A DNA stretch of 48,601 bases, taken from Nitrospirota bacterium. Its GTDB lineage: Bacteria; Nitrospinota; Nitrospinia; Nitrospinales; VA-1. Under the pieces are notes generated by a model. That model did no database searches and was not told the DNA's origin. It worked only from the letters and a program-made list of their open reading frames with translations. The position numbers were made by a program, and so were the translations under genes. This document shows, piece by piece, positions 1 through 48,601 of the stretch. The stretch's first letter is position 1. Every line of letters begins with the position of its first letter. Where the stretch lies: assembly GCA_003246675.1 (NCBI GenBank), contig QJZQ01000143.1, positions 1-48,601 on the forward strand. Direction: 5' to 3'.

Positions 1-431
1 TTTCCCGCAACAGGTCGAGCTCTTCGATGGTCAGGTTGTCGAGATGTTCGAGGTTGTATTCGATGGTGTCGATGATTCTTTTGACCGGCCGCTGCATCGG
101 CCGCATAAAGTAGGTGGTGATGGTGGATACGATGGTGCCGAAAAACAACACGGAGCCGAGGATGATCCAGACCCCGCCGATGGCTTTGGCCAGGCCGGAT
201 AGCGGCACGTCGGCAATGCCCGCGGTGGTGAAAGCGGCGATGCCCCAATACAAGGCGTCGCCAAAGGAGGTGATGGGCGTCCCGGCCATTTCCCGCTCCG
301 CCAGATAGACCCCGCCCGAGAATAAAATCCACAGGAAGGTTGTCGCGTAGACCATTTTGAAAAAAGGCGTATGAAGAAAAATATCTCTGACAAATCTTTT
401 GAGCCGGGTATCTCGCTTGTTCTTTTTCACG
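1..431 (-). CDS. Ion-channel (two-TM pore domain, Kch/ion_trans_2-like) protein, C-terminus cut by window edge
   Basis: Own minus-strand translation from GTG at 431: VKKNKRDTRLKRFVRDIFLHTPFFKMVYATTFLWILFSGGVYLAEREMAGTPITSFGDALYWGIAAFTTAGIADVPLSGLAKAIGGVWIILGSVLFFGTIVSTITTYFMRP... : TM - pore helix - filter-like - TM. The listed 31..393 ORF is in a different minus frame. Confidence 0.7.
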
Positions 432-721
432 GTCCCCCCCCTTTTTTCAAATTGATCGCTGCCGGCTCGGGCTGGCTGCGCTCTCTTCCGTTGAGCATGG
501 GCATCGATTGATTATTTTGATCGCTTTTACTCTTGTCTTATTCCCTGTCTCCATCGGCGGGCGGCAGCCCACCCATTGCTCTCTGCAAACCTTGCAGCGG
601 CGGTGAGTCCTTTTCTTTATTCGGCATAAAAAATGGTATAAGTAACTGGGTTTAATGGCAAGGGCCGTTGGGGTTCCTGCCGTGCCCGCTACCGGAACTT
701 ATTTTACAGGAGAAATGCCTC

Positions 722-1458
722 ATGGCCAGCACCACGGTCAACGAAATCGCGCCGGATATCTTTCGCATCTCGACGTTCATTGCGGATTTCAATCTCGGAT
801 TCAATCAGTTCCTGGTGAGGGACGAGCAGCCGCTGCTCTACCACACAGGGATGCGCGGGCGCTGTTCCCGCTGGTGAAAGAGGCGGTGGCCACGGTGCTG
901 GACCCGGCGACGATCCGCTGGATCGGCTTCAGCCATTTCGAGGCGGACGAATGCGGCGCGATGAACGAATGGCTGGAGGTTGCCCCCAAAGCCGAGGCGG
1001 CGTGCGGCATGGTGGCGGCGCTGGTCAACCTCAACGATTTCGCGGCGCGCCCGGCGAAAATCCTGCAGCACGACGAAGTGCTGGAAACGGGCAAATACCG
1101 CTTCCGCTACCGCGCCACGCCGCAGGTGCCGCACGCCTGGGACGCGGGCATGCTGCTGGAGGAAACCACGGGCGCGCTGTTCTGTTCGGACCTGTTCCAC
1201 CAGGTGGGCGAGCGCGAACCGGTGACGGGGGAAAGCCTGGTGCCGCGCTTCCGCGAGGCGCTGGTGGAGTACAGCGCGGGCCCCTTCGCCAACTACATGC
1301 CCTACACGCCGCAGACCGACGCCATTCTCGCGGGCCTGGCGGACCTTGGGCCAAAAGTCATTCTGCCCATGCACGGCTCCGCATTCACCGGCGACGGCGA
1401 AGCGGAAATACGCGCCATGGCGCGAATGATGCGCGAGGTTCTGGGCAGCACCGCCTGA
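722..1458 (+). pseudogene. MBL-fold metallo-hydrolase (flavodiiron-type, HxExDE motif) interrupted by a frameshift near 855-860
   Basis: N-terminal part [45 protein letters not shown] in the 668..877 frame; remainder [39 protein letters not shown]... in the 655..1458 frame. Together they make one continuous MBL domain. Confidence 0.75.
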
Positions 1459-1550
1459 AAACGGAAGCCGGACCGGGGCGGAAAATCCATAAAGGGCTAA
1501 CGCAAAAAGCTCTCGGGCAGGAATTACTGAGTAAGGAAGGGGATCAAACA

Positions 1551-1585
1551 AAAAGAGCAGCTCATAGAGCCGCTCTTTTATTTAT
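1551..1585 (+). terminator. Rho-independent terminator
   Basis: AAAAGAGC-A-GCTC-ATA-GAGC-C-GCTCTTTT hairpin followed by a T-rich tract, downstream of the MBL gene. Confidence 0.65.
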
Positions 1586-1741
1586 TTTGCATCCCCGGTT
1601 GATTGACGCCGGACGATTTCTTCCTGACGAAACCGGTATTCCTGCTTTGAATAAGAGGGACTAAAAGGCGGGGAATCTCTCCTTTCGCTTCCATCCAGTC
1701 ACAAATGGCGATAAGGCAGGGAAACCGGGTATCGGCTTGGC

Positions 1742-2587
1742 TTATTGTTTAAACATTTCCGCGGCGGTGGCGACGCGCTTTCCCCGGACAATCGGTTTCT
1801 CCTCCACATAATTCCATTCCTGATTCAACGTCTTGTCGCGCAGGCCGGACAGCAAAGCATTGAACGTTTCCACATCGGCGTCAGCATACTCAAAGTAGGT
1901 CATGAAGTCCTGCTCCGGGTCGATAAAGCGGGAGTGGTAGAGCTTCCGGTAGATGCGGTTGATGTATTTGAACCCAACCTCATTGTGGCCGAGATGACCC
2001 TTACCGAATATTGCGGGATTTGCAAAAAAATAATTCTGGCGTTTCTCCTGGGTGAGCGCCCACCATGCCGGGGTTTTCGAAAGCGGGAATACAACCACAT
2101 TGGGCTGGTCCGTCCCGGCGGCCCTCTTCGGCGCGTTTTCCTTCAGGCGCAGGAGCGTCGCCTCATCCGTGTAGTTCAACTGCCGCGTCACCGCGTATCG
2201 CGTTTTCACCCGATAAAAATCTTGCACCGCCTGCGTCACGGCCTCGACATAGCCATCGAGCCCTTTTTTGTTGAGGGACTCCACACGAATCAGGCCTGCC
2301 GGTGAGCCCGAAACCGGATTGCCGTTCAGCGAGTAGCCTGTGACGCGAATGAACTGCACCGTATCGGTTTTTTCTTTTTGTGGGCTGAAATCGTTGGAAA
2401 ATCCTGACGAGGCGTCGGCGATTTCTTCCGCTATCGAAGATAAGACGCTATCCTCCAGCGGCGCACTGGACTTGGGGAACAAGTAAACGAACGCCCCCCA
2501 CTGGCCCTGCGTAGCCCAAGCCTGCCCAGCACTCAGACTGAATAACAGCGCATACAGACAAACTGCTCGCAACGAAACCATCCGCAT
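1742..2587 (-). CDS. cld: Chlorite dismutase family protein with N-terminal signal peptide
   Basis: C-terminal half PNVVVFPLSKTPAWWALTQEKRQ...GHNEVGFKYINRIYRKLYHSRFIDPEQDFMTYFEYADADVETFNALLSGLRD matches the Cld pattern (WWAL.QE.R; RKLYHS..D..DF.TYFE); His and Arg spaced 13 residues as proximal His/distal Arg; hydrophobic N-terminus ending AWA. Confidence 0.85.
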   Translation of the reverse strand: MRMVSLRAVCLYALLFSLSAGQAWATQGQWGAFVYLFPKSSAPLEDSVLSSIAEEIADASSGFSNDFSPQKEKTDTVQFIRVTGYSLNGNPVSGSPAGLIRVESLNKKGLDGYVEAVTQAVQDFYRVKTRYAVTRQLNYTDEATLLRLKENAPKRAAGTDQPNVVVFPLSKTPAWWALTQEKRQNYFFANPAIFGKGHLGHNEVGFKYINRIYRKLYHSRFIDPEQDFMTYFEYADADVETFNALLSGLRDKTLNQEWNYVEEKPIVRGKRVATAAEMFKQ

Positions 2588-2967
2588 AAAGCTCTCCCGG
2601 AATCAGGTGCACGGATTCCTTGATATTGTGAAGATTTCTCAATTAACCGTAACGCGGTCATGAATTTGTCTTCACTTATGTTGGGTTTTCCATCACGACG
2701 CGGGTTTTTATAAAAGTGTACATCAAAGTGTTTCCGTTTTGTGCCCAATTTGGAGACGAACCCAGCTTAACCCCTGACTTTTTTGACTTTCAGACCCTTT
2801 CAAACAAAGCCGTCCTCGGGCATTATCCGTTTGGCATGCTGGTTTTTGGCAAATCATCGAGGCGTCAGATCCTCTAGAGAGTTGCGCGGGCGAAACGCAT
2901 CGCATCCTAATTCTTCACGAATTGCGTTCAGTGGCAGAGGGTGCGGAAAGAGCCGCGAGGGGGCGGG

Positions 2968-3585
2968 TTAAATCAGCTGCTCGACCTTCCAGTCCACCGG
3001 CAGTTCGACGAGCTTGCCGGAGCGGGTTTCGTAGCGCACGAAGCCGTGCTCCTGACCGAACAGGAACAGGTCCCGCGTGACGGCGACATCCTGCTTGCAG
3101 TATTCGACGATCTGGTCGATCTTGCCTTCCTTGTACCATTGCAGGGATATGAGCCCGTCGGCGGATTTCTTCGCGTTCAGGGTGTGGCCGGCGAGGTGGT
3201 CCAGGCTCAGGCGGAAGCCGAGCTTTTTCTTGATGTCGACCAGCATGTCGAAGGTCTTGAGGTCCTGCAGGTCGATGGACGCTTCGGGCTGCAACACGGT
3301 GTAGTCGAAGCCGATGACGTTGAACCCCACCACCAGGTCGGCGGTTTGCAGTTTTTCGACCAGCTGCCTGGCCTCGTGCTCCAGATAAACGTTGTGCTTT
3401 TTTTCCAGGCTGTCCCACACCACGCCAACGGCGAGCTTCATGAGGTGGATGTTGCCCCAGCCGCCGACGTCTTCGGCGCTCTTCTGCGTTTCGAGGTCGA
3501 AATAGAGAACCCGGGGCTCCCTGGGTACTACTTCTTCGACCGCTTTTTCCTCGGACTCCTGAAATAAATCGAACTGTTCGGTCAT
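2968..3585 (-). CDS. RNase H-like 3'-5' exonuclease domain protein (YprB/DEDD type)
   Basis: MTEQFDLFQ...RVLYFDLETQKSAEDVGGWGN...ADLVVGFNVIGFDYTVL...DIKKKLGFRLSLDHLAGHTLN...EYCKQDVAVTRDLF; DEDD motifs FDLET, FN..GFD, YC..DV..T. Confidence 0.8.
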   Translation of the reverse strand: MTEQFDLFQESEEKAVEEVVPREPRVLYFDLETQKSAEDVGGWGNIHLMKLAVGVVWDSLEKKHNVYLEHEARQLVEKLQTADLVVGFNVIGFDYTVLQPEASIDLQDLKTFDMLVDIKKKLGFRLSLDHLAGHTLNAKKSADGLISLQWYKEGKIDQIVEYCKQDVAVTRDLFLFGQEHGFVRYETRSGKLVELPVDWKVEQLI

Positions 3586-3793
3586 AACTGGCGCTATTTG
3601 AATGGGGTTTTGGCAATTTTCAGTGGATGCCGTTACTTTACCACCGCTCAGGGCCGATGCCAATTTTTTTTCCGGGGACGGAGGGGCGGGTGCCGAGGGC
3701 CCGCAAAACGCGCGGGAGGCTAAAGTTTGCCGCTTCCGGGCCGATATTGAACTGTAGATCACTTACTTTTCAATTCGTTTCAACTCGGCGGCC

Positions 3794-5398
3794 ATGGAAA
3801 CCAATTTCGGCTTCAACTCGGGCATCGACACGGCGGACCTGATCACCAAGCTGGTGGCGCTTCAGCGACGGCCGATCAACCTGGTGCAGACCAAAAAGGC
3901 CTTCGACGACCTGAGGCTGAAGGCGTTCAAGGACCTCCAGTCCGAACTCACGGCGTTTCAGGGCGTGGTGGGCAAGCTCAACACGCAAAGCCAGTTTCTG
4001 GTGCGGGAGGGCACGTTCGTCAACACCAACCCGGGGGATGTCAACCCGGTGGCGGGCCTGGAGGTCACAAGCCAGGCGGTCGCCAGCCAGTATGCGTTGG
4101 ACGTCACCCAGATCGCCAAGGAAACCAAAACGGCCTCGCAGGGTTTTGCCACGTCCTCCACCGTGGTGGGCTCGGGGACGCTCACCCTCACCATCGATGG
4201 GGTGGCCACAAATATCACTCTCGATGCCTCGAACAATACGGTGGAGGGCATCCGCGACGCCATCAACAACGCGGGGCTCAACGTGCGGGCCTCCCTCCTC
4301 AACGACGGCGACCCGGCCAACCCCATCCGCCTGCTGGTATCGGGCACCGAGACGGGCCTCGACAACGCCGTCAGCGTCTCCATCAAGGACGGCGGCGGGG
4401 TGGACCTCGCCACGTTCACCGAGACCCAGGGCGCGCAAAACGCTCTGTTCACCCTCGATGGGGTGAGTATCTCCAAAGCGGGCAATACCGTCACCGATGT
4501 CATCGAGGGCGCCACGCTGAACCTGCTCTCGGCGGGCCAGGGAACGCTCTCCATCTCCACCGACCAGACGGCCATCAAGGAAAACATCCAGAGTTTCGCC
4601 GACGGCTATAACAAGGTGATCTCGTTCATCAACGAGCAGCTCAAGTTCGACCTCGACAGCGATACCGAGGGCACGCTGTTCGGCAACTTCACCCTGCTTA
4701 ATATTCAGACGAACCTGCGTTCGACGGTGACCGGCCCCGTGGACGGGGCGAGCGGCACCTTCAGCTTCCTGTCGCAGATCGGTATCCGCACCGCCGCCGA
4801 CGGGACGCTGACGGTCAACGACACGGAGCTGGAAAACGCCATCGCGGCGGATATCGACTCGGTCGTCCAGCTGTTCACCGGCACCGGCCAGGCGAGCCAG
4901 GCCGGCGTCGCCTTTGTCGCGGCGACGGGCGCCACCGAAGGCGGCACTTACGACCTGCGCGTTCTGGGCGGCGTACCGCAACTGAGCGTCTCCGGCCAGA
5001 ACCTGTACACCGATGCGGTGGGCAGCGGCAACTTTTACACCGGGGCGGAGGGAACCGCCGCCGAAGGGCTCAGTTTCCGCATCGACAGCCTGGTGGATGG
5101 CGACTACGGCACCCTCACCTTCGAACCCGGGGTGGCCGAGAGCATCAACCGCCTGATCGAGCAGCACGTGGGCACGGGCGGAGGGAACCCTCTTGAAGCT
5201 GAAATCGACACTCTCACGGACACCCTCAAGGACTTCGACAACCAGATTATCGACCTGGAGGGGCGGCTCGAGATTTTCGAGGAAAACCTGCGGCGCGAGT
5301 TCGTCGCCCTGGAAGGCCTGCTGGCGCAGCTCGACTCCCAGCGCCAGGCGTTCACCAGCGCCATGGCCGGGCTCGACAACCTGTTCACGGGCCGCTGA
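3794..5398 (+). CDS. fliD: Flagellar filament capping protein FliD (HAP2)
   Basis: NFGFNSGIDTADLITKLVALQRRPI N-terminus, central FliD domain and C-terminal coiled coil; followed by fliS. Confidence 0.93.
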   Translation: METNFGFNSGIDTADLITKLVALQRRPINLVQTKKAFDDLRLKAFKDLQSELTAFQGVVGKLNTQSQFLVREGTFVNTNPGDVNPVAGLEVTSQAVASQYALDVTQIAKETKTASQGFATSSTVVGSGTLTLTIDGVATNITLDASNNTVEGIRDAINNAGLNVRASLLNDGDPANPIRLLVSGTETGLDNAVSVSIKDGGGVDLATFTETQGAQNALFTLDGVSISKAGNTVTDVIEGATLNLLSAGQGTLSISTDQTAIKENIQSFADGYNKVISFINEQLKFDLDSDTEGTLFGNFTLLNIQTNLRSTVTGPVDGASGTFSFLSQIGIRTAADGTLTVNDTELENAIAADIDSVVQLFTGTGQASQAGVAFVAATGATEGGTYDLRVLGGVPQLSVSGQNLYTDAVGSGNFYTGAEGTAAEGLSFRIDSLVDGDYGTLTFEPGVAESINRLIEQHVGTGGGNPLEAEIDTLTDTLKDFDNQIIDLEGRLEIFEENLRREFVALEGLLAQLDSQRQAFTSAMAGLDNLFTGR

Positions 5399-5436
5399 GA
5401 ACGCACTTAATAAACCGCTAAATCCAAAGGACATCC

Positions 5437-5844
5437 ATGACCACGGCCAACCTGTATAAGGCATATCGGCAGACCCAGATCACCACCGCAAGCCAGGCGA
5501 ACCTGATTTTAATGATGTACGAAGGCGCAATGAGGTTCACCCGTCAGGCCCTGGATAGCCTCGACGCGCAAGACCCGGCAGGAATGGTCCGCAACATTCA
5601 AAAGGCGCGCGACATCGTCAACGAACTCTCCCTCTCCCTGGATATTTCTCAGGGCGGAGAAGCCGCCGCCCGGCTGGAATCGCTCTATCAGTTCACTCTT
5701 TCGCAACTCACCCTGGCCAACATAAAAACCGACCGGGCGCCTCTGGAGGCCGTGCTGCGGGTTCTGACCCCTCTCACCTCCGCGTGGCAGACAGTAGCCG
5801 AGGGCCAGACGGAAGAAGCTCCCCTCACCCCGGCGAAGTTCTGA
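5437..5844 (+). CDS. fliS: Flagellar export chaperone FliS
   Basis: YRQTQITTASQANLILMMYEGAMRF...KARDIVNELSLSLD typical FliS; adjacent to fliD. Confidence 0.93.
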   Translation: MTTANLYKAYRQTQITTASQANLILMMYEGAMRFTRQALDSLDAQDPAGMVRNIQKARDIVNELSLSLDISQGGEAAARLESLYQFTLSQLTLANIKTDRAPLEAVLRVLTPLTSAWQTVAEGQTEEAPLTPAKF

Positions 5845-5966
5845 ACACCCCCGCCACCCCGCCTGCCAAGGCCTGCGGCTGATTTCGCTTTGACAATGCA
5901 TAATACTTATGATAAAAACTGATCTCTTTTTTTAAGCGCAGTTCCACTCTTTTCCCCGGTGGGCGG

Positions 5967-7127
5967 ATGAAGATTCACGAGTATCAGGCCAAAGAAATTC
6001 TCGCAAAATACAACGTCCCGGTGCCGCGCGGCATCCTCGTTGACCATAAAAATCAGGCCGCCGAGGCCGCCAAGACGCTGGGCACTCCTGTCGTTGTGGT
6101 CAAGGCGCAGATTCACGCAGGTGGCCGCGGCAAGGGCGGCGGCGTGAAACTGGCCAAAAGCCCCAAGGAAGCCGAGACGCTTGCCGGCCAGATCCTGGGC
6201 ATGACCCTGGTGACCCCGCAAACCGGCCCCGAAGGGCGGCTGGTGAAGAAAGTCCTCATCGAAGAGGGCATGGCCATCGCCAAGGAGCTCTACCTCGGCA
6301 TCGTCGTCGACCGGGCCACCAGCCGGGTTCTCATCATGGCGAGCGAAGCCGGCGGCATGGAGATCGAAGAGGTCGCCGCCGCCACTCCCGAAAAAATTCT
6401 CAAGGAAACCGTTGACCCCGTTATCGGGGTGAAACCGTTCCTGGCGCGAAAAATCGCCTTCGGCCTCAACCTCGAGGGAGAGGCCCTGAAGAAGATGGTT
6501 CCCTTCATCATCAATCTGTACAACAGCTTCATCAAGGAAGACTGTGCGATGCTGGAGATCAACCCCCTGGTGATCACCGAGGACAACCGGGTGCTCGCCC
6601 TCGACGCCAAGGTCACCATCGACGACAACGCGCTTTTCAGGCAGAAACACATTCTCGACTATCGCGATACGGATGAGGAAGATCCGCTGGAAGTGGAAGC
6701 TTCGGCCTACCACCTCAATTACATCAAGCTCGATGGCAACATCGCCTGCATGGTGAATGGTGCGGGCCTCGCGATGGCCACCATGGACATCATCAAGCAC
6801 ACCGGCGGCGAACCGGCCAATTTCCTCGACGTGGGCGGCGGCGCCAACGAGGAGATGATTGAAAACGGTTTCCGCATCCTGCTTGGAGACAAAAACGTCA
6901 AAGCCATCCTCATCAACATCTTTGGGGGCATTCTGCGTTGCGATATCCTGGCCCGGGGCGTCATCGCCGCCAGCCAGAAACTCAATGTGCAGATTCCCAT
7001 TGTCGTCCGGATGGAAGGAACCAACATGGAGGAGGGGCACCGCCTTCTTGAAGAATCCGGCCTGCGTCTCATTGTCGCCAACGGCATGAAGGACGCGGCC
7101 AAGAAAGTGGTTAAATCAATCCAATGA
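5967..7127 (+). CDS. sucC: Succinyl-CoA ligase (ADP-forming) beta subunit
   Basis: [49 protein letters not shown] motifs. Confidence 0.97.
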
Positions 7128-7993
7128 GCATTCTGGTAGACGAAAATACAAGACTCATCGTTCAAGGCATCACCGGCCGGGAGGGCCAGTTCCACTCCGA
7201 GCAGGCGATGAAATACGGCACCAAGGTCGTCGGCGGGGTCACCCCCGGCAAAGGCGGCCAGACCGTGCTGGAAACCGTTCCCGTCTTCAACACCGTCAAG
7301 GAAGCAGCGGTGAAGACGAAGGCCAACGCCACCATGATCTTCGTTCCGCCGCCCTTCGCGGCCGACGCGATCCTGGAGGCCGCCAACGCGGGCCTGGAGC
7401 TCATCATCTGCATCACCGAGGGGATCCCCACGACGGACATGATCGAAGTGCACCGGAGCATTCAGGGCACGGGCTCGCGCCTCATCGGCCCCAACTGCCC
7501 CGGCGTCATCTCTCCCGGGAAGTGCAAGATCGGCATCATGCCGGCGCACATTCACCGGAAGGGCAACATCGGCATCGTCTCCAGGAGCGGCACCCTCACT
7601 TACGAAACCGTGAGCCAGCTCTCCGCCCTCGGCTACGGCCAGTCCACCAGCGTGGGCATCGGCGGCGATCCGATCATCGGCACCAAGTTCATCGACGTGC
7701 TGGAAATGTTCCAGAAAGATCGCGGCACCAAGGCCGTTTGCATGATCGGCGAGATCGGCGGCACCGACGAGGACGAAGCCGCCTATTACGTCAAAAAGAA
7801 AATGACCAAACCCGTGATCGGCTTCATCGCCGGGCAAACCGCCCCGCCGGGCCGGCGCATGGGCCATGCCGGCGCCATCATCTCCGGTGGCCAGGGAACC
7901 GCGCAGGAGAAAATGAGCATCATGAAAAAGTGCGGCATCAAAGTCTGCAAGAGCCCGGCCGACCTGGGCAAGACGCTCGCCAACGCTCTCTGA
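7124..7993 (+). CDS. sucD: Succinyl-CoA ligase alpha subunit
   Basis: [55 protein letters not shown] phospho-His motif; 4-bp overlap with sucC. Confidence 0.97.
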
Positions 7994-8012
7994 GTCTTTT
8001 CCCTCGATGTCC

Positions 8013-8033
8013 ACGGGGCCCAAAGGGCCCCGT
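8013..8033. terminator. Hairpin between convergent genes, possibly bidirectional terminator
   Basis: Perfect 9-bp stem ACGGGGCCC-AAA-GGGCCCCGT between sucD (+) and the minus gene at 8043; no long T tract. Confidence 0.4.
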
Positions 8034-8042
8034 CGCTGTTAC

Positions 8043-8486
8043 CTACTCCGCGCTCTTTTCCGCATCCTCATAGGAAAGAGCACTCAATCGGCTTTCATAG
8101 TCCAGGGTATCGAACTGCTTTCCCCTGCGGAACGTCGTAAAGTACAACTCCGAATAGATTCCCATGATGACGTGCAGGCAATGGTGGCGGTCCATCCCCT
8201 GCCCCAGCAGCCGATTGAAGTTTTCTTCCACGAAGTCCGGCTGGCCCGCGTTGATCTGCTGATCCACGATGACGTGCAGGACCGTGTGCACGAAGGGGCT
8301 GACGATCTGCCCCCCGATCTCCTGCGGGTAGGTGGCCAGCTCGCCCTGCTTCCAGATTTCATTGAACTCCGGGTGCAGGTCCATGACCATGGCGATCCGC
8401 TCATCGACTTCATCCACGGTTTTTCCCGCGCTCCGGTCCGCCGCGACACGCAGGACGCGGACCTGGCTTTCTTTATCAAACTCCAT
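8043..8486 (-). CDS. DUF1841-like conserved hypothetical protein
   Basis: LHPEFNEIW...FVHTVLHVIVDQQINAGQP...HHCLHVIMGIYSEL resembles the DUF1841 pattern; family call is tentative. Confidence 0.55.
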   Translation of the reverse strand: MEFDKESQVRVLRVAADRSAGKTVDEVDERIAMVMDLHPEFNEIWKQGELATYPQEIGGQIVSPFVHTVLHVIVDQQINAGQPDFVEENFNRLLGQGMDRHHCLHVIMGIYSELYFTTFRRGKQFDTLDYESRLSALSYEDAEKSAE

Positions 8487-8547
8487 TCGTTTACAACTCC
8501 TTAATTTCGATTTTTAGTCGCCCGGAAAGCGGGCATGTCTCACGCGG

Positions 8548-8832
8548 TCAGGGGGTTTCCGAAAAATGCGTCCTGCGTTCTCCCCCCGCGCCGCCATAAA
8601 CCATGAAAACCCGCTTGCCCTGGCGCATATGGTATTTTGCCCAGGCGGGGGAGCGCCCCTGGTAACTGGCGTCCGGGTCCTCTCCCTCGGCTTTTAAAAA
8701 ATCCGGATAATCCAAACCGGCATCATACACGTCGAGCAGCAGACAGTCGGTCTGAAAACCCTTGCCCCCCAGCTTGATCTGGCTCAGGAATTCTTCTATC
8801 TTGGCAGGGTCGTTTAGTTCCATAGGTTCCAT
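8548..8832 (-). CDS. Small hypothetical protein
   Basis: 94-aa ORF MEPMELNDPAKIEEFLSQIKLGGKGFQ..., intergenic and non-overlapping. Confidence 0.5.
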   Translation of the reverse strand: MEPMELNDPAKIEEFLSQIKLGGKGFQTDCLLLDVYDAGLDYPDFLKAEGEDPDASYQGRSPAWAKYHMRQGKRVFMVYGGAGGERRTHFSETP

Positions 8833-9022
8833 TGAGTTTCCTTAAATTATGCGCCCCCTCTCAACCGGATGCAGGCGTTTGATTGAGACGGGGGGTTCTG
8901 TTATCCTTAGTCCTCGCCCGGCCTGTGCGCAACATGTTCCCTGGCCGGGTCCCATAATAACACACGCCGCGTAATTCCCGCCCTGCGCAGGAGATAGATG
9001 CGGCCCATTCGAGGTAAGATTC

Positions 9023-9376
9023 ATGGTGATCCAGGAAAACCTGCTGCTTCAGCGGGTGCAGCCCGATGGCCAGGGAGGAATCCAGTTACTCTACAAGGTC
9101 AACCAGTATGGCGTCTCGGCCATCAGCCGGCCCCAGGAGGAAATTTTCATGATCCACTGGGAAGTCGATGTTATTAAATATCACAACCAGCCCAATATTG
9201 CTTTCGAGCCCTGCCACACCACTGAACTGGCGTCCCGGCCCCTGCGATTCAACAACGACAAGTCCCTCAACGAATTCCTTGAGAAGGCCTTCAAGTACTT
9301 TGCTGAACTTGAGACCCTGGAGCAGCTCCTGCCTGAAAGCCGGGATACGACACGGAAATCCGAAATCGGGCGTTAA
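9023..9376 (+). CDS. Hypothetical protein
   Basis: 117-aa ORF MVIQENLLLQRVQPDGQGGIQLLYKVNQYGVSAISRPQ..., balanced soluble composition, no overlap. Confidence 0.5.
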   Translation: MVIQENLLLQRVQPDGQGGIQLLYKVNQYGVSAISRPQEEIFMIHWEVDVIKYHNQPNIAFEPCHTTELASRPLRFNNDKSLNEFLEKAFKYFAELETLEQLLPESRDTTRKSEIGR

Positions 9377-9379
9377 AGC

Positions 9380-9409
9380 TTGACAGATTCGACCCTTGTT
9401 ATTTATTAT
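9380..9409 (+). promoter_or_regulatory. Sigma-70-like promoter upstream of OFOR operon
   Basis: TTGACA (9380-9385) - 18 bp - TATTAT (9404-9409), about 260 bp before the alpha-subunit start. Confidence 0.45.
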
Positions 9410-9670
9410 GGTCTACTTTTAGCCAGCCCCTCCTGAACCTTTGTATCCGCCTTTTTTTCAGATGTCGGGGATTATACGGCAGGCGGGGGGAATTTTTCTC
9501 CCCCGAAACTGATCTTTAGAGTTTGTGAAGGTCTTTTAATTGTGGTACTTTCTCCGCGCAGACCTGGAGAAAAACAAATACTGAATAAACCATTACTTTT
9601 GGTTATTTAACAGGGCCGCCTTAAACCGGCGTCCCCGAAAAATAAGCTCAATTTTTCAAGGAGATGGAAC

Positions 9671-10882
9671 ATGTCGAACCTGACCGCCCAGGCAGAGGGG
9701 AAACCGAAGGACTGGGTCCCCAAGGGGGATTTACAGAAAGTTGTTACCCCAGAGCAAATGTTTTTCGAGCTGCCCCGCGAAAAACTATTCATCACCGGCT
9801 CTGAAGCCGCACGGGAAGCCATCCGCCGGGCGAATGTAGACGTGGCAATCTCCTACCCGATCACCCCGCAGAGCGAAACCATGCAGCAGGCGGGTTACCT
9901 CTACGACGACGGGTACATCAAGGAATACTACCGGGGCGAAGAGGAAATCGGCGTTATGTCGGCAATGTCCGGAGCGTCCCGCGCAGGCGTACGCTGCCTG
10001 ACCGCTACCGCCGGCCCAGGCCTGATGCGCGGGCTGGAAGCCATTTCCTCCTGGCCGGGCGCGCGCGTTCCGCTGGTGCTGCTCGACATGTGCCGGGTCA
10101 TCAACACCCCGCTGGCCATTCAGCCCGACAACATCGAAATGTCTTTTCTCCTGAACACAGGGCTTTTGGTGCTGCACGCGGAAAACCAGCAGGACTTTTA
10201 CGATTACCCGCTCGCGGCCTTCATGGTCTCCGAAGAAGTGGACGTGACGCTACCCGCCGTGGTTTCGACGGACGGTTTTTTTGTGACGCACGCCCGCGGC
10301 CCGGTCGAAATTCCCTCCGAAGAATACAAGCTTCCCCCGAGGGATGGATGGCGCTCCGCGGTGCCGGCGATGGACAACGAAAACCCGCCCGCCCGGCTTT
10401 CCCGCGATGCCCCAATCCAGAAAAGTAACTTCATCAGCTACCACATGCATGCGAGCTGGCAGCAGGAAGTGTTCGCCGCGGTGGAGCGCTCCGCCAAGTA
10501 TTTCAGGAAATATCTGAACGGTCTCGTCGAAGTGATCAACCCCGGCGCGGAGGACTTTATCATCGCTTCCGGCTCGGCGGTATCGCAGGCCCGGGAAGCG
10601 GTTCGTCAGGAAGGCGAAAATGGCCGCACGGTAGGCCTCGTCAAGGTCAAGTGCCTGCGCCCCTTCCCGAAAGCGGAAATCATTGAAGCGGTGAAGGACG
10701 CCAAGCGGATCCTCATCCCCGAATTCAATCAAGCCGGGTGGATGCAAAAGGAAGTCTGTTCGGTGCTCTACGGACGCTCCAAAGCCATCATATCCGACGG
10801 CCCCCGAGTGTTCGGCGGCATGACCATGCCCACGGAAATGATTCTCGAGTGGCTGGAAGAAGCACGCAAGCGCACACCGTAA
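9671..10882 (+). CDS. 2-oxoacid:ferredoxin oxidoreductase alpha subunit
   Basis: FITGSEAAREAIRRANVDVAISYPITPQSETMQ...GASRAGVRCLTATAGPGLMRGLEA...; PFOR/OFOR domain I/II pattern. Confidence 0.92.
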   Translation: MSNLTAQAEGKPKDWVPKGDLQKVVTPEQMFFELPREKLFITGSEAAREAIRRANVDVAISYPITPQSETMQQAGYLYDDGYIKEYYRGEEEIGVMSAMSGASRAGVRCLTATAGPGLMRGLEAISSWPGARVPLVLLDMCRVINTPLAIQPDNIEMSFLLNTGLLVLHAENQQDFYDYPLAAFMVSEEVDVTLPAVVSTDGFFVTHARGPVEIPSEEYKLPPRDGWRSAVPAMDNENPPARLSRDAPIQKSNFISYHMHASWQQEVFAAVERSAKYFRKYLNGLVEVINPGAEDFIIASGSAVSQAREAVRQEGENGRTVGLVKVKCLRPFPKAEIIEAVKDAKRILIPEFNQAGWMQKEVCSVLYGRSKAIISDGPRVFGGMTMPTEMILEWLEEARKRTP

Positions 10883-11030
10883 GCAAAAAAAAACCAACGA
10901 GGCTGGCATTAACCGGCTTTTAAGGTGATACTGGCTGCAAGCGGTTTGTATAAATGCCGGGGCGTCATAGGACAGGCGCCTTCGGTCCTGAATCATTTAA
11001 ATTAATTTTTCATATATAGAGGTAAACATC

Positions 11031-11897
11031 ATGTCATTGGAAACCTTGAGACCGTCTCCCGCGTTGAAAGAATTTCTTCCGATCGAGTACAAGGACCTGG
11101 TAGAACACGGGCCTTACGGAAAGAACAAAAAAGTCAGCGATATGGGGCAGTTCAAAGAAGTTCTCGAAGAACACCCCATGTGCGCCGGCTGCGCGATGAC
11201 CCTGTTCATCCGTCTGATGTTCATCGGCCTGCCCTGCCCCGAGCACACCGTCATGGTGGGTACTGCGGGTTGTGGCCGCCTGGCCATTTCCCAGGCTTCC
11301 GTGCCTTTCATTTACGGCAACTATGGCGACACCAACGCGGTGGCCTCCGGCCTGAAGCGCGGCCTGGAGCTGCGCTTCCCCAACCAGCCGAAAGACGTGG
11401 TTGTGGCCTGCGGCGATGGCGGCCTGGTCGACATCGGCTTTCAGGGCCTCATGCACAGCTGGTTCCGCCACGAAAAATTCACCACCATCATGCTCGACAA
11501 CGAAGTTTACGGTAATACCGGAGGCCAGGAAAGCGGCATGACCAACCAGGGCAAGGTGCTGAAGATGGCCCCGCGCGGCAAGAAGGACGAGAAAATGGAC
11601 GTCATCGGGCTCGCCAAGGTCGCCAAGCTCGACTACATCGCCCGGGTGGTTCCGACGAACCCCGCCCGCGTGGCCCGCACCGTTCGCCGCGCCGTGCTGG
11701 TGGCCCGAGAATTCGGCTCCACTTACGTGCAGGCCTACACCTCCTGCAACATCGAGTACTCCATCCCCACTCCCGACGTTATGAAAGACGCGTTCGAAGT
11801 GGAGAACGAGCGTTACGGTTTCGAGGAAATCATCTCCGACCGCGCCAAGGCGTACTTGCAGGAGATCGAAAAGAAAGACAAAAAAGCTAAAAAATAA
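11031..11897 (+). CDS. 2-oxoacid:ferredoxin oxidoreductase beta subunit (TPP-binding)
   Basis: HPMCAGCAMTLF, TAGCGR, GDGGLVDIGFQG...LDNEVYGNTGGQ (TPP motif). Confidence 0.93.
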   Translation: MSLETLRPSPALKEFLPIEYKDLVEHGPYGKNKKVSDMGQFKEVLEEHPMCAGCAMTLFIRLMFIGLPCPEHTVMVGTAGCGRLAISQASVPFIYGNYGDTNAVASGLKRGLELRFPNQPKDVVVACGDGGLVDIGFQGLMHSWFRHEKFTTIMLDNEVYGNTGGQESGMTNQGKVLKMAPRGKKDEKMDVIGLAKVAKLDYIARVVPTNPARVARTVRRAVLVAREFGSTYVQAYTSCNIEYSIPTPDVMKDAFEVENERYGFEEIISDRAKAYLQEIEKKDKKAKK

Positions 11898-11924
11898 GTC
11901 ATCCATCCAAGGAGGAAATCTATC

Positions 11925-12638
11925 ATGGCTGTCAAGCGCTATAACGTCCGCATGGCGGGAATTGGAGGCCAGGGCGTGGTCACCGCCTCGCATATCATCA
12001 GCAACGGGGTGGTTATCTCCGGAGGTTACAGTTCCCTCGTGCCTTTTTTCGGCTCGGAAAAACGAAACGCTCCGGTTGAAAGCTATGTGCGGATCTCCAA
12101 CCATACGATTTACGAAATCGGCGAGATCATTTACCCCAATGTCATCATGATCTTCCATCCCTCCGTTATCACCCTGGGAAAATCGTATACGATGCCCTTC
12201 TACACCGGCCTCAAGAAGCGCGGGATCATCCTGATCAACAACCGGACCCCCATCAAGCTGTCCCGCGACGAAGAGCGGGAGCTGGAGGAGAAGGAAGCCC
12301 GCGTTTATTACATTCCCGCCACCGACATGGCCAACGATGTCGCCAAGACCGACCTGGCCACCAACATGGCTATGTGCGGCGCGATTTCCGGCTTGTTCGG
12401 CCTGCCCGACCTCAAGAGTCTCGGTGAATCGGTCAAAGACCGCTTCCTCGGCAAGGGCATCGTGACCTCCGGCGGTACGGCGGCTCTGGACAGCGCCATT
12501 GAAAAGAAGTTCGCCAAAAAACAGAAGCTCATGGAAGCCAACATGATGACTCTGGAAGCGGCGTACAACTACGTCCGAGACAAAGGCTGGGCCGATGAAG
12601 ACGCAACGGCCACGGCAACGAAAACAGCGGCCGTTTAA
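11925..12638 (+). CDS. 2-oxoacid:ferredoxin oxidoreductase gamma subunit
   Basis: RYNVRMAGIGGQGVVTASHIISNGVVISGGYSSLVPFFGSEKRNAPVESYVRIS typical gamma subunit. Confidence 0.92.
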   Translation: MAVKRYNVRMAGIGGQGVVTASHIISNGVVISGGYSSLVPFFGSEKRNAPVESYVRISNHTIYEIGEIIYPNVIMIFHPSVITLGKSYTMPFYTGLKKRGIILINNRTPIKLSRDEERELEEKEARVYYIPATDMANDVAKTDLATNMAMCGAISGLFGLPDLKSLGESVKDRFLGKGIVTSGGTAALDSAIEKKFAKKQKLMEANMMTLEAAYNYVRDKGWADEDATATATKTAAV

Positions 12639-12658
12639 CATATCGTTCTGGAGAAACC

Positions 12659-12922
12659 ATGTACTATATCGCCGAAGTCAACAAAGAAATCTGTTCTCAG
12701 AGCAATTGCCATCTCTGCACGACCTACTGTCCCGAGGCCAACTGTATCAACTACAGCGAAGCCGATAAATCCGCCTATGTTTCCGTGGACCGCTGCAAGG
12801 CCTGCGAAATCTGCGTTTATATCTGCAAGGAAGTGGCGAAAAAGGAAGCGATCCAGATGAAATGGATCGAAGACCTCGAAGAGGGATTCGTCATCAAGAG
12901 AACAGGGGTCGTTCTAAGATAA
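12659..12922 (+). CDS. 4Fe-4S ferredoxin subunit of the oxidoreductase (delta-like)
   Basis: CSQSNCHLCTTYCPEANC and CKACEICVYIC cysteine motifs; last gene of operon. Confidence 0.88.
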   Translation: MYYIAEVNKEICSQSNCHLCTTYCPEANCINYSEADKSAYVSVDRCKACEICVYICKEVAKKEAIQMKWIEDLEEGFVIKRTGVVLR

Positions 12923-12935
12923 ATCGTCTTTTTAG

Positions 12936-12976
12936 AAAAAGGTATTTGGGCTTCATGCCCAAATACCTTTTTTTTT
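12936..12976 (+). terminator. Strong rho-independent terminator of the OFOR operon
   Basis: AAAAAGGTATTTGGGC-TTCAT-GCCCAAATACCTTTTT, 16-bp perfect stem plus T run. Confidence 0.92.
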
Positions 12977-13022
12977 ATTTCAACACCTTACTTTTCATTC
13001 AACAAAACGGAGCCCACCACTA

Positions 13023-13439
13023 ATGGAACAAACCCTAGCCATCATCAAACCGGATGCCGTCGAACGCAACCTGATCGGACAAATCCTTGAACGCATCGAA
13101 TCCCGCGGTTTTCGCATCGTCGCCATGAAGCGAGCCCTGCTGACCCTGGCTCAGGCCGAGGCGTTCTACCATGTGCACAAGGAAAGGCCCTTTTTCGGTG
13201 AGCTGACTCAATATATGTGCTCCGGCCCCGTGGTTCTTCTGACCCTCGAGCGGGAAAATGCCATCGCCGCCTGGCGCGAACTCATGGGCGCAACCAACCC
13301 CCAGGAAGCCGCGGAAGGCACCATCCGCAAGGATTTCGCCATCAATCTGGAGAAAAACTCGGCCCACGGCTCCGATGCCCCCGATACCGCTGCCTTCGAA
13401 ATTCCTTTCTTTTTCAACAAGTTAGAAATTCAAGGCTAA
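13023..13439 (+). CDS. ndk: Nucleoside diphosphate kinase
   Basis: [22 protein letters not shown]...[16 protein letters not shown]; active-site NSAHGSD. Confidence 0.95.
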
Positions 13440-13499
13440 AATCCCAAAGAAATCCCGGATGCCGAAAACCCAAAGCCGGAAACATGCATCTAAACTTGT

Positions 13500-14048
13500 A
13501 TGAAAAGATATCTGGCGGTTATCCTTCTTACATTTGCGGCCCTGGCCGGGACGGCTCCGGCGGTTTCAGCTTATGAGTACCAGCTCTATAAAAACGTCGA
13601 AAATTTTGGTATTGTAGTATTTCCCAAAGAGAACGCGTCTAAAGAGCTGGACGATTACATCCGCTCCATCGTTTTCGAACCGGTGGACAGCGGAAAAGCG
13701 GTGATGCGTTACGGGACGAAGGGCGAAAACGAAACCTTCATGATGCCCGAAGAAGTGCAGACCCGTCATCGCATTGAGAAATTCATCGTGATCCAGGTTC
13801 TGCCGGACCGCAAAATGCTGGTGGGGGTCTACGATCCCGAATGGGGGCTCACCCTGCCCTCCTCGGTGTTCGAGCTCGATCAGGTGAAAGAAAACGTCCC
13901 GAAAACGCTTAATGTTTTCAGGGGATCGAATCCGCAAAAGCAAACCCGCGGACCAATGGAAGAAGATTTGAATGGAGCTGGCGCCCTGTCCGGGCTTGCC
14001 GCGCTCAATATGCCAAGGGGAGGCTTGATACACCATGCCCGTGTATGA
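13500..14048 (+). CDS. Secreted hypothetical protein
   Basis: 182 aa with signal peptide MKRYLAVILLTFAALAGTAPAVSA; no recognised domain; overlaps the next start. Confidence 0.6.
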   Translation: MKRYLAVILLTFAALAGTAPAVSAYEYQLYKNVENFGIVVFPKENASKELDDYIRSIVFEPVDSGKAVMRYGTKGENETFMMPEEVQTRHRIEKFIVIQVLPDRKMLVGVYDPEWGLTLPSSVFELDQVKENVPKTLNVFRGSNPQKQTRGPMEEDLNGAGALSGLAALNMPRGGLIHHARV

Positions 14049-14226
14049 ATACCAGTGCGAAAAATGCAAGGAAGTCGTCGAGGTGCTGCAAAAAATCAGT
14101 GACGAGCCGCTGAAAACCTGCGAAAAATGCGGTGGCGCCCTGCACAAGGGGTTCACCAGCATGAATTTCCATTTGTACGGTCCCGGGTTTTATTCCACCG
14201 ACAACAAGAGAAAGTACCTGAAATAG
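14035..14226 (+). CDS. FmdB-family zinc ribbon protein
   Basis: MPVYEYQCEKCKEVVEVLQKISDEPLKTCEKCGGALHK. Confidence 0.88.
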   Translation: MPVYEYQCEKCKEVVEVLQKISDEPLKTCEKCGGALHKGFTSMNFHLYGPGFYSTDNKRKYLK

Positions 14227-14263
14227 TTTCGGTCCAACTCAACCCCCCACCGGGTCCCACAAC

Positions 14264-14689
14264 ATGATTTTCATCACCCGGCGGCTCGAATTCTGCGCCA
14301 GCCACCGCCTGTTCAATCCAAGCTTCAGCGACGAGAAAAACGCCGCCACGTTCGGGCTGTGCAACAACCCCAACGGGCACGGCCACAATTACGTTCTGGA
14401 GGTCACCGTCAAGGGCGAGGTGAACCCGGAAACCGGCATGGTGCTCGACCTTAAGGCGCTCAAGAAACTCATCAACGAGAAAGTCATCGATCTTGTGGAT
14501 CACAAGAACCTCAACGTCGATGTCGATTTTTTACAGGGAGTGATCCCAACGGCGGAAAATATCGCCATCAAGTTCTGGGAGCGAATCAAGCCCCATATCG
14601 AGAATGGCGAGCTGTGCGAAATTAAACTTTACGAATCGGAACGAAACTTCGTGGTTTACCGGGGAGAAGGCGTTGAAAGCACTTATTGA
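14264..14689 (+). CDS. queD: 6-pyruvoyl-tetrahydropterin synthase / QueD-family protein
   Basis: FCASHRL...[21 protein letters not shown]...DHKNLN...[12 protein letters not shown]; Cys and His ligands conserved. Confidence 0.88.
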
Positions 14690-15230
14690 AAATATTTTAA
14701 AAGAATTGGGCGAGGATCCTTCGCGGGAAGGCCTGCTGGAAACCCCCAAACGGGTGGACAAATCCCTCAGGTTCCTCACCAGCGGCTACCATATCGATAT
14801 CAACAAGCTGGTGAACGATGCCCTTTATACGGACAATTATGATGAAATGGTCATCGTCAAGGACATCGACATGTTCAGCCTGTGCGAACACCACATGCTG
14901 CCCTTCTTCGGCAAGTGCCACGTGGCCTACCTGCCGCAGGGGAAAATCATCGGCCTCAGCAAGATCCCGCGTATCGTGAACGCCTTCAGCCGCCGGCTGC
15001 AGGTGCAGGAGCGCCTGACGACCCAGGTGGCCGAATGCCTGCAGGAAACGCTGAAACCCGGCGGGGTGGGCGTGGTCATCGAAGCGTTGCACCTTTGCAT
15101 GTCCATGCGCGGGGTGGAGAAACAAAGCTCCTACACGACCACGAGTTCCATGCTGGGGTGCTTCAAGTCCGACGCCAGAACCCGCAGCGAATTTCTCAAC
15201 CTGATTCAACCCCAGGGCACCCGCCGGTGA
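14673..15230 (+). CDS. folE: GTP cyclohydrolase I
   Basis: [18 protein letters not shown]...[20 protein letters not shown]...GLSKIPRIV; likely TTG start (14673) inside the 3' end of the PTPS gene. Confidence 0.93.
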
Positions 15231-15288
15231 CCTGCCCTGGCCGGAAACGCATTCCCCTCCCCTCTCCATAAATAGAGGCCATTGCCCA

Positions 15289-16254
15289 TTGAACAGCATC
15301 GCCGATAAAGAAATCATCATCGAAGACAACAAGCTGATTCCGGAAATTTTTGGCATTCACGACACCCACCTCAAGCTGATCGAGAAAAAATTCAACGTCC
15401 GCCTGACCACGCGCGAAAACGTGATCCGCATCAAGGGGGAAGCCCCGGCGGTGGAACAGGTGGACCGGCTGATCAGCCAGTTGCAGGAACTCTACAACGG
15501 GAAAACCCCGATCCTCAACGGGGACCTGAAGTTCGCCATCCGCCTCGCCGCCGATGACCCGGGCGTGGATCTGAAAGCCATCTTCAGCGAGCGCATCACC
15601 GTTTCCCAGGAAAAGGGTTTCGTCACGCCCAAGGGGCGTACCCAGAGGGAATTCATCCACGCGGCCCGGCAATGCGATATCGTCCTCGGCATTGGCCCCG
15701 CAGGCACCGGGAAAACCTATCTCGCGGTGGCTCTGGCGGTGGAGGGGCTGCTCAAGCACCAGTTCAAGAAAATCGTCCTCGTCCGGCCCGCCGTTGAAGC
15801 CGGAGAAAAACTCGGTTTTCTCCCCGGCGACATCGCCGAGAAGATCAACCCGTATCTCATGCCGCTCTACGACGCCCTGAACGACCTGCTGCCGGTCAAC
15901 CAGGTGTGGAAAATGATCGAGGACGGCATCATCGAAATCGCCCCCCTCGCCTACATGCGCGGCCGCACCTTGAACGACGCGTTCATCATCCTCGACGAGG
16001 CGCAGAATTCCACCCGCGAGCAGATGAAGATGTTTCTGACCCGGCTCGGCTTCCGCTCGAAAATGGTGGTCACCGGCGATATCACCCAGGTCGACCTCAG
16101 CAACCCCGGGGACTCGGGCCTCATCCACGCCAAGGGACTCCTGCAGGGCATCGAGGGCATCCATTTTTCGTTTTTCACCCAGAAGGACGTGATCCGGCAC
16201 GACCTGGTCAAGAAAATCATCCAGGCCTACGAAACCGGCGGCAGCCAGCGCTGA
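15289..16254 (+). CDS. phoH: PhoH family ATPase
   Basis: GIGPAGTGKTYLAVALAVEGLL...LVRPAVEAGEKLGFLPGD...ILDEAQNSTREQMKMFLTRLG; TTG start. Confidence 0.95.
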   Translation: MNSIADKEIIIEDNKLIPEIFGIHDTHLKLIEKKFNVRLTTRENVIRIKGEAPAVEQVDRLISQLQELYNGKTPILNGDLKFAIRLAADDPGVDLKAIFSERITVSQEKGFVTPKGRTQREFIHAARQCDIVLGIGPAGTGKTYLAVALAVEGLLKHQFKKIVLVRPAVEAGEKLGFLPGDIAEKINPYLMPLYDALNDLLPVNQVWKMIEDGIIEIAPLAYMRGRTLNDAFIILDEAQNSTREQMKMFLTRLGFRSKMVVTGDITQVDLSNPGDSGLIHAKGLLQGIEGIHFSFFTQKDVIRHDLVKKIIQAYETGGSQR

Positions 16255-16334
16255 CCTCCGGCAGGCCATTTCGCGGTCTTCCTGCCCGCGATTTCGTGGT
16301 AAATTAAACCCAAAATACGGGACCGCTTATTATC

Positions 16335-16799
16335 ATGGCCACGCTTCTGACAAACGAGTTTTCCGGCGCGGGTTGCGACGACCAGGCGCTCATCGACCAG
16401 GGCGACCGGGTCCTTTCGGCGCTCGGCATGAGCGCCATGGAGCTCAGCGTCTTGCTGATTGACGACGCGGGCATACAGGAGCTCAACCGGGAATACCGCG
16501 ACCAGGACCGGGCCACCGACGTGCTCTCGTTTTCCCAGCTCGAGGGAGACGGCGGCGGCGATGCGCAGGTGCTGGGCGATGTGGTCATCTCCGTGGAAAC
16601 CGCCCGGCGCCAGGCCGCTCAGCATCAGCTCAGCTTCGAAGAAGAACTGGCCCTCCTGCTCATTCACGGGACGCTTCACCTGGCGGGTTACGACCACGAG
16701 CGCTCCCCCGAGGAGGCCGAAATCATGAAGCAAAAAACCTGGGAAATTTTTGCAATCCTGTATCCAGGGAAAAAGGCCGCCGCGTCCTGCGAATTTTGA
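16335..16799 (+). CDS. ybeY: Endoribonuclease YbeY
   Basis: ELNREYRDQDRATDVLSF and HGTLHLAGYDHE zinc motif; follows phoH. Confidence 0.95.
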   Translation: MATLLTNEFSGAGCDDQALIDQGDRVLSALGMSAMELSVLLIDDAGIQELNREYRDQDRATDVLSFSQLEGDGGGDAQVLGDVVISVETARRQAAQHQLSFEEELALLLIHGTLHLAGYDHERSPEEAEIMKQKTWEIFAILYPGKKAAASCEF

Positions 16800-16830
16800 C
16801 CGGCGCGGCCCTCAACAAGCGAGGCCGAAC

Positions 16831-17313
16831 GTGGAACAGATCTGGGCCCCATGGCGAATGGAATACATCGGCCGGAAAAAATCCGGCGACTGTATTTTCT
16901 GCACCCTGCCGAGTGAAAAACGGGACGAGGAAAATTTTATCCTGCATCGTGGTGGCGATTTTTTCGTCATCATGAACATCTTCCCTTACAACACCGGGCA
17001 CCTCATGGTCGCCCCCTACCGGCACGCGGGCTGCGTCACCCTGTTCAGCGAAAAGGAAAGCGCTGAAAAGGATCGTTTGACGCAGAAATGCGTCGCCGTT
17101 CTGCGCGACTGCCTCAACCCCGAGGGCTTCAATATCGGCATCAACCTGGGCAAGGCCGGCGGCGCCGGCTTCGAGGAGCACGTCCACGTGCACGTCGTTC
17201 CGCGCTGGACGGGCGACACGAACTTCATGCCCGTGCTCGCCGACACGAAGATTCACCCCGAGCACCTGCGATCCACCTACGAGAAACTCAAGCCCCATTT
17301 CGAGAGCGCCTGA
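16831..17313 (+). CDS. HIT family hydrolase (Ap4A phosphorylase/hydrolase-like)
   Basis: GTG start VEQIWAPWRMEYIGRKKSGDCIFC...NIFPYNTGHLMVAP...EEHVHVHVVPRW. Confidence 0.92.
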   Translation: MEQIWAPWRMEYIGRKKSGDCIFCTLPSEKRDEENFILHRGGDFFVIMNIFPYNTGHLMVAPYRHAGCVTLFSEKESAEKDRLTQKCVAVLRDCLNPEGFNIGINLGKAGGAGFEEHVHVHVVPRWTGDTNFMPVLADTKIHPEHLRSTYEKLKPHFESA

Positions 17314-17322
17314 CCCCCGTTC

Positions 17323-19965
17323 ATGACCCAGCCCGCAACCGCGAAAATCGAAGACGACACGCCGATGATGCGGCAGTATCAGAGCATCAAGCGGCAGTGC
17401 TCCGATGCGATCCTGTTCTTCCGGATGGGGGATTTTTACGAGATGTTCAATGAAGACGCGAAAGCCGCCGCCGATATTCTTGACATCGCCCTCACATCGC
17501 GCAGCAAGAACAAAGCGAACCCCATTCCCATGTGCGGGGTGCCCCACCATGCCGCCAGCGCCTATATTTCGCGGTTGATTCAGGCCGGAAGAAAGGTCGC
17601 CATCTGCGAACAGATGGAGGACCCGAAACTGACCAAGGGGCTGGTGAAGCGAGGCATCGTCCGGGTGGTGACGCCGGGCACGGTGATCGACGACAGCCTG
17701 CTCGACCCCAAGACCAATCATTTTATCGCATCGCTGTATTACGGCCGCGGCGGGATGGGGCTCGCGGTCCTCGACGTTTCCACGGGCCTGTTCCGCATCA
17801 CCGAAACCGAGGGCGAAAATGCCGAGCCCCTCCTTCTCGATGAGTTGGAAAAACTCGCCCCCAAGGAAGTCCTGGTTCCCGAATCGTCGCGCAGCGACGC
17901 CCGGGACCGGCGCCTCGACGGTTTTTTCGTCCATGCGCAGGACGACTGGAGCTACTCCCACGGCGAGGCGGAACGCGCCCTGCTCGAACATTTCAAGACC
18001 GTCTCCCTCGACGGCTTCGGCTGCGCCGGACTTAAATACGCGGTCTGTGCGGCGGGGGCGCTCCTTTATTACCTCCGGGAAACGCAGAAGTCCGCCCTGA
18101 AGCACATCACCGCCGTCACCCCGTTTTCCATCCACCATGCCATGATGCTCGACCCCACCACGGTGAAGAGCCTGGAGCTCGTCCAGGCCAGCGACGGCGG
18201 CCGCAAGAACTCGCTTCTTGATCTGCTGGACCTGGCGCAAACGCCGATGGGCTCCCGGCGCATCAAGGAGTGGATTCTGAAACCGCGAATCGACAGAAAA
18301 ACCATCGAGGAGCGCCTCGAACAGGTCGCCGCCTTCAAGGAGCGGCTGCTGCATCGAAACGACATCCGCACCCGGCTCAAGAGCATGAGCGACATGGAGC
18401 GGCTCCTCGGCCGCATCTCTCTCGGCGTGGCTTCGCCAAGGGACCTGGCGGCGCTTCGCAACTCCATCGCCAGCCTGGAGCCGATCCTCACGCTGCTCCT
18501 TGAATTCCCCGAGCCGGTGGCCGCCGCCTACAGCGAACGCTGGGACGGCCTGGCCGACCTGTTCGCCCTGATCGACCGCTACATCGAGGACGAACCGCCC
18601 CTCAACCTGAAGGACGGCCGCCTCATCCGCCGCGGCTGCGACCCGGAGCTCGACCGCCTGACCTCCATCCTGAGCGATGGCAAGAACTGGATCGCCCGGC
18701 TGGAAACCAGCGAAAAGGAACGCACCGGCATCTCCGCCCTCAAGGTGGGCTACAACAAGATCTACGGCTACTACATCGAGATCACCAAAAGACATCTCGA
18801 CCGGGTTCCGGAAAATTACATCCGCAAACAATCGCTGGTCAACGCCGAGCGCTTCATCTCTCCCGAGCTCAAGGAGTACGAGACCGAGATCACCGGCGCC
18901 GAAGACCAGATCGCCGAACTCGAGGCCCGGCTCTTCAGGCAACTTCAGGAAGACGTGGCGGCCGAGGGAGCGCGCATCCAGCGCATGGCCGCCGTCATCA
19001 GCGAGCTTGACGCCCTCGCCGCGTTCGCCGAAACGGCGCACCGCTACAATTATACGCGGCCGGTCATCCGCGAGGACGCCGTGCTGCTGCTCGAGGACGG
19101 CCGCCACCCGCTGGTGGAAAAGATCGATCCCTCCACGCCCTTCATCCCTAATGATACACGCATGGACTCGGATGAAAACCAGATCATGATGATCACCGGG
19201 CCCAATATGGCGGGAAAATCCACCTACCTGCGGCAAGTGGCCCTCATCGCGCTGCTTGGGCAGGTGGGAAGTTTCGTGCCGGCCCGCCGGGCCGAAATCG
19301 GCCTGGTCGACCGCATCTTTTCCCGTGTCGGCGCCCAGGACCATCTGCTGAAAGGCCAGTCCACCTTCATGGTGGAAATGAACGAGACGGCAAATATCCT
19401 CAACAACGCCACCGGTAAAAGTCTTATTATTCTCGACGAAATCGGCCGCGGCACCAGCACCTTCGACGGCATCAGCATCGCCTGGGCCGTGGTGGAATAC
19501 CTGCACGGCAAGGAAGGCGGCGGCCCCAAGACCCTGTTCGCCACCCACTACCACGAACTGACCGATCTCGCCCGCGTTCTTCCGGGAGTGAAAAACTTCA
19601 ACGTTCAGGTCAAGGAATGGAACGACGAGATCATCTTCCTCCGGAAAATCGCCCCCGGCGGCGCCGACAAAAGCTACGGTATCCAGGTGGCCCGGCTGGC
19701 CGGGCTGCCCCGGCAGGTGCTCCTGCGCGCCTTCGAAATTCTGGACAACCTGGAAAAAAGCGAATTCGATGAAGCCGGCCTGCCGAAAATCGCCCATTCG
19801 GCAGAGGCCGCAGAACCCGAGCCGTTGCAACTTTCGATTTTTCAGGAAGAGCCCCCTCCCCTCATCCAAAAACTGAACTCTATCGACCCCGAAAACGTCT
19901 CCCCCCGGCAGGCGCTCGACCACCTCTACGAACTCATCCAGCTGTGGAAGCAGATGAAGCCCTGA
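17323..19965 (+). CDS. mutS: DNA mismatch repair protein MutS
   Basis: MMRQYQSIKRQCSDAILFFRMGDFYEMF; TGPNMAGKSTYLRQVALIALLGQ; DEIGRGTSTFDGISIAWAV. Confidence 0.98.
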   Translation: MTQPATAKIEDDTPMMRQYQSIKRQCSDAILFFRMGDFYEMFNEDAKAAADILDIALTSRSKNKANPIPMCGVPHHAASAYISRLIQAGRKVAICEQMEDPKLTKGLVKRGIVRVVTPGTVIDDSLLDPKTNHFIASLYYGRGGMGLAVLDVSTGLFRITETEGENAEPLLLDELEKLAPKEVLVPESSRSDARDRRLDGFFVHAQDDWSYSHGEAERALLEHFKTVSLDGFGCAGLKYAVCAAGALLYYLRETQKSALKHITAVTPFSIHHAMMLDPTTVKSLELVQASDGGRKNSLLDLLDLAQTPMGSRRIKEWILKPRIDRKTIEERLEQVAAFKERLLHRNDIRTRLKSMSDMERLLGRISLGVASPRDLAALRNSIASLEPILTLLLEFPEPVAAAYSERWDGLADLFALIDRYIEDEPPLNLKDGRLIRRGCDPELDRLTSILSDGKNWIARLETSEKERTGISALKVGYNKIYGYYIEITKRHLDRVPENYIRKQSLVNAERFISPELKEYETEITGAEDQIAELEARLFRQLQEDVAAEGARIQRMAAVISELDALAAFAETAHRYNYTRPVIREDAVLLLEDGRHPLVEKIDPSTPFIPNDTRMDSDENQIMMITGPNMAGKSTYLRQVALIALLGQVGSFVPARRAEIGLVDRIFSRVGAQDHLLKGQSTFMVEMNETANILNNATGKSLIILDEIGRGTSTFDGISIAWAVVEYLHGKEGGGPKTLFATHYHELTDLARVLPGVKNFNVQVKEWNDEIIFLRKIAPGGADKSYGIQVARLAGLPRQVLLRAFEILDNLEKSEFDEAGLPKIAHSAEAAEPEPLQLSIFQEEPPPLIQKLNSIDPENVSPRQALDHLYELIQLWKQMKP

Positions 19966-20178
19966 CCCCCGCGAAAGAAGCGCACGAAGAACCGGCTGTT
20001 CACGATTGGATAATAACCGTCACGCATCCGCACACCCCCTGAACGTAATTCCCGGTTTTTCAGCACCGGAAAATTGGCATAGCCTTTGCTATAAAGTATG
20101 GATCGAAAGGTGCGGACTTTAGTCCCGTCCGCCCCGGGCAAGCTCGCTCCCGGGACACCCATCAAAGGAGATGCAACA

Positions 20179-20436
20179 ATGCCCAACCCTGGCTACTGCG
20201 AATGTCCCTTCTGTCACGGGGAAATCAAAAATAAATCGCTTAAATGCAAGCACTGCGAATCCCTGTTTTTACCCGACCAGCACGTTCATGGCGGGGAGTG
20301 CCCGTTTTGCAAGGAAAGCATCCACCCGGAGGCCATTCGCTGCATGCATTGCAAAACCAACCTGTTTTCCATCCCCGTGGCCAGCCGGCTGATGCACGCC
20401 ATCGACCTGGAAAAAATCGTTTTCGGGGAAGGCTGA
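20179..20436 (+). CDS. Double zinc-ribbon small protein
   Basis: MPNPGYCECPFCHGEIKNKSLKCKHCESLF...GECPFCKESIHPEAIRCMHCKTNLF; two tandem CxxC...CxxC units. Confidence 0.7.
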   Translation: MPNPGYCECPFCHGEIKNKSLKCKHCESLFLPDQHVHGGECPFCKESIHPEAIRCMHCKTNLFSIPVASRLMHAIDLEKIVFGEG

Positions 20437-20812
20437 TTTGTCGCCTGGCCCTCGCGAGGAAGACGGCCGATTCGGCCTGCCCATAAACCGGCTCATTTTT
20501 TCTATGCGGGCGTTGTTCATCCGCCCAGGCAAAACCGCTAACGTACTGTAAAACCGGAACAAATAGTCTTGGGCCGGGCCTAAGGCCAACAAATTCTGAT
20601 CTTTACAAGAGAACCGGAATAAGGTAAGGTGATTAGTGGAAGGGAAGTCCGAAATCGGACCGGGGAACTCTACCACCCTCCTCAAGGATTTGCTTCTTCT
20701 GCAGTTTCAGGATCGACATCTTTTCCTGCTGTTCAGGCTCAAGGGCAACGCCACCTTAACCGATAAATACTCAGATCCTTTTACCGCGAATGTTTTCCCT
20801 CAGAGGTTTGTA

Positions 20813-21514
20813 TTGAAAACTTTCAACACAGACAGGGCAGGCTTTTTCAGCAAGCACATGGCCTGGTTTCTGTTTCTGGGCTTGATCCTGGCAAACCCGG
20901 TGTGGGCGAACTCTCCCTCGCTGGTGAACCTGGATGTGGCGGCCAAGGGCCGGTACGTCACTCTCGACGCTCGCCTCGTCAACGGCCTGAACGGAAAGGT
21001 GCAGGAAGCCATTGAAAGCGGCATGCCGATCACCTTCACCTACAGCATCGAACTGCGGGAAAAAGGGGCCATGTGGGGCGACCGCCTTGTGCGCGCCAGC
21101 GAGGTGACCCACACCGTTCAGTACGACTCATTGAAAAAAGTTTACCGCTTTTCAGAAGAGGGAAACAACGTCCAGCGCAAGGTGATCACCCACAAAAAGG
21201 AAAGCTATCAGAAGTTGATGGAAACCTTGAATCAGATTCCGATCGCCCCCATTTACCGCCTCGACCCGGACAATACTTATTATGTCCGTGTCCGCGCCAA
21301 TCTCAAGGCCGATGAACTCCGGTTCCCGTCCAACTACCTGTTTTTCTTTGTTCCATTCAATGACTTTAAAACCTCCTGGGCCCAATCCTCTCCCATTGCG
21401 ATCGACACGGTACCCACATCCGTCGACGAAGCCCTGAACACCACGCCAAACGAGGGTGAGGAAGAAGGAAATCCGGAGGTTTTGAAGCATGTCATCCGAT
21501 CCTTCAACAAATAA
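20813..21514 (+). CDS. DUF4390 domain protein, exported
   Basis: Hydrophobic N-terminus MAWFLFLGLILANPVWA then VNLDVAAKGRYVTLDARLVNGLNGKVQEAIESGMPITFTYSIEL...; precedes NtrY-like kinase. Start (TTG 20813) uncertain; ORF opens at 20636. Confidence 0.75.
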   Translation: MKTFNTDRAGFFSKHMAWFLFLGLILANPVWANSPSLVNLDVAAKGRYVTLDARLVNGLNGKVQEAIESGMPITFTYSIELREKGAMWGDRLVRASEVTHTVQYDSLKKVYRFSEEGNNVQRKVITHKKESYQKLMETLNQIPIAPIYRLDPDNTYYVRVRANLKADELRFPSNYLFFFVPFNDFKTSWAQSSPIAIDTVPTSVDEALNTTPNEGEEEGNPEVLKHVIRSFNK

Positions 21515-23789
21515 ACTTCGCTTCACCCAGCCCTCCGAGGACTTCGTCCGGCGTAAAAACAGGCGTGCGCGGATCAACATCGCCGTCATCATCCTCTCCC
21601 TCATCGGCCTCACGGCTCTTGAAAATCATTTCCTGAACCAGCAGACCTCGGCGCCCATCGCCAATAACATCGCGATTCTCGCGGTGTTCAACCTCATTCT
21701 CATCCTGCTGTTCATCCTGATCGTTCTGATCGCCCGGAACCTCGTCAAGCTGTATCACGAGCGCAAAAGCAAGATCATCGGCTCCCGGTTTCAGACCAAG
21801 CTGATCATCGCCCTTTTGATCCTCGCCCTGGTGCCTTCCACCCTGCTCTTCATCACGGCGAGCAAGCTGTTCACCTACAGCATTGGCAGTTGGTTCAACC
21901 TGCAGGTGGAGGCAACCCTGGAGCAATCCATGGACGTGGCTCGCGGTTATTACTCCTACATGGAAAAAGACGCTCTGGACAAGGCTAAAAATATCGAAAA
22001 CTTTATCACGCGGGATGAGCTTTACCGGCAGCCGCGACGCGGCGATCTGGCCCTCCTGGCCCGTGCCAAGGTTGCGGAGTATCAACTGGCGGGAATCATC
22101 GTGTTCGACAGCAACAAAAACCGTGTGGTGGAAGAGCTCAACCCCAGCCTCCCCCACGAAGGCATCGACCTCGACTACCAGGACCTGATCCAGAAAAGCG
22201 TCGATGGCGAAGGGGTCTCGGAAATCCGGGCCTGGAACCAGCAGGTTTTTCTGACTGCAGTGGTCCCCCTGGCCGAAACCCTGGATGATAAAAAATTCAT
22301 CTGGGGCTACATCCTCACCCTGACCCACATTTCCAAGGGAACACTGCTCCAGATCGAAGCCATCCGCAACACCTTCGAGGACTATAAGCAGCAGACCTTT
22401 CTCAAGCTGCCTGTCACCGCGAGCTACTACGTCACGTTCCTGCTCATCACCCTTCTGATCCTGTTTTCCGCGATCTGGCTCGGCTTCTACATCGCCCGCG
22501 GCATCACCGTGCCTATCCAGGAACTGGCCAAGGGCACCCGGCGCATCGCCGACGGCGACCTGAACTTCAAGATCGATTTTCGGGCCAACGACGAAATAGG
22601 CATTCTCATCGACTCGTTCAATACGATGACCGATCAGCTCTCTGAAGGCCGCATGAAAGTCCAGCACGCTCACGAGCACCTCAAGCAGACCAACATCGAA
22701 CTTGAGCGGCGGCGGTCCTACATCGAGACGATCCTCGAGAATATCGGCGCGGGGGTCATTTCCATCGACAAGAAAGGCCGCGTCACCACCTTCAACAAGG
22801 CGGCTGGGAAAATTCTGAACGCCCGCATGGTCGACGTATTCGGCACCAGCTACAAGGACACGTTCCCCGCCAGCTTTCGCGACCCCATCCGCAAAATGAT
22901 CAAGCAGATGACCTTCCAGAACCGGGAGTTCCTGGAAGAGCAAATCGAATTGAGGGTGGAAGAAAATACACTGACTCTACTGGTCAACATTCAGGTGCTG
23001 CACGACCTCGATCAAAAATACCTCGGCCTCGTCATCGTCTTCGAGGACCTGACGCAGATGATCAAGACACAGAAAATCGCCGCGTGGCGAGAGGTCGCCC
23101 AGGGCATCGCGCATGAAATCAAGAACCCCCTCACCCCGATTCAGCTCAACACCCAGCGCCTGCGCAAAAAATTCTATGAGGATAAGGACGATTTCGGCCG
23201 TGTGTTTGAGGAGAGCATCGGAATCATCTCTCAGGAAGTCGAAGGCATGAAGGAACTCCTCAGCGAGTTCCAGCGTTTCTCGCGCATGCCCGCACCGAAC
23301 CCGAAGCCCGCCTCCCTGCACAAGATCATCGACGACGTGTCCGTGCTTTACACCGACCTTGGCAAGGATGTCCTGATACAGAAAGATTACGATACCCGCA
23401 TCGACCTGCTCAACCTCGACACCGAGCAGATCCGCCGCGTCTTCATCAACCTGTTCGAAAACGCCATCGATGCCGTGGGGGAAAGCGGCCAAATCACCAT
23501 CAGCACCCGCCTGTACCCGGAGGAGCACCAGGCGCGAGTCGAGTTTTCGGACAACGGGTCCGGGGTGTCCGCCCAAAATATGAATAAACTGTTCGTGCCC
23601 CACTTCACCACCAAGAAACGCGGCACCGGCCTTGGCCTCGCCATCGTCAACCGCATCATCGTCGACCACGAAGGCACCATTCAGGTGCGCGAAAACCAGC
23701 CCCGGGGGACGGTGTTTACGATCACCCTGCCCCACGCGGCCCGGCCCACCACCCGGCCCTTTCTGCCTTCCTCGCCCTCGCCGTTTTAA
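21489..23789 (+). CDS. NtrY-like membrane sensor histidine kinase (HAMP, PAS, HisKA, HATPase)
   Basis: Multiple TMs; ITVPIQELAKGTRRIADGDLNF (HAMP); VAQGIAHEIKNPLTPIQLNTQRLRKK (H-box); NGSGVSAQNMNKLFVPHFTTKKRGTGLGLAIVNRI. Confidence 0.92.
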   Translation: MSSDPSTNKLRFTQPSEDFVRRKNRRARINIAVIILSLIGLTALENHFLNQQTSAPIANNIAILAVFNLILILLFILIVLIARNLVKLYHERKSKIIGSRFQTKLIIALLILALVPSTLLFITASKLFTYSIGSWFNLQVEATLEQSMDVARGYYSYMEKDALDKAKNIENFITRDELYRQPRRGDLALLARAKVAEYQLAGIIVFDSNKNRVVEELNPSLPHEGIDLDYQDLIQKSVDGEGVSEIRAWNQQVFLTAVVPLAETLDDKKFIWGYILTLTHISKGTLLQIEAIRNTFEDYKQQTFLKLPVTASYYVTFLLITLLILFSAIWLGFYIARGITVPIQELAKGTRRIADGDLNFKIDFRANDEIGILIDSFNTMTDQLSEGRMKVQHAHEHLKQTNIELERRRSYIETILENIGAGVISIDKKGRVTTFNKAAGKILNARMVDVFGTSYKDTFPASFRDPIRKMIKQMTFQNREFLEEQIELRVEENTLTLLVNIQVLHDLDQKYLGLVIVFEDLTQMIKTQKIAAWREVAQGIAHEIKNPLTPIQLNTQRLRKKFYEDKDDFGRVFEESIGIISQEVEGMKELLSEFQRFSRMPAPNPKPASLHKIIDDVSVLYTDLGKDVLIQKDYDTRIDLLNLDTEQIRRVFINLFENAIDAVGESGQITISTRLYPEEHQARVEFSDNGSGVSAQNMNKLFVPHFTTKKRGTGLGLAIVNRIIVDHEGTIQVRENQPRGTVFTITLPHAARPTTRPFLPSSPSPF

Positions 23790-23887
23790 ACTCCGGGTGT
23801 TTGTCTCCGGGCTTTTCTTCGCCGGGCAAATGCTTTAAAATAGCCAAACATAAACACTTCTTCCCTCTTCCGCCGGGAGTTTGAGCC

Positions 23888-24118
23888 ATGAAGAAAACCC
23901 TGACGCTGACGCTCGACGAACAGACTTATGAACGCCTGCTGGCCGCGTGCCAGGGGGACGAGAAAGCTCTGGCGCGCCGGGCGGAGGAAATCATCGAAGA
24001 ACAATTCGCGGCTCCCCAGAATGCGGACCAGAGCCTGAACGCCGACGGGCTGGAAGACTACCTGAACAAATCAACCACCGGCAGCCGGGCCTACGGCGTC
24101 AAGGGCCAGGGTTGGTGA
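23888..24118 (+). CDS. Small RHH-like hypothetical protein
   Basis: MKKTLTLTLDEQTYERLLAACQGDEKALARRAEEIIEEQF...; N-terminus resembles ribbon-helix-helix. Confidence 0.5.
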   Translation: MKKTLTLTLDEQTYERLLAACQGDEKALARRAEEIIEEQFAAPQNADQSLNADGLEDYLNKSTTGSRAYGVKGQGW

Positions 24119-24134
24119 ACTCCATCCACATACC

Positions 24135-25568
24135 ATGATACAAAAACGCGTTTTTTTACTCGGAAAACAATGGCGCCCCAGCAGCCGCACCCTCGCGGTG
24201 GTGAACCCCTGGAACGGCGAAACCTTCGCGGAGGTAGGGCTGGCGGGCCCCGACGACATCGAAGAGGCGATCGTTCTCGCCGAGCGCGCCTTTGCCGTCA
24301 CCCGCAGACTCCCCGCTTACATGCGCAGCAGGATCTGCGCGCAAATCGCCAGCGGCATCGAGGCGCGCGCTGAGGAATTCGCCCGCACCATCGCCCTCGA
24401 ATCGGGGAAACCCCTGGTGCATGCACGCACCGAAGTGGACCGTTCGGTCTCCACCTTCAACATCGCCGCCGAGGAAGCGCTACGGCTGCACGGCGAAGTC
24501 CTCTCGCTGGATATTACCGAGGCGGCGCGAGGGAGAGCCGGCATCACCTGGCGCTACCCCATCGGCCCGGTGGCCGGCATCAGCCCCTTCAATTTTCCGC
24601 TGAACCTGGTGGCCCACAAGGTGGCCCCGGCCATGGCCGCGGGCAACCCCATCGTCCTCAAGCCATCGTCCACGACGCCGCTCACCGCGCTGCTCCTGGG
24701 TGAGGTGGTGCTGGAAACCGAGGCTCCGGAAGGCAGCCTGAGCGTCCTTCCCACGAGCCGGGAGGACGCCGCGCCCCTCACGGAGGACCCGCGCTTCAAA
24801 ATGGTCACCTTCACCGGCAGCGCCGATATCGGCTGGGACATCAAGCGGCGGGCGGGGAAGAAAAAAGTCGTCCTCGAGCTGGGCGGCAACGCGGGCGTGA
24901 TCGTCGAACCCGACGCCGACCTCGTCTTCGCCGCGAAGCGCACCGTCTTCGGGGCATTTGCCTATTCAGGCCAGGTCTGCATATCGGTGCAGCGGGCCTT
25001 CGTTCACGAGTCGATCTTTTCGCGGTTTGTCGAAATGCTGAAGCGCGAGGCCGAAACGCTTGTCACGGGCAACCCCCTCGACGAGCAGGTCAACTTCGGC
25101 CCCATGATCGACAGCAAAAACGCCGACCGCATCGCAAGCTGGATCGCAAACGCACGGGCGGGCGGCGCCACGGTGGTGACGGGAGGCACCAAGGAAGGCA
25201 ACACGGTCGCCCCCACCATTCTCACCGGGGTGGCCCCCGGGGCGGAAATCGCCTGCAACGAAGCCTTCGGCCCGGTGCTCGCCGTCGAACCCTATACAAG
25301 CTTCGACCAGGCCCTGGAGCGCATGAATGATTCTGATTTCGGGCTGCAGGCGGGTGTCTTCACCCAAAGGCTGGATCGCTCTCTCAGGGCGTTCAATGAG
25401 CTGGAAGTCGGCGGGGTGGTGCTCAACGACGTGCCCACCTTCCGTGTGGACAACATGCCCTATGGCGGCGTCAAGGATTCCGGTTTCGGGCGCGAGGGCA
25501 TCCGTTATTCACTGGAGGAGATGACCGAAATCAAGCTTCTGGTTTTCAACCACGAAAGAGAGCGATAA
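24135..25568 (+). CDS. NAD(P)-dependent aldehyde dehydrogenase
   Basis: SPFNFPLNLVAHKVAPAMAAGNPIVLKPSSTTP; FTGSADIGWDI; LELGGNAG; SGQVCISVQR catalytic Cys. Confidence 0.95.
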   Translation: MIQKRVFLLGKQWRPSSRTLAVVNPWNGETFAEVGLAGPDDIEEAIVLAERAFAVTRRLPAYMRSRICAQIASGIEARAEEFARTIALESGKPLVHARTEVDRSVSTFNIAAEEALRLHGEVLSLDITEAARGRAGITWRYPIGPVAGISPFNFPLNLVAHKVAPAMAAGNPIVLKPSSTTPLTALLLGEVVLETEAPEGSLSVLPTSREDAAPLTEDPRFKMVTFTGSADIGWDIKRRAGKKKVVLELGGNAGVIVEPDADLVFAAKRTVFGAFAYSGQVCISVQRAFVHESIFSRFVEMLKREAETLVTGNPLDEQVNFGPMIDSKNADRIASWIANARAGGATVVTGGTKEGNTVAPTILTGVAPGAEIACNEAFGPVLAVEPYTSFDQALERMNDSDFGLQAGVFTQRLDRSLRAFNELEVGGVVLNDVPTFRVDNMPYGGVKDSGFGREGIRYSLEEMTEIKLLVFNHERER

Positions 25569-25574
25569 AAACTC

Positions 25575-25997
25575 ATGCAACAGCAGGCCCGGTTTCAAGA
25601 CAACGGCGACGGCACCATCACCGACCATCAGATGAACCTGATGTGGCGGAAAACCGATTCGTTCCAGGACACGAAAAAATGGCTCAACTGGTTCAAGGGC
25701 CAGGACTATGTCGAAATCTCCAACCTCGAACGGGTGGCCGGCCACGAGGACTGGCGCTTTCCCACGGGCGATGAAGCCTGGTCGCTGTTCGACCTGGAGG
25801 CGAGAAACACCGATAAATACGGCGACGATATCTACCTGCCCCCGGTGTTCGAGCCCGGCAGCGCCGGAACCACCTGGACGCTCGACGAAAAGGATTCTTC
25901 GGCCCTTGTCATTCAATACGAGGATGGGCAGAAGGTCTGGCCCTCCAAGTACGCCAACCTCAATATGGCCTATCGCATGGTGCGCGCCCTCGCCTGA
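25575..25997 (+). CDS. DUF1566 (Lcl C-terminal-like) domain protein
   Basis: RFQDNGDGTITDHQMNLMWRKTDSFQDTKKW...WRFPTGDEAWSL...AYRMVRAL. Confidence 0.85.
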   Translation: MQQQARFQDNGDGTITDHQMNLMWRKTDSFQDTKKWLNWFKGQDYVEISNLERVAGHEDWRFPTGDEAWSLFDLEARNTDKYGDDIYLPPVFEPGSAGTTWTLDEKDSSALVIQYEDGQKVWPSKYANLNMAYRMVRALA

Positions 25998-26004
25998 TTC
26001 GCCC

Positions 26005-27597
26005 TCAGTTCAGGTGCTGGTAGGCGCCGCGCAGCGGAAACACCGGGTGCACCCGCACCTCCCCGCCGGGGCGGTACTTGAACCACGGCTGCACCACGAT
26101 GCGTATTTTCTGCGGCGTCGAATGCAGGGTCTTGAACGTGGTTCGGTGCATGCGCTCCACTCCCAGTTCCAGGATCACCGGCTGACCAGCGGGCAGGTTC
26201 AGTTTTTTACCGGCGCTTTTTTCCAGATCGATGCGAACCGACCCGTTGCCGCCCTTATCCAGCGGCCAGGTGCCCTCGGCCAGGAGGCGGGACTCCTGCC
26301 CTTCGGGGAAAATACGCCAGAGGTAGCGCGTATGGAAGCCGCGGGCGTGCGCCAGCCTGAGGACGGGGTCGAGAAATTGCAGCACGTCCCGCCCGTCTTC
26401 CCGTAAAAAGAACAGCCCGAGCGGCGGCCACTGGCCGGTGCCGCCTTCGAAGTTCTTGCGGCTCACGCGGGCGCAGCGCTCGTCCTTCAAAGTCGCCTCC
26501 ACGGTGAGCTGCTTTTTGCGCACCAGGTCCTGACGGAGGGTCAGCGCCAGCGGGTCGGAGGAGTAACAGCTGGCGAGGCCCAGCGCCGCGGCCATTTCCT
26601 GCTGAGGATCGGCCTTCAGAAACTCGTCCAGCTTCTTCGCCATCGCCGCTTCGATTTCGGGATACACTCCGCGGCTCACTTCCACGAACACCCGGCGCGC
26701 GCCCTCGGCGTCCTTTTTGCTCAGCGCCTGCTCCAAGTCGGCGAGGGCCACCTCCTTGAAGGTCTTCCCCTCTCCCGGGTCGGGGAAATAATCCCGGCCG
26801 CCAAACACCTTCTCCCTCAGGAAACGGTAGCGTTCGGGATGGCTCAGCCGAAAATAGGGGTAGTGGATATAGGCCGCCATCGAGTTGGCGAAATCTTCCT
26901 GCAGGTTACCTCGTGAATAGGTGGGCAGATGCCTGAGGGATACGGGGGCGTAGTTATCCTCCGCCGGGTCGTCGATGAAGGTGTACAGATAATTACTTTC
27001 CGGAGTGGCGTCCAGCGCTGGAAGGTTGAGGATGCTGAACTTCGACAGGGCCAGCCACTCGGGCGACACGCTCATGAAACCTCGAGACAGGTCCAGGGCG
27101 TGCGCCATTTCGTGATGCACGATATTCTTGAACACTTCCCTATCTTCATAAAACAAAGTGTTGTAGAATTCCACTCGAAGATCCTGGTTGCCCACCATCA
27201 GCTTATAGGTGGCGTTCTCGGTATCGTGGACGGTCATGTAGCTCGGCAGTGTCGCGGCGGGGATCTCCTCGGCGGGCACACCTGCTGCGTTTCCCATGAA
27301 ATGATCGAGGCGGTACAAGGCCGGAAGCCCCGGCAGGCGGTAAAAGCTGGGCGGCAGCTCGGCGAAGGCCTCATGCAGTTCCTGAATTTCCTCGATCCGC
27401 CAGGGCCGGCCGAAATCAACGAGTTCGTAACCGAACGCGTCCTTGAATTTCTTCACGAGCGCCGCCACTTCTTCGGCGTAATTTCCGGGATACTCGTAAT
27501 AGGGACGCGGGGCGGGGTCGGGGTCGGCGGCTTTCACCGGCAAGGGCCCGGCAAGCGCCCAGGCAAGAACGGCAAGAACTGCGAGAATTTGTCTCAT
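26005..27597 (-). CDS. Secreted zinc metallopeptidase-like protein (HExxH)
   Basis: Signal peptide MRQILAVLAVLAWALAGPLPVKA; NIVHHEMAHALDLSRGF; NLQEDFANSMAAYIHY (possible third ligand). Confidence 0.7.
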   Translation of the reverse strand: MRQILAVLAVLAWALAGPLPVKAADPDPAPRPYYEYPGNYAEEVAALVKKFKDAFGYELVDFGRPWRIEEIQELHEAFAELPPSFYRLPGLPALYRLDHFMGNAAGVPAEEIPAATLPSYMTVHDTENATYKLMVGNQDLRVEFYNTLFYEDREVFKNIVHHEMAHALDLSRGFMSVSPEWLALSKFSILNLPALDATPESNYLYTFIDDPAEDNYAPVSLRHLPTYSRGNLQEDFANSMAAYIHYPYFRLSHPERYRFLREKVFGGRDYFPDPGEGKTFKEVALADLEQALSKKDAEGARRVFVEVSRGVYPEIEAAMAKKLDEFLKADPQQEMAAALGLASCYSSDPLALTLRQDLVRKKQLTVEATLKDERCARVSRKNFEGGTGQWPPLGLFFLREDGRDVLQFLDPVLRLAHARGFHTRYLWRIFPEGQESRLLAEGTWPLDKGGNGSVRIDLEKSAGKKLNLPAGQPVILELGVERMHRTTFKTLHSTPQKIRIVVQPWFKYRPGGEVRVHPVFPLRGAYQHLN

Positions 27598-27803
27598 CTT
27601 GTGCGGTCCTTTATCGGGGGAATCATGCCTCAAGAGTATCAAAACCGCCCGGGGAAAGCGAATCTTTGCACGGCCCGCGGGGCGGCTTCTTTCGCGGTCT
27701 CCCTGTCCCGATAGGCAAGTATTTTTTTGCATCTTTTGCGCTGACGGTTCATCTAAACCAGCGTTTGCGTTCACTGACACATATAAATATGGAGGAAAGA
27801 TCT

Positions 27804-28277
27804 ATGGCGACCCTGCCAGGAATTGATGAAAAACTGATTCGCCTGAACCCGGAATGGACGGTTGAAAACGCGGGCTCGACCCCGCTGGAACAAAACCTGT
27901 CGATCAGCGACTTTAAAGGAAAGAGGCTGGTGGTCACCCTTCCCGGCGCAGGCGGTTTCTGCAATAAAGAGCTGGATCTGATCAAAGACAACATGAACCG
28001 CTTCAAGGAAGCTGGCGCCGACGAGGTGATCGTGGTGGTGGGCACCGACATCCTGACCAACGCTGGACGCGGCCTTGCCAACCTGCTGCAGGACCCCGAC
28101 CTGGCGTTCGCCAAGGCCAACAAGCTGAACCTCGAGGGTGTGAGGAGCCGCTACCTCAACCGCTCCGTCATCGCGGTCGACGCGGGAGGCAACCAGGTTC
28201 TCAGGGAAGACGCCCAGCTTTTGGGCTGCCGCACCCTGGACGGGCTCGTGGAAGCCGCAAAAAAAGCCTTCGCCTGA
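27804..28277 (+). CDS. Peroxiredoxin/redoxin-like protein
   Basis: KGKRLVVTLPGAGGFCNKELDLIKDNMNRFKEAGADEVIVVVGTD...LQDPDLAFAKANKLN; Prx5-like layout. Confidence 0.55.
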   Translation: MATLPGIDEKLIRLNPEWTVENAGSTPLEQNLSISDFKGKRLVVTLPGAGGFCNKELDLIKDNMNRFKEAGADEVIVVVGTDILTNAGRGLANLLQDPDLAFAKANKLNLEGVRSRYLNRSVIAVDAGGNQVLREDAQLLGCRTLDGLVEAAKKAFA

Positions 28278-28296
28278 TTTTTTCTGCCTGCAAATA

Positions 28297-28338
28297 AAAA
28301 AACCTCCCGGTGCCTCGCGCCGGGAGGTTTTCTTTTTT
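28297..28338 (+). terminator. Rho-independent terminator
   Basis: AAAACCTCCCGG ... CCGGGAGGTTTTCTTTTTTC. Confidence 0.88.
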
Positions 28339-28364
28339 CTTCTTTCGCAAATGGGCACCCTCCG

Positions 28365-28925
28365 TCAGACCTCCCCGTGGCGAAAACATTCGACCAGATG
28401 GTCGTTGACCAGCCCCACCGCCTGCATGAAGGCGTAACAGATGGTGGGGCCGACAAAGCGGAAACCGCGCTTCTTCAAATCGCGCGAGAGGGCTTCGGCC
28501 TCGGGTGTTTTGGCGGGAATCTCGGCAATCTCTCGAAAATAATTTCTGATGGGCTGCCCCTCCACGAAACGCCAGAGGTAATCGTCGAAGGAGCCAAACG
28601 CTTCCCGCACTTCCAGGAACCGGGCGGCATTGGTGATGGCGGCATCGATTTTCAGCCGGTTGCGGATAATGCCCGCGTCGGCGAGGAGACGCTGACGGTC
28701 CTTCTCGCCGTAGCGGGCGACTTTGACCGGATCGAACCCGCTAAAGACCTCCCTGTAGCGCGCCCGCTTTTTTAGCACCGTCTGCCACGACAGGCCGGCC
28801 TGCGCTCCTTCCAGGATCAGGAACTCGAACAATTTTTTATCGTCGTGAACAGGAGCGCCCCATTCTTCGTCGTGATAGGCGATCATCAGGGGATCTTCCC
28901 CCGGCCAGGGGCAGCGTTTCTTCAT
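28365..28925 (-). CDS. tag: DNA-3-methyladenine glycosylase I
   Basis: MKKRCPWPGEDPLMIAYHDEEWGAPVHDDKKLFEFLILEGAQAGLSWQTVLKKR...FRFVGPTICYAFMQAVGLVNDH. Confidence 0.95.
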   Translation of the reverse strand: MKKRCPWPGEDPLMIAYHDEEWGAPVHDDKKLFEFLILEGAQAGLSWQTVLKKRARYREVFSGFDPVKVARYGEKDRQRLLADAGIIRNRLKIDAAITNAARFLEVREAFGSFDDYLWRFVEGQPIRNYFREIAEIPAKTPEAEALSRDLKKRGFRFVGPTICYAFMQAVGLVNDHLVECFRHGEV

Positions 28926-28955
28926 GCGGGCATCGCGGGGACAGGTGGGCGGAAA

Positions 28956-29300
28956 TCAGCCATCGAGGATTTTGAGGATCGACTCCAGTTCTTTCCGCAC
29001 CTTCTTTTTCCACTCCATGAGGTTGTCGCGGTCGAAGGCGAAACCAAGCTGCACGACATTGTTCTTTTTTTCTTTCAGCCTTTTTTTGGCTCCGGCGATG
29101 GTGTACTTCTCTTCGTAGAGCAGGCGTTTAATTTCAAGAATCAGCTCCACGTCCTGCTTCTTGAACAACCTTTGCCCCGCCCGGTTCTTGACCGGTCTCA
29201 AGGCATCGAACTCGTCCTCCCAATAACGGAGGACGTGCTGCTCCACGCCCACGATCTCAGCCGCTTCGCCAATTTTGAAAAACAGCTTGTCAGGAATCAT
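28956..29300 (-). CDS. MerR family transcriptional regulator
   Basis: [49 protein letters not shown]. Confidence 0.9.
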
Positions 29301-29589
29301 GCTCGCCGTCCATTAGTTGATTCGTCGAGTCCAGCAGCTGCTTGCTGGGCTTGAAGGTGAGCACACGGCGGGAGCGGATTTCCATCGCTTCGCCGGTCTT
29401 TGGATTGCGCGCCAGACGGGCCTTCTTCTCCCGCAGGTTGAAACTCGCGAACCGGGCGATGCGCACACTGTTTCCGCGCGCCAGTTCCGCCTTGATCTCG
29501 TCGAACAGGATCTCCACCGCCTCCACCGCTTCCTGTCGGGTGAACCCCACCCTTTCGTAGACGCGCTCGACCAGATCGGCCTTGACCAT
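29290..29589 (-). CDS. ihfA: Integration host factor alpha subunit / HU-family protein
   Basis: [67 protein letters not shown]. Confidence 0.88.
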
Positions 29590-29658
29590 CGTTCCGCTCG
29601 ACTCAGGACCGTTATCCACCGTCACCTCGTTTGCTCAGGGTTCGCTTCCGCAAGAAAA

Positions 29659-31743
29659 TCATTCTTTTCCTTCCTTGTACTCCCGGTTCGCTTCCGCAAT
29701 GATTTTCTGTGAAAGGTGGTCCGGAACATCGTCGTAATGATCGAACTCCATGACAAAATTGCCGCGCCCGCCGGTCATCGATCTCAGGTCGGCGGCGTAA
29801 TTCATCACCTCGGCCATGGGAACCTGCGCCCGGATATTCTGGCTGTCTCCGCTTGCGTCGATGCCCTGAATACGGCCCCGCTTGGCGTTCAGATCCCCCA
29901 TGACGTCGCCTACGTGGTCGCTGGGCACCACGATCTCCATGTTCATGACCGGCTCAAGGAGAATGGGCTTGCAATCCATGACCCCTTTCTTGAAGCCCAG
30001 GGAACCCGCGATCTTAAATGCCATCTCCGACGAATCCACATCGTGATACGACCCGTCGTACAGACTCACCTTGACATCCACCATCGGGTAATGGGCGATG
30101 ACCCCCTGCGCCATCGCCTCCTGGATTCCCTTCTCCACGGCGGGAATGTAGGTCTTGGGAATCGCGCCGCCAACGATTTTATCCTCGAACACGAAACCGC
30201 CGCCCTTTTCCAACGGGGCGATTTCGAGCCAGGTATCGCCGTACTGGCCGCGCCCGCCGGTTTGTTTCTTGTATTTCCCCTGCACTTTCGTGTGCCCGCG
30301 GATGGTCTCCCGGTAGGGCACCCTGGGCGGCCGGACATCGACTTCGACGCCGAAACGCCTTTTCATACGCTCGATGATGATGTCCAGGTGCACTTCGCCC
30401 ATACCGGACATGAGCTGCTCGTGGGTCTGCACATCGCGTTCGATTTTGAGGGTGGGGTCCTCCTCGGTCATGCGGAGGAGGGCGGTGGATATTTTTTCTT
30501 CATCGGCCCGGGTTTTCGGCAGCACGGCGCGGGAGAGAACGGGCCGGGGGAACTCGATCGGCGGCAGCACCAGCGGGGCATTCTCCACCGCAAGGGTATC
30601 GCCGGTGGTGGTGACCTTCAGCTTGGCCACCGCACCCAGATCGCCGGCCAATATTTCGCCGACCGATACCTGTTTTTTACCCTGGATCAGATACACCTGC
30701 CCTACCCGCTCCGAACTTTCTTTCGCCGGGTTGTACACGCTGGAATCCGCCTTGAGCGTTCCGGAGAAGACCCGGAAAAGGGTGAGCTTGCCGGCATAAG
30801 GGTCGGCCACGGTCTTGAACACCAGGGCTGCCAGCGGCTCCTCGGGAGAACCCGTCCGCGTGACTTCCTCGCCGCCCTGAACTCCCTTGACGGCCGGCCG
30901 CCGGTCCGGCGAGGGCAGGTAATCGACAATCCCCCTGAGCAGCCGGTCGATGCCGATATTGAGCGTGGCGGCACCACACAAAACGGGAACAAGCTTGCCG
31001 CTCTCGATCCCCGCTTTCAACCCCTGGGCAAACTCGTCATCGGAAAGTTCACCTTTTTCCAGGTAAACCTCGATGAGTTCGTCGTCCACCTCGGCAATGG
31101 CTTCGGTGAGTTCGGCGCGGGCGGTTTCGACCTCGTCCCGGCTAGCGTCGGGAATGGGGCCCGAGACGCCCTCGCCCTTGCCCTCTTCGTAGGTGTAGTA
31201 TTTCAGATCGACCAGATCCACCAGGCCTTTCAGGTCTCTCCCTGAGGTCACGACGCGGTTGAGCAGAACGGGTGCGACGTTGAACTTCTTGCGGATGGCT
31301 TCGAGGATCGGCGAAATATTGGCCCGCTCGCTATCGCCCTTGTTGATGAAGACGATTTTGGGCAACCCCTCTTCGTCCGCCCATTGCCAGACCTTCTCGG
31401 TAAAGAACTGCACGCCATCATCGGCGCCGACCACCACCACCGCGCCGTCGACCACGCGAATGCAAGCGGGCGTGTCGGCGATGAAATTATTGTTGCCGGG
31501 GGTGTCGAGGAGGTTGATCTTCTTTTTGTCGAATTCGCAGAATGCGAGCGAGGCGTTGATGGATTGGCCCCGCTTGATTTCATCGGGGTCGTAATCCATC
31601 AGCGAAGAGGTGTCACCGACCTTTCCCAGCCGGTCGGATACTCCGGTGTTGAACAGGATGGCCTCGGAGACCGAGGTCTTGCCGGAGTGCCCGTGGCCAA
31701 TGAGGCCGACATTCCGGATGTCTTGCAGCTTGTAGGTTTTCAT
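29659..31743 (-). CDS. Elongation factor G-like GTPase (EF-G-2 type)
   Basis: NVGLIGHGHSGKTSVSEAILF; LLDTPGNNNFIADTP; FINKGD; full EF-G domain set to C-terminus. Confidence 0.9.
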   Translation of the reverse strand: MKTYKLQDIRNVGLIGHGHSGKTSVSEAILFNTGVSDRLGKVGDTSSLMDYDPDEIKRGQSINASLAFCEFDKKKINLLDTPGNNNFIADTPACIRVVDGAVVVVGADDGVQFFTEKVWQWADEEGLPKIVFINKGDSERANISPILEAIRKKFNVAPVLLNRVVTSGRDLKGLVDLVDLKYYTYEEGKGEGVSGPIPDASRDEVETARAELTEAIAEVDDELIEVYLEKGELSDDEFAQGLKAGIESGKLVPVLCGAATLNIGIDRLLRGIVDYLPSPDRRPAVKGVQGGEEVTRTGSPEEPLAALVFKTVADPYAGKLTLFRVFSGTLKADSSVYNPAKESSERVGQVYLIQGKKQVSVGEILAGDLGAVAKLKVTTTGDTLAVENAPLVLPPIEFPRPVLSRAVLPKTRADEEKISTALLRMTEEDPTLKIERDVQTHEQLMSGMGEVHLDIIIERMKRRFGVEVDVRPPRVPYRETIRGHTKVQGKYKKQTGGRGQYGDTWLEIAPLEKGGGFVFEDKIVGGAIPKTYIPAVEKGIQEAMAQGVIAHYPMVDVKVSLYDGSYHDVDSSEMAFKIAGSLGFKKGVMDCKPILLEPVMNMEIVVPSDHVGDVMGDLNAKRGRIQGIDASGDSQNIRAQVPMAEVMNYAADLRSMTGGRGNFVMEFDHYDDVPDHLSQKIIAEANREYKEGKE

Positions 31744-31827
31744 ACGCGACCTTTCCCCAAAAAAGGTTCATCCGCCTCCGTCCGCGCGTCCTCCTCCTTC
31801 CCTGTCAAAACGTTCGCCTTCTCCCCC

Positions 31828-31875
31828 CTCGCGCAAGCTTTCCGCTTGCATGGACGGGAATTTCCCGTTCGCGAG
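31828..31875 (-). other. Candidate three-way-junction RNA structure in the leader of the EF-G-like gene
   Basis: Minus strand CTCGCG-A-ACGGGAA-A-TTCCCGT-CCAT-GCAAGC-GGAAA-GCTTGC-GCGAG: closing helix plus two hairpins. Confidence 0.35.
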
Positions 31876-32044
31876 ATTACCCTCCTCTTACATAAACGGC
31901 AAATGCGGCGGCGTCAACTTTTTTTTCCGCACTACAGGGGAGAATAGCCCCAAACTCTTTATCGTTCAACACTTTTAATAAATTGGAATAAATCAGCTAA
32001 GAAATCACTTGAAGGAAATGCGGGCGGGGCGAGACCGAGGCGGG

Positions 32045-33373
32045 CTAACCTTTTTTTTCGTCCCTCGCCGTGAAGACGAGGCGCAGTGGTGTTCCCGTGA
32101 AGCCAAATTCACCGCGCAGGCAGTTGATCAGGTAACGGCGGTAGGAGAAATGGATGCCCTGAGGAAAGTTGACGAAGCAGCGAAATGTGGGCGGACGCGT
32201 CCGGACCTGCGCGCAATAAAAAAGCTTCATGAATTTGCCGCGGTAGTGGCTCATGGGGTTCTTGCGAACGGCATTCTCGAAGCACTGGTTGAGGCGGGCG
32301 GTGGGAATGGTGCGTGAATACTCTTCGTAAACTTCGACGACGCGGCTCAATACCTGCTCGACACCCCGGCCCGATTTGGCCGACACGGCCAGCACGGGAG
32401 CGAATTCCAGAAACTTGAGTTTTCTTGCAGCCTGCTCCTCGAAGCTCTCGAACGGGTTTTCCTGGCCTTTCATCAGATCCCATTTGTTGGCGACGATGAC
32501 GATGGCGCGGCCCCGGTCCAGCGCATAACCGGCAATGGCGGCGTCCTGATCCGTCACGCCTTCGGTGGCGTCGACAACGAGCACGGCGACATCGCAGCGA
32601 TCCATCGCTTTCAAGGACATGATCACGCTGTACTTGTCGAGCAGCTCGCGCGTCTTGCCCTTGCGGCGGATGCCTGCGGTGTCTACAAGCAGGAACGGGC
32701 GGCCGTTGAAGTTCAGGTGAGAGTCGACGGCGTCGCGCGTGGTACCGGGAATGGGCGAGACGATGGAGCGCTCGGCCTTGAGCCACTGGTTGACGAGCGA
32801 GGATTTGCCGACGTTGGGCTTACCGATGACGGCCACTCGGATGATACCCTCCTCCTGCTCTTCCTCTTCCTCTTGCTCGGGAAGCACCTCGGCGATGCCT
32901 TCGATGAGTTCGTAGACCCCGGTGCCATGCTCTGCGGACAGGGGATACACGGGATCGAGGCCGAGCGCGGCGAACTCCAGGTGCATGGGCTCGTGCCGGA
33001 GGTGATCCACCTTGTTGACGGCAAGAAAAAGGGGCTTGCCCGATTTTCGGACCTGGCCGATGACTTCCCTGTCGAGCGGTGTGAGGCCTTCCTGGTTATC
33101 CACCACGAAGATGATGACGTCGGCCTCGGCCTGGGCGAATTGGCCCTGGTCCTGCACACGCATCTCGATCTCGCCCTCCTCCCGGGGCATGATGCCGCCC
33201 GTATCGACAAGGCGGACGGGTTTCCCCACCCACTCGGCGCGGCCATAAATGCGGTCCCGGGTAACTCCCGGTGTATCGTGAACGATTGCGGTGCGCCGCT
33301 CGGTCAGCCGGTTGAACAGGGTGGATTTCCCCACATTGGCTCGGCCGATGATGGCGACGAGAGGTATTGGCAT
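32045..33373 (-). CDS. der: Ribosome biogenesis GTPase Der (EngA)
   Basis: Two GTPase domains: GRANVGKSTLFNRL and GKPNVGKSSLVNQWL; KH-like C-terminus. Confidence 0.97.
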   Translation of the reverse strand: MPIPLVAIIGRANVGKSTLFNRLTERRTAIVHDTPGVTRDRIYGRAEWVGKPVRLVDTGGIMPREEGEIEMRVQDQGQFAQAEADVIIFVVDNQEGLTPLDREVIGQVRKSGKPLFLAVNKVDHLRHEPMHLEFAALGLDPVYPLSAEHGTGVYELIEGIAEVLPEQEEEEEQEEGIIRVAVIGKPNVGKSSLVNQWLKAERSIVSPIPGTTRDAVDSHLNFNGRPFLLVDTAGIRRKGKTRELLDKYSVIMSLKAMDRCDVAVLVVDATEGVTDQDAAIAGYALDRGRAIVIVANKWDLMKGQENPFESFEEQAARKLKFLEFAPVLAVSAKSGRGVEQVLSRVVEVYEEYSRTIPTARLNQCFENAVRKNPMSHYRGKFMKLFYCAQVRTRPPTFRCFVNFPQGIHFSYRRYLINCLRGEFGFTGTPLRLVFTARDEKKG

Positions 33374-33392
33374 TGAACGTGTCCTGCCTTGG

Positions 33393-35546
33393 CTAGATGG
33401 TGGGTCCTCGGTCGTTCAGGAAATCATGAATTCCCTTGGCGATGGCCTGGGCGAGTTGCTCCAGGTACTTCGGATCCTTCAGTGAGTTTTCCTCGCGGCG
33501 GTGGGTGACAAAACCGACCTCCACGAGAATGCTCGGCATATTGGTGTCGTGCAGGACAAAGAAGGGACCTTCTTTTACACCCAGGTCTTTCACCTTGGGC
33601 TGAATCTTCTTGATGTTCTTGTACAGCTGGTCCTGCACATGGCCGGCCAGCATGGCGGAATCGTTGATCTTGGTGGTGCTGATGAGGCTTGCCAGGATCT
33701 GCTGCACCTGGTCATCCTTCACCGACTGCACCAGCTTGCCGTTTTCCCGGGCGGCGGTCTGCTGCGCCTGCGCACTGTGGCCGATGCCCAGGTAATAGGT
33801 CTCGATGCCATGCGCCGAACTCCGCTCGGCCGCATTGGCATGAACGGAAACGAAAAGATCGGCGCCGAGCTCGTTGGCCACATCGCCGCGCTTGTCGAGG
33901 GGAATGAAGGTGTCGTCGTCGCGGGTCATGACGACGCGGAACTTGTAACGGGTCTCAAGAATTTGTTTGAGCCGTTTGGAAACCTTCAGATTCACTTCCT
34001 TCTCGTGAAGGCCGTGGCGGCCCTGGGCTCCGAAATCCTTGCCGCCGTGGCCGGGGTCGAGCACGATGGTGGTGATTTTTTGGGCGACCCGGGCCGGAGA
34101 ATCTTTCGTTTGGGCCGAGCGGGAAGGCTCGGCAGGAGCAGACTGCGCAAGCAGGGCCAGCGGCTTCGTCGCCACCGGCTTTTTCGCCACGGGTTCGGCT
34201 GCGGGTTTGGCCACGGGTTCGGCTGCGGATTTGGCCGCGGCAATCGGGGCCGGCTCGGGCTCTTTCTCCGCCTTGGTGGGCTCCGGGGCTTTCGCGCCGG
34301 CCTCGGGTTTCTCGGTGATGATGGAATCCAGCAACGCCGTTACCGATTCCGTGTCCAGCACTTCGGCCCTGGGTTCTTCTTTGAGAACCTTATTTTCAGC
34401 AATTTTAGCGGGCTCCATGGGCACGGAAGGTGCGGGAGCCGTTTGGGCCAGAGGAATTTGCTGCGGCTCCGGCCGGGGTTCATCCCTGCTCTCGCGTTTC
34501 TCAGCGGCTGTCTGGCGGGCAAGGTCGTTGAGCAGCGCAAGCGCCGATGGGGCCTCCGCCATCTCAGGCCTTTGCTCGTCTCCGGAGTTTAGTTTCACGT
34601 CGGGGGCCGTTTCAGGGATGGGCAACATGGCCGTGGCCGGCCCGGGCGGGGCCAGCGGGACCCTCTGCCGGTTATCCCCCTGCTCCTCGCTGAGTTCGAT
34701 TTCGGTGAGGGCGATGATCAGTTTCCCGCCCTCGCGCCGGGTGGTGACCTTGAGTTTGTCCACCGGCTTGAAATCCAGCACGAGGCGGCTGGTGTTCTCG
34801 TTGAACTGGCTGGCCCGGATGCGGGACAGCGCGCCGCCCTTCACTTGCAGGTCGCGGGCAAAACCACCGCTCAGCCTGGCATTGGGAAAATTAAAATACA
34901 CCCGTGCAGGCTGGGTGAGCTTGTTCTGGGTCCACTCCAGCGGACCGCTGGCATTGGCCACGATTTGAATCGACCCGTCGGCGGCGACGGAGTAGTCGAT
35001 GCTTTCAAGCATCACCGAAGACGGCTCGGCGGCGGGCGCCTGGACACGGGCTCCAAGTTCATTCAGGCGTTTTTCGACCTTCTCCATATGGTCGCTGTCG
35101 GGGTAGAACTCGGCCACGCGCTTGAAGCGGCCGAGAGCCTCCCGCTTCTGGTTTTGCGCCAGAAGAATTTCCCCCTGGTGATACAGGGCGTCGTCGGTCA
35201 AACGGCCGTCGCCGTATTCGGCGATGACTTTGTTATAGAAATGCAGGGACCGGGCCCGGTCGTCCGGACGGTGGCTGATATCGTACAGCCGGTCATAAAG
35301 GCGGCCTGCGGTGAAAACCGACGTGTAGGCCTGCGCGCTTTTCGGCTGGTGGTCGTACACGGCGAGGAACTGCCCGATGCAATCCATCCAGCTGCTCCGC
35401 TCGGCCCGCCGGGCGGAGGACGCCTTCAGGCCGTAGTAGCATTGCTTTGCCCGATCGTACAGGCTGTCGAGGTGATCCGCCGCCCGCGCCGGGGTGACAC
35501 TCCCCCCCAGGGAAAAAATCAGCAGGCCCGCCAGGAGTCGCTTCAT
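33393..35546 (-). CDS. amiC: N-acetylmuramoyl-L-alanine amidase with TPR-like N-terminus, AMIN domain and amidase_3 domain
   Basis: TTIVLDPGHGGKDFGAQGRHGLHEKEVNLKVSKRL...; AMIN-like VYFNFPNARLSGGFARDLQVKGG; low-complexity Ala/Pro/Glu/Lys linker. Confidence 0.9.
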   Translation of the reverse strand: MKRLLAGLLIFSLGGSVTPARAADHLDSLYDRAKQCYYGLKASSARRAERSSWMDCIGQFLAVYDHQPKSAQAYTSVFTAGRLYDRLYDISHRPDDRARSLHFYNKVIAEYGDGRLTDDALYHQGEILLAQNQKREALGRFKRVAEFYPDSDHMEKVEKRLNELGARVQAPAAEPSSVMLESIDYSVAADGSIQIVANASGPLEWTQNKLTQPARVYFNFPNARLSGGFARDLQVKGGALSRIRASQFNENTSRLVLDFKPVDKLKVTTRREGGKLIIALTEIELSEEQGDNRQRVPLAPPGPATAMLPIPETAPDVKLNSGDEQRPEMAEAPSALALLNDLARQTAAEKRESRDEPRPEPQQIPLAQTAPAPSVPMEPAKIAENKVLKEEPRAEVLDTESVTALLDSIITEKPEAGAKAPEPTKAEKEPEPAPIAAAKSAAEPVAKPAAEPVAKKPVATKPLALLAQSAPAEPSRSAQTKDSPARVAQKITTIVLDPGHGGKDFGAQGRHGLHEKEVNLKVSKRLKQILETRYKFRVVMTRDDDTFIPLDKRGDVANELGADLFVSVHANAAERSSAHGIETYYLGIGHSAQAQQTAARENGKLVQSVKDDQVQQILASLISTTKINDSAMLAGHVQDQLYKNIKKIQPKVKDLGVKEGPFFVLHDTNMPSILVEVGFVTHRREENSLKDPKYLEQLAQAIAKGIHDFLNDRGPTI
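34186..34233. repeat. 24-bp tandem repeat (2 copies) in amidase linker
   Basis: GCCACGGGTTCGGCTGCGGGTTTG followed by GCCACGGGTTCGGCTGCGGATTTG, encoding an Ala/Pro/Glu/Val/Lys linker repeat. Confidence 0.75.
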
Positions 35547-35665
35547 GTGCTTGAAAACCTAATCGAATGCCGCCGGGTTTGGCCCGGAGTGTTGACCCCG
35601 GACTTGAGAACTGCAAGTAAACTGACTGTAAATTTTGGCTAACTATATAATTTTATTAGGGTTGT

Positions 35666-35694
35666 ACTATACCATCTTTTCAGAACCGCGTCAA
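35666..35694 (-). promoter_or_regulatory. Sigma-70-like promoter for the amidase gene
   Basis: Minus strand TTGACG - 17 bp - TATAGT, about 120 bp before the start. Confidence 0.55.
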
Positions 35695-35806
35695 TCCATG
35701 CGGCGAAGCTAAACGGCGGTTTTTCACGGGTTTCCGGCGGGCGGCCGGGGGAAATATATTTTCTCGCCCGAGCCATCCATCGCGACGAATGTAATGAAAA
35801 AAATTT

Positions 35807-36538
35807 TCACATCCCCTGGCTGAGGCGGTCGGCGAGGTAGCGGGGCAGGCCCTTCTGGCGGATTTTTTTCTGGGTGCGGGAAATATCGTACTCGAAACGG
35901 TGAAACTCCACCTCCTGCAACTCCTGGTCGTAGAGGACGCAGGTCGGCCGGGGGTCGCCATCGCGCGGCTGGCCGAGGCTGCCCACGTTGATGAGATAGC
36001 GGTGGCCTTCCTTGAGTGGCACCCTGCCGCGGGGAATGGATTCGTTGATGCCGCCGTCGGGCGTCTCCTCGAGCACAAGGGGCTGGTGAGTATGGCCGAA
36101 AAAACACACGGCTTCCTGCATTTGATCGAAATTGTCCCTGCCATCGACGCGGGAGAGAATGTAATGCCATTCCTCCGGCTCGTGGGGTGAAGCGTGCGTC
36201 CAGTGGACACCGCCGGCGACCTGCTCGGCCGTCAGGGTGCTGAGGAATTTGGCGCTCTTTTTCGTCAGCGCCTTGCGGGTCCAGTGGCAGGACTCCAGAG
36301 CGTAGGGGTTGAAATAGGCCAGATCGGTTTTGCCCAGGGCCGCGTAATCGTGGTTGCCCGCGAGCACGATGTCGACATGCTCGCGAATCCAGTTGAGGCA
36401 GGGGTTGGGGTCGGCACAGTAGCCCACCAGGTCGCCGAGGCAGGCTTTTTTATCGTGCGGTATGCCTTCCGCCAGAGCCTCGAAGGCCCGGAGCGCCTCC
36501 AGGTTGCTGTGTACGTCGGAAAATATAAGAAATCGCAT
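35807..36538 (-). CDS. Metallophosphoesterase (YfcE/MJ0936-like)
   Basis: MRFLIFSDVHSNLEALRAFEAL...LGDLVGYCADPNPC...LAGNHDYAALG...FGHTHQPLV. Confidence 0.93.
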   Translation of the reverse strand: MRFLIFSDVHSNLEALRAFEALAEGIPHDKKACLGDLVGYCADPNPCLNWIREHVDIVLAGNHDYAALGKTDLAYFNPYALESCHWTRKALTKKSAKFLSTLTAEQVAGGVHWTHASPHEPEEWHYILSRVDGRDNFDQMQEAVCFFGHTHQPLVLEETPDGGINESIPRGRVPLKEGHRYLINVGSLGQPRDGDPRPTCVLYDQELQEVEFHRFEYDISRTQKKIRQKGLPRYLADRLSQGM

Positions 36539-36563
36539 GAGATCTCACGGAGGAAACCCTTGA

Positions 36564-36995
36564 TCAGGAAGCGCTGGGGCGGGCGATTGAACCGGGCATC
36601 TCCTTGTAGATCTTGTCGAGAATGCCGTTGATAAAGTCCGGCGATTCATCGCTGCCGTATTTTTTCGCGATTTCGACGGCCTCGTTGATGGCCGCCTTGG
36701 GAGGCGTGTTTTTCAGGTAGATGATCTCGCACACGCCAAGCCGGAGCAGGTTGCGGTCGATCAGCGTCATGCGGTCGAGGGTCCAGTGCTCGCTGTATTT
36801 CTGGATCAGGGCGTCGATTTCCTTCAGGTGGCGGTGCACCCCCTTCACCAGCTCGACCATGAACTCGCGCACCTCCGGCTGGCAGAGGCATCTCTCCAGG
36901 AAGGGCTCGATCTGCGCTTCGAAGTTATCTTGATTGAATTCGATCTGGTAGAGGAACCTGAGCCCCAATTCCCTGGACGAACGGCGTTTCCCCAT
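36564..36995 (-). CDS. nusB: Transcription antitermination factor NusB
   Basis: MGKRRSSRELGLRFLYQIEF...LIDRNLLRLGVCEIIYLKNTPPKAAINEAVEIAKKYGSDESPDFINGILDKI. Confidence 0.95.
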   Translation of the reverse strand: MGKRRSSRELGLRFLYQIEFNQDNFEAQIEPFLERCLCQPEVREFMVELVKGVHRHLKEIDALIQKYSEHWTLDRMTLIDRNLLRLGVCEIIYLKNTPPKAAINEAVEIAKKYGSDESPDFINGILDKIYKEMPGSIARPSAS

Positions 36996-37012
36996 GTTCC
37001 TCGCTCCCGCTG

Positions 37013-37477
37013 TTAAATTTTCTTGTACAGATTGACCATCTCGATGGCGGCCATGGCCGTTTCCCAACCTTTATTGCCGGATTTTGCCCCGGCGCGCTCG
37101 ATGGCCTGCTCGATGTTGTCGGTGGTCAGGATGCCGAACAGAACCGGAATGGGAAACTCGCGCGCCAGCGCGCCCACCCCGCGCGCGGCCTCGCCGGACA
37201 CGTAATTGAAGTGCGGCGTCGCGCCGCGGATCACCGCGCCCAGGCAAATGACCGCATCGTACTTGCCGGAGGCGCACATTTTCCGCGCCGCCATGGCAAT
37301 CTCGAACGCACCGGGAACCTTGACGACCGCCACCGATTCTTCCGCCGCGCCATGGCGAACCAGGGCATCGACGGCGCCGCCGGTGAGACGGCTGGTGATG
37401 AAGTCGTTGAAACGGCTCACCACAATGCCAAAGCGAAACCCCTCCGCGTTCAGCCCTCCTTCGATCTCTTTGACCAT
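37013..37477 (-). CDS. ribH: 6,7-dimethyl-8-ribityllumazine synthase
   Basis: [26 protein letters not shown]...[14 protein letters not shown]...[17 protein letters not shown]...[17 protein letters not shown]. Confidence 0.97.
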
Positions 37478-37532
37478 AGTTGACCTTTCTCTAAATTCTC
37501 ATCGCCTTTCCGGCGGGAACACAAACCCTGAA

Positions 37533-38744
37533 TCAGGAAATATTTTTCATCATGTGCCCGAGTTTCTCCTGCTTCGTTCTCAGGTATTTGATGTTGTCCT
37601 TTTTGGGATGGATTTCGATGGGCACCCGTTCGACGATCTCCAGCCCGTAGCCTTCCAGGCCGACGATCTTCCTCGGGTTGTTGGTCAGCAGGCGGATCTT
37701 GCCCAGACCGAGCTTGCTCAGAATCTGCGCTCCGATGCCGTACTCCCTGAGGTCGGGCTTGAAGCCCAGCGCCTCGTTGGCCTGTACCGTGTCCTGCCCG
37801 GTGTCCTGCAGGGCGTAGGCCTTGAGCTTGTTGACGATGCCAATGCCCCGGCCTTCCTGGTAGAGATACAGGAGGACGCCCCGGCCCTCCTTCTCGATCA
37901 TTTCCATGGCCTTTTTCAACTGTTCGCCGCAGTCGCAGCGATAGGAGCCGAACACGTCGCCGGTGAGGCACTGCGAGTGCACGCGCACGAGCGTCGGCAC
38001 CGCCGGGTCGATCTCCCCTTTCACCAGGGCGATATGGATCTGGTCGATCAGCACATTGCGGAAGGTGACCGCGCTGAAATCACCCTGCGGAGTCGGCAGG
38101 GTGGTGGTGACGACTTCCTCGACCAGGGTCTCCTGATGCAGCCGGTATTCGGCGAGATCCTTGGTGGTGATCATCTTCAGGCCGTGGGTTTTGGCGTATT
38201 GCGTCAGCGTGGGCACCCGCGCCATGGTGCCGTCGTCGTCCATGATCTCGCAGATCACGCCGGAAGCATCGAGGCCGGCCAGGCGGGACATGTCCACCGA
38301 CGCTTCGGTCTGCCCCATGCGTACGAGCACGCCTCCATCGCGGGCTCGCAGCGGGAAAATGTGCCCCGGCTTGACCAGGTCGCCCTTCGCGCTTTCAGGG
38401 TTGATGGCGACGCGGATGGTCTGCGCCCGGTCGGCGGCGGAGATGCCCGTCGTCACGCCTTCCTTGGCGTCGATGGAAATGGTGAACGGCGTCTCGAAGA
38501 GAGACTGGTTGTCCTCCACCATCATGCTGAGGCCGAGTTCGCGCGTGCGCTCCTCGGTGAGGGCGAGACAGATCAGCCCGCGGCCGTACTTGGCCATGAA
38601 GTTGATGGCCTCGGGGGTCACTTTTTCCGCGGCGATCATCAGATCGCCCTCGTTTTCCCGGTCCTCATCGTCGACGATGATAATGAGTTTTCCCTGGCGC
38701 ACATCTTCCAGGGCTTCAGGAATAGAACTGAATGGCTTGCTCAA
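37533..38744 (-). CDS. ribBA: Bifunctional 3,4-dihydroxy-2-butanone-4-phosphate synthase / GTP cyclohydrolase II
   Basis: [32 protein letters not shown]...; [24 protein letters not shown]. Confidence 0.97.
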
Positions 38745-38762
38745 AACGTTTTCCTTCGAATT

Positions 38763-39416
38763 TTACAGGAATCCATGTTTCCGGAGAGAATCCAAAGACA
38801 CGCCGCTCTCCCCCCGGGCGGCCCCGAGAATGGTTTCGCAGGCTTTAAGGACGTATTTGCCAATGATATCACATTCGATATTGACCCTGTCGCCTATTTT
38901 CCGCCCCTTCAGGTTGGTGTGCGAAAGGGTGAAGGGAATGATCGATACGGTGAAGCGGTTATCCTGACAGGCAAAGGCGGTGAGGCTGATGCCATCCACC
39001 GCGACGGAGCCTTTTTCGACGATCAGCGGCGCAAGCTCTTTGGGGTGCTCGAAGCGAAACAGGGTCTCCCCCGGCCGCGAATCGATAGACACCACCGTCC
39101 CCATCTGGTCGACATGGCCGGAGACAAAATGACCGCTCACTTTCTGCGACGGCGTGAGCGAACGCTCCAGGTTGAGCACCTCCCCTTCCCGGATATCCTG
39201 GAAGCCGGTGCGCGCGAGGGTCTCGCCGCTTAAATCCACCGTGAAGCGGTTGGCCTCCGCCGTGCGGACGGTCAGGCACACGCCGTTGACGGCGATGCTC
39301 TCGCCGAGTTCGAAACCGGTGAAATCGTCCCCGGTGCGGACGGTGACCTCGGCCCGCCCCTCGGAACGATGGATCTTCGCCACCTGGCCCTGGCTTTCGA
39401 TGATGCCGCTGAACAT
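38763..39416 (-). CDS. ribE: Riboflavin synthase alpha chain
   Basis: [17 protein letters not shown]...[13 protein letters not shown]...[14 protein letters not shown]. Confidence 0.96.
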
Positions 39417-39422
39417 GTCGAT

Positions 39423-40565
39423 CTATCCTTTAATAGTCGTTGGTGCGTTGCGCGGCCGGCCTTCCAGCATCCAGTCGCAGCCGACGGCGGTGACGCTGAG
39501 CCGTTCGAGCTTAAGCGCCTCGGCCATTTTTCCCGCGCCCAGGCCGCCCACCGGCCCGGGGGCGGCTTTGCCGCCGATGATGAGCGGGGCAACGAACATC
39601 GCGACACTATCCACCAGGCCCGCACCGAGCAGGCTGGCCGAAAGTTCGCCCCCGCCCTCGACGAGCAGGGAGGTGATTTCGCGCCGGCCCAGTTCATCCA
39701 TGAGCTGATTCAGGTCGAGGCCGCCCGCATTTTCCGCGATGGGCAGGACCTCCACCCCCATTTTTTCCAGACGGCTTTTTCTCGCGCGGGGAAACTCCGG
39801 CCCCGCCGCGAGAAGCACGCGCCCGGCGCCGGCGCCGGCACCATCAAAAACCCGCGCGCGCGTCGGAACACGGCCGAGACGGTCCAGAATAACACGAATG
39901 GGAGCGCGCGGCTTCCTTCCCGGCAAGCGGACGGTCAGTTGCGGGTCGTCCGCGACCACCGTCCCGGTGCCCACCAGAATGGCATCCACCCCGGCGCGCA
40001 TCTCGTGCACAACGCGGCGGGCCCTGGCTCCGGTGATCCAGCGCGAGTCCCCCTTCCGCGTGGCGATCTTACCGTCCAGCGACATGGCGGTCTTGAGAAG
40101 GGTCCACGGACGGCCGCTGACGATGTATTTGTTGAACGCGAGGTTAATCTCGCGGCAATCCTTTTCCAGCACACCGCAGAGCACCTCGATGCCGGCCCGC
40201 CGGAGGGCGCGAAGGCCCCGGCCGGCCACTTGCGGGTTCGGGTCCCGCTGGCCCACCACCACCCGCCGCACCCCGGCGCGAATGAGGGCCTCGGTGCACG
40301 GAGGCGTGCGGCCATGATGGCAGCACGGTTCCAGGTTTATGAACAGGTCCGCCCCTTGCGCCCGGCCTCCCGCCTGCCTGAGAGCGAGGATCTCGGCATG
40401 CGGCCCGCCCGCCTTGCGATGGTAACCCTCGCCCACCACGCGGCCATTTTTCACCAGCACCGCACCCACGATGGGGTTGGGCCGGGTGCGCCCCTTGCCC
40501 TTCAGAGCGAGTTCGATGGCGCGGCGCAGGTGCTTTTCGTCGCTCTTGGATGCGGTATGTGCCAC
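39423..40565 (-). CDS. ribD: Bifunctional diaminohydroxyphosphoribosylaminopyrimidine deaminase / uracil reductase
   Basis: RTRPNPIVGAVLVKNGRVVGEGYHRKAGGPHAEILALRQAG...NLEPCCHHGRTPPCTEAL; reductase C-terminus. Confidence 0.96.
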   Translation of the reverse strand: MAHTASKSDEKHLRRAIELALKGKGRTRPNPIVGAVLVKNGRVVGEGYHRKAGGPHAEILALRQAGGRAQGADLFINLEPCCHHGRTPPCTEALIRAGVRRVVVGQRDPNPQVAGRGLRALRRAGIEVLCGVLEKDCREINLAFNKYIVSGRPWTLLKTAMSLDGKIATRKGDSRWITGARARRVVHEMRAGVDAILVGTGTVVADDPQLTVRLPGRKPRAPIRVILDRLGRVPTRARVFDGAGAGAGRVLLAAGPEFPRARKSRLEKMGVEVLPIAENAGGLDLNQLMDELGRREITSLLVEGGGELSASLLGAGLVDSVAMFVAPLIIGGKAAPGPVGGLGAGKMAEALKLERLSVTAVGCDWMLEGRPRNAPTTIKG

Positions 40566-40624
40566 AAGTGTCCCCTGTTCAATAACCCCTTCCGCCCGGC
40601 AGCGGGCCGCCGGGTGATGGCAAC

Positions 40625-40652
40625 AGTATAACCGGGTTTGGAATTATGCCAA
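40625..40652 (-). promoter_or_regulatory. Sigma-70-like promoter for the rib operon
   Basis: Minus strand TTGGCA - 16 bp - TATACT, about 60 bp before ribD. Confidence 0.5.
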
Positions 40653-40660
40653 GAGTTGGA

Positions 40661-40720
40661 TCAGCCGCGCTTGCGCCGCAGCAGGTCCACCCTGCGGTTT
40701 TCGATGCTGCCGCGTTGATA
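40661..40720. repeat. 60-bp direct repeat, copy 1 (displaced duplicate of motB 3' end)
   Basis: TCAGCCGCGCTTGCGCCGCAGCAGGTCCACCCTGCGGTTTTCGATGCTGCCGCGTTGATA; 59/60 identical to 40743..40802. Confidence 0.95.
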
Positions 40721-40742
40721 GCGGAATCAGACCGGGGCCGGG

Positions 40743-40802
40743 TCAGCCGCGCTTGCGCCGCAGCAGGTCCACCATGCGGTTTTCGATGCTGCCGCGTTGA
40801 TA
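40743..40802. repeat. 60-bp direct repeat, copy 2 (authentic motB 3' end)
   Basis: Same 60 bp with a single mismatch (A at 40774 versus C at 40692); encodes YQRGSIENRMVDLLRRKRG-stop of MotB. Confidence 0.95.
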
Positions 40803-41564
40803 AACGATTTCGATACGGCGGTTGGCGGCCCGGTTGGCGGGGCTGTCGTTGGGAACCTTCGGACGGAACTGGGCGAAACCCTCGATGCTCAGGTCTTCCG
40901 GATGAAAGCCGGATTCGACGAACATGCGCGCCACCTCCGCCGCGCGCGAGGCGGAAAGCTCCCAGTTGGAGGGAAAGCGTTCGCTATGGATGGGAGAGTC
41001 GTCGGTGTGGCCTTCGACTTTGACCTTGTAGCGGAATTGATTGAGCAGACGGAAGGTCTGCTGGATGATCTCCACGCCCTGCGGGGTCATCCTGGCCTGG
41101 CCGGGGGAAAACAGCACGACGTCGGCGATGGTGATGACGGCGCCGCGCTCGTCGGAACTCACCTGCACCTGGCCCGCGAGTTCGTTCTTGAACACGAACT
41201 CCTCCACTTCGGAGATGATCTGTTCGACCTCCTTGGCCACCATGGCGCCGACTTCATCGACGGCGAGCACGGCGCTTTCATCGAGCTCGGATTTGAGTAC
41301 CTCCAGCCCTTCCCGCACCCCGGCTTCGGGAATGGTTTCGACGCCCAGGGCGTGGCGCAGCGATTCCTTGATCTGCCGCCATTTTTTCTCCTCGATGGTG
41401 CCCATGGCAAACAGCAGGATGAAGAAGACCATGAGCAGGGTGACGAGGTCGGCGAAGGTCATCACCCAGGCGGGCGCGCCCTCGTCTCCTCCTTCCTCAT
41501 CCTCGTCGTCATCGAAATCGTCTTCCGGAGGCGGGCTTTTCTTTTTGTCTGCGCCTTCGCTCAC
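40743..41564 (-). CDS. motB: Flagellar motor protein MotB (OmpA-like C-terminus)
   Basis: APAWVMTFADLVTLLMVFFILLFA (plug/TM with conserved Asp); VEGHTDDSPIHSERFPSNWELSASRA. Confidence 0.94.
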   Translation of the reverse strand: MSEGADKKKSPPPEDDFDDDEDEEGGDEGAPAWVMTFADLVTLLMVFFILLFAMGTIEEKKWRQIKESLRHALGVETIPEAGVREGLEVLKSELDESAVLAVDEVGAMVAKEVEQIISEVEEFVFKNELAGQVQVSSDERGAVITIADVVLFSPGQARMTPQGVEIIQQTFRLLNQFRYKVKVEGHTDDSPIHSERFPSNWELSASRAAEVARMFVESGFHPEDLSIEGFAQFRPKVPNDSPANRAANRRIEIVYQRGSIENRMVDLLRRKRG

Positions 41565-42371
41565 TTACTTTTTCTCGCTCGCGGATTTTTGATCGGCGCT
41601 ATCGGCATCCTTCCTGTCCTTCTTGCCGTGATAGGAGTCCAGGTAATTTTCCAGCACCGACTTCATGAAACGCGGGTTGACGCCTTTACGGATGTAGGAG
41701 ATGCCTTCCAGCACCAGGTTCATCTCCAGAGTTTCGGTGGCGCTCCTGCGCTTGAGTTTGACGGTCATGGGAATGAAGATCAGGTTGGCCACCACCGCGC
41801 CGTAAAAGGTGGTGATGAGGGCAATGGCCATCTTGGGGCCGACGCTGTTGACGTCCGACAAGTCGGCCAGCATCTGGATGAGGCCGATGAGGGTGCCGAT
41901 CATGCCAAATGCGGGGGCGAAGGCGCCCATTTCCTTGAAGATCTCCCAGCCGTCCTTGTGCGATTTTTTGATCTGCTGAATTTCACGCCGCAGCAGGGCG
42001 TTGACGGTGGCTTCGTCCTTGCCGTCGACGGTCATCTCCAGGCCCTTCTTGAGAAACTCGTTTTCGATCTCGCCCAGCTTGGATTCGATGGCGAGCACCC
42101 CGCCCTTACGCGCCACGTCGCTGATTTCCACCATGGTGTCGATGAGCTGGTAATGATCGGATTTTCTTTCAAGGAAGACGCGCAGGAACAGCTTGAGCAC
42201 CTTCATCAGTTCGCCGAAGGGAAAAGCCACCAGGGTGGCGGCGAGGGTGCCGCCGAGCACGATCATCGCCGAGGGGGCGTTCCAGAACAGTGTGAGACCG
42301 CTGTTCATCAGGATGGATGACAAGACGAGGCCAACGCCCGCGACAATGCCTGCTATGGTTGCAAAATCCAT
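41565..42371 (-). CDS. motA: Flagellar motor stator protein MotA
   Basis: MDFATIAGIVAGVGLVLSSILMN...APAFGMIGTLIGLIQMLADLSDVNSVGPKMAIALITTFYGAVVANLIFIP. Confidence 0.94.
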   Translation of the reverse strand: MDFATIAGIVAGVGLVLSSILMNSGLTLFWNAPSAMIVLGGTLAATLVAFPFGELMKVLKLFLRVFLERKSDHYQLIDTMVEISDVARKGGVLAIESKLGEIENEFLKKGLEMTVDGKDEATVNALLRREIQQIKKSHKDGWEIFKEMGAFAPAFGMIGTLIGLIQMLADLSDVNSVGPKMAIALITTFYGAVVANLIFIPMTVKLKRRSATETLEMNLVLEGISYIRKGVNPRFMKSVLENYLDSYHGKKDRKDADSADQKSASEKK

Positions 42372-42374
42372 GGT

Positions 42375-43730
42375 TTAGGACGGGTGGCAGATTTTGATCG
42401 GCCCCTTGATGGGGTCCATCGCGTGAAATTTAAGCACCTTGCTGACAATTTCAGAGTCGAGAACGGTGCCGCTTCTCAGAATGTTGATTCCCGATTCGGA
42501 GTACAGGTCCGACACCAGCTCCATGCCTTCGGTAAGGGCGAACACCGAGCACTCCATCTCGGCTTTACCGCCGCTTGGGCGCTGCTGGGTCTCGACGCAA
42601 TGCCTGAGCACGGCGAGCACCTGTTCGTCGAACAGCTTGCCGCCCTGGTCGAGCATGCGGGCAAGGAGAGTGGCGACGCTCTGCCCGGGCTGGGCCACAC
42701 GGGAGTGGTCGAAATAACTCACCGCGGAAATAATGCGCGAGCCCACGGGAATCTGTTCTCCGTACAAGCCGTCGGGAGTGCCGGAGCCATCGACGTTCTC
42801 GTGCAGGTGACGCAGGATGTCGGCCACCAGCTCGAAACCGGGAAACCCCTTGAGCAGCATCTCCCCCACCAGGGGGTGGGTGTTGTACTTCCTGTTCTTT
42901 CGCTCGTCCATCGCTTCCTGGCGCCTCTCCTCGGTGGGCAGGGCGATGATGCCGAGTTCGTGCAGCCGGGCGGCGGTGCGGATGTTGCGGACCTGATAAT
43001 TCCTCAACTCCATCTTCTCGGCGATGGCCACCGACAATTCGGCCACCCGTTCGGAGTGGCCCCGGTGGCTGGCCTGATGCAGTTCGATGATGCTGGCCAG
43101 CAGCGTCTCGGTGGAATCGAAGCGGCCGCTCAGCTCCTCGATCATCGAGGAAATCTGAGCGTTCTTGTCCTCAAGTTGCCGGTTGAGTTCCTGCATGTCC
43201 TTCAGGTTGTCGGCCAGACGCTGCTTGTCGGCACGGAGTTCGCTATTGAGCCCGGCAAGGTTCTTGTGAAAATTATTGAGCTGCCCGAGCGAGGTTTCGA
43301 GCTGCCGGTTTTTCTCGTACAGGGCGTGGCTGAGCTCGGACACCTTGAACACCGACCGAAGAGCATAGCCGACCTCGCCGGGCTTGAGGGGTTTGGCAAG
43401 GTAGGCATCGGCCCCGGCGCGCCGGGCCCGAGCGGCGGCATCCGCGCCGGCCTGGTAACCGGAAGTCAGGATCATCGCGGCGCGGGGCTGCAACTTGCGG
43501 ACGCGCCGGCACACCTCGAAACCGTCGGTGCCGGAAAGTTCGATGGCGCAAAACACCACGTCCCAGCGCTCGCTGCGCACTTTTTCCAGCCCGCCGTCGG
43601 CATCGGCAACAGGGTGCACCCGCGCTTCGCCTTCCCCCAGTTCGGCCGCGAGGGCCGCTTGAACCACTTGCGCGGTCCCCGCATCCGGGTCGATCAAGAG
43701 AATGTTCTTTTCTTTTCCCGTCAGGCTCAA
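42375..43730 (-). CDS. Receiver-like plus coiled coil plus HD-GYP-like domain protein (degenerate motifs)
   Basis: NILLIDPDAGTAQVV...WDVVFCAIELSGTDGFEVCRRVRKL...AYLAKPLKPGEVG; coiled coil; LHELGIIALP...HPLVGEMLL...LHENVDGSGTPDGLYGEQIP. TTG start at 43730 inferred; ORF opens at 43832. Confidence 0.82.
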   Translation of the reverse strand: MSLTGKEKNILLIDPDAGTAQVVQAALAAELGEGEARVHPVADADGGLEKVRSERWDVVFCAIELSGTDGFEVCRRVRKLQPRAAMILTSGYQAGADAAARARRAGADAYLAKPLKPGEVGYALRSVFKVSELSHALYEKNRQLETSLGQLNNFHKNLAGLNSELRADKQRLADNLKDMQELNRQLEDKNAQISSMIEELSGRFDSTETLLASIIELHQASHRGHSERVAELSVAIAEKMELRNYQVRNIRTAARLHELGIIALPTEERRQEAMDERKNRKYNTHPLVGEMLLKGFPGFELVADILRHLHENVDGSGTPDGLYGEQIPVGSRIISAVSYFDHSRVAQPGQSVATLLARMLDQGGKLFDEQVLAVLRHCVETQQRPSGGKAEMECSVFALTEGMELVSDLYSESGINILRSGTVLDSEIVSKVLKFHAMDPIKGPIKICHPS

Positions 43731-43816
43731 GGCCCTACTCCCTTTCGGTAACCCGATAAAGCCCGGAGAAGCGCCGCCCCGCGAAGGGCCGCACCCAGGC
43801 TCGCCAATAAACTTAA

Positions 43817-43843
43817 GTATCGGCAAAACCACCGGAAAATCGA
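43817..43843 (-). promoter_or_regulatory. Weak sigma-28-like element upstream of the HD-GYP-like/motAB cluster
   Basis: Minus strand TCGA - 15 bp - GCCGATAC; -10-like half close to GCCGATAA, -35-like half poor. Confidence 0.25.
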
Positions 43844-44029
43844 CCGCTCCGGCAAAAAAAGGGCCGGGCGGGCATTCTATAAGCGTTTGATCTTAGGATA
43901 AAAAGGCAGGCAAATCAAGCTTCAGAAAGACTTTTACAGAAGCGGCATGGCTCTCTTTCGAGCACTCTCTCGCGCAAGGCTTCAGGGTGGACATGCCCGA
44001 TTGAAACCCATTTCGGCAAGGGGATAAGG

Positions 44030-46405
44030 CTAGTCCTCGTCGTCCTCCATGTCGTCCTCGATTTCGGTGAAGCGCGGGCCGGCGACGCAGCGAAAGCCGA
44101 CGTTCAGGCACCGTTCATCGGGGTCGAAGGTGTTGCGGTAAAAGCATTTGGAATGCACCAGGTAATTGAGCCAGGAGCCACCGCGCACCACGCGCCCGGT
44201 GGTGTGCTTCGCCGCGTGCGGCTGAATGCACCACTCCCAGACGTTGCCCGCCATGTCGAAGCAGCCGTAGGGGGAGATGCCCTGCTCGAAATCCAGCACC
44301 GCGGTGGTCTGGCCGATCATGAAGTCGCAGGTATTGGCGAAGCCGTTCTGATAGCCCATCGCCTCGCCCCAGGGGTAGTCGCGCCCATCGGTACCGCGGG
44401 CCGCCTTCTCCCATTCCTTCTCCACCGGCAGGCGCTTGCCGAACCACAGGGAGAACACCACGGCTTCGTAATAATTGATCCCGGTCACGGGTTGATCCGC
44501 GCGGCTGGAATATTTGGGGAACAGGGGTTTGTGGTTGGGGTCGAACTCGCGGTACAGGGCGTTGGTCACGGGAAATTTCATGATGGCGTATTCCATCAGG
44601 TTGATCTGGTCGTCCTCGTGCTTTTCATCCTGATAGATGAATTTGCCCGCCGAGATGGTGACCATTTCGCCGTAGCGTTTGATGACCGGCAGGTTCACCT
44701 GGGCGGCATCGCTGGATTCGGCGAAAAATCCGGCAAGCTCCGGGAGTTTCCGCAAGGGCTCGAAATCGAGCCGGTCGACCAGGTCGTGAAGGTTCAGGCC
44801 GTGCATCGCGCACAGGAGTTCGAGCACGGCGAACAGCACCCGGCTGTCGCGCTTCTCGCGCACCAGCCAGGGGCGTATGCGGGCCCGGAGCGCCTCTTTG
44901 CCGCCGATTGCGGCAAGCACGTCCTCGATCCGTACCTTGCGGAACGGGGCGAAGGCGGGCTCGCTTTCCCGGCACTGGTACTTGAGCAGATGCTTGACGA
45001 GCAGCCGCACCTTCTCGGATAGACCCTCGGCCTCGGTGAGCGCCCGGCCGCAGAGAAACAACGCCCCTTCTTCGAGGAGGATTTCGTACAGCTCCTCCAC
45101 CGGCACCATGCCCGCGAGAAAGATCAGGGTCTCCTGCCATTTTTCGTCGCGGCAATGGGCGCGGACGATGTCCCGCCAGGCGGAATCTTCGGCCAGGCGG
45201 CGCGCCGCAAGGTACTCCTGAAATGCGGGGTGCCGGTACTGCCACCGCCGCGCGGTCTCCTGAAGCACCGCCCCCTTCGGCAGGCCGGCCGCTTTCTGAA
45301 GAAACGGCTCCTTGCCGTCTTCCTTGTCAAAGCCCGTCTCAAGGGTGTCGAAACGCGCCGAACGGCCCGCGGTGAGCTGCTCCAGGGACACTTCCATCAG
45401 GCGCTTGAGCGCCGCCGTCTCGCCGCCCTCCTGACACAGGCCGTCGAAAAAGGCGCGGTAGAGCCCGCCCTTGCCCAGAAAATCCTCCAGCCCATGGGCC
45501 TCGTGAATCCGGCGGATCATGTTGAGCAGAATCGGCGTGTTGAACAGTTCGGGGTAACAGCGGCCCAGCGCGGCCAGAGGCCGGTGAGCGGCGGCGTCTC
45601 CCAGATAAGCCTTTTGCTGTTTTTCGTCCAGGGGAGCGAACGACACCTGAAAGCCCGCGTCCTCGCCCCGGCGGACCAGTGAATCGGTGGCCAGGGGGCC
45701 GAAGTCGAAATGGCGGCTGGCCAGAAAAATGAAATTGGAGAGGAAGGCATTGTCGTTGATGAAAACCTCGCAATAGGTCTGGAAACGATCCTTGAGCTCC
45801 ATTTCATCGAGGCCGTCGAGCAGGAAAAGAATCCGGCTGGAGCGAAACAGCGATTCGATGGTGCGCCGGAGAACCGCCTCGTCGAGCTCCAGGCCGCCGA
45901 GCGCTTCCCGCTCCTCGAGCACCGTGGCGAGAATCTCCTTGAATACGGAATCGAAGAAATGGGCGAAACCGCTTCCCTCTTCCAGGGCCGACAGATTAAA
46001 ATAGACCGGAAGCGGGTAGACGGGATGCGCAGGCCCCTGCAGCAGGACCTCCTGGTAGCGTTTGAAGTGGGTGGTCTTGCCCATGCCCGCACCCGCCTCA
46101 AGGCGCACCTTGAGCCGGGGCACTTCGAGGAGATCTTCATGAATCACCCGCGGGGTGGGGAACACCTGCTCGTGCAGGCTCTGCCGGTGCCCCGCCGGGT
46201 TCAGGTCGAGCAGATCGCGCCTGAGGCAGGTTTTGCTGCGCGGGCCCGGTCCGAGGATTTCATCGAGATCGGCGCTCACCTTTTTCAACTGGTGCTTGCG
46301 AAAGCAGGCGATGACCCACTCGCGGGATTCCTCCAGAGTCGGCTGGACGGCGGGCGATGAGCTGCCCCCGCGCCGCCTGAGAGATAAATCTTTTTCTTCG
46401 CTCAT
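44030..46405 (-). CDS. NACHT-type STAND NTPase fused to C-terminal formylglycine-generating-enzyme (SUMF1/FGE-sulfatase) fold domain
   Basis: Walker A RLEAGAGMGKTTHFKRY; Walker B RILFLLDGLDEM; helical NACHT C-terminal region; FGE-like INYYEAVVFSLWFGKRLPVEKEWEKAARGTDGRDYPWGEA...GCFDMAGNVWEWCIQP...RVVRGGSWLNYLVHSKCFYRNTFDPDERCLNVGFRCVAG. Confidence 0.9.
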   Translation of the reverse strand: MSEEKDLSLRRRGGSSSPAVQPTLEESREWVIACFRKHQLKKVSADLDEILGPGPRSKTCLRRDLLDLNPAGHRQSLHEQVFPTPRVIHEDLLEVPRLKVRLEAGAGMGKTTHFKRYQEVLLQGPAHPVYPLPVYFNLSALEEGSGFAHFFDSVFKEILATVLEEREALGGLELDEAVLRRTIESLFRSSRILFLLDGLDEMELKDRFQTYCEVFINDNAFLSNFIFLASRHFDFGPLATDSLVRRGEDAGFQVSFAPLDEKQQKAYLGDAAAHRPLAALGRCYPELFNTPILLNMIRRIHEAHGLEDFLGKGGLYRAFFDGLCQEGGETAALKRLMEVSLEQLTAGRSARFDTLETGFDKEDGKEPFLQKAAGLPKGAVLQETARRWQYRHPAFQEYLAARRLAEDSAWRDIVRAHCRDEKWQETLIFLAGMVPVEELYEILLEEGALFLCGRALTEAEGLSEKVRLLVKHLLKYQCRESEPAFAPFRKVRIEDVLAAIGGKEALRARIRPWLVREKRDSRVLFAVLELLCAMHGLNLHDLVDRLDFEPLRKLPELAGFFAESSDAAQVNLPVIKRYGEMVTISAGKFIYQDEKHEDDQINLMEYAIMKFPVTNALYREFDPNHKPLFPKYSSRADQPVTGINYYEAVVFSLWFGKRLPVEKEWEKAARGTDGRDYPWGEAMGYQNGFANTCDFMIGQTTAVLDFEQGISPYGCFDMAGNVWEWCIQPHAAKHTTGRVVRGGSWLNYLVHSKCFYRNTFDPDERCLNVGFRCVAGPRFTEIEDDMEDDED

Positions 46406-46547
46406 CGCATCTAAACCTTCGAAAGTATTGAGAATTTCAAAAACGGGCCTGCCGCGAAAATAATCCGGTCAGGCGGGGTTCCGGGCAACCTCCCGGCCCC
46501 GACGCGTTTCAATAGTATCATATCCATCTTCCCGAACCGGGGCATTC

Positions 46548-47192
46548 ATGATTCCCTTAAGCGACGAAAACCCGACACGCAGTTTCCCCATCGTGACTCT
46601 GCTGCTCATCGCCGCCAACGTGGCGGTGTTCGCGTTGAGCCTGGGGCAGATGCACGACCCGGACGCGTTCTTCGCCGCCTACGGGTTGATTCCGGCGCAA
46701 CTCGCCGAGCAGCCGGTGGCCCAGTACCCGCACATTTTCACGGCCATGTTCATGCATGCCGGGTTCATGCACCTGGCGGGGAACATGCTCTACCTGTGGA
46801 TCTTCGGCAATAATATCGAAGATGCGCTGGGCAAGTTGGGCTTTCTGCTCTTCTACCTGGTGTGCGGCGTGCTCGCCGCGTTCGGCCACATTCTGACCGA
46901 CATCCATTCCCCGGTGCCGATGGTGGGGGCGAGCGGAGCGATCGCGGGCGTGCTCGGCGCCTACATGGTGCTGTTCCCGGCGGCGCGGGTCAAGACGCTC
47001 ATCTTCCTCGGTTTCTTCATGACGGTGGCGCGCATTCCGGCGTGGTTCCTGCTCGGGCTGTGGATCCTGCTGCAAGTGGGCAGTAGTTTTTCGATGCCTT
47101 CAGACGGCGGCGGCGTGGCCTGGTTCGCGCATATCGGCGGCTTTTTCGTCGGCGCGCTCCTCATCCACCCCTTCCGAAAAATCGCCCGCTGA
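46548..47192 (+). CDS. Rhomboid family intramembrane serine protease
   Basis: MFMHAGFMHLAGNMLYLWIFGNNIEDALG; MVGASGAIAGVLGAY (GxSG); AHIGGFFVGALL (catalytic His). Confidence 0.93.
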   Translation: MIPLSDENPTRSFPIVTLLLIAANVAVFALSLGQMHDPDAFFAAYGLIPAQLAEQPVAQYPHIFTAMFMHAGFMHLAGNMLYLWIFGNNIEDALGKLGFLLFYLVCGVLAAFGHILTDIHSPVPMVGASGAIAGVLGAYMVLFPAARVKTLIFLGFFMTVARIPAWFLLGLWILLQVGSSFSMPSDGGGVAWFAHIGGFFVGALLIHPFRKIAR

Positions 47193-47201
47193 CCGGCGGC
47201 T

Positions 47202-48467
47202 TTAGTCCGCCGCGCCTTGCAGCCGCAGACGCAGCAGGTTGAGCGCCGCCTGAGCGGCCCGTTCCTTGTTCCTCGCCCGGTCCTGCTGAAACAGAAATTT
47301 CTCGCAAACGATGCCCGCCGGGTCGGCCAGGCCGATGAAGGTGAGCCCGACGGGCTTTTCGGCGCTGCCGCCGCCGGGCCCGGCGATGCCGGTGACGGAC
47401 AAGCCGACATCCGCACCCGCCGTCTGGCGGATGCCCTCGGCCATGGCGCGGGCCACCTGCTCGCTCACCGCGCCGTACCGCGCAAGCAGTTCACCAGGCA
47501 CCCCGAGGCGGGCCGCCTTGGCCGCGTTGGAGTAAGTGACCGCGCCTTCCAGAAAATAATCCGAGCTCCCCGAGACGCCGGTGAGGCGATGGCCGATCAA
47601 CCCGCCGGTGCACGATTCGGCCACGGCCAGGGTGAGCCCGCGCGCCAGCAGCAGACGGCCGACGACCTGCTCCATCGTCTCTTCGTCTTTGGCGAAAATG
47701 CAGTCTCCCGCGCGCTCACGAAACCACGCTTCGGCCGCGTCGAGCTTTTCCTTCACCTCGGCGTCGGACTCCCCCACCGCCGAGAGGCGAATGCGGACCC
47801 CGAGGTGCGAAGGCAGCGAGGCGACGCTCACCCGGCCGGTCAGGGCGTCGGGCGGCCCCACCCGCTCCCACAACCCCGCTTCCGGCACGCCGGTGGTGTG
47901 GAGAATGCGATGCTTCACCCGGTGGCCGGAGAGCGGCGCGATCAGGGGCACGAGGTATTTCTCGAACAGGTGTTCCATTTCCAGGGGCACCCCGGGCAGC
48001 GCGGCGACTCTCTTGCCGCCCCATTCGAACAACAGGCCGGGGGCGGTGCCCTTCTCGTTATGCAGGACCGTGGCCTTTTCCGGCACCTCGCACTGGCCGA
48101 GAACCGTTTCGGGCACCGGCCGGCCGCGGCGGGCGTAAAATCGTTCGAGCCCGGCGGCCACGGCCTCGTCGTGGCGAAATCCGGACTTGAAATAATCGGC
48201 GAGGACCGGCTTGGTGATATCGTCGTGGGTGGTCCCCAGGCCTCCGGTGATGAGCACCCAGTCCACCCGCTTAAGGGCCTCGTCCAGCGCCTGGGAAATC
48301 GCCCGGGCGTCGTCGCCGACCACGGTCGCCCGCCGCACCGCCACCCCCAGGCTGATGAGCCGCCGCCCGAGGAAACGGGAGTTGCCGTCCTGAATGAGGC
48401 CGGTCAGCACTTCATTGCCGATGGAGATGATTTCCGCATTGGGCATGCCGGGGTCATGAAGGAACAC
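47202..48467 (-). CDS. cinA: CinA family protein (competence/damage-inducible, NMN amidohydrolase-like)
   Basis: MPNAEIISIGNEVLTGLIQDGNSRFLGRRL...ITGGLGTTHDDITK...; C-terminal LAVAESCTGGLIGHRLTGVSGSSDYFLEGAVTYSN. Confidence 0.95.
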   Translation of the reverse strand: MFLHDPGMPNAEIISIGNEVLTGLIQDGNSRFLGRRLISLGVAVRRATVVGDDARAISQALDEALKRVDWVLITGGLGTTHDDITKPVLADYFKSGFRHDEAVAAGLERFYARRGRPVPETVLGQCEVPEKATVLHNEKGTAPGLLFEWGGKRVAALPGVPLEMEHLFEKYLVPLIAPLSGHRVKHRILHTTGVPEAGLWERVGPPDALTGRVSVASLPSHLGVRIRLSAVGESDAEVKEKLDAAEAWFRERAGDCIFAKDEETMEQVVGRLLLARGLTLAVAESCTGGLIGHRLTGVSGSSDYFLEGAVTYSNAAKAARLGVPGELLARYGAVSEQVARAMAEGIRQTAGADVGLSVTGIAGPGGGSAEKPVGLTFIGLADPAGIVCEKFLFQQDRARNKERAAQAALNLLRLRLQGAAD

Positions 48468-48601
48468 GATGGTTGCCTCTCGATGGGGGACTGTTCGGGC
48501 CGAATCGCCTCCCCTATTTTACCGGCTGCCGCGGGAATTTGCCATAGACGGCCCCGGGGAATTGCGATAGTCTTGAACCACGCACACGAAGCGGCGATGC
48601 A

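Follow-up and report, generated by a model that had tools for sequence, protein, structure and literature searches.

Organisation of the locus

The window, by which we mean the whole stretch of 48,601 nucleotides of DNA analysed here, carries on its minus strand a gene (42375..43730) for a protein of 451 amino acids, in which a receiver domain (REC), a coiled coil, a degenerate HD-GYP domain and a C-terminal domain follow one another (hereafter the HD protein). The gene starts with TTG at 43730, with an AGGGAG ribosome-binding site upstream, and the aligned REC/HD-GYP homologues start at the same position. Its stop codon (42375-42377) is followed by ACC and then, after this 3 bp gap, by the ATG of motA at 42371. 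The reading frame, coordinates, strand and spacing given in a preliminary description of the locus were confirmed, and every motif quoted there was found in the window sequence.

The motA gene next to the HD protein (motA2; 41565..42371, minus strand) encodes a PomA-like stator subunit (Pfam MotA_ExbB, 1.8e-30; NCBIfam PomA, 1.5e-77) with the torque motif ARKGGVLAIE, and motB2 (40743..41564, minus strand) encodes a stator subunit with the channel Asp (TFADLVTLLMVFF) and an OmpA domain. Judged by the retained torque residues and channel Asp, the MotA2B2 stator looks functional. Downstream of motB2, on the same strand, are the riboflavin genes ribD, ribE and ribBA (37533-40565, minus strand). 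The product of the gene upstream of the HD protein (44030-46405, minus strand) has an FGE-sulfatase domain (1e-37), and inspection by eye also shows a P-loop (GAGMGKTT) and an LLDGLDEM motif like those of NACHT-type ATPases; such a fusion adjoining a stator operon is unusual. A search upstream of the HD protein gene for sigma28 and sigma54 flagellar promoters showed no enrichment over shuffled sequences. A sigma70-like site (TTGACT...TATCAT) is present there and is common to several relatives. The window itself belongs to the Nitrospinaceae lineage (Nitrospinota). Those relatives that have names are Nitrospinaceae and other Nitrospinota, and the HD protein is 81% identical in a relative of the same genus and 48-58% identical in other members of the family or order.

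Domain architecture

The receiver domain (residues 8-120; 43371..43709, minus strand), delimited with an alignment of 38 orthologues, matches Pfam Response_reg (1.1e-14, residues 10-120), and the HD-GYP-like domain (residues 205-385; 42576..43118, minus strand) matches HD_5 (1.5e-27, residues 210-370), both far over the Pfam cut-offs. Between them AlphaFold predicts a single long helix (residues 117-218; 43077..43382, minus strand), with pLDDT values of 80-94 over most of its length and 67-77 near its end. The helix has an Asn/Leu pattern that is invariant among the homologues, and in the model it is probably a dimer stalk. A small domain follows the HD domain in the model; this conserved C-terminal domain (residues 390-448; 42387..42563, minus strand) also ends NosR-type proteins.

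The full-length model was weak at the active-site loops, and the HD part was remodelled with 94 homologues, giving a mean pLDDT of 92. The best PDB fold matches of this model (Foldseek) are DvhD, PA4781, PmGH, V-cGAP3 and Bd1817, with DvhD the closest, and by both Pfam and AlphaFold/Foldseek the window protein has the fold of an HD-GYP domain.

The HD-GYP-like active site

Active-site residues were mapped onto PmGH by profile and pairwise alignments. Four histidines of the PmGH metal site are kept (H189 = H225, H221 = H257, H250 = H285 and H277 = H310), and the full H...HD...H...HH...D set of metal ligands is absent because D222 is replaced by E258, E185 by S221, H276 by L309 and D305 by S338; the structural D308 is kept as D341. 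The catalytic Lys/Asp pair is also absent (K225 to I261, D183 to Q219), and the change of Y285 to T318 turns the GYP motif into GTP at residues 317-319. The changes at D222, K225, H276, Y285 and D305 lie in three stretches of the minus strand: HELGI (residues 257-261; 42948..42962) in place of HDxGK, HLHENVDGSGTP (residues 308-319; 42774..42809) in place of HHExxDGxGYP, and SYFD (residues 338-341; 42708..42719), where the D305 ligand has become Ser. Alignment with this active HD-GYP enzyme confirms a degenerate site, with ligands and the Lys/Asp pair lost. The earlier reading of LHELG as a degenerate HDIGK stands in a refined form: the first metal His is kept, HD has become HE and the lysine is Ile.

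The same replacements run through the family. Every one of the 94 motA-linked homologues, which come from two phyla (Nitrospinota and that of the Desulfobacteraceae), has HE for HD; the H276 equivalent is replaced in 94/94 and that of K225 in 93/94, and none of the 38 Nitrospinota rows retains the Y285 equivalent; REC/HD-GYP proteins from the Desulfobacterota sample that are not linked to motA keep HD. Since alanine at D222, H276, K225 or D183 abolishes the activity of PmGH (PMC4159591), the family-wide replacement of D222, K225 and H276 strongly supports catalytic death, as suggested in the preliminary description. On these alignments, c-di-GMP hydrolysis by the window protein is very unlikely, and, the residues of the HD-GYP site here are incompatible with those of the known metallo-phosphodiesterase site.

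The fixation of HE across distant lineages points to a function of the altered site rather than to drift. With H225, H285 and H310 kept besides H257, the metal site is partly, not wholly, stripped, and the four histidines left in the Nitrospinota lineage make a changed metal site possible. An H...HE...H...H site with metal binding intact and hydrolytic activity on a different nucleotide would fit both the retention of His225, His257, Glu258, His285 and His310 in Nitrospinota and the fixed HE. We nevertheless regard such altered chemistry as very improbable, given that the equivalents of H276, D305 and K225 are gone and that no metal site common to the family survives, the Desulfobacteraceae homologues lacking the H250 equivalent (49/56) and mostly that of H277 too.

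HE for HD was also seen in three more distant Nitrospinota proteins (L071, L073 and L091; HEIGQ, HEIGM), which form a separate NosR-like clade; HE may have arisen twice. A further motA-motB pair lies at a distance of about 2 kb from the gene of the L071 protein.

The receiver domain

The proposal that the receiver cannot be phosphorylated holds for this genus and fails for the family as a whole. In the window protein, sequence and alignment place Ala62 (codon 43545..43547, minus strand) at the phospho-acceptor position, and DPD replaces DDD in the pocket (D14 kept, D15 to Pro), with Lys113 kept. The acceptor Asp is retained in 31 of 38 Nitrospinota orthologues, and the pseudo-receiver is therefore lineage-specific. 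On a tree built without the receiver domain, all Asp-less receivers (A, V, N, N, N, G, N) fall within one eight-member clade, whose sole Asp-bearing member is L010, and at least two changes are required. The ratio of receiver to HD distances is 1.64 in this clade versus 0.35-1.08 in the Asp-bearing clades, as expected if the receiver had lost constraint, and the HD, helix and C-terminal domains are 68-78% conserved within it. Desulfobacteraceae receivers keep Asp62 in 45/50 cases (Glu in 5) and have lost the acidic pocket and Lys113, so that phospho-competence appears, from these residues, to have been lost there separately and by another route.

Linkage to the second stator

The motA2-motB2 pair lies directly downstream of the HD protein gene in all 38 Nitrospinota loci with enough contig. 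Among 78 Desulfobacteraceae genomes, 58 encode the HD protein and motA adjoins it in 57; one genome has the protein only, none the stator only and 20 neither. The one genome (G422) without motA beside the HD protein gene has a dihydrolipoamide dehydrogenase-like gene downstream in its place (L161, G422:C114). The 48 FliG-positive Nitrospinota relatives comprise 35 with both intact, 3 with both broken and 10 with neither, and none is discordant. Fisher tests of protein/stator co-occurrence gave p = 5e-12 and 1e-17, values that are overstated since the genomes are related. Ten flagellated relatives have neither MotA2 nor the HD protein, which thus tracks MotA2 and not flagella generally. In each of the three broken loci (genomes G005, G020 and G023) the HD protein lacks its end, motA is missing completely or almost so, and motB has lost its front but retains its tail. 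The decayed loci (L066, L067/L062 and L068/L055) share this pattern of truncation.

All motA-linked proteins, including the divergent L070, form one clade (support 100/99), and the window protein has both the HE signature and a place in that clade. On the evidence of gene order, gene content and decay, the HD protein and motA2-motB2 share their inheritance, their losses and their decay. The stator link suggested in the preliminary description is strongly supported by the synteny in two phyla, the co-occurrence and the joint decay. A relic carried along in the operon and decaying might account for the raised receiver divergence in the Asp-less clade and for the truncated copies in three relatives. 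This is scarcely credible, as the strong conservation of the HD, helix and C-terminal domains largely refutes it, full-length copies persist in two phyla and truncation occurs only where motA2 is lost as well.

The genus has another, more ordinary stator pair (G000:C223), whose MotA is 42% identical. At this MotA1B1 locus motB1 is followed by a PilZ gene, which shows 84% identity to that of the sister species (loci L074, 6692-9048 of G000:C223, and L089, 5341-7681). Both stator loci thus include a protein with a fold related to c-di-GMP, PilZ at MotA1B1 and the dead HD-GYP protein at MotA2B2.

A candidate stator adaptor

We propose, with a probability of about one half, that the dead REC/HD-GYP protein is an adaptor dedicated to the second, PomAB-like stator and acts by protein contact. 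The protein would work as a dimer held by the helix of about 100 residues, and its HD fold would serve as a platform for protein contacts through which assembly, engagement or activity of MotA2B2 may be controlled. The invariant HENxDGSGxP loop would be the likeliest contact face, a guess from conservation. Orthologues with intact receivers may take a phospho-signal, and the protein of this genus would act without one. That the genetic linkage reflects a physical effect on MotA2B2 is our inference, and adjacency and co-loss also fit plain co-expression of the protein with another target.

Such another target could be a second c-di-GMP enzyme, bound and tuned by a dead HD-GYP protein in the manner of NosR or HnoD, in which case the position beside motA would reflect co-expression with motility. 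Over its full length, the window protein finds its top NCBIfam match in the NosR family, at 210 bits; B. pseudomallei NosR is HG-GTP (PMC12570481), and HnoD contacts the EAL protein HnoB directly and thereby suppresses it (PMC6335343). We hold this to be distinctly unlikely here: the score is below the NosR cut-off of 400, the tree puts the motA-linked and NosR-type proteins apart, no kinase or FIST gene adjoins at the locus, and the protein follows one stator and not flagella generally. Filing the window protein as NosR (NF053512) was rejected for its score below the cut-off, its other neighbours and its separate clade.

As the main alternative, the protein could be a c-di-GMP receptor in which ligand bound in the old active site moves the stalk and thereby tunes MotA2B2, much as YcgR and PilZ proteins act on other stators. 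Its nearest PDB fold is that of c-di-GMP-bound DvhD, itself a dead HD-GYP, which binds c-di-GMP at 99 nM without metal and moves its stalk (PMC13090378). The genome has six GGDEF matches and PilZ proteins, and a PilZ gene adjoins motB1 at the other stator pair of the genus. However, the DvhD contact residues R650/Y652/R653 (PmGH R314/K317) are not matched by conserved residues in the 94 homologues, in which no basic residue is conserved at these positions, loop L10/11 is about 3 residues shorter, with Q347/G349/Q350 at the contact positions here, and the Y285 equivalent is gone from all 38 Nitrospinota rows. Because the guanine-contact residues are unconserved and the loop is shorter, a role in protein contact is favoured, and we consider the receptor reading possible and rather unlikely.

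Extended to the family, the proposal is somewhat more tentative than for the window protein: a hitherto undescribed class of stator-dedicated pseudo-phosphodiesterases in Nitrospinota and Desulfobacteraceae may control one of two alternative stators by contact, with separate losses of the receiver input that involved different residues in different lineages. If a pseudoenzyme does track one of two stators in this way, it would offer a new means of choosing or tuning the power units of the motor. Members of the family can readily be recognised by the HE signature together with motA adjacency. Automated annotation would be apt to label the window protein a c-di-GMP phosphodiesterase, a label that would mislead models of motility and biofilm formation in nitrite oxidisers and sulfate reducers.

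Comparison with known systems

Dead HD-GYP proteins are known from adhesin and nitric oxide pathways, and degenerate HD-GYP response regulators have already been described (NosR, PMC12570481; HnoD, PMC6335343). A stator-linked dead HD-GYP protein was not found in the open-access literature searched, which is not proof of novelty.

The HD-GYP domain of DvhD from Desulfovibrio vulgaris (PDB 9rbz, 9rc0; PMC13090378), the top fold match, is likewise catalytically dead and has a helical dimer stalk ahead of it. The HD and HH ligands are lost in both proteins, as SQ and MN in DvhD and as HE and LH in the window protein. DvhD differs in being a membrane PAS/dCache receptor of an adhesin system, and it keeps the Arg/Tyr/Arg contacts to c-di-GMP that the window protein family is without. 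Bd1817 of Bdellovibrio (PDB 3tm8) shares an inactive HD-GYP-like fold and a degraded GYP motif, but it binds two irons (PMC8177086) and is, as far as known here, linked neither to a receiver nor to a stator.

PilZ stator brakes such as YcgR and FlgZ are also cytoplasmic regulators, and their targets in the flagellar motor include MotA (PMC13432727), although they have an unrelated fold and depend on c-di-GMP, and the window protein is without a PilZ domain. HnoD of Shewanella oneidensis (PMC6335343) resembles the window protein in being a response regulator whose HD-GYP domain is degenerate, and it works through protein contact, a mode that would apply here by inference; it is directed at an EAL phosphodiesterase of a nitric oxide pathway and has no stator linkage. 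NosR (NF053512; BPSS1648, PMC12570481) is alike in combining REC, a degenerate HD-GYP domain with GTP for GYP, and a similar C-terminal domain. It sits with nosP (FIST) and nosK (kinase) and is phosphorylated by NosK, whereas the window protein has no phospho-acceptor, scores 210 bits against the cut-off of 400, has a longer helix and, with no nosP or nosK at the locus, lies between motA2/motB2 and the gene with the FGE-sulfatase domain.
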